Positions 1 through 42,238 of a stretch of 42,238 bases of DNA are shown piece by piece. The position numbers and the translations under genes are program-made. The stretch comes from Patescibacteria group bacterium. Its GTDB lineage: Bacteria > Patescibacteriota > Patescibacteriia > Patescibacteriales > JAQVLT01. Numbering within the stretch: position 1 is the stretch's first letter; the number at the start of each line of letters is the position of its first letter. The notes beneath the pieces are model-generated. The model worked only from the letters and a program-made list of their open reading frames with translations, was not told the DNA's origin and ran no database searches. The DNA lies in contig JAQVLT010000007.1 of the NCBI GenBank assembly GCA_028704015.1, positions 13,632 through 55,869 of the forward strand. Reading direction: 5' to 3'.

Positions 1-3000
1 CTATTGATGGCGTCACTGCTTCCAACTTCACCGTCACCGGCGCGAGCCAGGATTTGACTCTCTCCTCTGTCGGCGGTTCAGTGAATGTTTCCGCTTCCGA
101 AGCCGCAGCTGATGCGATCGTGATTAACGCTTCTGCTGGTGGAGTTGACATTACCGCAGCGACAAATGATGTAGATATCACCGCTAGCACGTTAGATACT
201 AATATAACCGGCAACGTCAATGTTGACTTAGCTGCCACTACTGGTGACGTTACATTAACGACTACTGCAGGAACCGGCGACGATATTGTACTTACTTCAG
301 CTGATGATATTATGTTTGACGCTGATGGCGCAGCTGGTAATATTATTACTCTTGATGCATATGACGCTGTAAACAATACTACTGGTGGAGTTATTATTAC
401 CTCTGGTACTGGCGGTATTGATATTGATGCAACTGGTTCAACCGCAGACATTTTTCTTGACGCCGGAAGAAATATTTCACTCGATGCAACAGCTGATTCT
501 AACTTTAGCACTATAGCAAATAACGCAGGATCTAATACCCTTGTTTTAAGAGCGCAAAATGGCGGAGCTGGAACTGCACAAGTTGATATTGACGGAGATA
601 ATAATGTAACTATTGATTCTACCGAAGGTAATGTTTCTATTGACGGCGTCACTGCTTCCAACTTCACCGTCACCGGCGCGAGCCAGGATTTGACTCTCTC
701 CTCTGTCGGCGGTTCAGTGAATGTTTCCGCTTCCGAAGCCGCAGCTGATGCAGTAAGAATTAACGCATCTAACGCCGCTGGTGGAATTGACATAGATGCT
801 GGAACGGGCGGAGTTACTATTGACGCAACTGCTACTGGATTAATTGCTATCGGAAATGCTGCAGTTGATCAAGATGTGACAATAGGTAATACAACAGCTA
901 ATAGCGCTATTAACGTATATTCTGGCGGCACTGGCGATATCACCCTGACCACCGCTGATGACTTCGGTTTAGTCACAGCTGCCGGAGCAATTGTAAACAT
1001 CGCTGATGACGCAGTCGCCAAGACTATTGATATCGGCGGCGTAACCAACAGCGGCACTGATACTGTAAACATCGCTACCGAAGCAACCGCTGCTGACGTA
1101 ATCACGATCGGCAACGCCAATGCCGCTTCCACCTTAGCTCTAACTGGCGGCACAGCTTGGTCCGTAACCACCGCAGGTTTAATCACTACTGCCGGAGCTG
1201 GCGACGGTTCAAATGCTTTAGTTTTGACAACTGGTGATGCCAGAATTACTGATGGCGATTTAATTGTTTCTTCAGGCGACTTTGATGTTGCTTTGGATGC
1301 AGCTGACAGCGCTGCTATCACAAAATCAGCCGCTTCAAGTAATACCGCTGGATTAGCAGTATCAAATACTACCGCCGCTTCTGATACAAGTGGAGCAACC
1401 GGCGCTTCCGTATCTTTAACCGCTACTCAATATGATGATGATAATACAGCTGATGATTTTGTTGGATTCAACGTTGCGGTTACCAAGAATGCAACAGATG
1501 CTGGCATTGATGATAATGCGTATGGCATTAAAATAAATAATCTTGCTGGTACTAACGACACTGGCGCAGAATACGCCATCTATCAGGCAGGCACTTCCTG
1601 GGATTACGGCTTGTATGTTGAGGATGCTGCTTATATTGGCGGTTTAGCAACTTTTGCTGGTGGTATTGATGATTTCAATGTAACTCCTTCTACCAACACG
1701 GATGCCCTTGATATAACAGGCACTAACATGACTTCCGCTTCAGCTATTGATATGGATATGTTGAATACTTCTGGCAATATATTAGATATGGCTTGGTCTG
1801 GCGCTACAAACGCTGGTGGTACTGTAAACGGATTATCAATTGATTTCAGTAATTTAGCCAATAATGGTCAGAACGTATATGGCGTGCATGTAAATGACAC
1901 TTCTGATGCCGCTGGCGCTAATAGCCAATACGGTATCTATGTTGAAGGCGCAAATTGGGATTATGGTATCTATACTGCTGACGATGTATTAGTCGCTTCT
2001 AGCAAGCAAATCCAATTTGCTGATAGCGGTGAATATATATCTAGTGACGGAACTGATTTAACAATCGCTTCTGGCGGAGATATTACTTTAAGCCCAACCG
2101 GTACTGACATAAATATTGGCACAAACGACATATCTGGTGCTGCCGCCACAATCACCTTTACTGATTTCCAGGTTGGCTCTGACGGCAATGTAACCATCGC
2201 TTCTGATGACGGTAACACTGCTTTAACAGTTTCTAATGATAGCTACGTAAGCGATATGGTGAGTATTACTGGCTCTGCCGCGCAAAATGATGGTGTCCAA
2301 GTATCTTATACAATTGAAAACGACACTGACACTGACGCCGTCGGCGCGTATCACGCTGCTGTAACTTCTGCCAACACCGGAGATGCTGATATCTTAGCCG
2401 GTTTCTACGCCAGCAATCTAACTGGTGCTGACGTTAATGTATTAGAATATGGCATCTATCAAGCAGGCACTTCTTGGGATTATGGTATGTATATTTCTGA
2501 CGAATCAATATTTAATGTTGACCTTGGCGCTGATACATCCAATACGGCTTTAAAGATCAATGTTTATGGTGAAGATTCAACTGGTGGCGGAGATGAAGGT
2601 CAATATGGTCTATACATTGATAACCCAGACAACGGAGCTGATGTGGATGAAGCAGCTGATGCCTTAATAGTATTAGATAATAGCGATACTAACGATTCTG
2701 TAAATGATGGCTTGTTCTTCGATGTAGCAGCTGGTGGAATGACTGATGCTATTGATGCTACTGACGCGCAAATTGATAACGCTCTAAATTTCGGCACCAA
2801 TGATATTATTGGTACTACCGGTCAGCTTGATTTCCACGCAGACAGCGCTTCCTCAATTGAATTCGGCGCAGCTGATGACGCAGTAATTGGTCATTCGGCG
2901 GCGATATATACAGATGCCGGACCGGCTTCTTATGATGGTTTATTGATTGATGTTAACACTGATAACGAGATATTCATGGCAAGCACCGACAATGGCGCCA

Positions 3001-4133
3001 GCACTTACAGCATGATGTTAGCTCCGGGAAATATTGATGAAATAACTGGAGCAAATATGGCCGGATTGGTATTCTTGATTGGCGAAACCGCTGGTACCCC
3101 GGCTGACTTATTCGCCGTTGACGAAGATGGTGATACTTATACAAAGGGCGGTGTTATTGCCGGAGCTGCCGATCTTGCCGAATACTTCTATGATGCGTCA
3201 GCATCATTAACCCCAGGCGAATTAGTGTCAGTTGATCCGACCAATCCAAACGCCGTGGTACGTTCCGCAAAAGCTGGTGATTCTGCTCTAATGGGTATAG
3301 TATCAACTAAAGCTGGTTTCTTGGGCAACTTCTCTGCCGAGAGAAAAGATAACCCAAATTGGGCGGTTATCGCTCTTGCTGGTCAGGTTCCGACCAAAGT
3401 TAATGCGGAAAACGGTCCAATCGCAGTTGGCGACGCAATTACTTCCTCGTCTATAGCAGGTGTTGGTAAAAAAGCTAGCGCTGGAGATCCAACCGTTGGT
3501 ATCGCCCTAGAAGCTTTGACTGAAGGTGAAGGAACAATTCAGGTATTAATCTCTCGCAATAATGGAGCTTTGGCTGTTGCCGAAGCTGAAAACAGCGGAG
3601 AATTAGCCGTCGGTGTTGCTGAAAATAATACTGAAATAGTACTATCCACCACCTTTAACCGCGATAGCGCCGGTCAAGCTAAAATCTTACAAGGAGCTAC
3701 AGAAGTTAAAATTACTTTTGAGAACGAATACCAATTCCAGCCGGTTGTTAATATCACTCCTCTTGGTTCCCATGGTTTTGATTACTGGGTAGAAAATGTA
3801 AATACTTTTGGATTCACTATCAAGATTGATAACCAACAAGATGGTCAGGTGATGTTTAACTGGATGGCGGTTGCGGCAGAAGGCGGAAAGATCTTTGTCT
3901 CTGACGGCAGAATGGAAGATATGGAGATAATCGTTGGCACTGCTGAAGAAGTAGTTGCTCCTGCTGAAGAACCGGTCGTTGGAGAACCAGCGGCTGAAGA
4001 ACCGGTCGTTGGAGAACCAGCGGCTGAAGAACCGGTCGTTGGAGAACCAGCGGCTGAAGAACCGGTCGTTGGAGAACCAGCGGCTGAAGAACCGGTCGTT
4101 GGAGAACCAGCGGCTGAAGAACCGATTCTATAA
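1..4133 (+). CDS. giant repetitive secreted/surface protein, 5' truncated by window edge
   Basis: The frame is open from base 3, so the gene begins upstream; the TTG at 54 is only an internal Leu codon. About 1376 residues are visible. The first two thirds are short beta-repeats rich in Asp, Thr, Ala and Gly (DITLTT-, VTIGN- and GGIDIDA-type units), like beta-helix or fibre surface proteins. Three modules around YQAGTSWDYGLYV occur near 1581, 1929 and 2457. Around 3160-3560 is a more globular part (DLAEYF...LTPGELVSVDP...GIVSTKAG), a C-terminal arrangement I recall from large Patescibacteria proteins. A further folded domain follows (about 3640-3910), then a Glu/Pro/Val/Gly repeat tail. No LPXTG motif or C-terminal membrane anchor is visible, so the attachment mode is unknown. 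It is followed by a strong terminator. An adhesin or fibre role is inferred from composition only. Confidence 0.75.
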   Translation, partial: IDGVTASNFTVTGASQDLTLSSVGGSVNVSASEAAADAIVINASAGGVDITAATNDVDITASTLDTNITGNVNVDLAATTGDVTLTTTAGTGDDIVLTSADDIMFDADGAAGNIITLDAYDAVNNTTGGVIITSGTGGIDIDATGSTADIFLDAGRNISLDATADSNFSTIANNAGSNTLVLRAQNGGAGTAQVDIDGDNNVTIDSTEGNVSIDGVTASNFTVTGASQDLTLSSVGGSVNVSASEAAADAVRINASNAAGGIDIDAGTGGVTIDATATGLIAIGNAAVDQDVTIGNTTANSAINVYSGGTGDITLTTADDFGLVTAAGAIVNIADDAVAKTIDIGGVTNSGTDTVNIATEATAADVITIGNANAASTLALTGGTAWSVTTAGLITTAGAGDGSNALVLTTGDARITDGDLIVSSGDFDVALDAADSAAITKSAASSNTAGLAVSNTTAASDTSGATGASVSLTATQYDDDNTADDFVGFNVAVTKNATDAGIDDNAYGIKINNLAGTNDTGAEYAIYQAGTSWDYGLYVEDAAYIGGLATFAGGIDDFNVTPSTNTDALDITGTNMTSASAIDMDMLNTSGNILDMAWSGATNAGGTVNGLSIDFSNLANNGQNVYGVHVNDTSDAAGANSQYGIYVEGANWDYGIYTADDVLVASSKQIQFADSGEYISSDGTDLTIASGGDITLSPTGTDINIGTNDISGAAATITFTDFQVGSDGNVTIASDDGNTALTVSNDSYVSDMVSITGSAAQNDGVQVSYTIENDTDTDAVGAYHAAVTSANTGDADILAGFYASNLTGADVNVLEYGIYQAGTSWDYGMYISDESIFNVDLGADTSNTALKINVYGEDSTGGGDEGQYGLYIDNPDNGADVDEAADALIVLDNSDTNDSVNDGLFFDVAAGGMTDAIDATDAQIDNALNFGTNDIIGTTGQLDFHADSASSIEFGAADDAVIGHSAAIYTDAGPASYDGLLIDVNTDNEIFMASTDNGASTYSMMLAPGNIDEITGANMAGLVFLIGETAGTPADLFAVDEDGDTYTKGGVIAGAADLAEYFYDASASLTPGELVSVDPTNPNAVVRSAKAGDSALMGIVSTKAGFLGNFSAERKDNPNWAVIALAGQVPTKVNAENGPIAVGDAITSSSIAGVGKKASAGDPTVGIALEALTEGEGTIQVLISRNNGALAVAEAENSGELAVGVAENNTEIVLSTTFNRDSAGQAKILQGATEVKITFENEYQFQPVVNITPLGSHGFDYWVENVNTFGFTIKIDNQQDGQVMFNWMAVAAEGGKIFVSDGRMEDMEIIVGTAEEVVAPAEEPVVGEPAAEEPVVGEPAAEEPVVGEPAAEEPVVGEPAAEEPVVGEPAAEEPIL
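637..751 (+). repeat. 115-bp direct repeat inside the giant surface gene (other copy at 1-115)
   Basis: Bases 1-115 and 637-751 are identical except for one T/C difference (base 8 versus 644), then diverge. The offset is 636 bp, which keeps the reading frame. The encoded unit runs from DGVTASNFTVTG to SEAAADA. Near-identity at synonymous sites implies recent duplication or gene conversion, and the first copy starting at the window edge suggests more units upstream. Confidence 0.93.
3963..4130 (+). repeat. 30-bp minisatellite encoding AEEPVVGEPA x5
   Basis: Five perfect copies of a 30-bp unit (3963-4112) encode AEEPVVGEPA; a sixth partial copy ends AEEPIL before the stop at 4131. Because the unit is a multiple of three, copy-number change would alter the length of the acidic, proline-rich tail without a frameshift. 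The perfect identity suggests slippage or recent expansion. Confidence 0.96.
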
Positions 4134-4155
4134 GGATTATAGATCTCAGATAAAA

Positions 4156-4205
4156 AAAGAGGGTATTCCTTGCAAGGGGATACCCTCTTTGTGTTTTGTT
4201 TTTTA
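4156..4205 (+). terminator. intrinsic terminator of the giant surface gene
   Basis: An 11-bp stem AAAGAGGGTAT/ATACCCTCTTT (4156-4166 with 4180-4190), with further CCTT/AAGG pairing inside, is followed by a T-rich tract. Confidence 0.9.
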
Positions 4206-4230
4206 AGCCATTTTTCGAAGATTAGCTATC

Positions 4231-4259
4231 TTTACAAGATTTTTTTGATATGATAATAT
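4231..4259 (+). promoter_or_regulatory. predicted sigma70-type promoter
   Basis: TTTACA (4231-4236), 17-bp spacer, TAATAT (4254-4259) preceded by TG one base upstream (extended -10). It lies just after a terminator and 60 bp before the next start codon. Confidence 0.5.
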
Positions 4260-4319
4260 TTAAATGTAAATTTGTTAAGTTTTGTGGATAATTAATTTAA
4301 ATATTTAAGTAATAATTCA

Positions 4320-4829
4320 ATGGCAAACAACAAAATTATGGAAAAAGACATGAATTCAAAACAGGGGGGGAAGGCAAAGTCCATTATAACAATTATCATT
4401 GTTATTGTGGTGATTGCCGCTTTGGGTTATGGCATTTACAGAATCGTTAAAAGAGGAGATTCTTCCGATTCTGCAAAAATACAGGGATATCAAGCAGTTT
4501 TCCTGTCAAACGGCCAAGTTTATTTTGGCAAAGTTAGCGGTTTAGAAAAGGATTATGCGGAATTATCAGAAGTTTATTATCTACAGAGAAAGACTCCTTT
4601 ACAAAACCAGGTACCTGCCGAAGGCGATGCCACCGCTCAAGCTCAAGCACAATCTCAATTGACTTTAATTAAATTAGGCAATGAGATTCATGGTCCAAAA
4701 GACACAATGATTTTGAACCAAAAACACATCCTTTTTGTTGAGAACCTAAAAGACGATTCAAAAATTGTAGAAGCTATAAAAGCTTATCAAACCAAACAAG
4801 CAGAAACACCGGCACAACCACAGAAATAA
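4320..4829 (+). CDS. small single-pass membrane protein, conserved-hypothetical type
   Basis: 169 residues: a short charged N-terminus, one strong transmembrane helix (about residues 21-45, rich in I and V), then a soluble domain beginning YQAVFLSNGQVYFGKV. That domain contains the separated strings YYLQRKTPLQ and LIKLGNEIHGPKD...FVENLKDD, and the protein ends in a Gln/Ala/Pro tail. I recall this domain layout as frequent in Patescibacteria, but no function is known to me. The start is uncertain: ATG also occurs at 4338 and 4350 in frame and none has a Shine-Dalgarno sequence. A run of seven G lies at 4363-4369. It is a single-gene unit between its own promoter and a perfect terminator. Confidence 0.8.
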   Translation: MANNKIMEKDMNSKQGGKAKSIITIIIVIVVIAALGYGIYRIVKRGDSSDSAKIQGYQAVFLSNGQVYFGKVSGLEKDYAELSEVYYLQRKTPLQNQVPAEGDATAQAQAQSQLTLIKLGNEIHGPKDTMILNQKHILFVENLKDDSKIVEAIKAYQTKQAETPAQPQK

Positions 4830-4840
4830 AGAATGCACAT

Positions 4841-4886
4841 AAAAACGAAGGCGAGATTTGTAAATCTCGCCTTCGTTTTTTATTTG
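4841..4886 (+). terminator. intrinsic terminator
   Basis: Near-perfect long hairpin: 4841-4859 pairs with 4862-4880 (core ACGAAGGCGAGATTT / AAATCTCGCCTTCGT), followed by a T-rich tract. Confidence 0.95.
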
Positions 4887-4912
4887 TTTAAAATCTGATT
4901 TTTTGTTATAAT
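4884..4912 (+). promoter_or_regulatory. predicted promoter of the O-antigen-ligase-like gene
   Basis: TTGTTT (4884-4889), 17-bp spacer, TATAAT (4907-4912) with extended TGT at 4904-4906. It sits right behind a terminator and 35 bp before ATG 4947. Confidence 0.65.
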
Positions 4913-4946
4913 AAAATCATAATAATAACTAGAAATTTTGATAACT

Positions 4947-7172
4947 ATGAACAAAAAAATATATCTATGGGTTTTAAAAGGAGGGGTAATATTGTCGCTT
5001 CTGTCTATTTTTTTAGTATTTAAAGGATTTTTGTTTCCCTATATTACTTCCAAACAAGTTTCTTTTAATATTTTAGTGGAGATTTTAGCTATTTTTTGGC
5101 TTGTTTTTATAATCAAATATTCGGAATATAATCCTTTCAAAACTTGGAAAAATTGGATTTCCCTTGGTTTGATAGCTTATTTTTTAGTTATTTTGGTTTC
5201 TTGTTTTTTTGGTATTGATTTCAATCTGAGTTTTTGGGGTGATATTGAAAGGATGTTGGGATTTTTTTCCATTGTTCATTTTTTACTTCTTTATTTTATT
5301 ATTATTACGGTTTTTCGCAGCTGGCGCGATTGGTATCTTTTACTTTTTTCTTCAATTATAATCGCAAGCATCGTTGCTCTTTACGGTTTTGCGATTGGCA
5401 AACCGTATAGCACAATAGGAAACACAGCTTATGTTGCCGGCTACATGATTTTTAATATTTATTTTTCCCTGATACTTTTTTTGAAGACAAAAAACAAGTG
5501 GCGTTGGTTATATTTGCTGCCATTGGTTATTCTTTTGGCCGGATTTAAGAGGGCTGATATTTCCGGCGCGATAGTGGGTTTTGGCGTTAGCATTATTATA
5601 TTATGTTTTCTTGCCGGCTTGTTAAATAAAAATAAAAAGGTAAAAATTTCTTTTTTATCAGTTTTTTTATTTTTGGTTATATTATCGGGTTTAATTTTTA
5701 CTTACAAAGAGTCAAATATAATAAAAAATAATATTTGGCTAAAACCGATTACCGACGTGTCGTTAGAGGCAAATACTTTTCAAACTCGATTGATTTCTTG
5801 GCGCGCCGCGCTTCATGATTTCAAAAATCATACTTTATTAGGCAACGGCTACGGAAATTATGCGGCAATTTTTGATAAATATTTTGATCCGAAATTTTAT
5901 AGTTATACCAGGTCGGAGACTTATTTTGATCGCGCGCACAATAATATAGTTGATATAGCGTCAACCACTGGCGCTTTGGGGTTGGCTGCTTATTTATCAA
6001 TTTTTATCGCCGCTATAATTTATTTATTAAAATTATATTCAAAAAAAAGAATATCGGCTGGCGATTTTGTTCTTATTTTTTCTTTATTGGCGGCGTATTT
6101 TATCCAAAATTTAGCGGTTTTTGATTCACTGGCCACCTATCTTTGCTTAATGATAACGCTGGGATATGTTTCCTGGTTGAACGAGAGCGAAGATGAACTC
6201 AGTAAAATTGAATCAAGGCGTTTTGATAACAAAGAAATATTTTTATTGGCAATATTCGGTTTTATTTTTTTGTTTATAATCTATCGCTATAATGTCAGCG
6301 CCATAAAAATGCTTACCGGAACGATAGATTCTCAGATTTTATTATATCAAGGGCAAGTTGAAGAAGGCTATCAAGTGGAAAAACAGGCGCTAAGTTACGA
6401 CTCCGGTTTGGAGAGGGATAGTCGTTCAACTTTTATAAGGAATTTTTCCGGCTCAATGGGCATGGCGTTATTAAAAAAAGTTCCAAAAGAAAAAGCGGAA
6501 AATATATTGGATTATTGTATAAGTTTAGCCAATGAAAATATCAAGTATAACCAAAATGACTCAATGGCTTTTTTGATCCAGGCGGAAATTTATAATAACA
6601 CCGCAATTTATCACTATGATAATCCTCAGAAATTTTATTATTACTCTGATAAGGCCGTAGAAGCAATAGATAAATGTATCGCCGCTAGCCCGGGACGCAC
6701 CACTTTATTTTTCACTAAGGCGCAAATTTATTTTGTTCGCGGCGATGTTGACAAGGCGATTGAGACTTTAAATTATGCGGTTAACTTGGATAAAAATTTT
6801 CCCGATGGGTATTGCAATTTAGCTCAAGTTTATTTATCAACCAACAAAAAAGATGAAGGATTAAGGGAAATGGATACTTGTGTTGATAAGGGCGGGGCCG
6901 TGTCATTTAATTCGGAAAATTTTTTAAAACAAGTAGCGGCTAATTATTTGGGGTCAAATGATTTCCGACGAGCGGCTCTATTATACGAACGTTTAATTGA
7001 ATTGAACCCAAAAAATGCTCAGTACTATGTTGGTTTAGCCAAGAGTTATGCGGAAATTGGCGAAAAAGAAAAAGCAATTCAAGCTGCGCAAAATGCCGGA
7101 GAAATTGATCCGAAGTTAAAGCAGGACGTAGAAATATTTATTAAACAAATAAGCAAAGAAAATTTGAATTGA
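4947..7172 (+). CDS. O-antigen ligase/polymerase-like membrane protein with C-terminal TPRs
   Basis: 741 residues from ATG 4947; an in-frame TTG at 4938 is less likely because ATG is used almost throughout the window. The first ~430 residues form about 12 hydrophobic segments. The large loop and following helix carry the Wzy_C/WaaL-like pattern RLISWRAALHDF...LLGNGYGNY...RAHNNIVD, with His331 in the position typical of this family. After the last membrane segment (about 410-430) comes a soluble tail with tetratricopeptide repeats, clear near residues 570-610 (FTKAQIYFVRGDVDKAIETL) and 670-720. Such proteins polymerise or transfer lipid-linked glycans, or glycosylate pilins (PglL/PilO types share this fold). 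With nine pilin-like genes 16-28 kb downstream, a pilin oligosaccharyltransferase is possible, but the substrate cannot be read from sequence. Confidence 0.8.
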   Translation: MNKKIYLWVLKGGVILSLLSIFLVFKGFLFPYITSKQVSFNILVEILAIFWLVFIIKYSEYNPFKTWKNWISLGLIAYFLVILVSCFFGIDFNLSFWGDIERMLGFFSIVHFLLLYFIIITVFRSWRDWYLLLFSSIIIASIVALYGFAIGKPYSTIGNTAYVAGYMIFNIYFSLILFLKTKNKWRWLYLLPLVILLAGFKRADISGAIVGFGVSIIILCFLAGLLNKNKKVKISFLSVFLFLVILSGLIFTYKESNIIKNNIWLKPITDVSLEANTFQTRLISWRAALHDFKNHTLLGNGYGNYAAIFDKYFDPKFYSYTRSETYFDRAHNNIVDIASTTGALGLAAYLSIFIAAIIYLLKLYSKKRISAGDFVLIFSLLAAYFIQNLAVFDSLATYLCLMITLGYVSWLNESEDELSKIESRRFDNKEIFLLAIFGFIFLFIIYRYNVSAIKMLTGTIDSQILLYQGQVEEGYQVEKQALSYDSGLERDSRSTFIRNFSGSMGMALLKKVPKEKAENILDYCISLANENIKYNQNDSMAFLIQAEIYNNTAIYHYDNPQKFYYYSDKAVEAIDKCIAASPGRTTLFFTKAQIYFVRGDVDKAIETLNYAVNLDKNFPDGYCNLAQVYLSTNKKDEGLREMDTCVDKGGAVSFNSENFLKQVAANYLGSNDFRRAALLYERLIELNPKNAQYYVGLAKSYAEIGEKEKAIQAAQNAGEIDPKLKQDVEIFIKQISKENLN

Positions 7173-7247
7173 TATTTTGGCCAGTAAAACAGATTGACTA
7201 ATTTACCGAGATTTATAATTTTTAATTATTAATAAATTTTAATTTTT

Positions 7248-9218
7248 ATGGATAATAAAAATAAAAACGGGGTTAATATTAATAAAAAAGATAATTCCAG
7301 CATTACCGAATTTATCAAGCGTCCCTTGCCGAGAAAAGAAGAGATTGATAAATTTGATGAGTTGATTGAAGAAAAAGCTCGCGACGAGGAAATTGATGAA
7401 AGTCTCTCAGAAATTTACCAGGATGACGACGGACAAATGGTGGATGTTAAGAGTTTGAATATTAAAAAAAAGCAAGGTTTTTTCTTTTGGTTTTTTAGTT
7501 TTTTGTTTACTTTTGCAATTCTAGGAGCGGCGGTTTATGGACTTTACTATTTTTATTGGCAAAATAATGCCGGTTCCAGCGCGGTTACCATTTCAATAGA
7601 GAGTAAAGACAAAATAATAGCCGGCGAAGAATTTTTTTATAATATTTATTACAATAATTCCAGCGCGCAAGGCATAAAAAATGTGCATCTGGAAGCGATT
7701 TATCCTGAGAATTTTATATTTTTAGAGAGTGATCCGCAAGCGAGCGAAAATAAAGCTGTCTGGAAATTTGATTATTTATCGCCGCATTCTAGCGGGGTAA
7801 TAAAAATTAAAGGAAAAATTATTGACAAGAAAGACGCCTCGGAATTATTGCAGGTTCGTTTTACGTATTCTCCGGAAAATATAACCAGTGAATTCAAAAA
7901 AGAAACTACTTATGTTAATACTGTTGAGGATGTCGGCGTGGACGCTAAATTGGATTATTCATCCAACGCGTTGGTGGGAAATGAAAATTTGATAAGCGTC
8001 AAAATAAAAGCGCGGGAAAAAAATTATTTAAATAATTTTCGTTTAGTTATTGATCAGGCGGAAAATATTGAATTTTCTAAACCTTCTCAAGACAAAATTG
8101 CCACAACAACCGGCACCGCCATTATTCAAACCAAGCCAAATATTTGGCAAATTTCCGAATTAAAAGAAGAGGAAAGAGAATTCACCATTAAATACAAGTT
8201 AACTAAAAAAATTACTGATAATCAAGAAATAATAATTCGTCTTGAGCAAGATGATGAGTCAGGCAAGGCGCATACTTTTTTTGAAGAGAAGGCATCGGTT
8301 GATGTTATGAATAGCGATTTGAATTTGAATTTGGAAGTTAATGGTTTAAAAAGCGATTCCGGCGTTAATTTTGGCGATGAAATTAAATATTCAATTACCT
8401 ACGCCAACAAAGGTTCTTCAGCGATGAAAGATGTGGTGATTATGGCGGTATTGGATAGCGAATTATTGGATTGGACTACATTGAAAGACAAAAATAATGG
8501 GCAAAAAAAATCAGGCAGCATTGTTTGGAGCAAGGTGGAAATCCCCGCGCTTGAAGAGTTAAAAAGTAACGACGAGGGAAAAATAGAATTTTCTATAAAA
8601 GTTAAACCGTTTAATGAAGCTGATTTAGGCAAAAAATTTGAAGTAAGCAGTTACGCCCAGTTTAATATTGGCAATGCCGAAGATCTGAAAACAAGTTCCG
8701 ACAACCGCAGTAATAATATTGTTAATAAAATAAACAGTGATTTTTCCATTAGCGAAGAATTACGGTATTTTGATAAAGACAATTTGCCTGTCGGTACCGG
8801 TCCTTTGCCGCCAAGAGCAGGGGAGACGACCACCTTCCGAGTCTATTGGACGCTTACTAATAATCTGCATGAACTTAATGACACGGCGGTAGAAGCAATT
8901 TTACCAAGCTACGTGAAGTGGTCGGACAAAAGTCGCAGTTCAATCGGCTCAGTGCAGTATGACAGCGCTAACAATAAAGTAATTTGGCAGATTGGTCGGT
9001 TACCAATATCGATTTATCGCGTTGACGCCGAATTTGATATTAGCGTTACTCCGACCGAAGTTGATCGTGACAAAATTTTGGTGCTTTTGAACGGTTCCAG
9101 CGCGCGAGCAAGCGACAGTGTTACCGGTTCGCAAATTCTGCAGACCACCAAGGCGAAGACAACAAAATTGGAAGATGATGATATCGCTAGTATGAATAAT
9201 GATGGCAGAGTACAGTAA
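7248..9218 (+). CDS. single-pass membrane protein with extracytoplasmic DUF11/CARDB-like beta domains
   Basis: 656 residues. An acidic cytoplasmic N-terminus (1-74) is followed by basic KKK and one transmembrane helix (about 78-104). The remainder outside contains repeated immunoglobulin-like 'conserved repeat' units: phrases such as GEEFFYNIYYNNSSAQGIKNV, GDEIKYSITYANKGSSAMKDV and GETTTFRVYWTLTNNLHELND mark at least three domains of the DUF11 type. The start is ATG 7248 without a Shine-Dalgarno sequence; upstream is AT-rich. TTGACT (7194) and TATAAT (7214) are present but only 14 bp apart, so no firm promoter is claimed. No catalytic motif is visible. The likely role is structural or adhesive at the cell surface. 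Confidence 0.75.
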   Translation: MDNKNKNGVNINKKDNSSITEFIKRPLPRKEEIDKFDELIEEKARDEEIDESLSEIYQDDDGQMVDVKSLNIKKKQGFFFWFFSFLFTFAILGAAVYGLYYFYWQNNAGSSAVTISIESKDKIIAGEEFFYNIYYNNSSAQGIKNVHLEAIYPENFIFLESDPQASENKAVWKFDYLSPHSSGVIKIKGKIIDKKDASELLQVRFTYSPENITSEFKKETTYVNTVEDVGVDAKLDYSSNALVGNENLISVKIKAREKNYLNNFRLVIDQAENIEFSKPSQDKIATTTGTAIIQTKPNIWQISELKEEEREFTIKYKLTKKITDNQEIIIRLEQDDESGKAHTFFEEKASVDVMNSDLNLNLEVNGLKSDSGVNFGDEIKYSITYANKGSSAMKDVVIMAVLDSELLDWTTLKDKNNGQKKSGSIVWSKVEIPALEELKSNDEGKIEFSIKVKPFNEADLGKKFEVSSYAQFNIGNAEDLKTSSDNRSNNIVNKINSDFSISEELRYFDKDNLPVGTGPLPPRAGETTTFRVYWTLTNNLHELNDTAVEAILPSYVKWSDKSRSSIGSVQYDSANNKVIWQIGRLPISIYRVDAEFDISVTPTEVDRDKILVLLNGSSARASDSVTGSQILQTTKAKTTKLEDDDIASMNNDGRVQ

Positions 9219-9260
9219 TTTTAGATTTATGATTTTAGAATATTAAATTAATTTTTTTGT

Positions 9261-10181
9261 ATGTTGCAATTTATAATTATAATTTTCGGTTTGGCTTTGT
9301 TTGAAACGATTTCCAGCGTTGACAACGCAATCGTTAATGCGCATGTTTTAAAGACGATGTCGCCGCGTTTCCGGAAAATTTTTCTTGTCTGGGGTCTTTT
9401 CTTTGCCGTTTTTTTGGTTCGCGGTTTATTGCCGTTTTTAATCGTTTATATTGCCAATACTGATTTATCAATCGTTCAAGTATTTACCGCGGCTTTTTCC
9501 GGAGACGCTAGAGTAGCGGAGTCACTGGAATTTTCCAAACCGCTTCTTCTTTTGGGCGGTGGAATGTATTTATTTTTTGTATTTTTGTCATGGTTATTTT
9601 TGGAAGAAAAAAAGTACGCATTTTTGGTTGAAGGTTTTATTCATCGGCAAGGGGTTTGGTTTTACGCGTTTACTTCAATTATTACAACCGCCGTTATCTA
9701 TTTTGCCTTGAAAGAAAACCCAATATTGGCGTTAGCCGCGACAATTGGCGTGAGCGCCTTTTTCATTACTGATGGCTTTAAGAAAAACGCTGAAGAAAAA
9801 GAAAAAGAACTTTTGAAAGGCGGTATGAGCGCTTGGAGCAAGATTCTTTATTTGGAAGTTTTGGACGCTTCATTTTCCATTGATGGCGTGATCGGCGCTT
9901 TTGCTTTTACTATGTCCGTGCCTTTGATAATTATCGGCAATGGATTGGGCGCGTTTATCGTTCGCGAATTTACCATCAAAGGAATTGATGTTATTTCCAA
10001 ATTTGCTTATCTAAAAAACGGCGCGATGTATTCCATCGGCATGCTCGGCGCTTTGATGATTGCCGAAGCATTTGGTAGAGAGTATCCTTTCTGGTTAGCG
10101 CCGCTTAATACCGTTATTTTGCTTGTGTTGTTTTTGTTTTTATCTATTAGAGAAATAAAAAAATACGAAGCCAAAAGTTAA
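9261..10181 (+). CDS. TerC-superfamily (DUF475-type) membrane protein, putative metal-ion exporter
   Basis: 306 residues, with at least seven hydrophobic segments. The two family hallmarks are present: an acidic, Ser/Asp/Asn motif in the first helix (FETISSVDNAIVNA, residues 14-27) and its mirror in the second half (LEVLDASFSIDGVIGAFA). These paired motifs define TerC/DUF475 proteins of the LysE superfamily; in family members the acidic residues are thought to bind divalent cations, notably Mn2+. It starts 43 bp after the DUF11 gene and ends 69 bp before a P2-type ATPase, so the two ion-transport genes are probably co-transcribed. A cation-export role is inferred from family and neighbour. 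Confidence 0.85.
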   Translation: MLQFIIIIFGLALFETISSVDNAIVNAHVLKTMSPRFRKIFLVWGLFFAVFLVRGLLPFLIVYIANTDLSIVQVFTAAFSGDARVAESLEFSKPLLLLGGGMYLFFVFLSWLFLEEKKYAFLVEGFIHRQGVWFYAFTSIITTAVIYFALKENPILALAATIGVSAFFITDGFKKNAEEKEKELLKGGMSAWSKILYLEVLDASFSIDGVIGAFAFTMSVPLIIIGNGLGAFIVREFTIKGIDVISKFAYLKNGAMYSIGMLGALMIAEAFGREYPFWLAPLNTVILLVLFLFLSIREIKKYEAKS

Positions 10182-10250
10182 GATTTTTAAATCTGCGTTA
10201 CGCAAGTAGACAAAAAGTTTTATAGTAATTTTAATATTTCTAATTAATAC

Positions 10251-12971
10251 GTGCAAAATTTTCATGCGCAAACAATTGAATATACATTAAAAGAATTGAA
10301 AACTTCCAAAATCGGTTTGAATAAAATTGAGGCGGAAAACAGATTGAAGATAATCGGGCCAAATGTTATTGAAGAAGAAAAAAAACAGAGCCGATTGGCT
10401 ATTTTTTTGGAGCAATTCAAGAGTCCGCTGATTGTGATATTATTAATCGCCGGAGCAATTTCTTTGTTGCTCCGCGATTTTGTAGATGGCGGAGTAATTT
10501 TTGGCACGGTTTTATTGAACACTTTAATAGGTTTTTTCCAAGAAAACAAAGCCAATCAGGCATTGGCAAAATTAAAAAAAATCATTGAACATAAAGCGAT
10601 AATTTTGCGTGATGGCCATGAAGTTGAAGTTGATTCCGGAGTTGTCGTTCCCGGAGATATTATTATTCTCAAATCAGGCAATCGAGTGCCGGCTGACGCC
10701 CGTCTTGTGGAAGCGATCAATCTTCAAGCCGATGAAGCGGCTTTGACCGGAGAATCAATTCCTTCATCAAAATCAACCGCGAAAATTTTGGAAGGCGCGC
10801 CTTTGGCTGATCGGGAAAACATGGTTTATGCCGGAACGATCGTCGTCGCGGGCGAAGGGCGGGGAGTGATTACCGCCACGGGAGGAAATACAGAAATAGG
10901 GAAGATTGCCAAAATGGTAGAAGCAACCGAAGAAGAAAAAACGCCATTGCAATTAAAATTGTCGGGCCTGTCAAAATACATCGGGATCTTGGTTACGATT
11001 ATTTGTTTTTTGGTTTTTTTAATCGGAATTTTTCAGGGTAGAAAATTTTTGGAAATGTTCACCACAAGCATTGCCATCGCCGTTGCTTCAATACCGGAAG
11101 GATTGGCGGTGGCGGTAACCGTGATTTTGGTTATCGGCATGCAGAAAATTCTAAAAGAAAAAGCATTGACACGGCGCTTGGTATCGGCGGAAACCCTGGG
11201 CTCCACTACGGTAATTTGTACGGACAAGACCGGCACTTTGACCCTTGGAAAGATGCATGTGCATCAAATTATTGTTGGAGACAAAGAATTCAATATCAAA
11301 CATTTGGCGCCGGAAATGATCAAGGAAGAAGCGAAGCACGCTTTGTTTGCCTTGCAAATCGGCGCGCTTTGCAATGACGCGATTATTGAAAATCCCAAAG
11401 ATGCTTTGTTGGATTGGCGTTTGATCGGCACGCCCACCGAGACCGCTTTGTTGTCTGCCGCTTATCAGAGCGGTTTGGACAAAGGAAAACTTTTGCAAGC
11501 CGAACCGAAAATCGGCGAATTGCCTTTTGCCAGCGAATATAAATACATGGTAACACTCCACGGACGCAACCGCGATGAATATGTTTTGTACGAAAAAGGT
11601 GCGCCGGAATTATTGATTGATAAATCGGTAAAATATTATTCCGAAGGAAAATTAAAGAGCTTAACCGGCGCGGAGAAAAAGAAGCTGATAAAAATTTATG
11701 AAAGCTTAACCAGCCAGGGCTTGCGGGTGATTGGCGTCGCCTTTAAAGAAGCAAAAAAGAAAGAATTGGCGGACGGAGAATTCAAAAAAATAGATTGGAA
11801 TTCTTCAAAAAACCACAAAGACTGGGAATTGATTGATAATAATTTAATCTTCGTCGGTTTTATTTCCTTGAAAGATCCGTTGCGCGAAGAGGCGGCGGAA
11901 ACAATAAAGATTTGTCGTGAGGCCGGAATCAGGCCGGTGATAATTACCGGCGACCATCAGTTGACGGCGCGGGCAATCGGCATGGAAGTTGGATTGAAAA
12001 TTAAAAATGACAACATTATCACGGGAGAAGAACTGGACAAAGTTAATGATGATAAATTGCGCGAAGCAGTGAAGCGGGTTGATATTTATGCGCGCGTTAG
12101 TCCGCACCACAAATTGCGCATCGTCAAAGCTCTTCAGGCGAACGGAGAGGTGGTGGCGATGACGGGAGATGGCATTAATGACACGCCCGCGTTAAAAGCC
12201 GCGGATATCGGCGTCGCGCTTGGAACCGGCGCCGATGTCGCGAAGGAATCTTCTGATTTGGTTCTTTTGGATTGTGATTTCCGCACGATTGTTTCCGCGG
12301 TAAAAGAGGGGAGAATCATTTTTTCCAATATTCGAAAAGTGTTGACGTATTTGATTTCCGACAGTTTTACCGAAGTGATATTGATTGTCGGCTCAATTAT
12401 GTTTGGTTCGCCCTTGGCGATTTTGCCCGCGCAGATACTTTGGATAAATATTGTAAATGACGGCTTGCCAAATTTTGCTTTAGCCATGGAACGCGGTGAA
12501 AAAGGAATAATGAAAGACAAACCAATCAGCAAGCATGAGCCGATTATCAATCGAGAAATGAAAATAATAATTTTTGCTGTCGGCATCATTCGCGATTTGT
12601 TTGCCTTGTCGATATTTATTTATTTGTGGAAATCATTTTTTGTCATTGCTCATGTTCAGACGATTATTTTTGCCCTGATCGGACTTGATTCTTTATTGTA
12701 TATTTTTGCTTTGCGCAGTTTTTGCCGGCCGGTTTGGCGGATAAATCCTTTTGGTAATTTATACGTCGTTGGCGCGGTATTATTCAGTTTTCTTTTATTG
12801 ATAGCCGCGATTTATCTCAAGCCGATGCAAATGATTTTATCAACCGTTGCTTTGAATTTTCATGACTGGTTGATTGTTGTGAGTTTTGCTTTTATCAATT
12901 TGATTATGGTGGAAATGGTAAAAATTTATTATAACACCAAAGAAAAACGCATAAAATTCGGCAAAGCGTAA
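10251..12971 (+). CDS. P2-type cation-transporting ATPase, probably Ca2+ and/or Mn2+
   Basis: 906 residues from a GTG start (10251); there is no earlier ATG in frame and the N-terminal cation-ATPase domain is complete from here. Seen: actuator motif TGES (166-169), phosphorylation site DKTGTLT with Asp325, KGAPE nucleotide-binding motif, and hinge MTGDGINDTPALKAADIG. Ten membrane segments are expected (two, two, then six). In the ion site, M4 has PEGL (Glu283), M5 has Glu708, and M6 has WINIVNDGLP (Asn733, Asn736, Asp737). Compared with SERCA, the site II ligands (Glu309, Asn796, Asp800) are kept, whereas Asn768 and Thr799 of site I correspond to Ser705 and Asn736. This resembles the one-site secretory-pathway (PMR1/SPCA) pumps that move Ca2+ and Mn2+. 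The alignment is by eye and ion choice is inference. Confidence 0.9.
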   Translation: MQNFHAQTIEYTLKELKTSKIGLNKIEAENRLKIIGPNVIEEEKKQSRLAIFLEQFKSPLIVILLIAGAISLLLRDFVDGGVIFGTVLLNTLIGFFQENKANQALAKLKKIIEHKAIILRDGHEVEVDSGVVVPGDIIILKSGNRVPADARLVEAINLQADEAALTGESIPSSKSTAKILEGAPLADRENMVYAGTIVVAGEGRGVITATGGNTEIGKIAKMVEATEEEKTPLQLKLSGLSKYIGILVTIICFLVFLIGIFQGRKFLEMFTTSIAIAVASIPEGLAVAVTVILVIGMQKILKEKALTRRLVSAETLGSTTVICTDKTGTLTLGKMHVHQIIVGDKEFNIKHLAPEMIKEEAKHALFALQIGALCNDAIIENPKDALLDWRLIGTPTETALLSAAYQSGLDKGKLLQAEPKIGELPFASEYKYMVTLHGRNRDEYVLYEKGAPELLIDKSVKYYSEGKLKSLTGAEKKKLIKIYESLTSQGLRVIGVAFKEAKKKELADGEFKKIDWNSSKNHKDWELIDNNLIFVGFISLKDPLREEAAETIKICREAGIRPVIITGDHQLTARAIGMEVGLKIKNDNIITGEELDKVNDDKLREAVKRVDIYARVSPHHKLRIVKALQANGEVVAMTGDGINDTPALKAADIGVALGTGADVAKESSDLVLLDCDFRTIVSAVKEGRIIFSNIRKVLTYLISDSFTEVILIVGSIMFGSPLAILPAQILWINIVNDGLPNFALAMERGEKGIMKDKPISKHEPIINREMKIIIFAVGIIRDLFALSIFIYLWKSFFVIAHVQTIIFALIGLDSLLYIFALRSFCRPVWRINPFGNLYVVGAVLFSFLLLIAAIYLKPMQMILSTVALNFHDWLIVVSFAFINLIMVEMVKIYYNTKEKRIKFGKA

Positions 12972-13040
12972 AGATTTAAAATTCATAAATATAAATTAAA
13001 ATTATTTTTAATTTTTTGTATTCTTGATTTTTTATTAGTT

Positions 13041-13439
13041 ATGTACCAGAAACCAAAATACAATTCTACTAAAAAATTTTTTTCCCGCCAGAAGGCGTTG
13101 GGTATTTTAGGTTTAGCTGTAATTATTTTTATTAGCATACCGTTGGCGAAAAATATTACCAAACGCTATACCGTTAATAAAGAGCTAAAAGAATTACAAA
13201 AAGAAATTTCCGATTTAGAAAATAGAAATAAAGATTTTAAAGGCGTAATTTCCTACCTGGAGTCCGACCAATTTGTGGAAGAGCAAGCGCGTTTGAATCT
13301 GAATTTGAAAAAAGAAGGAGAAAAAGTGATTATTATCAAAGAAGAAGCACTCGCCACCTCTACAAATATTAATAGTGATGAAGAATCAATATCAAATTTT
13401 CAGTGCTGGATAAATTATTTTTTCAAAAATAGAAAATAA
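13041..13439 (+). CDS. FtsB/DivIC-family septum formation protein
   Basis: 132 residues: a basic cytoplasmic N-terminus, one transmembrane helix (about 18-38), an extracytoplasmic coiled coil (about 44-68, KELKELQKEISDLENRNKDF), then the family's short conserved patch ISYLESDQFVEEQARLNL (70-87). Size and architecture fit the bacterial divisome scaffold FtsB/DivIC. The C-terminal extension after residue 105 is Ser/Asn-rich and not family-typical. It is the last gene of the block; its stop codon lies inside the terminator stem. Other division genes (ftsE, ftsX) are 2-4 kb away. Confidence 0.85.
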   Translation: MYQKPKYNSTKKFFSRQKALGILGLAVIIFISIPLAKNITKRYTVNKELKELQKEISDLENRNKDFKGVISYLESDQFVEEQARLNLNLKKEGEKVIIIKEEALATSTNINSDEESISNFQCWINYFFKNRK

Positions 13440-13480
13440 ATAAAAGCGGAATTTATAAATTACGCTTTTATTTATTTTTG
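13434..13480. terminator. intrinsic terminator, potentially bidirectional
   Basis: A 15-bp perfect stem, 13434-13448 (AAATAAATAAAAGCG) with 13463-13477, with A-rich and T-rich flanks on both sides. It ends the FtsB-like unit on the plus strand and could also stop minus-strand transcription coming from the tRNA pair. Confidence 0.85.
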
Positions 13481-13522
13481 AGCCGACCACAGGAATTGTC
13501 CCGGTACGCTTCGCGACCGGGA
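13480..13522 (-). pseudogene. tRNA 3'-end remnant A, broken off in the T-loop by a GC-rich hairpin
   Basis: Read on the minus strand, the end of this stretch is CAATTCCTGTGGTCGGCTC: half a T-loop, the 3' strand of a T-stem (CCTGT), a 7-nt acceptor strand (GGTCGGC) and a T discriminator. This matches the layout of the intact tRNA-Thr at 13633-13705. Upstream (minus sense), the T-loop stops at a hairpin TCCCGGT/ACCGGGA (13499-13505 with 13516-13522). The D-arm, anticodon arm and 5' acceptor strand are absent. Which tRNA it came from cannot be told. Confidence 0.55.
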
Positions 13523-13561
13523 TTGCTCGCTCACACGCTCGCAAAACCCAAAATATTTTTT

Positions 13562-13625
13562 GAGCCTCCTGTCAGAATCCGCCTACTCCGCCGGCGGGCG
13601 GATACGGCGGACAAGTCGAACTGAC
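13562..13625 (-). pseudogene. tRNA 3'-end remnant B with a 38-bp GC-rich insert in its T-loop
   Basis: On the minus strand, GTCAG TTCG (13625-13617) and ATT CTGAC (13578-13571) make a perfect T-arm with the loop TTCGATT once the intervening 38 bp (13579-13616) is removed. An acceptor strand AGGAGGC and a T discriminator follow. The insert is built of CCGCC/GGCGG inverted repeats. Nothing resembling an anticodon arm is present before the neighbouring tRNA-Thr. So this is a fragment, not a gene, and its loop has been expanded by a palindromic element. Confidence 0.6.
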
Positions 13626-13632
13626 TTTTTTG

Positions 13633-13705
13633 AGCCACCCATCGGAATTGAACCGATAACCTACGGTTTACGATACCGTTGCTCTACCAGTTGAGCTAGG
13701 GTGGC
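13633..13705 (-). tRNA. tRNA-Thr (anticodon CGT)
   Basis: 73 nt on the minus strand: acceptor GCCACCC/GGGTGGC with a T discriminator, D-arm GCTC-AACTGGTA-GAGC, anticodon arm ACGGT-ATCGTAA-ACCGT giving anticodon CGT (Thr, ACG codon), and T-arm ATCGG-TTCAATT-CCGAT. All stems pair. CCA is not encoded. It lies about 100 bp downstream of tRNA-Gly on the same strand and is probably in the same transcript. Confidence 0.97.
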
Positions 13706-13723
13706 GGATAATTTTAGATTTAA

Positions 13724-13740
13724 CCTGCCGGCAGGCAGGG
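13724..13740. repeat. GC-rich palindromic repeat, short form
   Basis: CCTGCCGGCAGGCAGGG in an AT-rich spacer between two tRNA genes. It is a truncated version of the 20-bp palindrome found intact at 16396-16415 and 25031-25050. Confidence 0.9.
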
Positions 13741-13807
13741 ATTTATGATTTAAGAATTAATAAAATAAGTCCGATCAAGCGAGAAATTCAAATCTGAAAT
13801 TATTATG

Positions 13808-13878
13808 AGCGGGATGCGAGAATCGAACTCGTGTTTCCTGCTTGGGAAGCAGATGTACTACCATTGTACTAATCCCGC
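13808..13878 (-). tRNA. tRNA-Gly (anticodon CCC)
   Basis: 71 nt on the minus strand: acceptor GCGGGAT/ATCCCGC with a T discriminator (usual for bacterial Gly), a D-arm around TTAGTACAATGGTAGTA, anticodon arm TCTGC-TTCCCAA-GCAGG giving anticodon CCC (Gly, GGG codon), and T-arm with loop TTCGATT. CCA is not encoded. It is the first tRNA behind the minus-strand promoter at 13956-13984. Confidence 0.96.
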
Positions 13879-13907
13879 CTACGCTTCGCTTCGGCGGGCA
13901 AGCCCGC
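13875..13907. repeat. GC-rich hairpin element abutting the tRNA-Gly 5' end
   Basis: CCCGCC/GGCGGG and GCGGGC-AA-GCCCGC (13894-13907) form alternative hairpins. The first CCCGC overlaps the tRNA-Gly acceptor end. The element lies in the leader between the predicted minus-strand promoter and tRNA-Gly. It belongs to the same GC-rich palindrome style as the inserts at 13579-13616 and 17527-17642. Confidence 0.7.
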
Positions 13908-13948
13908 TTTTTGCAAAGCGATTTTTACTTTTCCGCAAAATCATTTTA

Positions 13949-13957
13949 TGTTATAAT
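13949..13957 (+). promoter_or_regulatory. extended -10 promoter of the RlpA/carboxypeptidase-ftsEX operon
   Basis: TGTTATAAT with TATAAT at 13952-13957. No good -35 lies 17 bp upstream (TTTTCC). The predicted start would give a leader of roughly 75 nt before ATG 14040. The same TGTTATAAT string precedes the genes at 4947, 22231 and 32767. Confidence 0.6.
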
Positions 13958-13984
13958 TATATTTATAGAGAGAGATAAAGTCAA
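13956..13984 (-). promoter_or_regulatory. strong sigma70-type promoter for the tRNA-Gly/tRNA-Thr pair
   Basis: On the minus strand TTGACT (13984-13979), 17-bp spacer, TATAAT (13961-13956). This is one of the best-matching promoters in the window. Its -10 overlaps the plus-strand -10 at 13952-13957 by two bases, so the two divergent promoters share the AT core. Confidence 0.75.
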
Positions 13985-14039
13985 ATGTAATAGTTATAAT
14001 GGTCAAATAGTTGATTAGACTTAGCCAATTAATTTTTAG

Positions 14040-15689
14040 ATGAATTTTTTTTGTTTAAGAAAAATTTTATTATTGTTAATTTTACTCACATTGGTTGTGG
14101 GTAATTTTGCCAATGCCGCAGATGGGATAGAAACTGCCGTACTCGTTGCTAATCCTGAAATTAGTTTGCAATTAGAAAAGAAATCCATTAAAGATGATTT
14201 GGTGGTTGTTTCACCAAATAATAAATTCAATCTAATTATTAAACCGAAATTATTAGTTACTGATAGTGATTTGATAATTACAGAAATTAATGAAGATATG
14301 CCTATTCCTTGGCAATATAATAAATTGAGTAATATTTATCAATACGATTTCAGAAATAGCAAATCTTTTGACGCCAAAGAGTTATTAACGATAAAAATTT
14401 CATATGATATAAGTTCGGAAATTTATAAACAGATTTTTTTCTATAATAAAGTTAATAATAGCTGGGTAGCGTTGCCTTCAACAGATGATCCGATAAACAA
14501 AATTGTTACCGCGGTTACGCATTTGCCTTTTTCCCGAGTTGCTATTTTGGGCAACCCAGATGTTTTGACCGTAGGGCAAGCTAGTTGGTACAGCTACAAA
14601 AAAGGCGATTTTGTTGCTTCGCCTGATTTTCCCAAGGGATCTAAATTGCGTGTCTATAACTTGGATTACAAAAAAGATTCAAAGTTAAAACCTTATGTTG
14701 ACGTAGTAGTGAATGACTACGGGCCCGACCGTTCTGTTCATCCTGGGAGGGTCGTGGATTTAGACAAAGTTGCTTTTAAAAAAATAGCCAAAACCGGTCA
14801 AGGATTAATCAATGTTAGGGTCGAGCCGTTATTGGCAAAAAATGAAAGCGCCGGCAAAGTATTGGGCGCAAAAATCGTAAGCGCCCTGGAACAACCGGAA
14901 ATTTCCGCAAAGTCAGCCATCTTGATTGACGAAAACACCGGAGAAGTGATTTACGAAAAAAATTCCGACCAAGTTTTACCGATTGCCAGTTTGAGTAAAA
15001 TGGTGGCGATAAAAACATTTTTAGATTTAAAAATGAATAATACGGATGAAGTAGTTAGCTATAGCGTGGCTGATGAAGAAAAAAATTACCAATATTGCAA
15101 GAAAAATGAATCAGCCCGGGTTAAATTAAAAGATGGAGACATTGTTACCGTTAAAGATTTGATTTTTTCATCTTTGGTTGGGTCAGCTAATAATGCTGTT
15201 GAAACATTGGTTCGTTATAGCGGACTTACACGTGAAGATTTTATAAAAAAAATGAATGAGAATGTTAGTTCCTGGGGCGCGATCAAAACTAATTTTGTTG
15301 AGCCGACAGGATTATCGGAAAAAAACGTGAGCTCTGCTCGAGATTATGCTATAATAACAAAAGAGGTGTTGAAAAATAAAATTATTGCCGAAGCATGTGT
15401 TACGCCGGTTTATGAATTTGTTACGCAAAATACCAAAGAGAAACATCGTCTTTTAAATACAAATACTTTAGTTAGAAATGGTGCCGGTTTAAAAATTGAC
15501 GGTTCAAAAACAGGATACCTTGATGAAGCCGGTTATTGTTTGATGAGTAGAGCTAAAACTGCGACAAGTAAATTAATTTCCGTGGTCTTGGGAGCAAATA
15601 CGAAAAATAAAGTTTTTACTGAAGTTGAAAATTTATTAAAATACGGCTCCAAGCAGTTGTTGAATAATCGTGAATTGGCTAGACAATAG
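14040..15689 (+). CDS. RlpA-like DPBB domain fused to a D-alanyl-D-alanine carboxypeptidase (peptidase S11)
   Basis: 549 residues. A signal peptide (1-26, ending ANA) is followed by an unassigned beta-rich region (30-170). Next comes an RlpA-like double-psi beta-barrel (about 176-263: GQASWYSYKKGDFVAS, PKGSKLRVYN, VVVNDYGPD, GRVVDLDKVAFKKIA). A penicillin-binding S11 domain (about 290-540) carries SLSK (Ser317 nucleophile, Lys320), SAN (382-384) and KTG (490-492), so all three active-site motifs are intact. No C-terminal amphipathic anchor is evident. RlpA proteins bind or cleave denuded peptidoglycan glycan strands; S11 enzymes trim the terminal D-Ala of stem peptides. The gene lies 12 bp before ftsE and heads the ftsEX operon, which supports a septal cell-wall role. 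Whether the RlpA part is catalytic is not known. Confidence 0.9.
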   Translation: MNFFCLRKILLLLILLTLVVGNFANAADGIETAVLVANPEISLQLEKKSIKDDLVVVSPNNKFNLIIKPKLLVTDSDLIITEINEDMPIPWQYNKLSNIYQYDFRNSKSFDAKELLTIKISYDISSEIYKQIFFYNKVNNSWVALPSTDDPINKIVTAVTHLPFSRVAILGNPDVLTVGQASWYSYKKGDFVASPDFPKGSKLRVYNLDYKKDSKLKPYVDVVVNDYGPDRSVHPGRVVDLDKVAFKKIAKTGQGLINVRVEPLLAKNESAGKVLGAKIVSALEQPEISAKSAILIDENTGEVIYEKNSDQVLPIASLSKMVAIKTFLDLKMNNTDEVVSYSVADEEKNYQYCKKNESARVKLKDGDIVTVKDLIFSSLVGSANNAVETLVRYSGLTREDFIKKMNENVSSWGAIKTNFVEPTGLSEKNVSSARDYAIITKEVLKNKIIAEACVTPVYEFVTQNTKEKHRLLNTNTLVRNGAGLKIDGSKTGYLDEAGYCLMSRAKTATSKLISVVLGANTKNKVFTEVENLLKYGSKQLLNNRELARQ

Positions 15690-15701
15690 TTTTTAAATAT
15701 T

Positions 15702-16382
15702 ATGATTAAATTAGTTGACGTTTCCAAGAGTTATACGCCCGAAGTGAAAGCTTTGGATGGCGTTAATTTGCATATAAAACCGGGAGAATTTGTTTCAATC
15801 GTCGGTCAATCAGGCACGGGAAAAACTACCTTGGTTAAAATATTAATTAGCGAGGAAAAAGCCGACGAAGGGAAGGTGCTTGTCGGTGGCTGGGATATTA
15901 CTGATATCGGGCAAAGAGAGGTGCCTTATTTGCGACGGCAAATCGGAGTTATTTTTCAAGATTTTAAATTATTGCCGAAAAAGACGCTCTTGGAAAATAT
16001 TGCTTTTGCCTTGCAGGTTTGCGGACAGACGCCGCAAAAAATAAATTCCATTGTTCCTCACGTGATGAAAATTGTCGGCCTGGAAGATAAACAGCATCGT
16101 TATCCGCATGAAGTTTCCGGCGGGGAACAACAGCGCGCCGCAATCGCTCGCGCCTTAGTTCACCGACCAAAAATTTTATTAGCAGATGAACCAACCGGCA
16201 ATCTTGATTCTATTAATGCTTGTGAAATAATTGATTTATTATTAAGAATAAATCAATTTGGCACTACTGTGCTTTTGGTCACACACAATAAAGATATAGT
16301 AAATCGTTTGCGGCGGCGTGTTATTACGCTTGATAGCGGAAATATTGTAAGCGATCAAAAACATGGAAAGTATTTGCTGTAG
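15702..16382 (+). CDS. ftsE: cell-division ABC transporter ATP-binding protein FtsE
   Basis: 226 residues, the normal size for FtsE. Walker A is GQSGTGKTT (35-43, Lys41), the Q-loop Gln86 is in IFQDFKLLP, the ABC signature is SGGEQQ (139-144), Walker B is ILLADEPTGNLD (Glu163), and the H-loop is in VTHNKD. FtsE with FtsX couples ATP use in the cytoplasm to activation of cell-wall hydrolases at the septum. Here a wall enzyme gene lies directly upstream and ftsX directly downstream, a natural set of partners. Confidence 0.96.
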   Translation: MIKLVDVSKSYTPEVKALDGVNLHIKPGEFVSIVGQSGTGKTTLVKILISEEKADEGKVLVGGWDITDIGQREVPYLRRQIGVIFQDFKLLPKKTLLENIAFALQVCGQTPQKINSIVPHVMKIVGLEDKQHRYPHEVSGGEQQRAAIARALVHRPKILLADEPTGNLDSINACEIIDLLLRINQFGTTVLLVTHNKDIVNRLRRRVITLDSGNIVSDQKHGKYLL

Positions 16383-16395
16383 CTTTTAGGTTTTA

Positions 16396-16415
16396 CCTGC
16401 CTGCCGGCAGGCAGG
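16396..16415. repeat. 20-bp perfect GC-rich palindrome between ftsE and ftsX
   Basis: CCTGCCTGCCGGCAGGCAGG, exactly self-complementary and identical to 25031-25050. It sits in the 82-bp AT-rich spacer between ftsE and ftsX. It has no immediate T-run, so it is unlikely to be an ordinary terminator. Confidence 0.95.
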
Positions 16416-16464
16416 GCTTTAAGCTTTTAGTTTTTTTAATTTTCAATAATTTTGCATTTTTATT

Positions 16465-17379
16465 ATGTTTTTACTTTCTTCGGGGAGAATCATAAAATTT
16501 AGTTTTCAGGATATTTTTAGAAATATTTGGCTTTCTATCGTAACTGTTATAATTTTGGCCTTGGCTTTGTTTTCTATAAACATGCTTTTGGTTGTACGCG
16601 TGATTAGTCAAGCGTCCGTGGAAGCAGTAAAGGACAAAATTGATATTAGTGTTTTTGTTAAAGCTGATGCTAGCGAAGAAAAAATTATTAATTTAAAAAA
16701 ACAGTTGGAAAATTTATCTGGCGTAGAAAAAGTTGATTATATTTCCAAAGCTCAAGCATTAGAAGCTTTCAGACAAAAATACCAGAATGACCCGAATATT
16801 ATTCAAGCTCTTCAAGAATTAGGAAACAATCCCTTAACCCCGACTTTAATTGTAAAGCCGGCGGATACCAGCAATTTTGATGTGTTAATTAATGATCTTA
16901 ATAAAATCAACGACGACATTATAGAGTCAAAAGATTTTACCGATCATAAATTAATTTTAGAGCGTATTAACAGTATCACCAATAAAGTAAGCGATGCTGG
17001 CATGATTTTGAGTTTGATTTTTGTGTTTATCAGTGTTTTAGTTATTTATAACGCCGTAAGAGTAGCGATTTATACGCATCGCAAGGAAATTGCAATCATG
17101 AGATTGGTGGGCGCTTCCGCTTCTTTTATCTATATGCCATTTTTGCTTTCCGGTTTGATTTATGCTCTAGTTGGAGTTTTGGCAATAGTGGCTTTATTTT
17201 ATCCTTTTTTAAGCTTGTTACAGCCGTACCTAGAAGCATTCTTCATAGAATACCAGATTAATATTATTCAATATTATAACAGCCATTTTCTGTCTATTTT
17301 TGGCTTACAATTAGCTGGCGCGGCCATGGTTAATATTGTTGCGAGTTATATTGCCGTGAAAAAATACGCAAAAGTTTAG
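16465..17379 (+). CDS. ftsX: cell-division protein FtsX
   Basis: 304 residues with FtsX topology: a short cytoplasmic N-terminus (FSFQDIFRNIW), first membrane helix about 21-46, an extracytoplasmic domain (about 50-170, including VEKVDYISKAQALEAF), then three closely spaced membrane helices in the C-terminal half with the permease segment HRKEIAIMRLVGAS between the second and third. It is the membrane partner of FtsE; its extracellular loop usually contacts a peptidoglycan hydrolase or its activator. It is the last gene of the operon before a short hairpin at 17443. Confidence 0.95.
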   Translation: MFLLSSGRIIKFSFQDIFRNIWLSIVTVIILALALFSINMLLVVRVISQASVEAVKDKIDISVFVKADASEEKIINLKKQLENLSGVEKVDYISKAQALEAFRQKYQNDPNIIQALQELGNNPLTPTLIVKPADTSNFDVLINDLNKINDDIIESKDFTDHKLILERINSITNKVSDAGMILSLIFVFISVLVIYNAVRVAIYTHRKEIAIMRLVGASASFIYMPFLLSGLIYALVGVLAIVALFYPFLSLLQPYLEAFFIEYQINIIQYYNSHFLSIFGLQLAGAAMVNIVASYIAVKKYAKV

Positions 17380-17442
17380 CTTGAAGCTAGAAACTACATG
17401 GCTTTACATTTTTGAATTTATTTATTATTATACTAATAACCG

Positions 17443-17460
17443 CCACCGAAGGTGGTTTTT
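17443..17460 (+). terminator. short candidate terminator after ftsX
   Basis: CCACC-GAA-GGTGG followed by TTTTT. The stem is only 5 bp with a 3-nt loop, so efficiency is uncertain. Confidence 0.45.
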
Positions 17461-17503
17461 AGTTAAAATTTATTGTTAAATTAGAAGGAATAAAAATAAA
17501 TAT

Positions 17504-17660
17504 AAAATTATTATTCCAGGGTCGTCCCTGGCTACGCCCAAGGCGCAGCCGCGGGCAGGCTAACGGTAGGCTTGCCCGCCTTTGGCGGGACTCCAGATTT
17601 TCCTGCCTGCCCTGCCTACCGGACAGGCAGGCGGCAGGCAGGGGTCCTGGCTATCGGGGT
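17504..17660 (+). pseudogene. tRNA-Gln pseudogene with GC-rich hairpin inserts in the D-arm and anticodon loop, truncated in the T-loop
   Basis: Segments line up in order with the intact tRNA-Gln at 17914-17984: AAAATTATTATTCC plus nine bases ending TCGTC (17504-17526), TAACGGTAGG (17561-17570), ACTCCAGATTTT (17590-17601), GGTCCTGGCTATCGGGGT (17643-17660). Between them are extra pieces 17527-17560 and 17571-17589, which are imperfectly complementary and so flank the D-loop as an extended stem. A 41-bp self-complementary piece lies near 17602-17642, inside the anticodon loop. The T-loop is cut after GGGGT and the rest of the tRNA is missing. The homology includes 14 bases upstream of the tRNA, so the flank was duplicated too. 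Confidence 0.75.
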
Positions 17661-17664
17661 AAGT

Positions 17665-17928
17665 ATGCATTATGTTTATATATTAATAAGTAAAGCAAGA
17701 AGTAATTGGTCGTATGTGGGCAGTACATCAAATTTAGAACAACGTTTTTGTGATCATAAGTATGGGAAAGTTAAATCAACTAAAGGTTGTCGTCCATTGT
17801 TGTTGATTTACTCAGAAGAGTTGTTAACCAGAGAGGACGCTTATGCGAGAGAATTATTTTTAAAATCGGGTATAGGCAGAGAAGAGAAAGCAGTTATTAT
17901 TAAAAATTATTATTCCGGGATCGTCTAA
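17665..17928 (+). CDS. GIY-YIG nuclease domain protein ending inside tRNA-Gln
   Basis: 87 residues from ATG 17665. The frame is open further upstream to 17572, but that part only translates GC-rich palindrome and pseudo-tRNA sequence. The single GIY-YIG domain is recognisable by MHYVYIL (GIY-like strand), WSYVGSTSNLEQRFCDHKYG (YIG-like strand plus catalytic-type Arg) and a small C-terminal helix region (REDAYARELFLKSGIGREEK). Size fits the stand-alone UPF0213/YhbQ-like group of structure-specific or homing-type nucleases. The last codons (KNYYSGIV-stop) are supplied by the tRNA-Gln 5' flank and its first 15 bases; the stop TAA is in the D-loop. The gene lies between the damaged and the intact tRNA-Gln copies. 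Its substrate is unknown. Confidence 0.85.
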   Translation: MHYVYILISKARSNWSYVGSTSNLEQRFCDHKYGKVKSTKGCRPLLLIYSEELLTREDAYARELFLKSGIGREEKAVIIKNYYSGIV

Positions 17929-17984
17929 CGGTAGGACTCCAGGTTTTGGTCCTGGCTATCGGGGTTCGAATCCCTGTCCCGGAG
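17914..17984 (+). tRNA. tRNA-Gln (anticodon TTG)
   Basis: 71 nt: acceptor TCCGGGA/TCCCGGA with a G discriminator (typical Gln), D-arm GTC-TAACGGTAG-GAC, anticodon arm CCAGG-TTTTGGT-CCTGG giving TTG (Gln, CAA codon), T-loop TTCGAAT. CCA is not encoded. Its first 15 bases also encode the end of the GIY-YIG protein, and it is followed by a terminator. Confidence 0.96.
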
Positions 17985-17994
17985 CTAAGATAAG

Positions 17995-18021
17995 ATATCG
18001 CTAATTTTAGCGATATTTTTG
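17995..18021 (+). terminator. intrinsic terminator after tRNA-Gln
   Basis: A 9-bp stem ATATCGCTA/TAGCGATAT (17995-18003 with 18008-18016), 4-nt loop, followed by a T-run. Confidence 0.9.
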
Positions 18022-18029
18022 TTATTTTA

Positions 18030-18052
18030 TTGACAAATGGTATTAATTTGTC
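18030..18052 (+). promoter_or_regulatory. TTGACA box overlapping an inverted repeat (possible operator)
   Basis: A perfect -35-like TTGACA (18030-18035) overlaps the inverted repeat GACAAAT (18032-18038) / ATTTGTC (18046-18052). No convincing -10 follows at 16-18 bp, so promoter function is uncertain. Its position, about 80-100 bp before the HEPN-like candidate gene, would suit a repressor site. Confidence 0.3.
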
Positions 18053-18132
18053 TTATTGGAAAGCAGTTCCCTTGGGGGTGCATTTAGATTTGAACAAAAT
18101 GAAATTATTTAATCAATAAATAATAAAATAAT

Positions 18133-18801
18133 ATGACTAAATTTAATATTTTTTCCACCTTGGGTGTTAAAAAAATGAAGAGTAAAAAATCTATTTTATG
18201 GAGCGACGCAACGCTTTATGAGGATTTTAAGTTGATAAAATTTTTAGTTGATAATATTGTTGCGGGAGATAGAGAATATAAAAACATTTGTGTTGAAAAA
18301 ATATTTTTAAATATTCAAAAAAAATCATGGCAAAAAAATTATCCAGTTAGGAGTTTTATCTTTTTAATTTATTATTCTTTTATTGTAGAAATAGCAGATA
18401 TAAAAACAATGCTCAGTTGCCAATCCTTAGAAATTATTTATTATTTGAAATTTGGCGAACAGACTAAGGATAATTTTAAAACAAAAGTAGAAAGGCTTTA
18501 TAACTGTTATTATTCTTTTACTTTTAAGTCTGATACAGCAAATATTATTAGAATTATTAGAAATAACGTGGCCCACACAGGCACCATTGATGGAATTTGG
18601 GGCAAGTATAAATTACATGATCAGGTTTCGATAAATAATTTTTTATCTATTCATAATGAACTAAAAAATATTAGATTGATTGCCTTCTCTTTTAATTTGT
18701 TAATTCAGGACATGGTAATAAGAATATTGGGTTTAAATTTAAAAGATCTTAGCATAAATGGTCTGCAACCATTTAATAACAAATATTTTAAAAATATATA
18801 G
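18133..18801 (+). CDS. uncharacterised helical protein with a HEPN-like RNxxxH motif
   Basis: 222 residues (207 if the second ATG at 18175 is used). No close family is recognised. It is predicted mostly alpha-helical, with no signal peptide and one moderately hydrophobic stretch around 74-90. Residues 139-150 read IRIIRNNVAHTG, with Arg143-Asn144 and His148 in the Rx4H arrangement of HEPN ribonucleases and other HEPN-fold proteins, including Asn after the Arg. The surrounding helix context (LYNCYYSF before, then a helix after) fits a HEPN-type C-terminal core. It stands alone between terminators, just downstream of the tRNA-Gln/GIY-YIG unit, and no antitoxin-like partner is adjacent. HEPN membership rests on one motif. 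Confidence 0.6.
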   Translation: MTKFNIFSTLGVKKMKSKKSILWSDATLYEDFKLIKFLVDNIVAGDREYKNICVEKIFLNIQKKSWQKNYPVRSFIFLIYYSFIVEIADIKTMLSCQSLEIIYYLKFGEQTKDNFKTKVERLYNCYYSFTFKSDTANIIRIIRNNVAHTGTIDGIWGKYKLHDQVSINNFLSIHNELKNIRLIAFSFNLLIQDMVIRILGLNLKDLSINGLQPFNNKYFKNI

Positions 18802-18888
18802 AATATTAAGATAAAGTTTTTTAGAAAATAAGTTTAATTCGAATTTCATCTATCACTCCGAGCAACAATGAATGTTATTCTTGATTAG

Positions 18889-18921
18889 AAAAAATACTGC
18901 GAATATTGGCAGTATTTTTTT
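18889..18921 (+). terminator. intrinsic terminator
   Basis: Stem AAAAAATACTGC/GCAGTATTTTTT (18889-18900 with 18909-18920), 8-nt loop, ending in the T-run. It lies 88 bp after the HEPN-like gene. Confidence 0.9.
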
Positions 18922-18942
18922 ATTCAATCAAAATTAAATTTT

Positions 18943-18971
18943 TTGACTTTTGTAATATTCCTTAGTAAGAT
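18943..18971 (+). promoter_or_regulatory. predicted promoter of the HsmA-family gene
   Basis: TTGACT (18943-18948), 17-bp spacer, TAAGAT (18966-18971). It sits between a terminator and the gene at 19039. Confidence 0.5.
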
Positions 18972-19038
18972 AAGATAATTCGTTTTCGCAAAGCGTAGTT
19001 GTTCTTTTTCGTGTTCAAACCGCAGAAGGAGGGGGGGC

Positions 19039-19389
19039 ATGCTTTGCGCCGCTATTACGCTAGTTATATTGGCCTACGCCTTGTATACGGTTTCAATTTT
19101 TTCCGAGCAAAAGAGAAAAAAAATTGAACCGTGGATGGTCGTAGTCTTCGGAATCGCAATAAGTTGCGATTTTTCGGGCACAATCTCTATGGCATTATTG
19201 GCTGGTAAAATCAGATTGAATTTACACTCAATCTGCGGATACTCGGCCATGATTATAATGGCCGCCCACTTCGTTCTTTCGGTTATCGCGCTTATAAGAA
19301 GAGGCGAGGCGGAGAGAATTTTTAGCAAGTATTCTCCGTTTGCCTGGGCAGTGTGGTCACTCGCTTTTCTTACGGGGATTCCGAGGTAA
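19039..19389 (+). CDS. HsmA-family (TIGR03987-type) four-helix membrane protein
   Basis: 116 residues, four transmembrane helices (about 2-19, 32-55, 64-86, 98-114). Family-like phrases are EPWMVVVFGIAISCDFSGTISMA (helix 2 with Asp-Phe-Ser-Gly), LNLHSICGYSAMIIMAAHFVLSVIAL and the terminal YSPFAWAVWSLAFLTGIP. I recall this pattern as the HsmA group of unknown function. It has a textbook ribosome-binding site, AAGGAGG (19026-19032), 6 nt before ATG, which is rare in this window, and its own promoter and terminator. It may have been acquired separately from its neighbours. Confidence 0.75.
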   Translation: MLCAAITLVILAYALYTVSIFSEQKRKKIEPWMVVVFGIAISCDFSGTISMALLAGKIRLNLHSICGYSAMIIMAAHFVLSVIALIRRGEAERIFSKYSPFAWAVWSLAFLTGIPR

Positions 19390-19391
19390 AG

Positions 19392-19428
19392 CCGATTGGA
19401 AATATTTTCAAGTCTAATCGGTTTTTTA
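19392..19428 (+). terminator. intrinsic terminator after the HsmA-like gene
   Basis: CCGATT (19392-19397) pairs with AATCGG (19416-19421), followed by TTTTTT. A smaller GAAA/TTTC pair lies in the loop. Confidence 0.75.
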
Positions 19429-19505
19429 TTTTTTGAAAGAATTTAATAATAATATTCGTATTAAGTTTAAGAGTATAAAATATCGTTAATTATTAATTAA
19501 TATTT

Positions 19506-19856
19506 ATGGAAAACATTAAACCAATGGATAATAAAAGCGAAAAATGCGAAAAGCCAGCTTGTTGCAAAAAACATCATATTATTATGATTGCGCTGGCTGT
19601 TATTTTATTTATTGCTGTATTTGCCGCTGGTCTGGCCATCGGTAATGGATTTAGTCACAAGAGAAATTCTGAATGGAACATGGAGCAGTCGCGGGGCGGT
19701 TGCATGATGAATAAGGGATGCGCGCGAGGCGGGGAAAATTGCCCAGGGGCTTCTTTGGGAAATGAATTAAAAGATACCTCCGAGCAACCATTAAATAATG
19801 AAAATCCATTGATACCGGAAGAAAATATAAACGCGACAACATCCGTAACCCAATAA
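19506..19856 (+). CDS. small Cys-rich single-pass membrane protein, unknown function
   Basis: 116 residues: a charged cytoplasmic N-terminus with a Cys/His cluster (KCEKPACCKKHH, about 13-24), one transmembrane helix (about 25-46), and an extracytoplasmic tail with Cys, Met and Gly clusters (RGGCMMNKGCARGGENCPG) ending in an Asn/Glu-rich segment. Cys and Met groups on both sides of the membrane suggest metal binding, for example copper, but no named family is recognised. ATG 19506 lacks a Shine-Dalgarno sequence. It is a single-gene unit followed by a terminator. Confidence 0.65.
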   Translation: MENIKPMDNKSEKCEKPACCKKHHIIMIALAVILFIAVFAAGLAIGNGFSHKRNSEWNMEQSRGGCMMNKGCARGGENCPGASLGNELKDTSEQPLNNENPLIPEENINATTSVTQ

Positions 19857-19906
19857 AATTATTAAGCATAGCTTAGATCGTTCTTTAAAGCATCAATGTG
19901 AAAAAA

Positions 19907-19948
19907 CAAAAAGCATCAAGAAATTGGTGCTTTTTGCGTATTTTTTGT
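19907..19948 (+). terminator. intrinsic terminator
   Basis: CAAAAAGCATCAA pairs with TTGGTGCTTTTTG (19907-19919 with 19924-19936, one G-U wobble), 4-nt loop, T-rich tail. Confidence 0.88.
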
Positions 19949-19951
19949 TTA

Positions 19952-19980
19952 TTGCCAATCATTATTAAAAATGATAAAAT
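19952..19980 (+). promoter_or_regulatory. predicted promoter of the response regulator-pilB unit
   Basis: TTGCCA (19952-19957), 17-bp spacer, TAAAAT (19975-19980) with extended TGA at 19972-19974. It lies directly behind a terminator, about 57 bp before ATG 20038. Confidence 0.65.
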
Positions 19981-20037
19981 GCAGATAGACGTGAATAAAC
20001 TAAATATACGTCTTTTATTTGAAATTTATTAAAATAT

Positions 20038-20406
20038 ATGTCGGAGCAAGCGAAAAAAATATTAATTGTAGAGGATGAAAAGCCGCTGGGCAGAGCTTTG
20101 AGCTTGAAACTTGGCAAGGCTGGATATCAATCAGACAATGCTTATGACGGCGAAGACGCGTTGACAAAGTTAAAAAATGGCAAGTATGATTTAGTGCTAC
20201 TTGATTTGGTGATGCCAAAATTAAATGGCTTTGAAGTATTGGTAAAAAAGAAAGAGGCCAAGGACAATACGCCCGTTATAGTATTATCAAATTTAAGCCA
20301 AGAGGATGACGTTAAACGTACCAAAGAATTTGGGGTTTTGGATTTTATTATCAAATCGGACATGAGTATTTTTGATATTATTGAAAAAATTAAAAAGATT
20401 GTATGA
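20038..20406 (+). CDS. stand-alone response regulator (receiver domain only)
   Basis: 122 residues, one complete receiver domain and no output domain. The acidic pocket is Glu12-Asp13 (IVEDE), the phospho-acceptor is Asp56 (LVLLDLVMP), the switch Ser84 is in VLSNLS and the conserved Lys106 is in IIKSD. Its stop overlaps the pilB start (ATGA), so the two are translationally coupled. A single-domain regulator so tightly linked to the pilus assembly ATPase probably acts by protein contact on the pilus machinery, as PilG/PilH-type regulators do. No histidine kinase is in the window. Confidence 0.92.
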   Translation: MSEQAKKILIVEDEKPLGRALSLKLGKAGYQSDNAYDGEDALTKLKNGKYDLVLLDLVMPKLNGFEVLVKKKEAKDNTPVIVLSNLSQEDDVKRTKEFGVLDFIIKSDMSIFDIIEKIKKIV

Positions 20407-22111
20407 AATTAGACGACAAAAGCATAAAAGAAATTATAGTCAGAGAGAATTATATCAGCGAAATCGACTTGAAAAAGGCAGAAGAAGAAGCTAAAAAGTC
20501 TGGTTATTCAATCATTGATTATCTTTTTAGCGAAGGTCTGCTGACAAAAGAATTATTGGGGCAGGCGATTTCCGAACATTTTAAAGTACCTTTTGTTGAT
20601 TTAAAAAAAGAGAGAATTGAAGACAATGCCTTTTTTTTAATGCCGGAGTTAGTGGCTCGTTCTCGTAGCGTTATTGTTTTTGCCTCCACTCCGGATGGTT
20701 TAAAAATTGCCATGGCCGATCCTGAAGATCTTGAAATTAGGCACGCTATAGAGAAGCGCTATGGTCATAATGTTATTGCTTATTTTGCTTTTGAAAAAGA
20801 TATTATTGAGGCAATGAATCGGTATGAGGCGGATTTAAGCGATGAGTTTAAAAACGTTTTAAAAAAATTAGAGGATAAAAATTTATCCGCAGAAGAAAGA
20901 GATGAAATTAGTTCGCAAATTGTTGATTTATTATTAAAGTACGCCAGTCAAAACAAAGCTTCGGATATTCATATTGAGCCTTATGAAAAGAAAATCATTG
21001 TACGTTTTCGCATTGACGGTATTATGCACGATGTTTTGGAAATTCCTAAACGGCTTGCCGATATTATTATTACCAGAATTAAAATTCTTTCAAAAATGCG
21101 CACCGACGAACATCGTGCCGCGCAGGATGGCAAATTAAGGTTTAAGTCGGAAGATCAGCTTATTGATGTTCGTGTTTCTGTTTTGCCGGTTACTAAGGGC
21201 GAAAATGCGGTTATGCGTTTAATGCGGTTATGCGTTTACTGTCTTCCAAGGGAAGGGAATTCAGTTTGACCGATCTAGGATTGTCTGAATTTAATTTTAA
21301 AAAAGTGAAAAAAGCCATAGATAAACCGCACGGTATGATTTTGGTTACAGGTCCCACGGGCTCAGGCAAAACCACAACGCTTTACGCGGTTTTGAAAATT
21401 TTGAATACGCGCGATATTAATATTGCCACTATTGAAGATCCAGTGGAGTATGATATTGAGGGTATTAGCCAAATTCAAGTTAATCCGAAAACTAATTTAA
21501 CATTTGCCAAAGGATTGCGCGCGATTTTGAGACAAGATCCAAATATTATTATGGTTGGAGAAATTCGCGACGAGGAAACTGCAGGTATAGCGGTAAATTC
21601 CGCTCTAACCGGTCATTTGGTTTTATCCACACTTCACACCAATGACGCCGCAACATGTTTGCCTCGCTTGTTGGATATGGGAGTTAAGCCATTTTTAGTA
21701 GCTTCAACTGTAAATGTGGCAATTGCGCAAAGGTTGGTGCGTAGATTATGCGAGAAATGTCGTTTTTCTTACAAAATTACGCCCGAAGAAATCGGTCGGA
21801 TTCAGGCGGAGCAGGGAATATTGGATATTTTTTTAAGCAAAGGGCATAAAGATTTGAGTGATTTGCGTTTATATAAGAGCCGTGGTTGCAAAGTTTGCAA
21901 TAATACCGGTTTTAAAGGCCGTTTGGGAATTTTTGAGGTTTTGGAAATGTCTGAAAATATTAAAGAATTGATTTTGCAACATGCTTCCAGTGATGAAATA
22001 ACTAAAGTTGCTAAACAAAACGGAATGACGACCATATTTGAAGACGGCATTGATAAAGTTTTGAATGGAGTTACAACCCTGGACGAAGTAATGAGAGTAA
22101 GTAAGACTTAG
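20403..22111 (+). pseudogene. pilB: type IV pilus assembly ATPase PilB (GspE family), frame broken by a 17-bp tandem duplication
   Basis: Two overlapping open frames (20403-21269 and 21230-22111) together make one PilB. Deleting one copy of the 17-bp repeat at 21204-21237 restores a continuous 563-residue protein reading ENAVMRLLSSKGREF across the joint. The N-terminal part has the T2SSE_N/MshEN-like region and the start of the ATPase N2 domain (ASDIHIEPYEKKIIVRFRIDG). The C-terminal part has Walker A GPTGSGKT (about 311-318 in the restored protein), the Asp box, Walker B (NIIMVGEIRDEET), the His box (TGHLVLSTLHTND) and the zinc tetracysteine (CEKC and CKVC). All catalytic parts are intact, so the break is recent, phase-variable or a sequence error. 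The second frame has its own ATG (21230), so two polypeptides could be made. Confidence 0.93.
21204..21237 (+). repeat. 17-bp perfect tandem duplication inside pilB
   Basis: AATGCGGTTATGCGTTT occurs twice back to back (21204-21220, 21221-21237). Seventeen is not a multiple of three, so the duplication shifts the reading frame of pilB; losing one copy would repair it. Confidence 0.97.
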
Positions 22112-22145
22112 TGAATTTTTAGGTTTTAAAATACAATAAAGAATT

Positions 22146-22174
22146 AAAAAATTCCGGTAATTCGGGATTTTTTA
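22146..22174 (+). terminator. intrinsic terminator after pilB
   Basis: AAAAAATTCCG pairs with CGGGATTTTTT (22146-22156 with 22163-22173, one wobble), T-rich tail. It separates pilB from pilC transcription. Confidence 0.8.
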
Positions 22175-22188
22175 TTTTTGCTAAAATG

Positions 22189-22197
22189 TGTTATAAT
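22189..22197 (+). promoter_or_regulatory. extended -10 promoter upstream of pilC
   Basis: TGTTATAAT (TATAAT 22192-22197) behind the pilB terminator and 34 bp before ATG 22231. No clear -35. Confidence 0.55.
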
Positions 22198-22230
22198 TTA
22201 TATGTTAATAACTTCAATTTATAAAATTTT

Positions 22231-23340
22231 ATGAAAAAAAATGTTGCTGAAAAAAAAGATAAAAAAAATTTTTTTCAGCGCGACTTTGATTTGTCTATTA
22301 GCCCGATTACTTTGGTGCAAAAGGCGCTTTTTGCCAAACATTTGTCAGTAATGTTGCGCGCCGGCTTGCCACTCAATGAAGCTTTGGCGATTATCGCCGA
22401 GACTAATCGCGGGCGTTTTCGCAAAATACTCCGAAAAATACTATCTTCAGTGCAGGCCGGCAATACACTTTCTTCGTCTTTTGCTCGTTTCCCAAAAATT
22501 TTTCCGGCAATATTTGTAAGTACTACACAGGCAGGAGAATCTTCAGGAACTTTGGAGGAAAATTTGGATAATTTAGCCGTCCAATTAGAAAAAGAAAAGG
22601 AATTATCTTCAAAGATAAAAGGGGCAATGCTTTACCCATTATTCGTGTTGATGGCCGCTTTTGTTATGGGTATGGCCATGGCTTTTTGGGTTTTGCCCAA
22701 AATTACTCCATTATTTGAAGGATTGAAAGTGAATTTGCCTTTTTCTACTAGGATGTTGATTGCTTTTTCGCATATTGTGCAGAGCCAGGGATATTATTTG
22801 TTGTTCGGTATTATTATCGTGGTGAGTCTTTTTGTTTGGCTCTGCCGACAAAAATTTTCTCGGCCTGTTACCCATCTTTTTTTATTGAAATTTCCCATAA
22901 TCAAACGTATTAGTCGTAACGCTAATTTAGCCAGATTTAATAGAATTTTAGGTACTTTATTGAAAAGCGGTTTAAACATTGATGAAGCATTATCTATTAC
23001 CGCCGATACCATGGGAAATTATTATTACATGAAATCGCTGAAAAAAGTTAGCATGCGCATTGGCAAAGGCAATAAATTGTCAGAAAATTTAAAAGAATAT
23101 GGAAAATTTTTTCCACCGATGGTTGTAAGTATGGTTCGCGTTGGAGAGGAATCGGGAAAATTAGAGGAAACATTGCTTTATCTGGCGGATTTTTATGAAA
23201 TGGAAGTGGATAATGCCACTAAATCTCTAGCCACCGCTATTGAACCGTTACTCCTTATGTTTATTGGGGCGGTTGTTTTATTTTTGGCGTTATCAATTAT
23301 CACGCCTATTTATAGTATTACCAGCGGCATAAATCGATAA
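22231..23340 (+). CDS. pilC: type IV pilus inner-membrane platform protein PilC
   Basis: 369 residues with two T2SSF domains, each a cytoplasmic helical bundle followed by membrane helices. The first (about 33-155, FAKHLSVMLRAGLPLNEALA...STTQAGESSGTLEENL) leads to membrane helices near 130-155 and 188-208. The second (about 235-350, FNRILGTLLKSGLNIDEALSI...MVRVGEESGKLEETL) leads to the C-terminal helix. The paired GE(S/E)SG motifs are diagnostic. PilC connects the PilB motor to pilin polymerisation. It is shorter than the roughly 400-residue average because the N-terminal extension is short. Confidence 0.95.
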   Translation: MKKNVAEKKDKKNFFQRDFDLSISPITLVQKALFAKHLSVMLRAGLPLNEALAIIAETNRGRFRKILRKILSSVQAGNTLSSSFARFPKIFPAIFVSTTQAGESSGTLEENLDNLAVQLEKEKELSSKIKGAMLYPLFVLMAAFVMGMAMAFWVLPKITPLFEGLKVNLPFSTRMLIAFSHIVQSQGYYLLFGIIIVVSLFVWLCRQKFSRPVTHLFLLKFPIIKRISRNANLARFNRILGTLLKSGLNIDEALSITADTMGNYYYMKSLKKVSMRIGKGNKLSENLKEYGKFFPPMVVSMVRVGEESGKLEETLLYLADFYEMEVDNATKSLATAIEPLLLMFIGAVVLFLALSIITPIYSITSGINR

Positions 23341-23417
23341 CGCAAGAATAAAAATAATTTTATATTTTTATATTTCTGTATTTTTAAATTTTTAGATTCT
23401 TGAATTTTTAAGTTTTT

Positions 23418-23861
23418 ATGACAAGGGGTTTTACAACAATTGAATTATTTATTGTCGTTGGCATTATGGTTATTATTATTGCCGGAGCTTTGCCAATGTA
23501 TAGCAATCTTCAAGTTACTTCACAGTTAAACGAAACAAATTCGCAAATTGCACAAACCTTGCGCATTGCCAGACAGCAGAGTGTCGCCCGCTTGAACAAT
23601 ATTAATCACGGGGTTAAATTTACCGCCAATTCTTACACACTATATCAAGGTTCTTCTTATGCTTTGCGTGATATTACTTATGATAGAACAATTAGTCTGG
23701 ACAGCGCGCTAACTATTGCCACCACTTTAACGAGCGATGAAGTAAATTTTTCTTTAGCTACCGGTATTCCTGATAATACTGGCACTACCACTCTGACACA
23801 TTCGGCGGGCGGAACGCGGCAGGTGAATGTCAATAGTTTTGGCGTGGTAACAGAGAATTAG
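23418..23861 (+). CDS. prepilin-like protein, FimT/GspH type minor pilin
   Basis: 147 residues. The class III signal is very short (MTRG), cleaved before FTTIE, with Glu at mature position 5 and a hydrophobic helix LFIVVGIMVIIIAGALPMY. The globular part has a GspH/FimT-like layout (QIAQTLRIARQQSVARLNN followed by beta strands and TYDRTISLDS). Minor pilins of this kind prime pilus assembly. First gene of the minor-pilin group, 77 bp after pilC across a purely AT-rich spacer. Confidence 0.88.
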   Translation: MTRGFTTIELFIVVGIMVIIIAGALPMYSNLQVTSQLNETNSQIAQTLRIARQQSVARLNNINHGVKFTANSYTLYQGSSYALRDITYDRTISLDSALTIATTLTSDEVNFSLATGIPDNTGTTTLTHSAGGTRQVNVNSFGVVTEN

Positions 23862-23882
23862 CAGGCATCAAAACGCAAGAAC

Positions 23883-24551
23883 ATGAAAATATTAAAACGC
23901 AAAAAAATCAAAGATTTAAATTATTTTTACGCTTGCTTGCCCGGTAGGCAGGTTTTTAAATTTTTAAATTTTTATAATAAAAATGGTCAATCTCTCCTTG
24001 AAATAATTCTCGCAGTAGCTATTTTCGGCTTGGTGGCTGCTACGATTACGACTATGGTTCTTGGTGGTGACGCGAGCTTGAGTCAGGGAGGGAAACAAAC
24101 TGAGGCTTTGGCATACGCGCAAGAAGGGATTGAAGCGGTACGATCAATCCGCGACCGCGCCTGGAACGAAAACAAATATGCCACCAGCTCAGTCGCGACT
24201 TCCAGCGGTGAATGGATTTATAACGGCGAAGGTACCACTCAAACGATTGGAGAATTTGCCAGAACTATCGCTTTTAGTGATGTTTGCCGCGATATTTCCG
24301 ATAATATTACCGTTTGCCCCGGGGAATATATTGATCCACATACGAAAAAAGTAACCGTCAGAGTGAGCTGGGTTACCAGCGCCGGAGCGACTAATAATGT
24401 AGAAAAAATAGCTTATTTGTCCAATTGGCACAAAAAAGTTTGGCCGGAAGATATATTAGCTGATTTTAGCGATGGAACATTTACCAATACTATCGCAACA
24501 ACTACATACGGCACGGGTAACGGCGCGGTAGTTTTGCAAGAACAGAACTAG
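23883..24551 (+). CDS. prepilin-like protein, PilV/GspI type, with a palindromic repeat in its leader
   Basis: 222 residues. The class III cleavage site is NKNG|QSLLE (Gly35, Glu at mature +5), followed by a hydrophobic helix (IILAVAIFGLVAATITTMVLGG) and ALAYAQEGIEAVRSIRDRAW, typical of PilV-like minor pilins. The leader before the cleavage site is 35 residues, unusually long. Bases 23931-23952, a GC-rich palindromic element of the dispersed family, are translated within it as ACLPGRQV. The insertion kept the frame. A later start is hard to find, as no ATG precedes the cleavage site after the repeat. It sits 21 bp after the FimT-like gene. Confidence 0.85.
   Translation: MKILKRKKIKDLNYFYACLPGRQVFKFLNFYNKNGQSLLEIILAVAIFGLVAATITTMVLGGDASLSQGGKQTEALAYAQEGIEAVRSIRDRAWNENKYATSSVATSSGEWIYNGEGTTQTIGEFARTIAFSDVCRDISDNITVCPGEYIDPHTKKVTVRVSWVTSAGATNNVEKIAYLSNWHKKVWPEDILADFSDGTFTNTIATTTYGTGNGAVVLQEQN
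23931..23952. repeat. GC-rich palindromic element inside the PilV-like coding sequence
   Basis: The core GCCCGGTAGGCAGG corresponds, in reverse complement, to the variant CCTGCCTACCGGACAGGC within the tRNA-Gln pseudogene insert (near 17614). It lies in a coding leader flanked by AT-rich sequence. Confidence 0.75.
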
Positions 24552-24643
24552 TCAATTTTCAATCTTGAATTAACAATTAACAAACAATCCTGACGCAATT
24601 TTAAATTCCAAATTTTAAATTTTAAATCAATTTTAAATGAGTA

Positions 24644-25023
24644 AATGACAAATTGCGATTATAATTTAGAAGAAAGGACGGCTAGGTTTAGCGAAGAAAT
24701 TATAGCATTTAGCAGATTACTAAGAAAAGATTTAATAAACAACCCGCTAATTAGTCAATTAATAAGATCTGCAACTAGCATTGGCGCAAATTATATGGAA
24801 GCAAACGGTGCTAGTTCCAAAAAAGATTTTAAGAATAAAATTTATATTTGCAAAAAAGAATCGAGGGAAACTAAATATTGGATTCAGCTGATTGCCAAAA
24901 ATAATCCGGAGGTAGTTGAAAAATGTCGTATTCTTTGGCAAGAAGCGCAAGAGCTGACTTTAATATTTTCAAAAATTACCCTTACTTTAGAAAAGAAAAG
25001 TTAAAATTTGGTAATTTGTCATT
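24644..25023. repeat. 11-bp inverted repeats bounding the four-helix-bundle gene
   Basis: AATGACAAATT (24644-24654, including the start codon) is the exact reverse complement of AATTTGTCATT (25013-25023, just after the stop). AT-rich flanks on both sides contain more TTTAAATTT-type palindromes. They may mark the ends of a small insertion. Confidence 0.65.
24645..25004 (+). CDS. four-helix-bundle protein of the S23 / 23S rRNA intervening-sequence family
   Basis: 119 residues, the normal length. Recognised by LEERTARFSEEIIAFSRLL at the start, QLIRSATSIGANYMEANGA in the second helix and FKNKIYICKKESRETKYWIQLI in the third. Family members are often encoded inside 23S rRNA intervening sequences but also occur alone; their function is not established. 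Here it interrupts the minor-pilin run (pilV-like before, large secreted protein after) and has short inverted repeats at both ends, the left one overlapping its ATG. It looks inserted rather than part of the pilus machine. Confidence 0.9.
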   Translation: MTNCDYNLEERTARFSEEIIAFSRLLRKDLINNPLISQLIRSATSIGANYMEANGASSKKDFKNKIYICKKESRETKYWIQLIAKNNPEVVEKCRILWQEAQELTLIFSKITLTLEKKS

Positions 25024-25030
25024 CAATTAA

Positions 25031-25050
25031 CCTGCCTGCCGGCAGGCAGG
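25031..25050. repeat. 20-bp perfect GC-rich palindrome
   Basis: CCTGCCTGCCGGCAGGCAGG, identical to 16396-16415, between the four-helix-bundle gene and the large secreted protein. Confidence 0.95.
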
Positions 25051-25092
25051 AATTTAAAATTTATAATTTAAAATTATTGTAAGATATTTAGG

Positions 25093-28000
25093 ATGAAAAA
25101 AAATATTATAAAACAAAAAGTAAAAAAAATTATTATATTTTTAGTCATTTTCGCCTGGCTTTTTTCCGGCTGGCCGAGTGTTATTGATAATTTTTTATTT
25201 TCCAATAAAACTCCGGAAGCAATGGCGGCTGATACCGGTTTTTATAGCCCGACAGCCAATACTGCGGTTACGAGCAGTGCCGGTGATAATAATGGTTACC
25301 AAACAACACCTTACAATGCCTATGATAGCGACAGTTTAAGTGCGGTAGATACCAATAGCGGAACAAATAGTAATAATTCTTGTACCTCTACCGGCGCCGA
25401 CAAACATACTTTTTATAATTATTTTTTGTCTTTACCAACCAACGCGACTATCACCGGCATTGAAGTGCGGCAGGATTTAGCGGTAGATAGTTTAGCAAAT
25501 AGTCCATTTTCTTGCGTTCAATTATCTTGGGATGGCGGCGCTAGCTGGACAAGCACGATTAGTAATAATCTTTCCGCTACTGCCAAAACTACTTATACTT
25601 ACGGCGGTTCGGGAAATACTTGGAGTAGAACTTGGACAACAAGCGAATTAACCAATGCGAATTTTCGCGTTAGAATAATTAATGGTGATACAAGCAATAC
25701 CGCTTCCAACCGCGATTTTTCTTTGGATTGGATTCCGGTAAAAATTTATTATGCCACACCATCATCATCTCTGGAACAGTCTCATTACCGCTGGCGCAAT
25801 GATGATCGCGCCGAAGCTGATCAGGGAAATAAATTGGCATCTATTACTACGGTATCCGGACAAACCGGCACTGACTCTAGTTTAGCCGTGCCAATTACCG
25901 GTGGCACGGAATTAAATAAAATGTACCATTTTTGTTCTTTTTACTATGACGTTGCTGATAATTTGCATGATTCAACCTTCCGCGCTACGGAATTGACAGC
26001 GACGAATACGCTGATGATTTATGCCGGACAAACTACCGGCGGCAACCAATCGCTAGATTTCAAATGTTATATTATGAATTATACAGCGGATTCCAATTTG
26101 GTGGTTAACAGATATTCGTCGAATACGACGGCCACAACCAGAAATGTTGCTATTACTGCGGTTTCCGCTACTACTCAGGCGTTTGTTATTCCGCACGGTG
26201 AAACAGACCCTAGCGATACAACTATTGGCAGCGAAGAATCATTTGATTACCGATTAACTTCAACAACCAACGTACAAATCACAACCACTGATGCGGCCGA
26301 TGAAACAAATGCCATTTATTTTGAAGTAGTTGATTGGAATAATTCAGGTATCAGAGTGCAACATTTAAATGGCAATACAATGACTAATACAGAAACAACT
26401 GATACCGCGTCTATCCCAAGCGCAATTACGAGCGGCAAAGCTTGGCTTATAACAACAGGCACAACCAACGGTGGAGCCGCCGCGGAACAAACAGGTAGAA
26501 TGAATTTCCGCGCTGATTTTCAGGATACTTCCACGGTCAGAGTGAGAAGAGGAGTAAGCGGCGTGGCTTATATCTGGAGCGCGCAAGTGATTGAAGATAT
26601 TTCCACGGCCGGTGTCTGGAGTACTCAACTTACCAATATTAATTTGTCAACTTCGCAAACTTCCAATACCACAACAATTACCTCGGTTGATACCACGCGC
26701 ACTTTTGTCAGCGGCACCAGTTTTCCGCATTTTGCTTTTTCCGGACAAATTTCCGACACTACTACCTCCAATAATGATAATGCCAGCGTCATTTTTGATT
26801 TAACTAATTCCACGACGATTACGGCCACTCGCGGCGTAACTAATACTCAGGCGCTGGATACTTTTGCGGAAGCGGTGCAATCAAATATTTCCACCGATGC
26901 TTCCACCTGGGCGGCCAATGAAGATACAACATTAACCGATTTGGACAAGGGCACAATTAAACGTTTGCGTTTCCAATTGGTAAATAGCGGCGGATTATCC
27001 GCCAATGCCTATCGCCTGGAAGTTTCTCAAGCCAACCCGTCGTCTTGTGCGGCCGCCACGTACACTCGCATTAATTCCAGCTCTGATTGGAATATGTCCG
27101 CCACTTCTTATTATGCCGATGGCGATGCTGCGGTTAATATTTCTCCCGGGTTGACTGATGGCGGCACGACTTTTGTCAGCGGCACACTTAAAGAGAGCAA
27201 TGATTTATCTTCGGTAATTTCTTTGGACACTAATGATTTTACCGAGATTGAATATTCCATTGCCGCCACTTCTAATGCCACTGACGGCGCGACATATTGT
27301 TTCAGATTGTATGACAATACCAACGCCGCGGCGCTTAGCGTTTACACTAATTACGCGCAAGTGACATTGAAAGCTCCGCGTTTAACTCAAGCGCATGCGC
27401 GTTGGCGTAATGATGATGGCGTGGAAAATTGGTACAATTCCGCATGGGGTTATCGGGAAAAAATTACCATTGACCATACCAAAGTAAGCGGCGCGTCAGA
27501 TTTAACTAATTTTCCAGTTTTAATAAATCGCACCGATATCAATTGGCGCTATACCGGCAGCGGTGGGCATGTCGCGCAATCAAATGGCAATGACATCATG
27601 TTTACCGGCGATGATGGAACGACAAAATTAAATCATGAAATTGAAAAATACACATCTTCAACCGGCGAACTTGTGGCGTGGGTAAAAATTCCAACGCTTT
27701 CAATAACAACCGATACGGTTATTTATATTTACTATGGCAATGTCAGCTGTGCTAATCAGGAAAATATGAATGGCGTTTGGGACAGTAATTATCGTATGGT
27801 AACTCATCTTGACGAAACCGCCCAAACTTCCGGATCGTATAACGACCATCAAGATTCCACTTCTTATGGCAATAACGGCGAGGCAATGAATGGCGTAACA
27901 ATGACAGCTACCGGAAATATTGATGGCGCTGATTCGTTTGATAATACTGATGATTATATTGCTTGCGGCACAAGCAGTTTGCCAACCGTCGGCTCTAATG

Positions 28001-29835
28001 TGACCCTTAGTGTTTGGGCTTATTATTCCACTGCGCCTGGAACGGATAATTTAATATTAGTTGACAATGAATCCAGCGCCGCTTATCAACTCGGTTTTCG
28101 CGGTGGCAATGCATCCAGTTGGGGGTGGGGTGGTATAGTTTATGTAAGTTCAACCGTTCCCGGAGCAAATGCTTGGCATTTTTATACTTATACTTATGAT
28201 AGTTCAACACAAACTCATCGTTTATATGTTGACGGAGTAAATACCAGCACCAATACAACAGCCGCGCAAAGCGGAACCCCAACTTTAAACAGTATTAATA
28301 CTGATCGTTGGGGCGAGAATTTCGGTGGATCAATTGATGAAGCGCGTATTTCCAATATTACTCGCAGTGCCGCTTGGATTGCCACAGAATATAATAATCA
28401 ATCCAGTCCCTCAACTTTTTGTTCTGTTGCTTCCGAGGAAGCTGGCGCGAGCGCCAATAGCGCGACATTTGCCGCTGATGAAGATACTATATTAAATAAT
28501 TATGTGAAAGGTAATAATATACGCGTCCGTTTTGAAATTGCCAACACCGGAACTTTATCATCGTCTAACGCTTATCGCTTGCAAGTAGCTGAAACCGCTA
28601 CTTGTAGTTCCGGCACTTATGCCGACGTGCTAACCGACTCCAGCGGACATTGGCAAATTTCCGATTCCAGCTATATTACCGATGGCGAAGCGACACAAAA
28701 TATTTCTCCCGGCTTGACTGATTATCCGAGCTCTTCTTTTGTCGCCGGACAGCTAAAGGATGCCGGCAATACAACTGGTAGCATTACTTTAACTAATAGC
28801 AATTTTACTGAAATTGAATTTTCTATTAAGGCTTTGGATGCGGCGACTAATGGTGGGCATTATTGTTTTCGTTTGTATAATGCTACTAGCGGCGCGCCAC
28901 TTTATGTTTATACAAATTACGCGGAAATCGGCGTAGTAGCCGGCAGCCAGTTTAATCAGTCGGCTTACAGATTTTTTCAAAATGAAAATGGCGTAACAGT
29001 TAATACAGCTTTGGCGGCGCAGGATTCTGCCGCCAATCTGACAACGACCAATGAACCATTCAGACTAAGGGTCTTGTTGCATATTTCCGGCTCAACTTTG
29101 GCGCCGGGAGCGAGCGATTTTAAATTGCAATACGCGGTTAAGTCAGGAACTTGCGATACGGCGTTTTCCGGAGAATCTTATGCCGATATAACCGGAGTTA
29201 CTCCGATTGCTTATTATAATAATTCATCACCGGCTGATGGCGCCGCCGCTATTCTTAATGTCTCTCTTGATCCAGCGCATTCCGGCCATACTAATATCGG
29301 ACAGACCTATGAAGAAGCTAATAATTTTACTTCAATCAATTCTGTTGCCGCCGGTCAAGATGCGCTTTGGGATTTTTCATTGATTAATACTTCTGCTATA
29401 TCACGGCAAAGTTATTGTTTGCGCGCAATTAATTCCGACGGTTCTGTTCTAGATACTTATACCGTAATTCCCGAAATTATTACCTCGCCGATTTATCCGG
29501 TAAGCGCCAGTTATATTTCCAGCGCTTTTGACACAGGAACTTCTAGTGTTTTTACTGTTTTGGAATGGACTTGGAGTAAATCTAATCCCAATTGCGCGGC
29601 TTGCATTATCAAATTGCAATTGGAATCAGCGCCTACTCAGGGAGAATTAACAGGCACCTGGTGTGGACCGAATTCATGCAGTGGCACGGATTATTATACT
29701 GTAAATACCGGCCAGATGATTAATACTATCCATAATGGGCATCGTTGGATCAGATATAAAGCATCTTTTGAAACGAGCGGCACTTCTACGCCGATTTTGG
29801 ATGACACCAAGGTGTATTATGATGACCAGAATTAA
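25093..29835 (+). CDS. 1580-residue secreted DUF2341/LamG-type adhesin embedded in the pilin cluster
   Basis: N-terminal basic region and hydrophobic signal helix (about 14-34), then Thr/Ser/Asn-rich beta domains throughout. A DUF2341 domain starts about residue 781 (WYNSAWGYREKITIDH...FPVLI). A LamG/concanavalin-like domain follows at about 897-1100 (GADSFDNTDDYIACG...RLYVDGVN...SIDEARISNITRSAAWI). A ~155-residue module containing ISPGLTD, FTEIE(Y/F)SI and HYCFRLY/TYCFRLY is present twice, at 26911-27369 and 28471-28938. There is no C-terminal anchor and no class III pilin signal. Position between PilV-like and PilW-like genes suggests a pilus-associated or co-exported adhesin, comparable to PilY1 by location only. 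It ends 13 bp before the next pilin gene. Confidence 0.82.
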   Translation: MKKNIIKQKVKKIIIFLVIFAWLFSGWPSVIDNFLFSNKTPEAMAADTGFYSPTANTAVTSSAGDNNGYQTTPYNAYDSDSLSAVDTNSGTNSNNSCTSTGADKHTFYNYFLSLPTNATITGIEVRQDLAVDSLANSPFSCVQLSWDGGASWTSTISNNLSATAKTTYTYGGSGNTWSRTWTTSELTNANFRVRIINGDTSNTASNRDFSLDWIPVKIYYATPSSSLEQSHYRWRNDDRAEADQGNKLASITTVSGQTGTDSSLAVPITGGTELNKMYHFCSFYYDVADNLHDSTFRATELTATNTLMIYAGQTTGGNQSLDFKCYIMNYTADSNLVVNRYSSNTTATTRNVAITAVSATTQAFVIPHGETDPSDTTIGSEESFDYRLTSTTNVQITTTDAADETNAIYFEVVDWNNSGIRVQHLNGNTMTNTETTDTASIPSAITSGKAWLITTGTTNGGAAAEQTGRMNFRADFQDTSTVRVRRGVSGVAYIWSAQVIEDISTAGVWSTQLTNINLSTSQTSNTTTITSVDTTRTFVSGTSFPHFAFSGQISDTTTSNNDNASVIFDLTNSTTITATRGVTNTQALDTFAEAVQSNISTDASTWAANEDTTLTDLDKGTIKRLRFQLVNSGGLSANAYRLEVSQANPSSCAAATYTRINSSSDWNMSATSYYADGDAAVNISPGLTDGGTTFVSGTLKESNDLSSVISLDTNDFTEIEYSIAATSNATDGATYCFRLYDNTNAAALSVYTNYAQVTLKAPRLTQAHARWRNDDGVENWYNSAWGYREKITIDHTKVSGASDLTNFPVLINRTDINWRYTGSGGHVAQSNGNDIMFTGDDGTTKLNHEIEKYTSSTGELVAWVKIPTLSITTDTVIYIYYGNVSCANQENMNGVWDSNYRMVTHLDETAQTSGSYNDHQDSTSYGNNGEAMNGVTMTATGNIDGADSFDNTDDYIACGTSSLPTVGSNVTLSVWAYYSTAPGTDNLILVDNESSAAYQLGFRGGNASSWGWGGIVYVSSTVPGANAWHFYTYTYDSSTQTHRLYVDGVNTSTNTTAAQSGTPTLNSINTDRWGENFGGSIDEARISNITRSAAWIATEYNNQSSPSTFCSVASEEAGASANSATFAADEDTILNNYVKGNNIRVRFEIANTGTLSSSNAYRLQVAETATCSSGTYADVLTDSSGHWQISDSSYITDGEATQNISPGLTDYPSSSFVAGQLKDAGNTTGSITLTNSNFTEIEFSIKALDAATNGGHYCFRLYNATSGAPLYVYTNYAEIGVVAGSQFNQSAYRFFQNENGVTVNTALAAQDSAANLTTTNEPFRLRVLLHISGSTLAPGASDFKLQYAVKSGTCDTAFSGESYADITGVTPIAYYNNSSPADGAAAILNVSLDPAHSGHTNIGQTYEEANNFTSINSVAAGQDALWDFSLINTSAISRQSYCLRAINSDGSVLDTYTVIPEIITSPIYPVSASYISSAFDTGTSSVFTVLEWTWSKSNPNCAACIIKLQLESAPTQGELTGTWCGPNSCSGTDYYTVNTGQMINTIHNGHRWIRYKASFETSGTSTPILDDTKVYYDDQN

Positions 29836-29848
29836 TTTTAAATTTTAA

Positions 29849-30400
29849 ATGGCGATGAAAAATAAATTTATAAAAATTAAATTAATTAGTCAAAAGTCAG
29901 GCTTCACTTTCATTGAAACCTTGATTTATCTGGCAATTGTCGGGTTGGTTGTTGTCGGGTTAGTGTCGTTTGCCTTGTCAATTTCCGGTACGCAAAATAA
30001 AAATTATGCCGTTCAGGAAGCTCAGGTGAATGCGAGAATTGCGATAGATATTATTAGCCAGCGTATAAAAGCATCAAGCGGCGTTAATATTGGCGCGTCG
30101 GTTTTTGGCTCTGACCCCGGAGTTTTATCGCTATCTATGGCGGATGCGGGGAAAAATCCGACTATAATAAATTTAAACCAAGATGACGGTACATTGCAGA
30201 TAACCGAGGGGGCATCCGCGCCGGTTGCTCTAACGTCCAACAAAGTGAAAGTGACTAATTTAGTGTTTACCAATCTCGGACATGTAAATAAGCGGCGTAA
30301 TATCGGCGTGGATATTACCGTTGCTTATAATGCTGATAATAGTGACATATATTTTAATTATTCCGAAAGTTTGCATACAGCTGTAAGCATACGAAAGTAA
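29849..30400 (+). CDS. prepilin-like protein, PilW/PilJ type minor pilin
   Basis: 183 residues. Class III signal: basic 18-residue leader (two possible starts, 29849 and 29855), cleavage QKSG|FTFIE with Glu at mature +5, hydrophobic helix TLIYLAIVGLVVVGLVSFAL. The helix continues into AQVNARIAIDIISQRIKASSG, typical of PilW/GspJ-like minor pilins, then a beta domain. It is 13 bp after the adhesin gene and 10 bp before the PilX-like gene, so these are one operon. Confidence 0.87.
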   Translation: MAMKNKFIKIKLISQKSGFTFIETLIYLAIVGLVVVGLVSFALSISGTQNKNYAVQEAQVNARIAIDIISQRIKASSGVNIGASVFGSDPGVLSLSMADAGKNPTIINLNQDDGTLQITEGASAPVALTSNKVKVTNLVFTNLGHVNKRRNIGVDITVAYNADNSDIYFNYSESLHTAVSIRK

Positions 30401-30410
30401 ACTCAAAAAT

Positions 30411-30872
30411 ATGAGATCAGCAAAGGAGAAAAATAAAGAGACGACAAAACAATTTTTTGGTTTTATATTTTTTTGTTTTTCTAACCGCAAAGGCATGGCC
30501 GCTTTATTAATCGTTGTAATTGTAAGCGCCGCTCTTTTGATTATTGCATATAGCGCAATTTATCTCGGTTTGGGCGACTTAGAAATGGGCTACGATTCGC
30601 AAAAAGGGGAGGAAGCGCTGTCAGTCGCTGATGGCTGCATGGAAGAGGCTTTGCATCGTTTAAGTAAAAATAATAGTTATAGTGGAGCCGCGCTGACATT
30701 TGATAATGGCACATGCGTTATTGCTGTTACTAACACCGGTGGTGCCAACCGAACGATTGATGTTGCCAGCACGGCTGGTTTATACAGCAAAAAAATAGAA
30801 GCTACAGTCAGTATTTCCGGTGCTCCGAGTACGATTATTTCTATCAATTCTTGGCAAGAATTATCTAATTGA
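30411..30872 (+). CDS. PilX/GspK-like minor pilin lacking Glu5
   Basis: 153 residues. A 28-residue leader is followed by NRKG|MAALLIVVIVSAALLIIAYSA; the mature N-terminus has Leu, not Glu, at position 5, a variation known for GspK/PilX tip components. Then LGDLEMGYDSQKGEEALSVADGCMEEALHRL, the usual helix of this group. GspK-like pilins cap the tip complex, and lack of Glu5 fits a subunit that needs no neighbour above it. The pilM promoter lies immediately after its stop. Confidence 0.8.
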   Translation: MRSAKEKNKETTKQFFGFIFFCFSNRKGMAALLIVVIVSAALLIIAYSAIYLGLGDLEMGYDSQKGEEALSVADGCMEEALHRLSKNNSYSGAALTFDNGTCVIAVTNTGGANRTIDVASTAGLYSKKIEATVSISGAPSTIISINSWQELSN

Positions 30873-30874
30873 TT

Positions 30875-30903
30875 TTGTCATTAAATTAAAAATAAGTTAT
30901 AAT
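30875..30903 (+). promoter_or_regulatory. near-consensus promoter giving a predicted leaderless pilM mRNA
   Basis: TTGTCA (30875-30880), 17-bp spacer, TATAAT (30898-30903). Transcription would be expected to start 6-8 bases later, at or next to the ATG at 30910, leaving no room for a leader or ribosome-binding site. Confidence 0.72.
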
Positions 30904-30909
30904 AATAAC

Positions 30910-32718
30910 ATGAATATCTTTAATAAAAAATCTATTGGTTTGGATATCGCCGATCACACAGTTGAAGCGGCGGAGTTATTAAAAGAGGGGAACGGTTATA
31001 AAATAATTAGCAAAAATCGTTTGGCGATCGAGCCGGGCGTGGTTGAATCGGGGCGAATTAAAAATGAAAAAAGACTGGGTGAGATAATTGCGAAATTATT
31101 TAAAGAAGCAAAACCCTCTGCTATTACTGATAAAAAAATTATTTTTGGCTTGCCGGAAAGTCAAATTTACACTTATGTTTTAAGATTGGGCGCGCACAAA
31201 GAAAAAGATCGGGAAGCGTTAGTGTTAGTTGAAGCGAAAAAAATAGTTCCGCTTGAAGAAGAAAATTTAATTTTTTACTTTCAAGTTATAAAAATTTTGG
31301 AAAGCGGCGAAACAGAAATTTTATTAGTAGCAGCTAATCGAGAAAGCATTTTGGAGTGGTATGACTTTTTCCGCAAGCAAAACATAAAAGTAGGTATTAT
31401 TGACATTGAGCCGTTAGCTATTTACCGCAGCCTTTTTGAAAAAAACACCCAGAAACCGACCGCAATTTTGGATTTAGGAGCCGCCAATTCCAAAGTTTAT
31501 TTATTTGATAAAGATGGGTTACGGCATTCGTATGTCATAAATATTGCCGGCGATAAAATAACTAAAGATTTAGCGGAGAAATTTAAAATATCTTTCGCGG
31601 AAGCCGAAGAACAAAAAATAGCCAACGGATTGAATGGGGAGCGTAAAGAAATTGCGGATGTTATAAAAAAACATTTAGAAGCTATTTTGGCGGAATTAAA
31701 AGAATCATTTGATTTTTTTATTAAAAAAACCAATCAAAACATCGCGGAAGTTATTTTAGTCGGTGGTACCGGGAAGATGATAGGCATAGTTGATTATTTC
31801 AAAGATTCATTGAATCTCCCCGTAAAATTAGGCGAATCTCCTTTGATAAAAAGCGATCTTCCTTTTGAGTATTTGGAATCCGCCGGTTTGGCCTTGCGAG
31901 GATTGGGCAGGGTTATAACAAAAGATGAAAAAAGTTTTGATTTGGATCAAGTGGAAGAAGATAGTAAATTGTTGGGAAAATTGGCGGAAGTCAAAAAATC
32001 TGATGCTAAAATTTTAAAAAAAGAAGAGAAAAATTATGGCGCGATTCAAAGCGACGAAGAGCCTGAGGGGGGCGATGAGGATAAGTATAGTAGCCAATCA
32101 CAACAGCTGGAAAAAATTAAAAAAGACAATCAACAGATTGAAAAGAAATTGCGCAATCAAAAGATCGCTTTAGTTATAATTTTAGCCGTTGGCTTGATTG
32201 CCGTTGGTTTGGCTTTTTTGTATCGCGTTTATGGAACAAAAAAAGAAACTAAAAATAATAGCGCTGACTTTGGCCAATATTCACAAATTCAAACCGTAGA
32301 CATAAAAGTTCCCGTGGCCGTTGAGCCAAAACAGTATACCGCCGAACGTGTTTCCGGCAGAATCATTGAAAATTTTATTCAGACTTTAGGCGATTATGAT
32401 TCTATGATAAATAATTCTGAAGCCGCAGTGGAAAATGTTTTAAACCAGGGAGAGGCAATAATTCCTGAGCCAATAAATAAAAGTACTATATTAAGCGCAA
32501 CCACTACGCCCATAACTGTACGCTGGATTGTTTATCGTGAGGCGGAAGCGGATAGTTTGTTTTTAAATGAATTGGAAAAAAACAACAAAAATAAAGAAAA
32601 ATATATTCTAAGCGGTATTATTAAAAAAAGAGCGGAGCCGACTGAAAATAGCGGCATTTATTATCTCGATGCTTCCGCAACCGTGTTTGGCAATAAGCTG
32701 ATTGATTTTGGCAAATAA
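30910..32718 (+). CDS. pilM: PilM with an additional transmembrane and extracytoplasmic C-terminal part
   Basis: 602 residues from ATG 30910; the frame is open upstream to 30820 but that overlaps the PilX-like gene. Residues 1 to about 345 are an actin-like PilM ATPase fold: IGLDIADHTVEAAEL (phosphate 1), PTAILDLGAANSKVYLFD (phosphate 2), VILVGGTGKMIGI (adenosine), with QIYTYVLRL and VEAKKIVPL as in PilM. Typical PilM ends here. This protein continues with an acidic linker, a coiled coil (about 395-418), one transmembrane helix (419-439) and about 160 extracytoplasmic residues. No PilN or PilO gene follows, so the tail may replace PilN by fusing the cytoplasmic ring to the inner-membrane part. 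That functional reading is inference. Confidence 0.88.
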   Translation: MNIFNKKSIGLDIADHTVEAAELLKEGNGYKIISKNRLAIEPGVVESGRIKNEKRLGEIIAKLFKEAKPSAITDKKIIFGLPESQIYTYVLRLGAHKEKDREALVLVEAKKIVPLEEENLIFYFQVIKILESGETEILLVAANRESILEWYDFFRKQNIKVGIIDIEPLAIYRSLFEKNTQKPTAILDLGAANSKVYLFDKDGLRHSYVINIAGDKITKDLAEKFKISFAEAEEQKIANGLNGERKEIADVIKKHLEAILAELKESFDFFIKKTNQNIAEVILVGGTGKMIGIVDYFKDSLNLPVKLGESPLIKSDLPFEYLESAGLALRGLGRVITKDEKSFDLDQVEEDSKLLGKLAEVKKSDAKILKKEEKNYGAIQSDEEPEGGDEDKYSSQSQQLEKIKKDNQQIEKKLRNQKIALVIILAVGLIAVGLAFLYRVYGTKKETKNNSADFGQYSQIQTVDIKVPVAVEPKQYTAERVSGRIIENFIQTLGDYDSMINNSEAAVENVLNQGEAIIPEPINKSTILSATTTPITVRWIVYREAEADSLFLNELEKNNKNKEKYILSGIIKKRAEPTENSGIYYLDASATVFGNKLIDFGK

Positions 32719-32738
32719 TTTATTTTTTTAATTTTTCG

Positions 32739-32747
32739 TGTTATAAT
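32739..32747 (+). promoter_or_regulatory. extended -10 promoter of the pilin array
   Basis: TGTTATAAT (TATAAT 32742-32747), 20 bp before ATG 32767. No TTGACA-like box at 17 bp. Predicted transcription start is about 32754, giving a leader of about a dozen nucleotides. Confidence 0.6.
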
Positions 32748-32766
32748 AAATGTGGATAACTTCTTC

Positions 32767-33279
32767 ATGAAAACATTTAAAAAAAAACAAAACGGATTTA
32801 CTTTGATTGAACTTTTAATCGTGATTGTTATTATTGGCATATTGGCGGTAATAATTTTTGCGGTGTTAAATCCTTTGGCCAGATTTCAGGACTCGCGTGA
32901 CGCCGTTAGGCGCGAAGAAGTATATATGATTGCCAATGCCATCAAATTGGATCAACTTGATCACGGCGGGTATTATCTGGACGAAATAAAAAGTATTACG
33001 GACGGCGAAGTATATATGATTAACAATTTGGCAGGCGCCGGTGGTTGTGACGATCAAAACGCGTATTGCGACACTCCGGTAAGTAGTGACACAAATTGCG
33101 TAAATCTTAGTTCTTTGGTGTCTCGTGGCTATTTGGGGGAATTACCGATTAGCAAAAACGGAGCCGGCTCGTGGTCGGATTTAATTACCGGTTATACTTT
33201 GGAAAAAACCGCTACCGGAACAGTTATTGTACGCGCTTGTGAATCTGAAAATACCGGCGAAATTAGGACAGTAAGATAA
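32767..33279 (+). CDS. type IV pilin, array member 1
   Basis: 170 residues from ATG 32767; an in-frame GTG at 32752 is less likely because it would fall on the predicted transcription start. Leader MKTFKKKQNG, then FTLIELLIVIVIIGILAVIIFAVLNPLARF, Glu at mature +5. The globular half has Cys residues and ends GYTLEKTATGTVIVRACESENTGEIRTVR. It shares the C-terminal TGYTLEK...R(A/S)CESEN block with members 2 and 5 but has its own alpha-helical segment (RREEVYMIANAIKLDQLDHGGY). Confidence 0.93.
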   Translation: MKTFKKKQNGFTLIELLIVIVIIGILAVIIFAVLNPLARFQDSRDAVRREEVYMIANAIKLDQLDHGGYYLDEIKSITDGEVYMINNLAGAGGCDDQNAYCDTPVSSDTNCVNLSSLVSRGYLGELPISKNGAGSWSDLITGYTLEKTATGTVIVRACESENTGEIRTVR

Positions 33280-33302
33280 ATATTATTAATTAAAAAATAT
33301 TT

Positions 33303-33794
33303 ATGAAAAGAAATAATCAATTTGGTTTTACTTTGATCGAATTATTAATTGTGATCGCCATAATTGCTATAATCGCCGCTGTGGCTTTTGTCGCTCTTGA
33401 TCCGCTTACTCGCTTTAAGGATTCGCGTGATTCTCGGCGTTGGCAAGATGTGACGTCAATGGCGGATGCGATTGTTGTTAAGCAAGTTGACAATCGCGGT
33501 TATCACGCGGACATCATTTCCAGCTCTACGGCTGATTTGGTCTATCCTATTGGCAGTTGCACTAGCGGTTGTGTTACCGCTGCTTGTGATACCAGCATGG
33601 GCACAACTACTCATTTAGATTTATCAGAATTGGTAACAGATGGTTATTTGGGAGCTATTCCGGTCAGCCCGGACGGCACCGGTTCCTGGTCAACTAGCAC
33701 CACCGGTTATACTTTGGAAAAGAAAACAACCGGCGCAATAATTATTCGTTCTTGCGAGTCGGAAAATTCCGATGAAATAAAAGTTATTAGATAA
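33303..33794 (+). CDS. type IV pilin, array member 2
   Basis: 163 residues. Leader MKRNNQFG, then FTLIELLIVIAIIAIIAAVAFVALDPLTRFKDSRDSRRW. Close relative of member 5: both have the ALDPLTRF(K/R)D(S/A)RDSRRW helix and the strings LVTDGYLGA(I/V)PVSPDG and IIIRSCESEN. Several Cys residues likely form disulfides. Ends EIKVIR. 23 bp after member 1. Confidence 0.93.
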   Translation: MKRNNQFGFTLIELLIVIAIIAIIAAVAFVALDPLTRFKDSRDSRRWQDVTSMADAIVVKQVDNRGYHADIISSSTADLVYPIGSCTSGCVTAACDTSMGTTTHLDLSELVTDGYLGAIPVSPDGTGSWSTSTTGYTLEKKTTGAIIIRSCESENSDEIKVIR

Positions 33795-33805
33795 TATTAT
33801 TAATT

Positions 33806-34282
33806 ATGCGTAATTATCAAAATAAAAGAGGTTTTACTTTAATTGAACTTTTAATTGTTATTGGAATTATTGCTATTTTAGTAGCAGTTATTTTTGTTAT
33901 CCTTAATCCTTTGGAGCTTTTTTCTCGTTCGCGCAATGCGCAACGATGGGTGAAGATTTCAGAGCTATTAACCGCGATTAATGTTTATGCGGTGCATCAC
34001 GACGGCACGGTGCCTAATTCCGCTGACTGGACGGAAGATAAAAATTTCGTGTTGGGAACTGGTACTGGCTGCAATACAACTTGCAGCGCTACTACTACAG
34101 AGTTTAATTGTCTGGAGTTGTCGGATTTGGTGGATGATAAAAGAATTTCATCCATTCCGTTGGACCCTAGATATGGCACTGATTCTAACACTGATTTTTG
34201 GGTTAGGCGAGCTAGTGGAACGATAGTTACTGTCGGTGTTTGCGATCCCGAATTGGAAGAAAATATTGAATTAACCAGATAA
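33806..34282 (+). CDS. type IV pilin, array member 3
   Basis: 158 residues. Leader MRNYQNKRG, then FTLIELLIVIGIIAILVAVIFVILNPLELFSRSRNAQRW. Paired with member 4: both have NPLELF(S/A)(R/K)SRNAQRW(V/M)K(I/V)SELLTAI, GCNTTC, DDKRIS/DNKRIS and VGVCDPE/VGMCDPE. This subtype lacks the GYTLEK...RSCESEN block of members 1, 2 and 5. Ends NIELTR. 11 bp after member 2. Confidence 0.93.
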   Translation: MRNYQNKRGFTLIELLIVIGIIAILVAVIFVILNPLELFSRSRNAQRWVKISELLTAINVYAVHHDGTVPNSADWTEDKNFVLGTGTGCNTTCSATTTEFNCLELSDLVDDKRISSIPLDPRYGTDSNTDFWVRRASGTIVTVGVCDPELEENIELTR

Positions 34283-34287
34283 ATTTC

Positions 34288-34764
34288 ATGAATATCAAAC
34301 TGAGACAAAAGGGTTTTACTTTAATTGAGTTGCTTGTGGTAATTTCAATTATTGCAATTTTGGTAGCAGTAATTTTCGTGGCATTAAATCCTTTAGAGTT
34401 ATTTGCAAAATCGCGTAATGCTCAAAGATGGATGAAAGTCTCCGAATTGTTAACTGCCATTCATCTGGATTTAGTATCAAGCGGCGGTGCGGTTCCTAAT
34501 GAGTCATCATGGGCAAGCGGAACGGTTTATGTTTTAGGAACTGATAGCTCTGGTTGCAATACCACTTGTACTGCCACAACTACCAATAGCGCCTGTTTGG
34601 ATTTATCAGACTTAATAGATAATAAAAGAATCTCTCAAATTCCGATGGATCCAAAGACGGGAACAGATGCCAATACGGATATTTATGTTTACCGCGACGA
34701 AACAATAATTACCGTAGGCATGTGCGATCCGGAGGCAGGTGAAATAATAAAATTGACCAGATAG
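34288..34764 (+). CDS. type IV pilin, array member 4
   Basis: 158 residues, same length as member 3 and clearly its duplicate. Leader MNIKLRQKG, then FTLIELLVVISIIAILVAVIFVALNPLELFAKSRNAQRW. C-terminus VGMCDPEAGEIIKLTR. Differences cluster in the mid-region likely exposed on the pilus (HLDLVSSGGAVPNESSW against VYAVHHDGTVPNSADW in member 3). Only 5 bp after member 3. The 86-bp gap that follows holds an AT-only inverted repeat (TTTTAAAATT/AATTTTAAAA, 34767-34790). Confidence 0.93.
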   Translation: MNIKLRQKGFTLIELLVVISIIAILVAVIFVALNPLELFAKSRNAQRWMKVSELLTAIHLDLVSSGGAVPNESSWASGTVYVLGTDSSGCNTTCTATTTNSACLDLSDLIDNKRISQIPMDPKTGTDANTDIYVYRDETIITVGMCDPEAGEIIKLTR

Positions 34765-34850
34765 ATTTTTAAAATTAGTTAATTTTAAAATATAAAAATA
34801 CAAGTTTCAAATTTTTACATCCTTGTGTTTTTAATAATTATTAATAAACT

Positions 34851-35363
34851 ATGAAAAAAATGACAAACAAAAAGGGTTTTACCCTAATTGAGCTCTTGAT
34901 CGTAATTGCGATCATTGCTATTATCGCGGCCGTAGCTTTTGTGGCTCTTGATCCGCTAACAAGATTCAGAGACGCCAGAGATTCACGTCGCTGGGCGGAT
35001 ATTTCCGCTATTATGACCGCTATTAAAGTAGACCAGGTTGATAATAAAGGGCATTATGTGACCGCCATTAATAACATTCCTGCGGCTAGTTCTACCTGGG
35101 TTTATATGATCGGAACAGACATTAGCGGTTGCGAGGCGTATGATGCTTATTGCGACACGGACGTAACAACCAGTACTAATTGCATTGATTTAGCTGAGTT
35201 AGTAACAGACGGATATTTAGGCGCTGTGCCAGTTAGCCCGGACGGCGACGGAACTTGGGCGGCTTCTTCAACCGGTTATACTCTTCAGAAGAAATCAAAT
35301 GGTTCACTTATTATTCGTTCCTGCGAGTCTGAAAATGCCGACGAAATAATGGTAACCAGATAA
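34851..35363 (+). CDS. type IV pilin, array member 5
   Basis: 170 residues. Leader MKKMTNKKG, then FTLIELLIVIAIIAIIAAVAFVALDPLTRFRDARDSRRW, nearly identical to member 2 in the helix although synonymous codons differ. The mid-loop (VTAINNIPAASSTWVYMIGTDISGCEAYDAYCDT) resembles member 1 (YMINNLAGAGGCDDQNAYCDT) more than member 2. Ends EIMVTR. Last gene of the array, followed by a strong hairpin. Confidence 0.93.
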   Translation: MKKMTNKKGFTLIELLIVIAIIAIIAAVAFVALDPLTRFRDARDSRRWADISAIMTAIKVDQVDNKGHYVTAINNIPAASSTWVYMIGTDISGCEAYDAYCDTDVTTSTNCIDLAELVTDGYLGAVPVSPDGDGTWAASSTGYTLQKKSNGSLIIRSCESENADEIMVTR

Positions 35364-35391
35364 CTTTAAATTTTTAGCAAAAGATGTTTTA

Positions 35392-35440
35392 TAAGCCCCT
35401 CCTCGGCAAAATTGGGCATGGGGAGGGGCTTAAAATTTAT
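35392..35440 (+). terminator. GC-rich hairpin after the pilin array
   Basis: TAAGCCCCTCC (35392-35402) pairs with GGAGGGGCTTA (35422-35432), an 11-bp perfect stem with a 19-nt loop. It is followed by AAAATTTATT rather than a pure T-run, so it may act as a terminator or as an mRNA 3' stabiliser. Confidence 0.7.
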
Positions 35441-35458
35441 TAAAGTTTAAAGAGGTTG

Positions 35459-35501
35459 TCGTCGAATGCGTTTTATTTGTAGCCAAAATGGCGTTCGACG
35501 A
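35459..35501 (+). promoter_or_regulatory. hairpin in the region upstream of the PAS-array gene
   Basis: TCGTCGAATGC (35459-35469) pairs with GCGTTCGACGA (35491-35501), 11 bp with one wobble, around an AT-rich 21-nt loop, 25 bp before the start codon. There is no T-run, so it is not a terminator. It could be a regulatory leader structure or an operator dyad. Confidence 0.45.
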
Positions 35502-35526
35502 TAGTCTCGTGAAATAATTTTAAATT

Positions 35527-38500
35527 ATGGCAAAAAAGGAGGACAAAAATTCATTATTAAAAAATTTTTTCGGTCTTGTCGAAGAAGAACATCGCGATGT
35601 TAATGTTAAAGAATATTGCGATAAATATTGCAAAGATGTTGCCAAAGATTTAATTGAAGAAAAGGAATTTTCCAATTTATTAATCAACAGCTTGCCTGGC
35701 GTTTTTTATCTTTTTAATAAAAAAGGTCGATTTTTGCGTTGGAATAAAAATGTTTCAAAAATAACCGGCTATTCGGAAAAAGAAATAGCCAAAATGAATC
35801 CGCTGGATTTTATCAGCGCCGAAGACCGATCGAGAATGACAAAAATTGTTGCTACTGCTTTTAAAAAAGGTTGGGCGAGCGCTGAAACCAAGCTCGCCAC
35901 CAAGTCGGGGGAAATAATACCTTTTTATCTTACTGGAGCGTTAGCCAAGATTGATGGCAAGGAATATGTGACCGGCATTGGTATTGATATCTCGGAAAAA
36001 TTTGAACTGGAAAAAGAAAATATCAAGATACAAAATCTTTTAAACGAAACCGGCAAGATGGCTAAGGTTGGCGGCTGGGAATTTGACGTTGAAACTATGC
36101 AACAAAAATGGACGGACGAGGTGTATGAAATACATGAGTTGGATAAAGAAAAATTCAAACCCGATGTTAAAAAAGGCGTTAATTTTTATGACAAAAAATC
36201 AAAATCGATTATCGCCAAAGCGGTAGAGGACGCGATTAAATATGGCAAACCATTTGATTTGGAACTCGGAATCATTACCGCTAAAGGAAATCAAAAGAAA
36301 GTGCGCGCTATCGGCAAGGCGGAAAAAGAAAATGGAAAAATCAAAAAAGTTTACGGGACATTCCAAGATATTACTAAATTAAAAAGGGCGGAAACGGATT
36401 TAAAAGAATCTCTGGAAAAATACCGTTTGATAGCACAAAATTCCACTGATGTCATATATATATTAAATTTAAAGAAAAACAAATACGAATATGTCAGCCC
36501 CTCGGTTGAACAGACTTTCGGCTATACCCAAAAAGAAGCTTTGGCTTTGCCGCCCGACTCGGTTATCACGCCGGAATCTTTGCGCTTGCAAGCAAGCGAA
36601 TTGAAAAAAGCTTTAAAAAAAGGAGGAGAAGACTTGACTAAAAGCAAAAGACTGGAATTGGAGGCCATTAAAAAAGACGGCTCAAAGATGTGGGTAGAAA
36701 TTAATGCCAGGTTATTGCTAGACAATAAAAAAAGGCCTTATGCTATTTTGGGGGCGATCAGGGATATTTCAGACAAGAAAAAAATAGAAGAAGAATTAAG
36801 GGATAGTGAAGCAAAATATAAAGCTTGGATTGATCAGGCTGGCGAGGCTTTTTACATGTTGGATACTAAGGGCAGGTATATTTATGCAAATAAAGAAGGT
36901 GAGAGGCTGACAGGGTATACAGTGGAAGAAATGCGCGATAAATCTTTGCTTTCAATTGTGCCTAAATCGGAATTTTTTAAAGTTTTGCCAAAAGTAACTC
37001 ACTATTTGACGCATCCCGGGGAAGTTTTTCCTCTCACGGAAACGGTTATAAAAAAATCAGACGGCACATTAGTGCCTATGATTTCGCGTTTTGTGCCATA
37101 TTATATAAGAGGAAAATTGTCCGGATTTATGGGAATATCTCTGGATATAACGAATCGCAAGCAGGATGAATTAAAAATAAAGGAAAACGAAGAAAGAATC
37201 AGAAGCATTCTTAATACCGCCCCTTATGGCATAGCGGAAATAAATAATAAAGCCGAGTTTGAATATGCCAATCAATATTATTTTAAGCTAATCGGATATA
37301 AACCTGAAGAGTTGGTTGGCAGGCGGGTTTCTGATTTCTTTCCATCGAAAAAAAATACGCAGGAATTTAATGTTTATATAAAAAATCTTGTTAAGAAAAA
37401 ATCGAATCCTGAGCCGTGGATAGGACAAGTGAAGAAAAAAGACGGAAAAGTTATTGATATTCAGAGTAATTGGCAATACAAAAAAAATAGCAAAGGTAAC
37501 GTTGTCGGTTTTGTTATAGTAACAACAGATATTACCGAAAAGAAAAAAGTAGAAAAAGAGATGAAGGATAGTGAAGAGAAATATCGGTATTTATTTGAAA
37601 ATTCTTTGGATTATTTGATTGGCCTGGATAGTAGGGGCCGGATAATTAATATAAATAATGCGGCGTTGGAAGCTTTCGAATACGAAAAAAAAGATTTGCT
37701 TGGTAGAAGAGTCACTGATTTTATTCCGAAAAAATACGTGCCTTTGGCAATCAAAAATTTAACTTTGGAATTTTTAGGCAAAAAAACTTCTGCCATCGAA
37801 ATTGAATTTGCCAATAAATCTGGAAAATTAATACCATTGGAGGTCGGTGAGGGGTCGATTCCTATTTATGAAAGCGGAAAAAGGGCAGGCATTTTATTAA
37901 CGGCGCGCGACATAACCGAACGCAAAGCTGCGGAAAGAGCTCTGCGGGAGAGCGAAGAAAAATACAGGAGGATAGTTGAATTCCAATCAGACCTTGTTTT
38001 TACGATGGATAAGCGCGGCCGAGTCACATCGATCTCCGGACCGGTAGAAAAGTATGGCTACAAGCCGGAAGAAATTGTTGGAACAACTTTTGCTGACGCA
38101 ATACCCAGAAAGAATTTGCCAGGAGCTTTTTTGGATTTCCGCCGGGTAATGAAAGGGGAAAAAGTAAAATCAGAAACCGCCTTGTTGGATAAAAATGGCA
38201 AACCGTACTACGTAGAATTTATCAATATGCCGCTATATGAGGATGGCAAAATCGTTGGCACGTCCGGAATTATTAAAGAAATTAATGAGAAAAAAAAGGC
38301 GGAATTAGCCCTTCAACAGAGCGAAGAAAAATACAAATCTATTACTGAGCACACGGCCGATATCGTATTTGAACTGAATCTCGAGGGTGTACTCACATCT
38401 GTTAGCGGAAATACAGGGAGTATATTAGGCGTTAAGGCGGAAAAAATGGTCGGCCGGCATTTTCAAAATAAAATCGCTAAAGAAGAACAGGCTAAGGTTT

Positions 38501-41463
38501 TTAAACTTTTTAAACAGGTTCTGAAAGGAAAAACGATCTCCGCTGATACCATAATGCTGAATAATAAGAATGATAAGCGCTATGTTCATTTTATTACCTT
38601 CCCGATTATAGAAGAAGGCAAACAGGTGGCGATCAGAGGAATCATACAGGACATGACTGACAGAAAAGAATTTGAGGAAAAATTATTGGAAAGCGAGGGG
38701 AAATATAAGGATTTTTTTCATAAATCGGAAATTGCCATGTTGGAGATGGACGCCAAGGGCATGATGCTGGATGTTAACGAGCATCTTTGCAAGATTTGCA
38801 TGCGTCCGAAAGAATATTTTATCGGCACACACTTCGCCAAACCTGGACTTTTTACCGCCAGTTCAATTCTTAAGGCAATGAAAAATTATGCCTTGCTTTT
38901 GCGTACTGGGAAAAATCCCTTGGTTTACTATGATGTTAATCGCGGCGACGGGAAAGTTGTTAACATTCTTGCCAGCGTTAACAGTTATTATCGCAATAAC
39001 AAATTATATCGTATTTATGCGGTGTTTTCCGACGTCACGAAAGAAAAAGAAGCGGAAAAATTATTGGAAGAGAATGAACGCAAATTGCATTATATTTTTA
39101 ATCAATCTTACCAATTTATTGGCATCATGACTCTGGACGGCATTTTGATTGAAGCAAATGAAACTGCAATAAAGCTAACCGGTTATAGCAAGAATAAAAT
39201 TATTGGCAAAAAATTCTGGGATACTCCCTGGTGGACGCATTCTCGCGAACTGCAAAATAAGCTCAAAGAAGCGGTGCAAAAAGGCGTTAAAGGAGAAGCA
39301 TCGCGATTTGAAGCGACGCACTTCGACGCGAAAGGCGGGGCGCATTATGTTGATTTTTCTTTGACGCCGGCAAAGGACAAAAATGGAAAAATAATTTATC
39401 TCATTCCTGAAGGGCGCGATATCACCGAAATAAAGAAGGCGACCGAAGAGCTTAAGGTGAGTGAAAAAAGGTTTAAAGACTTTTTTGATTATGCGGGCGT
39501 AGCGATGATTGAAATGTCTCCCACTGGGGTTTTACTTGACGCCAATAAAAAGGCGGAGGAGATAGCCGGAGCGCCGTTTACCACCAGAAGCAAAGGCAAG
39601 CATTTTAGCCAACCGGGATTATTTACTGCCGGATCAATAATTAAAGCTTTGAAAAATTTCCCCAAAGTCTTAAAAACGGGATATGCTCCTTTGGAATATT
39701 ATGATGTTCATCAGCAAAACACTGGGAAAACAATCACTATCGGCGCCACTATTTCAACTTACCGGGAAGAAGGAAGGGTAAAGAAAATTTATATAGTTTT
39801 TTCTGACGTTACCAAAGAAAAAGAAGCGGAAAAGCAACTAAAAGAACAAGAAGAAAAATTCCGTTCGATTTTTGAAGGCGCTGATGAAGGAATCGTCTTG
39901 GTTGATCCAAAAACCAAAAAATTTATTTTGGGTAATTCGCGCTTTCAGCTGATTACCGGACGCGCTAACGAAGAAATTGTCAAATTGTCAATTGCGGATA
40001 TCCATCCCAAAAAAGATTTGCCCTTTGTTTTTAGTCAATTCAATAAGTTGATAAAAGGTGATATTGATCTTGTCGCCAATACTCCGGTATTAAATAAAAA
40101 AGGTAAAATTATTTATTGTGATATCAGTATGTCGCCGGTAGAAATTGGCGGCCAAAAATTAGCAGTGGGTTTTTTCCGCGAAATGACCGAAGTGAAAAAG
40201 GCGGAAGAAAGATATATGGCGATTTTTAAATTCTCCGCCGACGCGATTATGACTATTGATCCGCCTGTTTGGAAATTCACCTCCGGTAATCCGGCGGCCT
40301 TAAAAATGTATGGCGTAAAAAATGAAGAGGAATTCAAAAAACTCGGTCCATGGGATTTGTCTCCGGAAAAACAAAATGATGGGCAGCTATCTTCGGTAAA
40401 AGCAAAAATAATGATTGAAGAAGCTATGCGGAAAGGCGAAAAATTATTTGAATGGACGCACAAAGGATTGAATGGCGAGAATTTTCCCACGGAAATACTT
40501 TTAAACAGGGTGGAAATCGGCGACCGAAAATTTCTCCAAGCCACAGTAAGGGATTTAACGGAAATCAAAAAAGCGCAGGAGGAAATAAATAAATTGGCTG
40601 ACATTGTCAAATCTTCAAATGATGCGATTATCAGCGAAAAATTTGACGGGACAATAGTTAGTTGGAACGTTGGCGCGGAACGGCTTTATGGTTATACTGC
40701 CGAGGAAGCAATTGGTAAAAATTTATCCTTGATCATACCGACGGGCTATGACGATAAAACAAAGGAGATTTTAGAAAAAGTTAAGTCAGGTAAAATAGTA
40801 GAGGATTATGAGACGTTCCGTAAAAATAAAAAAGGAGAAATTTTAAACGTCTCACTTTCTGCTTCGCCAATCAAGGATGGCAACAAGATTATTGCGGCTT
40901 CAGCTATTGCTCGTGATATTACCGAGAAAAAACGCTCAGAAGAAATTGTCAAAAAAAACGAAGAGTTTTTGCGCTATGTGACGGAAAATGTTCCTAGTGT
41001 TATTTATCAGCTAAAATTAGAAAAGAATGGCAAGCAAAGCTTTGCGTTTGTCAGCCAACGCGCGGAAGAGATGTTTGAAATTGATATTAATAAAATCAAA
41101 GCGGATTTTAATCTTGCTTGGAATTTAATTCTTCTCGATGATCAGGAAAAAATGAAAAAATCAATTATGGAATCGGCCAAAAATTTGAAGCAATGGGAGT
41201 ATGAATTTCGCATCAAAATAAAGAGCGGAAAAATAAAGTGGATTGGCGGAGTTTCTGAGCCAAAACCGAATCAAGCAGACGGAAGTATTATCTGGACCGG
41301 AGCGTTTACGGATATTACCGCCAAGAAAGAGGCAGACAAGAAATTTCAGGACAAAGCAGGTGAATTGTCAAGGATGAATAGTTTGATGGTGGGACGCGAG
41401 TTAAAAATGATTGAATTAAAAAAGAAAGTTGAAGAATTAGAGAAAAAGCTGGGGGGGGGGTAG
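35527..41463 (+). CDS. giant cytoplasmic protein of about 15 tandem PAS domains, no output domain
   Basis: 1978 residues, no signal peptide or membrane helix. After a 45-residue helical N-terminus there are about 15 PAS/PAC units of 115-130 residues. Each begins with (S)EEKY/F-type helices, contains G(Y/K)...E(E/K) and ends with G...(D/E)(I/V)T(E/D)(K/R)K(K/E)-type PAC tails (for example DITERKAAERALRESEEKYR). Units 9 and 11 are especially alike (HFAKPGLFTASSILKAMKN against HFSQPGLFTAGSIIKALKN), indicating internal duplication. The C-terminus is a coiled coil (MNSLMVGRELKMIELKKKVEELEKKL) as found after PAS arrays in sensor kinases, but no His-kinase, GGDEF, EAL, HTH or methyl-accepting domain follows. 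It may be a sensory scaffold working with separate partners such as the response regulator at 20038. Ligands cannot be read from sequence. Confidence 0.92.
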   Translation: MAKKEDKNSLLKNFFGLVEEEHRDVNVKEYCDKYCKDVAKDLIEEKEFSNLLINSLPGVFYLFNKKGRFLRWNKNVSKITGYSEKEIAKMNPLDFISAEDRSRMTKIVATAFKKGWASAETKLATKSGEIIPFYLTGALAKIDGKEYVTGIGIDISEKFELEKENIKIQNLLNETGKMAKVGGWEFDVETMQQKWTDEVYEIHELDKEKFKPDVKKGVNFYDKKSKSIIAKAVEDAIKYGKPFDLELGIITAKGNQKKVRAIGKAEKENGKIKKVYGTFQDITKLKRAETDLKESLEKYRLIAQNSTDVIYILNLKKNKYEYVSPSVEQTFGYTQKEALALPPDSVITPESLRLQASELKKALKKGGEDLTKSKRLELEAIKKDGSKMWVEINARLLLDNKKRPYAILGAIRDISDKKKIEEELRDSEAKYKAWIDQAGEAFYMLDTKGRYIYANKEGERLTGYTVEEMRDKSLLSIVPKSEFFKVLPKVTHYLTHPGEVFPLTETVIKKSDGTLVPMISRFVPYYIRGKLSGFMGISLDITNRKQDELKIKENEERIRSILNTAPYGIAEINNKAEFEYANQYYFKLIGYKPEELVGRRVSDFFPSKKNTQEFNVYIKNLVKKKSNPEPWIGQVKKKDGKVIDIQSNWQYKKNSKGNVVGFVIVTTDITEKKKVEKEMKDSEEKYRYLFENSLDYLIGLDSRGRIININNAALEAFEYEKKDLLGRRVTDFIPKKYVPLAIKNLTLEFLGKKTSAIEIEFANKSGKLIPLEVGEGSIPIYESGKRAGILLTARDITERKAAERALRESEEKYRRIVEFQSDLVFTMDKRGRVTSISGPVEKYGYKPEEIVGTTFADAIPRKNLPGAFLDFRRVMKGEKVKSETALLDKNGKPYYVEFINMPLYEDGKIVGTSGIIKEINEKKKAELALQQSEEKYKSITEHTADIVFELNLEGVLTSVSGNTGSILGVKAEKMVGRHFQNKIAKEEQAKVFKLFKQVLKGKTISADTIMLNNKNDKRYVHFITFPIIEEGKQVAIRGIIQDMTDRKEFEEKLLESEGKYKDFFHKSEIAMLEMDAKGMMLDVNEHLCKICMRPKEYFIGTHFAKPGLFTASSILKAMKNYALLLRTGKNPLVYYDVNRGDGKVVNILASVNSYYRNNKLYRIYAVFSDVTKEKEAEKLLEENERKLHYIFNQSYQFIGIMTLDGILIEANETAIKLTGYSKNKIIGKKFWDTPWWTHSRELQNKLKEAVQKGVKGEASRFEATHFDAKGGAHYVDFSLTPAKDKNGKIIYLIPEGRDITEIKKATEELKVSEKRFKDFFDYAGVAMIEMSPTGVLLDANKKAEEIAGAPFTTRSKGKHFSQPGLFTAGSIIKALKNFPKVLKTGYAPLEYYDVHQQNTGKTITIGATISTYREEGRVKKIYIVFSDVTKEKEAEKQLKEQEEKFRSIFEGADEGIVLVDPKTKKFILGNSRFQLITGRANEEIVKLSIADIHPKKDLPFVFSQFNKLIKGDIDLVANTPVLNKKGKIIYCDISMSPVEIGGQKLAVGFFREMTEVKKAEERYMAIFKFSADAIMTIDPPVWKFTSGNPAALKMYGVKNEEEFKKLGPWDLSPEKQNDGQLSSVKAKIMIEEAMRKGEKLFEWTHKGLNGENFPTEILLNRVEIGDRKFLQATVRDLTEIKKAQEEINKLADIVKSSNDAIISEKFDGTIVSWNVGAERLYGYTAEEAIGKNLSLIIPTGYDDKTKEILEKVKSGKIVEDYETFRKNKKGEILNVSLSASPIKDGNKIIAASAIARDITEKKRSEEIVKKNEEFLRYVTENVPSVIYQLKLEKNGKQSFAFVSQRAEEMFEIDINKIKADFNLAWNLILLDDQEKMKKSIMESAKNLKQWEYEFRIKIKSGKIKWIGGVSEPKPNQADGSIIWTGAFTDITAKKEADKKFQDKAGELSRMNSLMVGRELKMIELKKKVEELEKKLGGG
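41451..41460 (+). repeat. G10 homopolymer at the 3' end of the PAS-array gene
   Basis: Ten consecutive G encode the terminal GGG directly before the TAG stop. Slippage would remove that stop and change only the extreme C-terminus. It is equally a site of likely sequencing error. Confidence 0.95.
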
Positions 41464-41488
41464 TATAAAAAATAAAATATAAGAATAT

Positions 41489-41520
41489 AAAAACGCTTTA
41501 TTTGAGGCGTTTTTGTATTT
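41489..41520 (+). terminator. intrinsic terminator after the PAS-array gene
   Basis: AAAAACGC (41489-41496) pairs with GCGTTTTT (41507-41514), 10-nt loop, T-rich tail. Confidence 0.85.
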
Positions 41521-41563
41521 ATTGTATTTCTTTATTATTTGGGCTAATATTATTACAGGAAAG

Positions 41564-41582
41564 ACCATCTGATGGTTTTTTG
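41564..41582 (+). terminator. second small hairpin with T-run
   Basis: ACCAT-CTG-ATGGT followed by TTTTTT. A possible promoter (TTGTAT 41522-41527, 17-bp spacer, TAATAT 41545-41550) lies upstream, so this could be a backup terminator for the PAS gene or an attenuator in the leader of the next gene. Confidence 0.5.
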
Positions 41583-41628
41583 CGTTATAGATAGGATGTT
41601 CTTTAGACACTATTAAAAGGAGAGACTT

Positions 41629-42238
41629 ATGAAAATCTTGTTGACGGGCGGTTCAGGCATGCTGGGGTCGGAGTGCGTATACAGATTGGTCTCCGGAGGG
41701 CATGAGGTGTTTGCTTTATTCCGGGGAAAAGGCGAGCTGAGCGCAAAAGAGCGAGCGCAAAAAGTGCTCGGCGCTGTTCTTGCCGCCAAGATCAAAATCG
41801 TCGAAGGCGATCTCAGAGATTTCGCGGACATACGTTTGGGACAGATTGACGCAGTATTTCATGTTGCCGCTGTGGTCAAGCTCGATTCGGACGAGTGTTA
41901 TCGGACGAACGTGCTTGGTACTGTGGCGGCTATCCAGTTTGCTCGAAACAACGGTATCCAGAGGTTTGTTTATGTGAGCACCGCCTTTACGGCAGGGGTC
42001 AGAACAGAAGGAAAAGAATTCTGGCATGAGGCTGTAGGCGAGTATGGCCTGCCTGGCGATAAGTATGTGCAGTCCAAACAGATGGCCGAATTGCTCGTGG
42101 CCAACAGTGGATTGGGCTGGATTATCCTTCGCCCCGGAGTGATCGTGGCGCCAGGTGTCTTAAGCGACCTGAATCCCGATTTCATGGGGTATCATGGTTA
42201 TGCTTTTGTCCTCTACAATTTGACGAGGATAATCCGAA
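41629..42238 (+). CDS. NAD(P)-binding extended SDR: epimerase/dehydratase or reductase, 3' truncated by window edge
   Basis: About 203 residues visible, frame open to the end. The Rossmann motif GGSGMLGSE (7-15, GxxGxxG) at the very N-terminus is followed by EGDLRD, an AVFHVAAVV strand, TNVLGT, FVYVSTAF with the catalytic-type Ser/Thr, YVQSK as the YxxxK pair and LRPGVIVAPG. This is the extended short-chain dehydrogenase pattern of sugar-nucleotide epimerases, thioester-reductase domains and related enzymes; the substrate cannot be assigned without the C-terminus. It has a clear ribosome-binding site AAGGAG (41617-41622), 6 nt from ATG. Codon use is far more GC-rich than its neighbours (37 of 60 bases are G or C in 41641-41700), suggesting a different origin. 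Confidence 0.88.
   Translation, partial: MKILLTGGSGMLGSECVYRLVSGGHEVFALFRGKGELSAKERAQKVLGAVLAAKIKIVEGDLRDFADIRLGQIDAVFHVAAVVKLDSDECYRTNVLGTVAAIQFARNNGIQRFVYVSTAFTAGVRTEGKEFWHEAVGEYGLPGDKYVQSKQMAELLVANSGLGWIILRPGVIVAPGVLSDLNPDFMGYHGYAFVLYNLTRIIR

Follow-up and report, generated by a model that had tools for sequence, protein, structure and literature searches.

A free-standing GIY-YIG nuclease gene between broken and intact tRNA copies recurs in Patescibacteria

SegB of phages T4 and T6 is a free-standing GIY-YIG homing endonuclease of the phage tRNA region. It breaks DNA in that region, promotes its own inheritance, and drives tandem amplification of segB together with the tRNA-Tyr gene by recombination (PMC2988022; PMC13096335). 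The arrangement described here is related to SegB in kind, in that a free-standing GIY-YIG nuclease gene adjoins tRNA genes. However, SegB sits between phage tRNA genes, whereas the genes we report reside in bacterial chromosomes, mostly those of Patescibacteria. Furthermore, the portions of the SegB reports available to us describe no broken copy of the target tRNA flanking the nuclease gene (PMC2988022; PMC13096335), whereas here the target tRNA is partly duplicated. The nuclease at our loci is also a single-domain protein, and the broken tRNA copy has hairpins in its loops.

Several other systems share some of these features. I-TevI and other intron-encoded GIY-YIG homing endonucleases have the same catalytic fold, and with them the invaded target gene likewise stays functional. 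In the window, by contrast, no intron ribozyme was found, and it is a second copy of the tRNA, rather than splicing, that preserves function. Among solved structures, the best profile match is to the UPF0213 or YhbQ-type single-domain GIY-YIG proteins (1zg2, 1ywl), which are of the same size but for which no link to tRNA is recorded in those entries. SLX1, the nearest fold together with UPF0213, is a structure-specific endonuclease that cuts branched DNA; it differs from our protein in being a repair enzyme with extra domains and a partner, SLX4. Short, often paired inverted palindromes beside a small nuclease gene are also characteristic of RAYT REPtrons/REPINs and of CGTC-tagged REPs (PMC3733652). 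In our case, however, the enzyme is a GIY-YIG protein rather than a Y1 tyrosine transposase, and RAYT membership is not met. In the open-access literature we found no report of a broken tRNA, a GIY-YIG gene, and an intact tRNA arranged in this manner in bacteria, and the recurrence of this arrangement points to a selfish element that would be widespread and is apparently undescribed.

The tRNA-Gln locus

The window, which is the whole 42,238-nucleotide stretch of DNA analysed, derives from a 1.08-Mb draft genome in 27 contigs. The upstream neighbour of the locus is ftsX (16465-17379, + strand), recognized by its FtsX domains and the NCBIfam FtsX family, and a terminator-like hairpin follows it (17438-17457, +). 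Next come a broken left copy (17504-17660, +), comprising 5′ flank and tRNA-Gln as far as the T-loop and interrupted by three inserts, and a single-domain GIY-YIG nuclease ORF of 86 amino acids (17668-17928, +). An intact tRNA-Gln with anticodon TTG completes the unit on the same strand. As had been proposed, this right copy is a complete gene, called at 17914-17985 by ARAGORN and at 17914-17984 by Rfam (RF00005, 56 bits), and another terminator-like hairpin lies 3′ of it (17992-18019, +). The GIY-YIG ORF, at about 260 bp, is the sole gene enclosed by the two tRNA-Gln copies, with no integrase gene between them. An Rfam scan of the window detected no group I or group II intron, and the nuclease ORF is stand-alone, as expected of a free-standing homing endonuclease. 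A 222-aa ORF at 18133-18801 adjoins the tRNA and has no Pfam or NCBIfam match.

The original prediction described the left copy as ordered blocks of tRNA-Gln that end in the T-loop, and the alignment bears this out. Four blocks (17504-17525, 17560-17568, 17588-17601, and 17643-17660) match 17903-17965 in order, at 60 of 63 aligned bases, and the homology stops in the T-loop, 7 bases 5′ of the nuclease ATG. The alignment score of 63.4 is far above those of 142 non-Gln tRNAs (at most 23.3) and 500 shuffles (at most 29). Therefore, the objection that the left copy might resemble other tRNAs just as well as tRNA-Gln fails. The proposed 14 bases of upstream flank homology are correct only if the first three bases of the tRNA are included; counted from the ARAGORN start, there are 11. 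Neither ARAGORN nor Rfam calls the left copy as a tRNA, which is expected for a broken copy. On the other side, the nuclease ORF runs into the intact tRNA, such that its final codons overlap the tRNA and translation ends within the D arm, at the TAA of GTC-TAA. The right copy does, therefore, supply the end of the nuclease gene.

One point to correct is the view of the left copy as simply decayed. The gaps between its blocks are hairpin-forming insertions of 34 nucleotides in the D arm (17526-17559, an imperfect palindrome), 19 nucleotides in the D loop (17569-17587, the hairpin CCCGCC-TTT-GGCGGG), and 41 nucleotides in the anticodon loop (17602-17642, a palindrome), none assigned to a strand. 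Inserts 2 and 3 form clear stem-loops, and that of insert 1 is imperfect. When folded as single-stranded DNA, the region carrying the inserts performs far better than its shuffles (z = -3.98). Because other genomes use the same positions, the inserts do not represent random damage. Copies related to the palindrome of insert 3 are present at approximately seven other places in the genome.

The encoded protein matches the GIY-YIG family PF01541 (E 1e-12; 48.7 bits versus a cut-off of 22.6), which satisfies membership in the superfamily. No further domain was found among its 86 residues, and there is no Y1 tyrosine transposase. The catalytic residues are conserved, in that Y, Y, G, R, H, and E are invariant in relatives. 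An AlphaFold2 model has a pLDDT of 96. Its nearest structures according to Foldseek are an SLX1 homologue, UPF0213, and SLX1, all with modest E-values, and the closest solved relatives by profile are UPF0213 proteins (E 4e-17), SLX1, and I-TevI. Narrower assignments were not met. The group I intron-encoded endonuclease family TIGR01453 scored 20.3 bits against a cut-off of 56.05, and the window protein has no similarity to phage homologues (tblastn, 1e-3) that would place it in the SegB family proper. Given that the window protein had no match at 1e-3 in a tblastn search of 50,697 phage records and none in a plasmid collection, no carrier replicon has been identified.

The same genome holds a second tRNA-Gln case that was absent from the original prediction, as were the patterned loop hairpins, the mirror arrangement, and the non-tRNA targets described below. 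On contig C10, a broken 5′ tRNA copy is followed by a GIY-YIG gene for an 84-aa protein and then by an intact tRNA-Gln(CTG). A near-identical 34-base insert occupies the same tRNA-Gln position in the window (17526-17559) and in L003 (1508-1544). Recent duplication of the whole unit does not explain the shared insert, since the nucleases of these loci share only about 36% identity, and this suggests that the broken end was exchanged between the two tRNA-Gln loci of this genome. Overall, four of the five stand-alone GIY-YIG genes in the source genome abut tRNAs, namely those for Asp, Gln(CTG), Val, and Gln(TTG).

Recurrence, targets, and empty sites

The expectation that relatives would carry small GIY-YIG genes flanked by a tRNA at one end and a tRNA fragment at the other proved to be commonly met. 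Our sample of the order comprises 41 genomes and 138 distinct GIY-YIG ORFs, 36 of which terminate within -30 to +15 bases of a tRNA on the same strand. Only about 0.1-0.2 would be expected by chance, assuming approximately 45 tRNA genes per Mb. No tRNA on the opposite strand lies within 800 nucleotides of any of the 138 ORFs. A partial tRNA copy is present upstream in 31 of 35 testable loci of the tRNA class. When the upstream and downstream flanks were compared directly, 55 of 131 loci gave a match versus 5.4 expected from mismatched pairs, and few of the tRNA-flank homologies reach past the tRNA itself. In seven loci the order is mirrored and the intact tRNA lies 2-15 bases 5′ of the nuclease, and a matching copy is found 3′ of the nuclease in five of the six that can be tested. 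The target tRNAs are those for Gln, Glu, Ser, Val, Asp, Lys, Thr, Tyr, Leu, Gly, and Arg, joined by Pro in named genomes. Tandem arrays of the tRNA/nuclease unit also occur, and some loci have several broken copies.

The tRNA pattern was also observed in 7 of 72 cases in a phylum-wide sample skewed to high-scoring domains, where the left copy was found in four by score and in a fifth by eye. The collection of named genomes was scanned with a single protein, L047, because the alignment of tRNA-class nucleases is too divergent for this purpose, and the resulting sample is skewed to the L047 clade. Moranbacteria, Falkowbacteria, Magasanikbacteria, Uhrbacteria, and Howlettbacteria are among the named genomes that show the pattern. 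The relatives in this collection are mostly from Patescibacteria, and by inference the source genome of the window belongs there as well. A related form with the tRNA upstream and two units in tandem is found in the isolate Neolewinella agarilytica. Most of the sequences are from metagenome-assembled genomes, with which one isolate and several long contigs concur. An assembly artefact was considered and can be ruled out because the pattern is seen in an isolate genome, at mid-contig positions, and in many unrelated assemblies.

The nucleases track their targets. In a phylogeny of the 67 nucleases associated with tRNAs, the isotype of the tRNA changes 36 times versus 46.9 times when shuffled, and none of 200 shuffles was as low. 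The tree thus clusters by isotype, and target specificity is carried with the nuclease lineage, as is the case for homing endonucleases. There is, for example, a supported clade of Glu-only nucleases across five genomes. A Leu(CAA) pair and a Lys(TTT) pair each contain one nuclease per orientation, and therefore a lineage can switch orientation yet stay with its tRNA. Because the proteins are short, resolution is lacking at many forks. The class of genomic context likewise tracks the tree (32 changes versus 87.7). The nucleases are under purifying selection, with dN/dS values of 0.06-0.26 wherever synonymous sites are unsaturated.

Empty sites with a single tRNA, whose existence had been anticipated, were found for the tRNA-Gln locus and for two others. 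We examined thirty ftsX loci from the order. The window has 538 bp between ftsX and tRNA-Gln(TTG), whereas in L312 and L322 this tRNA lies 81 and 177 bp after ftsX without a nuclease between. In L323, the distance is 179 bp, and the interval holds a tRNA-Gln fragment with a hairpin and again no nuclease. This fragment is likely to be the relic of an element lost from the ftsX/tRNA-Gln locus. The ancestral order is therefore ftsX and then tRNA-Gln, and the broken copy and the nuclease are later additions. For the other two loci, L058 and L123, the empty counterparts are in congeners. In G035, the counterpart of L058, the same upstream gene directly precedes a lone tRNA-Ser(GGA), and in G014, the counterpart of L123, a single tRNA-Ser(CGA) occupies the corresponding position. 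These comparisons are at the level of the order for the window and of the genus for the other two; they involve different species and provide no strain-level presence or absence. Presence and absence of the nuclease among alleles of one locus, another hallmark of homing endonucleases, is thus seen in this comparison of species.

Hairpins in the broken copies

The 46 broken copies contain 53 inserts, of which 45 are located in loops (19 in the D, 19 in the anticodon, and 7 in the T loop), and most of the inserts are GC-rich hairpins. The homology to the tRNA typically stops right after the arm that carries the last insert. We counted 42 GC-rich hairpins in these copies, compared to 9 in upstream and 14 in downstream sequences of equal length. 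Without the GC requirement the count separated these regions poorly (60 in left copies versus 29 and 45 in the flanks).

One hairpin family, found at tRNAs for Ser, Tyr, and Gly, places two successive hairpins in the T-loop. Among its 11 sequences, 97.9% of cells pair versus approximately 47-51% in slid controls, and the stems covary, with 22 double-sided changes compared to 5.8 in shuffles. By eye, and with no null model, the loops of the paired hairpins are exact or near complements (CATTCG/CGAATG, CATACG/CGTATG, and CAGCCG/CGGCTG). Other families with complementary loops, also recognized by eye, are AGA/TCT at Glu and Pro, AAG/CTT at Pro, and ACAAG/CTTGT at Leu. With a looser label, hairpin type clusters with nuclease clade (7 changes versus 16.5 shuffled). 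The strict CATNCG-pair label exhibits no clustering on the tree (9 changes versus 8.9 shuffled) because imperfect members were probably missed by the pattern.

Possible origins and other genomic contexts

We favor, with a probability of roughly 0.6, the interpretation that these loci are occupied by a free-standing, homing-like GIY-YIG mobile element that uses a tRNA gene as both target and home while one functional copy is kept. The minimal element would be one free-standing GIY-YIG nuclease gene. Most likely, the nuclease would break a particular tRNA gene in an element-free allele, and repair templated by the element-bearing allele and guided by tRNA sequence on both sides would then install the tandem of broken tRNA copy, nuclease, and intact tRNA. 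Where introns rely on splicing, this element would carry or regenerate a complete tRNA beside itself, and consequently its insertion would cost the host nothing. The loop hairpins probably belong to the element rather than reflecting simple decay, and they might serve as a structured end, as a block to re-cutting, or as a translational damper 5′ of the start codon. Thus, the original prediction of a nuclease element that enters tRNA genes and leaves one copy functional is supported, but the term "nuclease-driven" remains an inference because cleavage of the tRNA gene has not been tested. Spread by mobility or repair and any role for the hairpins are likewise inferred. One point speaks against homing, which is that the intact tRNA in an element-bearing allele still resembles the target, and how it escapes self-cutting is unexplained.

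Other explanations account for parts of these data. Non-functional left copies, and several of them at some loci, might be expected if ordinary tandem duplication of a tRNA were followed by decay of one copy, with a GIY-YIG gene in between by chance. We regard such a history as quite improbable, given that tens of loci place the nuclease stop or start at the same distance from the tRNA to within a few bases, that the nucleases cluster by target, and that empty sites lack both the nuclease and the second tRNA copy. Perhaps the broken copy and its hairpins instead form an mRNA structure, either tRNA-like or a hairpin, through which the nuclease or the tRNA downstream is regulated. The hairpins finish near the start codon, the paired hairpins have covarying stems, and phage T4 homing endonucleases including segB hide their ribosome site in RNA hairpins (PMC2988022). 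However, the broken copy is 3′ of the nuclease in the mirror arrangement, and a regulatory leader alone explains neither target clustering nor empty sites, which leaves this proposal with very little support. Duplications of tRNA sequence around foreign DNA typify integrative elements, and the remnant of such an element at a tRNA att site could also be envisioned. We find this scarcely credible, since the copies enclose just the nuclease gene and no integrase, and it is the 5′ portion of the tRNA that is duplicated here, whereas integrases usually duplicate the 3′ portion.

A doubtful but more substantial alternative is that insertion is guided by hairpins. A structure-specific GIY-YIG enzyme like SLX1 would act on DNA hairpins or branched DNA, and the element and its palindromes would enter apical loops. 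Genes for tRNAs would be hit as the commonest hairpins, with tRNA insertions surviving only when accompanied by duplication. This proposal is consistent with the finding that 45 of the 53 inserts occupy a D, anticodon, or T loop, with UPF0213 and SLX1 being the closest solved folds, and with contexts outside of tRNA genes. GIY-YIG ORFs are present inside genes for 16S rRNA (L019, L189), 23S rRNA (L181), and RNase P RNA (L033), where terminal inverted repeats that could form a stem flank the ORF (by score in L019 and L033, by eye in L181 and L189). Moreover, 38 of 90 non-tRNA GIY-YIG genes lie between inverted repeats versus a few expected, and these repeats are mostly REP-like, many being of the CGTC REP type. 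It is because of these rRNA, RNase P RNA, and REP contexts that hairpin-guided insertion stays possible. In contrast, the tight clades of nucleases that share a target tRNA suggest recognition of sequence, and the preference for loops is no proof of structure recognition because tRNA loop sequences are also among the most conserved motifs.

It is tempting to speculate further that the GIY-YIG genes of Patescibacteria and other phyla constitute one class of hairpin-seeking mobile elements, although we hold this only tentatively and think it has a real but minority chance of being correct. A single-domain, SLX1-like enzyme would insert its own gene and non-autonomous palindromes into apical loops, be they tRNA arms, rRNA or RNase P RNA hairpins, or REP palindromes, and in tRNA genes it would act with the paired hairpins that have complementary loops. 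The same enzyme would be the missing mobiliser of CGTC-type REPs, which Di Nocera and colleagues reported in 2013 to be without a dedicated transposase (PMC3733652). The link to inverted CGTC REPs would provide those repeats with a candidate enzyme that is directly testable.

Patescibacteria commonly carry stand-alone GIY-YIG genes, which are usually annotated merely as nucleases. If those discussed here are tRNA-homing elements, then they are among the smallest selfish elements known, and they have solved the problem of invading an essential gene with a spare copy instead of splicing. The same interpretation, if true, would account for many broken tRNAs and wrong gene ends in Patescibacteria genomes. 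Nucleases specific to single tRNA genes could also serve as tools.

Some additional observations concern the non-tRNA contexts. Inverted REP-like palindromes (GTCATTCCCGC...GCGGGAAT and variants) flank the GIY-YIG genes of L028, L029, L030, L035, L042, L051, and others, and also those of L068, L075, L120, L121, and L127. The termini GCACCTTTTAAGC...GCTTAAAAGGTGC, or one of these ends, surround the ORF at unrelated sites in L018, L019, L023, L054, and L070, and L189 is similar. In L065 and L155, a GIY-YIG ORF with inverted repeats apparently, as judged by eye, splits the 5′ end of a gene for a RAYT-type-like transposase. Finally, the GIY-YIG ORF of L109 is located 5′ of a gene whose product has an MKILVTGG-like start, and the first codons of this gene are repeated upstream of the nuclease. 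As far as can be read from the DNA, L109 may follow the same logic of duplication at a protein gene that is seen at the tRNA loci.

Follow-up and report, generated by a model that had tools for sequence, protein, structure and literature searches.

Why should a truncated copy of a tRNA gene, interrupted by GC-rich hairpins, lie beside an intact copy of the same tRNA with a small nuclease gene between the two? The question is raised by a locus in the window, as we call the whole 42,238-nucleotide stretch of a Patescibacteria group bacterium contig (JAQVLT010000007.1) that was analysed. The answer that we tentatively favour, and regard as a serious possibility though short of probable, is that mobile insertions which regenerate their target enter tRNA genes by way of the arm tips and leave hairpin-bearing fragments behind.

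Organisation of the tRNA-Gln locus

The following features make up the locus, all on the forward strand.

17504..17526 with 17903-17925, + strand: direct repeat (91%), the first 11 nt of which lie upstream of tRNA nt 1
17515..17660, + strand: 5' remnant of tRNA-Gln (nt 1 to about 52) with three GC-rich inserts inside, delimited by repeats and alignment
17527..17559, + strand: insert 1, 33 nt, in the D arm between nt 12 and 13
17570..17588, + strand: insert 2, 19 nt, on the 3' side of the D loop; its placement slides by 2-3 nt
17602..17642, + strand: insert 3, 41 nt, inside the anticodon, after position 35 and before 36
17665..17928, + strand: GIY-YIG nuclease ORF, 87 aa, between the remnant and the intact tRNA-Gln
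17914..17985, + strand: intact tRNA-Gln, anticodon TTG

Nucleotide 1 of the remnant is at 17515 and the copy ends at 17660 within the T loop; it lacks the 3' half of that loop and, in both the acceptor and the T arm, the 3' strand. The original prediction, that GC-rich segments interrupt a tRNA-Gln pseudogene, was borne out by repeats and alignment at all three positions listed above. Its further suggestion, that the RNA could still fold as a cloverleaf with elongated arms, is impossible for a copy that stops inside the T loop, and a functional tRNA with long arms is likewise ruled out, since the 3' strands are lacking and no complete cloverleaf is present. Folding had been proposed as a check and gave a mixed answer: the remnant folds better than its shuffles (z -3.91 as RNA, z -3.62 as DNA), but neither the acceptor nor the T arm appears in the predicted structure. 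In an Rfam search the remnant gave no tRNA match at the gathering score, nor up to an E-value of 5. A group I or II intron is ruled out, since the tRNA-Gln is uninterrupted and no intron family reaches the gathering score in the window.

What is left of the tRNA resembles the intact gene closely. The pieces separated by the inserts match it at 9/9, 13/14 and 18/18 nt, and a further piece reads TCCAGGGTCGTC against TCCGGGATCGTC; point changes are present. Insert 1 has 31 of its 33 letters in common with the insert at the same place of a tRNA-Gln (CTG) remnant in the same genome (L019). Its tail pairs with the head of insert 2 around the D loop, as had been proposed, but insert 2 contains a hairpin of its own, CCCGCCTTTGGCGGG. 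Insert 3, rightly expected to be palindromic, consists of a palindrome that sits in the middle of a second, outer one, the 20-mer CCTGCCTGCCGGCAGGCAGG.

The nuclease and its loci in related genomes

The original account took in neither the 87-aa ORF nor the wider system of tRNA remnants. The ORF, whose stop codon falls within the intact tRNA-Gln, in its D loop, matches the GIY-YIG domain (PF01541, E 3.3e-13). Residues of catalytic type, which we take to be catalytic indeed, are invariant across 26 sequences. The nearest sequences in the PDB are UPF0213 and SLX1, the match to I-TevI being weak. Because these nearest solved relatives include the structure-specific SLX1, action of the nuclease on folded DNA is plausible. 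A search for phage carriers of the nuclease gave no match.

GIY-YIG matches were found in 118 of 192 genomes, the window's genome included. From about 165 listed loci we sampled 113 (33 plus 80 of the next-ranked), and a tblastn hit was obtained in 110. A tRNA on the same strand lies within about 200 nt at 73 of these 110 loci and none at 37; a tRNA on the opposite strand only was seen at 0. Nine of the 22 named loci, which come almost entirely from other phyla, are near a tRNA. Sixty partial copies are clearly tRNA remnants (score at least 25; reversed tRNAs score no more than 21), and the order remnant, ORF, intact tRNA recurs at many loci. The internal inserts of these 60 remnants (n=40) have a median length of 30 and a mean GC content of 0.72.

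Both the target and the place of insertion follow the nuclease. The target tRNA is clustered on the nuclease tree, with 38 changes against 66.2 when shuffled (0/200 as low), and this holds across genome families; the arm that carries the ORF-proximal insert needs 8 changes against 17.4 (0/200 as low; 38 rows). To judge from sequence, the system resembles a GIY-YIG homing endonuclease gene in its catalytic domain and in its target-specific lineages across genome families. It differs in that the host's target is not left interrupted, and so immune, by the insertion: an intact tRNA remains beside the ORF.

Remnants elsewhere in the window's genome

The window's genome (1,081,650 bases in 27 contigs) has four GIY-YIG matches, each of which abuts a tRNA that is accompanied by its own partial copy. 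When all tRNAs were scanned, 17 of the 43 distinct tRNAs had a neighbouring remnant (score at least 26; best null score 23), some of them weak, namely L190, L214 downstream and L250. A GC hairpin occurs in 15 of the 19 remnant zones, although in one of these zones (L194, tRNA-His) it is the tRNA's own arm. The hairpins take different positions: a 34-nt palindrome lies within the D loop of a tRNA-Val remnant (L017), and at L194, L215 and L018 a hairpin stands in place of the anticodon arm.

About 13 of the 17 remnant-bearing tRNAs have a gap of 13-116 nt instead of a GIY-YIG ORF. Since most remnants in this genome are without an ORF, a locus does not require a nuclease gene of its own; the nuclease may work in trans, or its gene may have been lost. 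Remnants also occur at 6 of 44 tRNAs in a relative without GIY-YIG (G007), and at 3 of 33 tRNAs in Gelidibacter sediminis, one with the nuclease.

Three further arrangements were noted. At L018 (250-380), tandem tRNA-Asp-like fragments with the anticodon arm replaced by a hairpin lie directly upstream of an intact tRNA-Asp. At L177 and L170 (genome G156), 3' remnants come after intact tRNA-Asn, tRNA-Lys and tRNA-Ala genes; their T loops carry double hairpins, and there is no ORF. In the window itself, GC-rich hairpin-like stretches (13497-13522, 13573-13618 and 13873-13908) flank a tRNA-Thr/tRNA-Gly pair, one of them touching the 5' end of tRNA-Gly.

Boundaries and identity of the copies

In most of 53 5' remnants similarity begins no earlier than tRNA nt 1, and in most 3' remnants it stops at the last tRNA base. 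The upstream flank is clearly common to both copies in only a few of the 53 (L034, L038, L045 and L084), on which ground tandem duplication together with the flanks was rejected. The window locus, which lies outside those 53, shares 11 nt upstream, and a few other loci share a longer stretch; the rule that copies start at nt 1 therefore has exceptions. Copying from mature tRNA was also rejected, because a CCA signature is mostly missing from the 3' remnants and from the intact tRNAs beside them, and because remnants of both kinds exist.

Remnant and intact tRNA are perfectly identical in 28 of 60 cases. In nearly every isotype represented by at least two loci, identity within a locus exceeds that of the same tRNA between genomes, tRNA-Phe being mixed, and this disfavours a foreign donor tRNA brought in by the element.

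Hairpins in the remnants and at dispersed sites

Perfect GC hairpins are concentrated in the remnants, at 10.42 per kb in 52 remnant zones compared with 0.98 upstream, 2.37 downstream and 0.15 in the ORF. They occur in 38 of the 52 zones, and several of the other 14 have imperfect ones. Two or more perfect hairpins are found in 7 of the 40 internal inserts, one in 26 and none in 7.

The inserts are of at least two kinds. The outer 20-mer palindrome of insert 3 is dispersed in the window's genome (18 exact copies, against 0 for the reversed control) and is present in 59 of 192 genomes (reversed control, 0). The second kind consists of hairpins with the loop TCATNCGA, of which genome G156 has 43 ten-letter cores against 1 for the reversed control; T-loop inserts are often one such hairpin plus one of the mirror type, with the reverse complement loop, and their stems differ by paired changes.

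Identical 20-mer inserts are found in remnants of different tRNAs from several genomes, and identical copies are dispersed elsewhere. This disfavours the original prediction's alternative, the growth of hairpins at existing loops. Such growth de novo by template switching could account for nested palindromes (insert 3 of the window; L004) and for inserts at tips, but we consider it very improbable in view of these identical copies.

The same data bear on neutral decay, in which a partial tandem duplicate of a tRNA ceased to function and gathered dispersed palindromes by chance, with no targeting of loops. The palindromes are indeed dispersed genome repeats and the window remnant has point changes, as decay would have it. 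Nevertheless, hairpin density is tenfold over the flanks, and many remnants are 100% identical to the intact tRNA yet already carry inserts. Taken with the insert positions described below, this makes neutral decay unlikely in our judgement.

Outside tRNAs the 20-mer shows no general preference for tips. At 24 places the mean flanking stem is 1.58, against 1.97 in controls; at 17 places in the window's genome it is 3.59 against 2.58, an excess due to few places (nested palindromes in L001 and L004; L007 and L015). The broader form of the original prediction, a general targeting of loops by palindromic elements, finds no support in the window's genome, where, nested palindromes apart, dispersed copies are not at inverted-repeat tips beyond chance. 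One palindrome of the dispersed type lies in frame within a protein gene of the window (23883-24551), adding the residues ACLPGRQ.

These observations also weigh on REP-type transposition, in which a Y1 (HUH) transposase would move palindromes via single strands with a preference for hairpin loops. The window's genome has five Y1_Tnp matches, and at one of them (L151) a palindrome of the same family lies alongside. However, no such palindrome is present at the other four loci, the REP-type tags GTAG and CGTC occur in 0 and 1 of the 40 inserts, respectively, and the dispersed copies are not at tips. We therefore hold this reading to be quite improbable. From what is available of the literature on REP, REPIN and BIME sequences, the likeness lies in palindromes of 20-40 bp present in many copies; the palindromes described here differ in having no GTAG/CGTC tag and no consistent Y1 transposase neighbour.

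The 20-mer is associated with the nuclease, being present in 50 of 118 genomes with a GIY-YIG match and in 9 of 74 without, a comparison that ignores kinship. Two genomes, G145 and G078, have 11 and 13 exact copies and no GIY-YIG match at E 1e-6.

Position of the inserts within tRNA arms

Of the 40 internal inserts, 30 on strict placement, and up to 35 if any placement is accepted, fall in a loop or at its boundary rather than in a stem, against 26.6 expected. This effect is weak (P 0.16 for the strict count, P 0.02 for the sum of fractional scores). When the 40 are pooled with 29 inserts that begin where the alignment stops, hairpin loops hold 48 of the 69 points against 27.2 expected. The central quarter of the arm, a measure picked after the points had been seen and applied to loci that share ancestry and are not independent, contains 14 of 18 points in the anticodon arm (binomial 4e-6) and 12 of 13 in the T arm (binomial 6e-7), whereas D-arm points are not central (9 of 31). 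Roughly eight nuclease lineages supply the central inserts, as read from the tree rather than computed. Insertion at loop tips, as first proposed, therefore stands for the anticodon and T arms but not for the D arm. For neutral decay, the weakness of the 40-insert test and the scatter in the D arm speak in its favour; the apex position in the other two arms, and the fact that the arm is lineage-specific, speak against it.

The median distance of the ORF-proximal insert from the remnant end is 8.5 nt, against 17.4 under uniform placement, and 32 of 38 remnants end no more than 5 nt from the end of the arm bearing this insert, although the short blocks accepted in detection partly favour small values. 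Such proximity would also suit a reading in which the element has the hairpin as an integral or a selected end, which prevents the leftover copy from being cut again or from recombining, or stops the leftover RNA from competing in the folding of the true tRNA. Consistent with this, the arm that carries the hairpin lies next to the ORF, and insert architecture is kept among members of one nuclease lineage even where their stems differ by paired changes, as in the T-loop type with TCATNCGA. On the other hand, the same hairpins are dispersed without tRNA or nuclease, and some remnants have no insert (L032). We accordingly think it doubtful that the hairpins are integral or selected ends.

A possible mechanism and its relation to known systems

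According to the explanation that we favour, a GIY-YIG element would enter the tRNA-Gln gene and an intact tRNA would be restored downstream, so that the pseudo-tRNA would be the displaced 5' part and the GC-rich hairpins would mark the entry region at the arm tips. We infer that the nuclease cuts tRNA DNA at these tips, perhaps those of an extruded cloverleaf. Hairpins would then become joined at the cut tips, and the tRNA would be restored by repair from a sister copy.

In favour of this explanation stand the recurring order of remnant, ORF and intact tRNA, the same-strand tRNAs at 73 of 110 nuclease loci with none on the opposite strand only, the concentration of hairpins in remnants, their place at the tips of the anticodon and T arms, the dependence of both arm and target tRNA on the nuclease lineage, the short distance from the ORF-proximal insert to the remnant end, the high identity of the two copies within a locus, the invariant residues of catalytic type, and the related ORFs in 16S rRNA and RNase P RNA described below. 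Several observations count against it. The presumed cut site is kept in the intact tRNA, unlike a classical homing site. Remnants exist without a GIY-YIG ORF (about 13 of 17 tRNAs in the window's genome and 6 of 44 in G007), and the D-arm inserts are not central. Finally, nine genomes have the 20-mer and no GIY-YIG match, among them the two with 11 and 13 copies.

Integrative elements can restore the tRNA gene that they enter, leaving a partial tRNA copy. The present system is similar in that the tRNA gene is regenerated and a partial copy is left, but here the fragments end at any of three arms and lie on either side. The hairpins recall, in the accessible parts of the literature, the hairpin-forming elements (RHE) of sponge mitochondria, which are short, GC-rich, single or double, and dispersed in AT-rich genomes; the same likeness extends to the double-hairpin elements (DHE) of Allomyces mitochondria, known here from the title of a paper. 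As far as those sources go, our case differs from both in its bacterial genome, its strong link to tRNA remnants and a nuclease gene, the tip position and the lineage-specific arm. Among sources available mostly as titles or the opening lines of abstracts, with subscription papers outside the scope, we found no published account of hairpin-bearing tRNA remnants beside GIY-YIG genes. We regard the system as a variant of homing and palindromic elements that are already known, and possibly as more than that.

If the favoured explanation is true, as many as two fifths of a reduced genome's tRNA genes would carry scars of repeated invasion that left a working copy each time, and this would reveal a way for selfish DNA to persist in essential RNA genes present in a single copy. 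It would also give a testable role to a common, unexplained family of 85-residue nucleases, provide a natural test of structure-guided DNA insertion, and explain, for genomes of this kind, many of the tRNA pseudogenes and of the small ORFs that overlap tRNAs.

Other targets of the nuclease family

ORFs of the same family are not confined to tRNA genes. At L095 (759-1487) one lies in a hairpin tip of 16S rRNA and at L111 (158-703) one lies in a hairpin tip of RNase P RNA, each inside a long inverted repeat, with the 5' strand of the target RNA upstream of the ORF and the 3' strand downstream. We take the target helices to be h44 of 16S rRNA and P3 of RNase P RNA, respectively.

A broader proposal would be that this is a separate, new class of mobile DNA guided by nucleic-acid structure and not by sequence: minimal GIY-YIG nucleases would act at the tips and bases of folded RNA genes (tRNA arms, 16S h44 and RNase P P3), the hairpins would be non-autonomous passengers, and essential tRNAs would be rebuilt from host sequence, usually from or to the mature tRNA ends. 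We regard this as conceivable, though on balance unlikely. In the part of one report that was available (PMC11270868), rRNA genes of CPR bacteria are described as holding GIY-YIG insertions that match no intron, and insertions at the top or base of stem-loops are described as well. The present case shares with these a small GIY-YIG ORF in a conserved RNA gene; it differs, as far as that part goes, in that tRNA genes are the target, an intact copy is regenerated and a leftover fragment carries hairpins. The words tRNA, hairpin and palindrome each occur 0 times in the text of PMC11270868.

Protein genes can also be involved. At L138, L044, L100, L132, L144, L107 and L039, GIY-YIG ORFs lie between inverted repeats (e.g. 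CCCCGTTAGAA / TTCTAACGGGG) at the start codons of protein genes; a copy of the ATG is found on either side, and each looks like a minimal transposon-like unit. At L118, a copy of a gene's first 34 nt (ILVTGGAGF) and half a palindrome are followed by a GIY-YIG ORF and then by the gene start again, an arrangement that resembles the one found at tRNAs.
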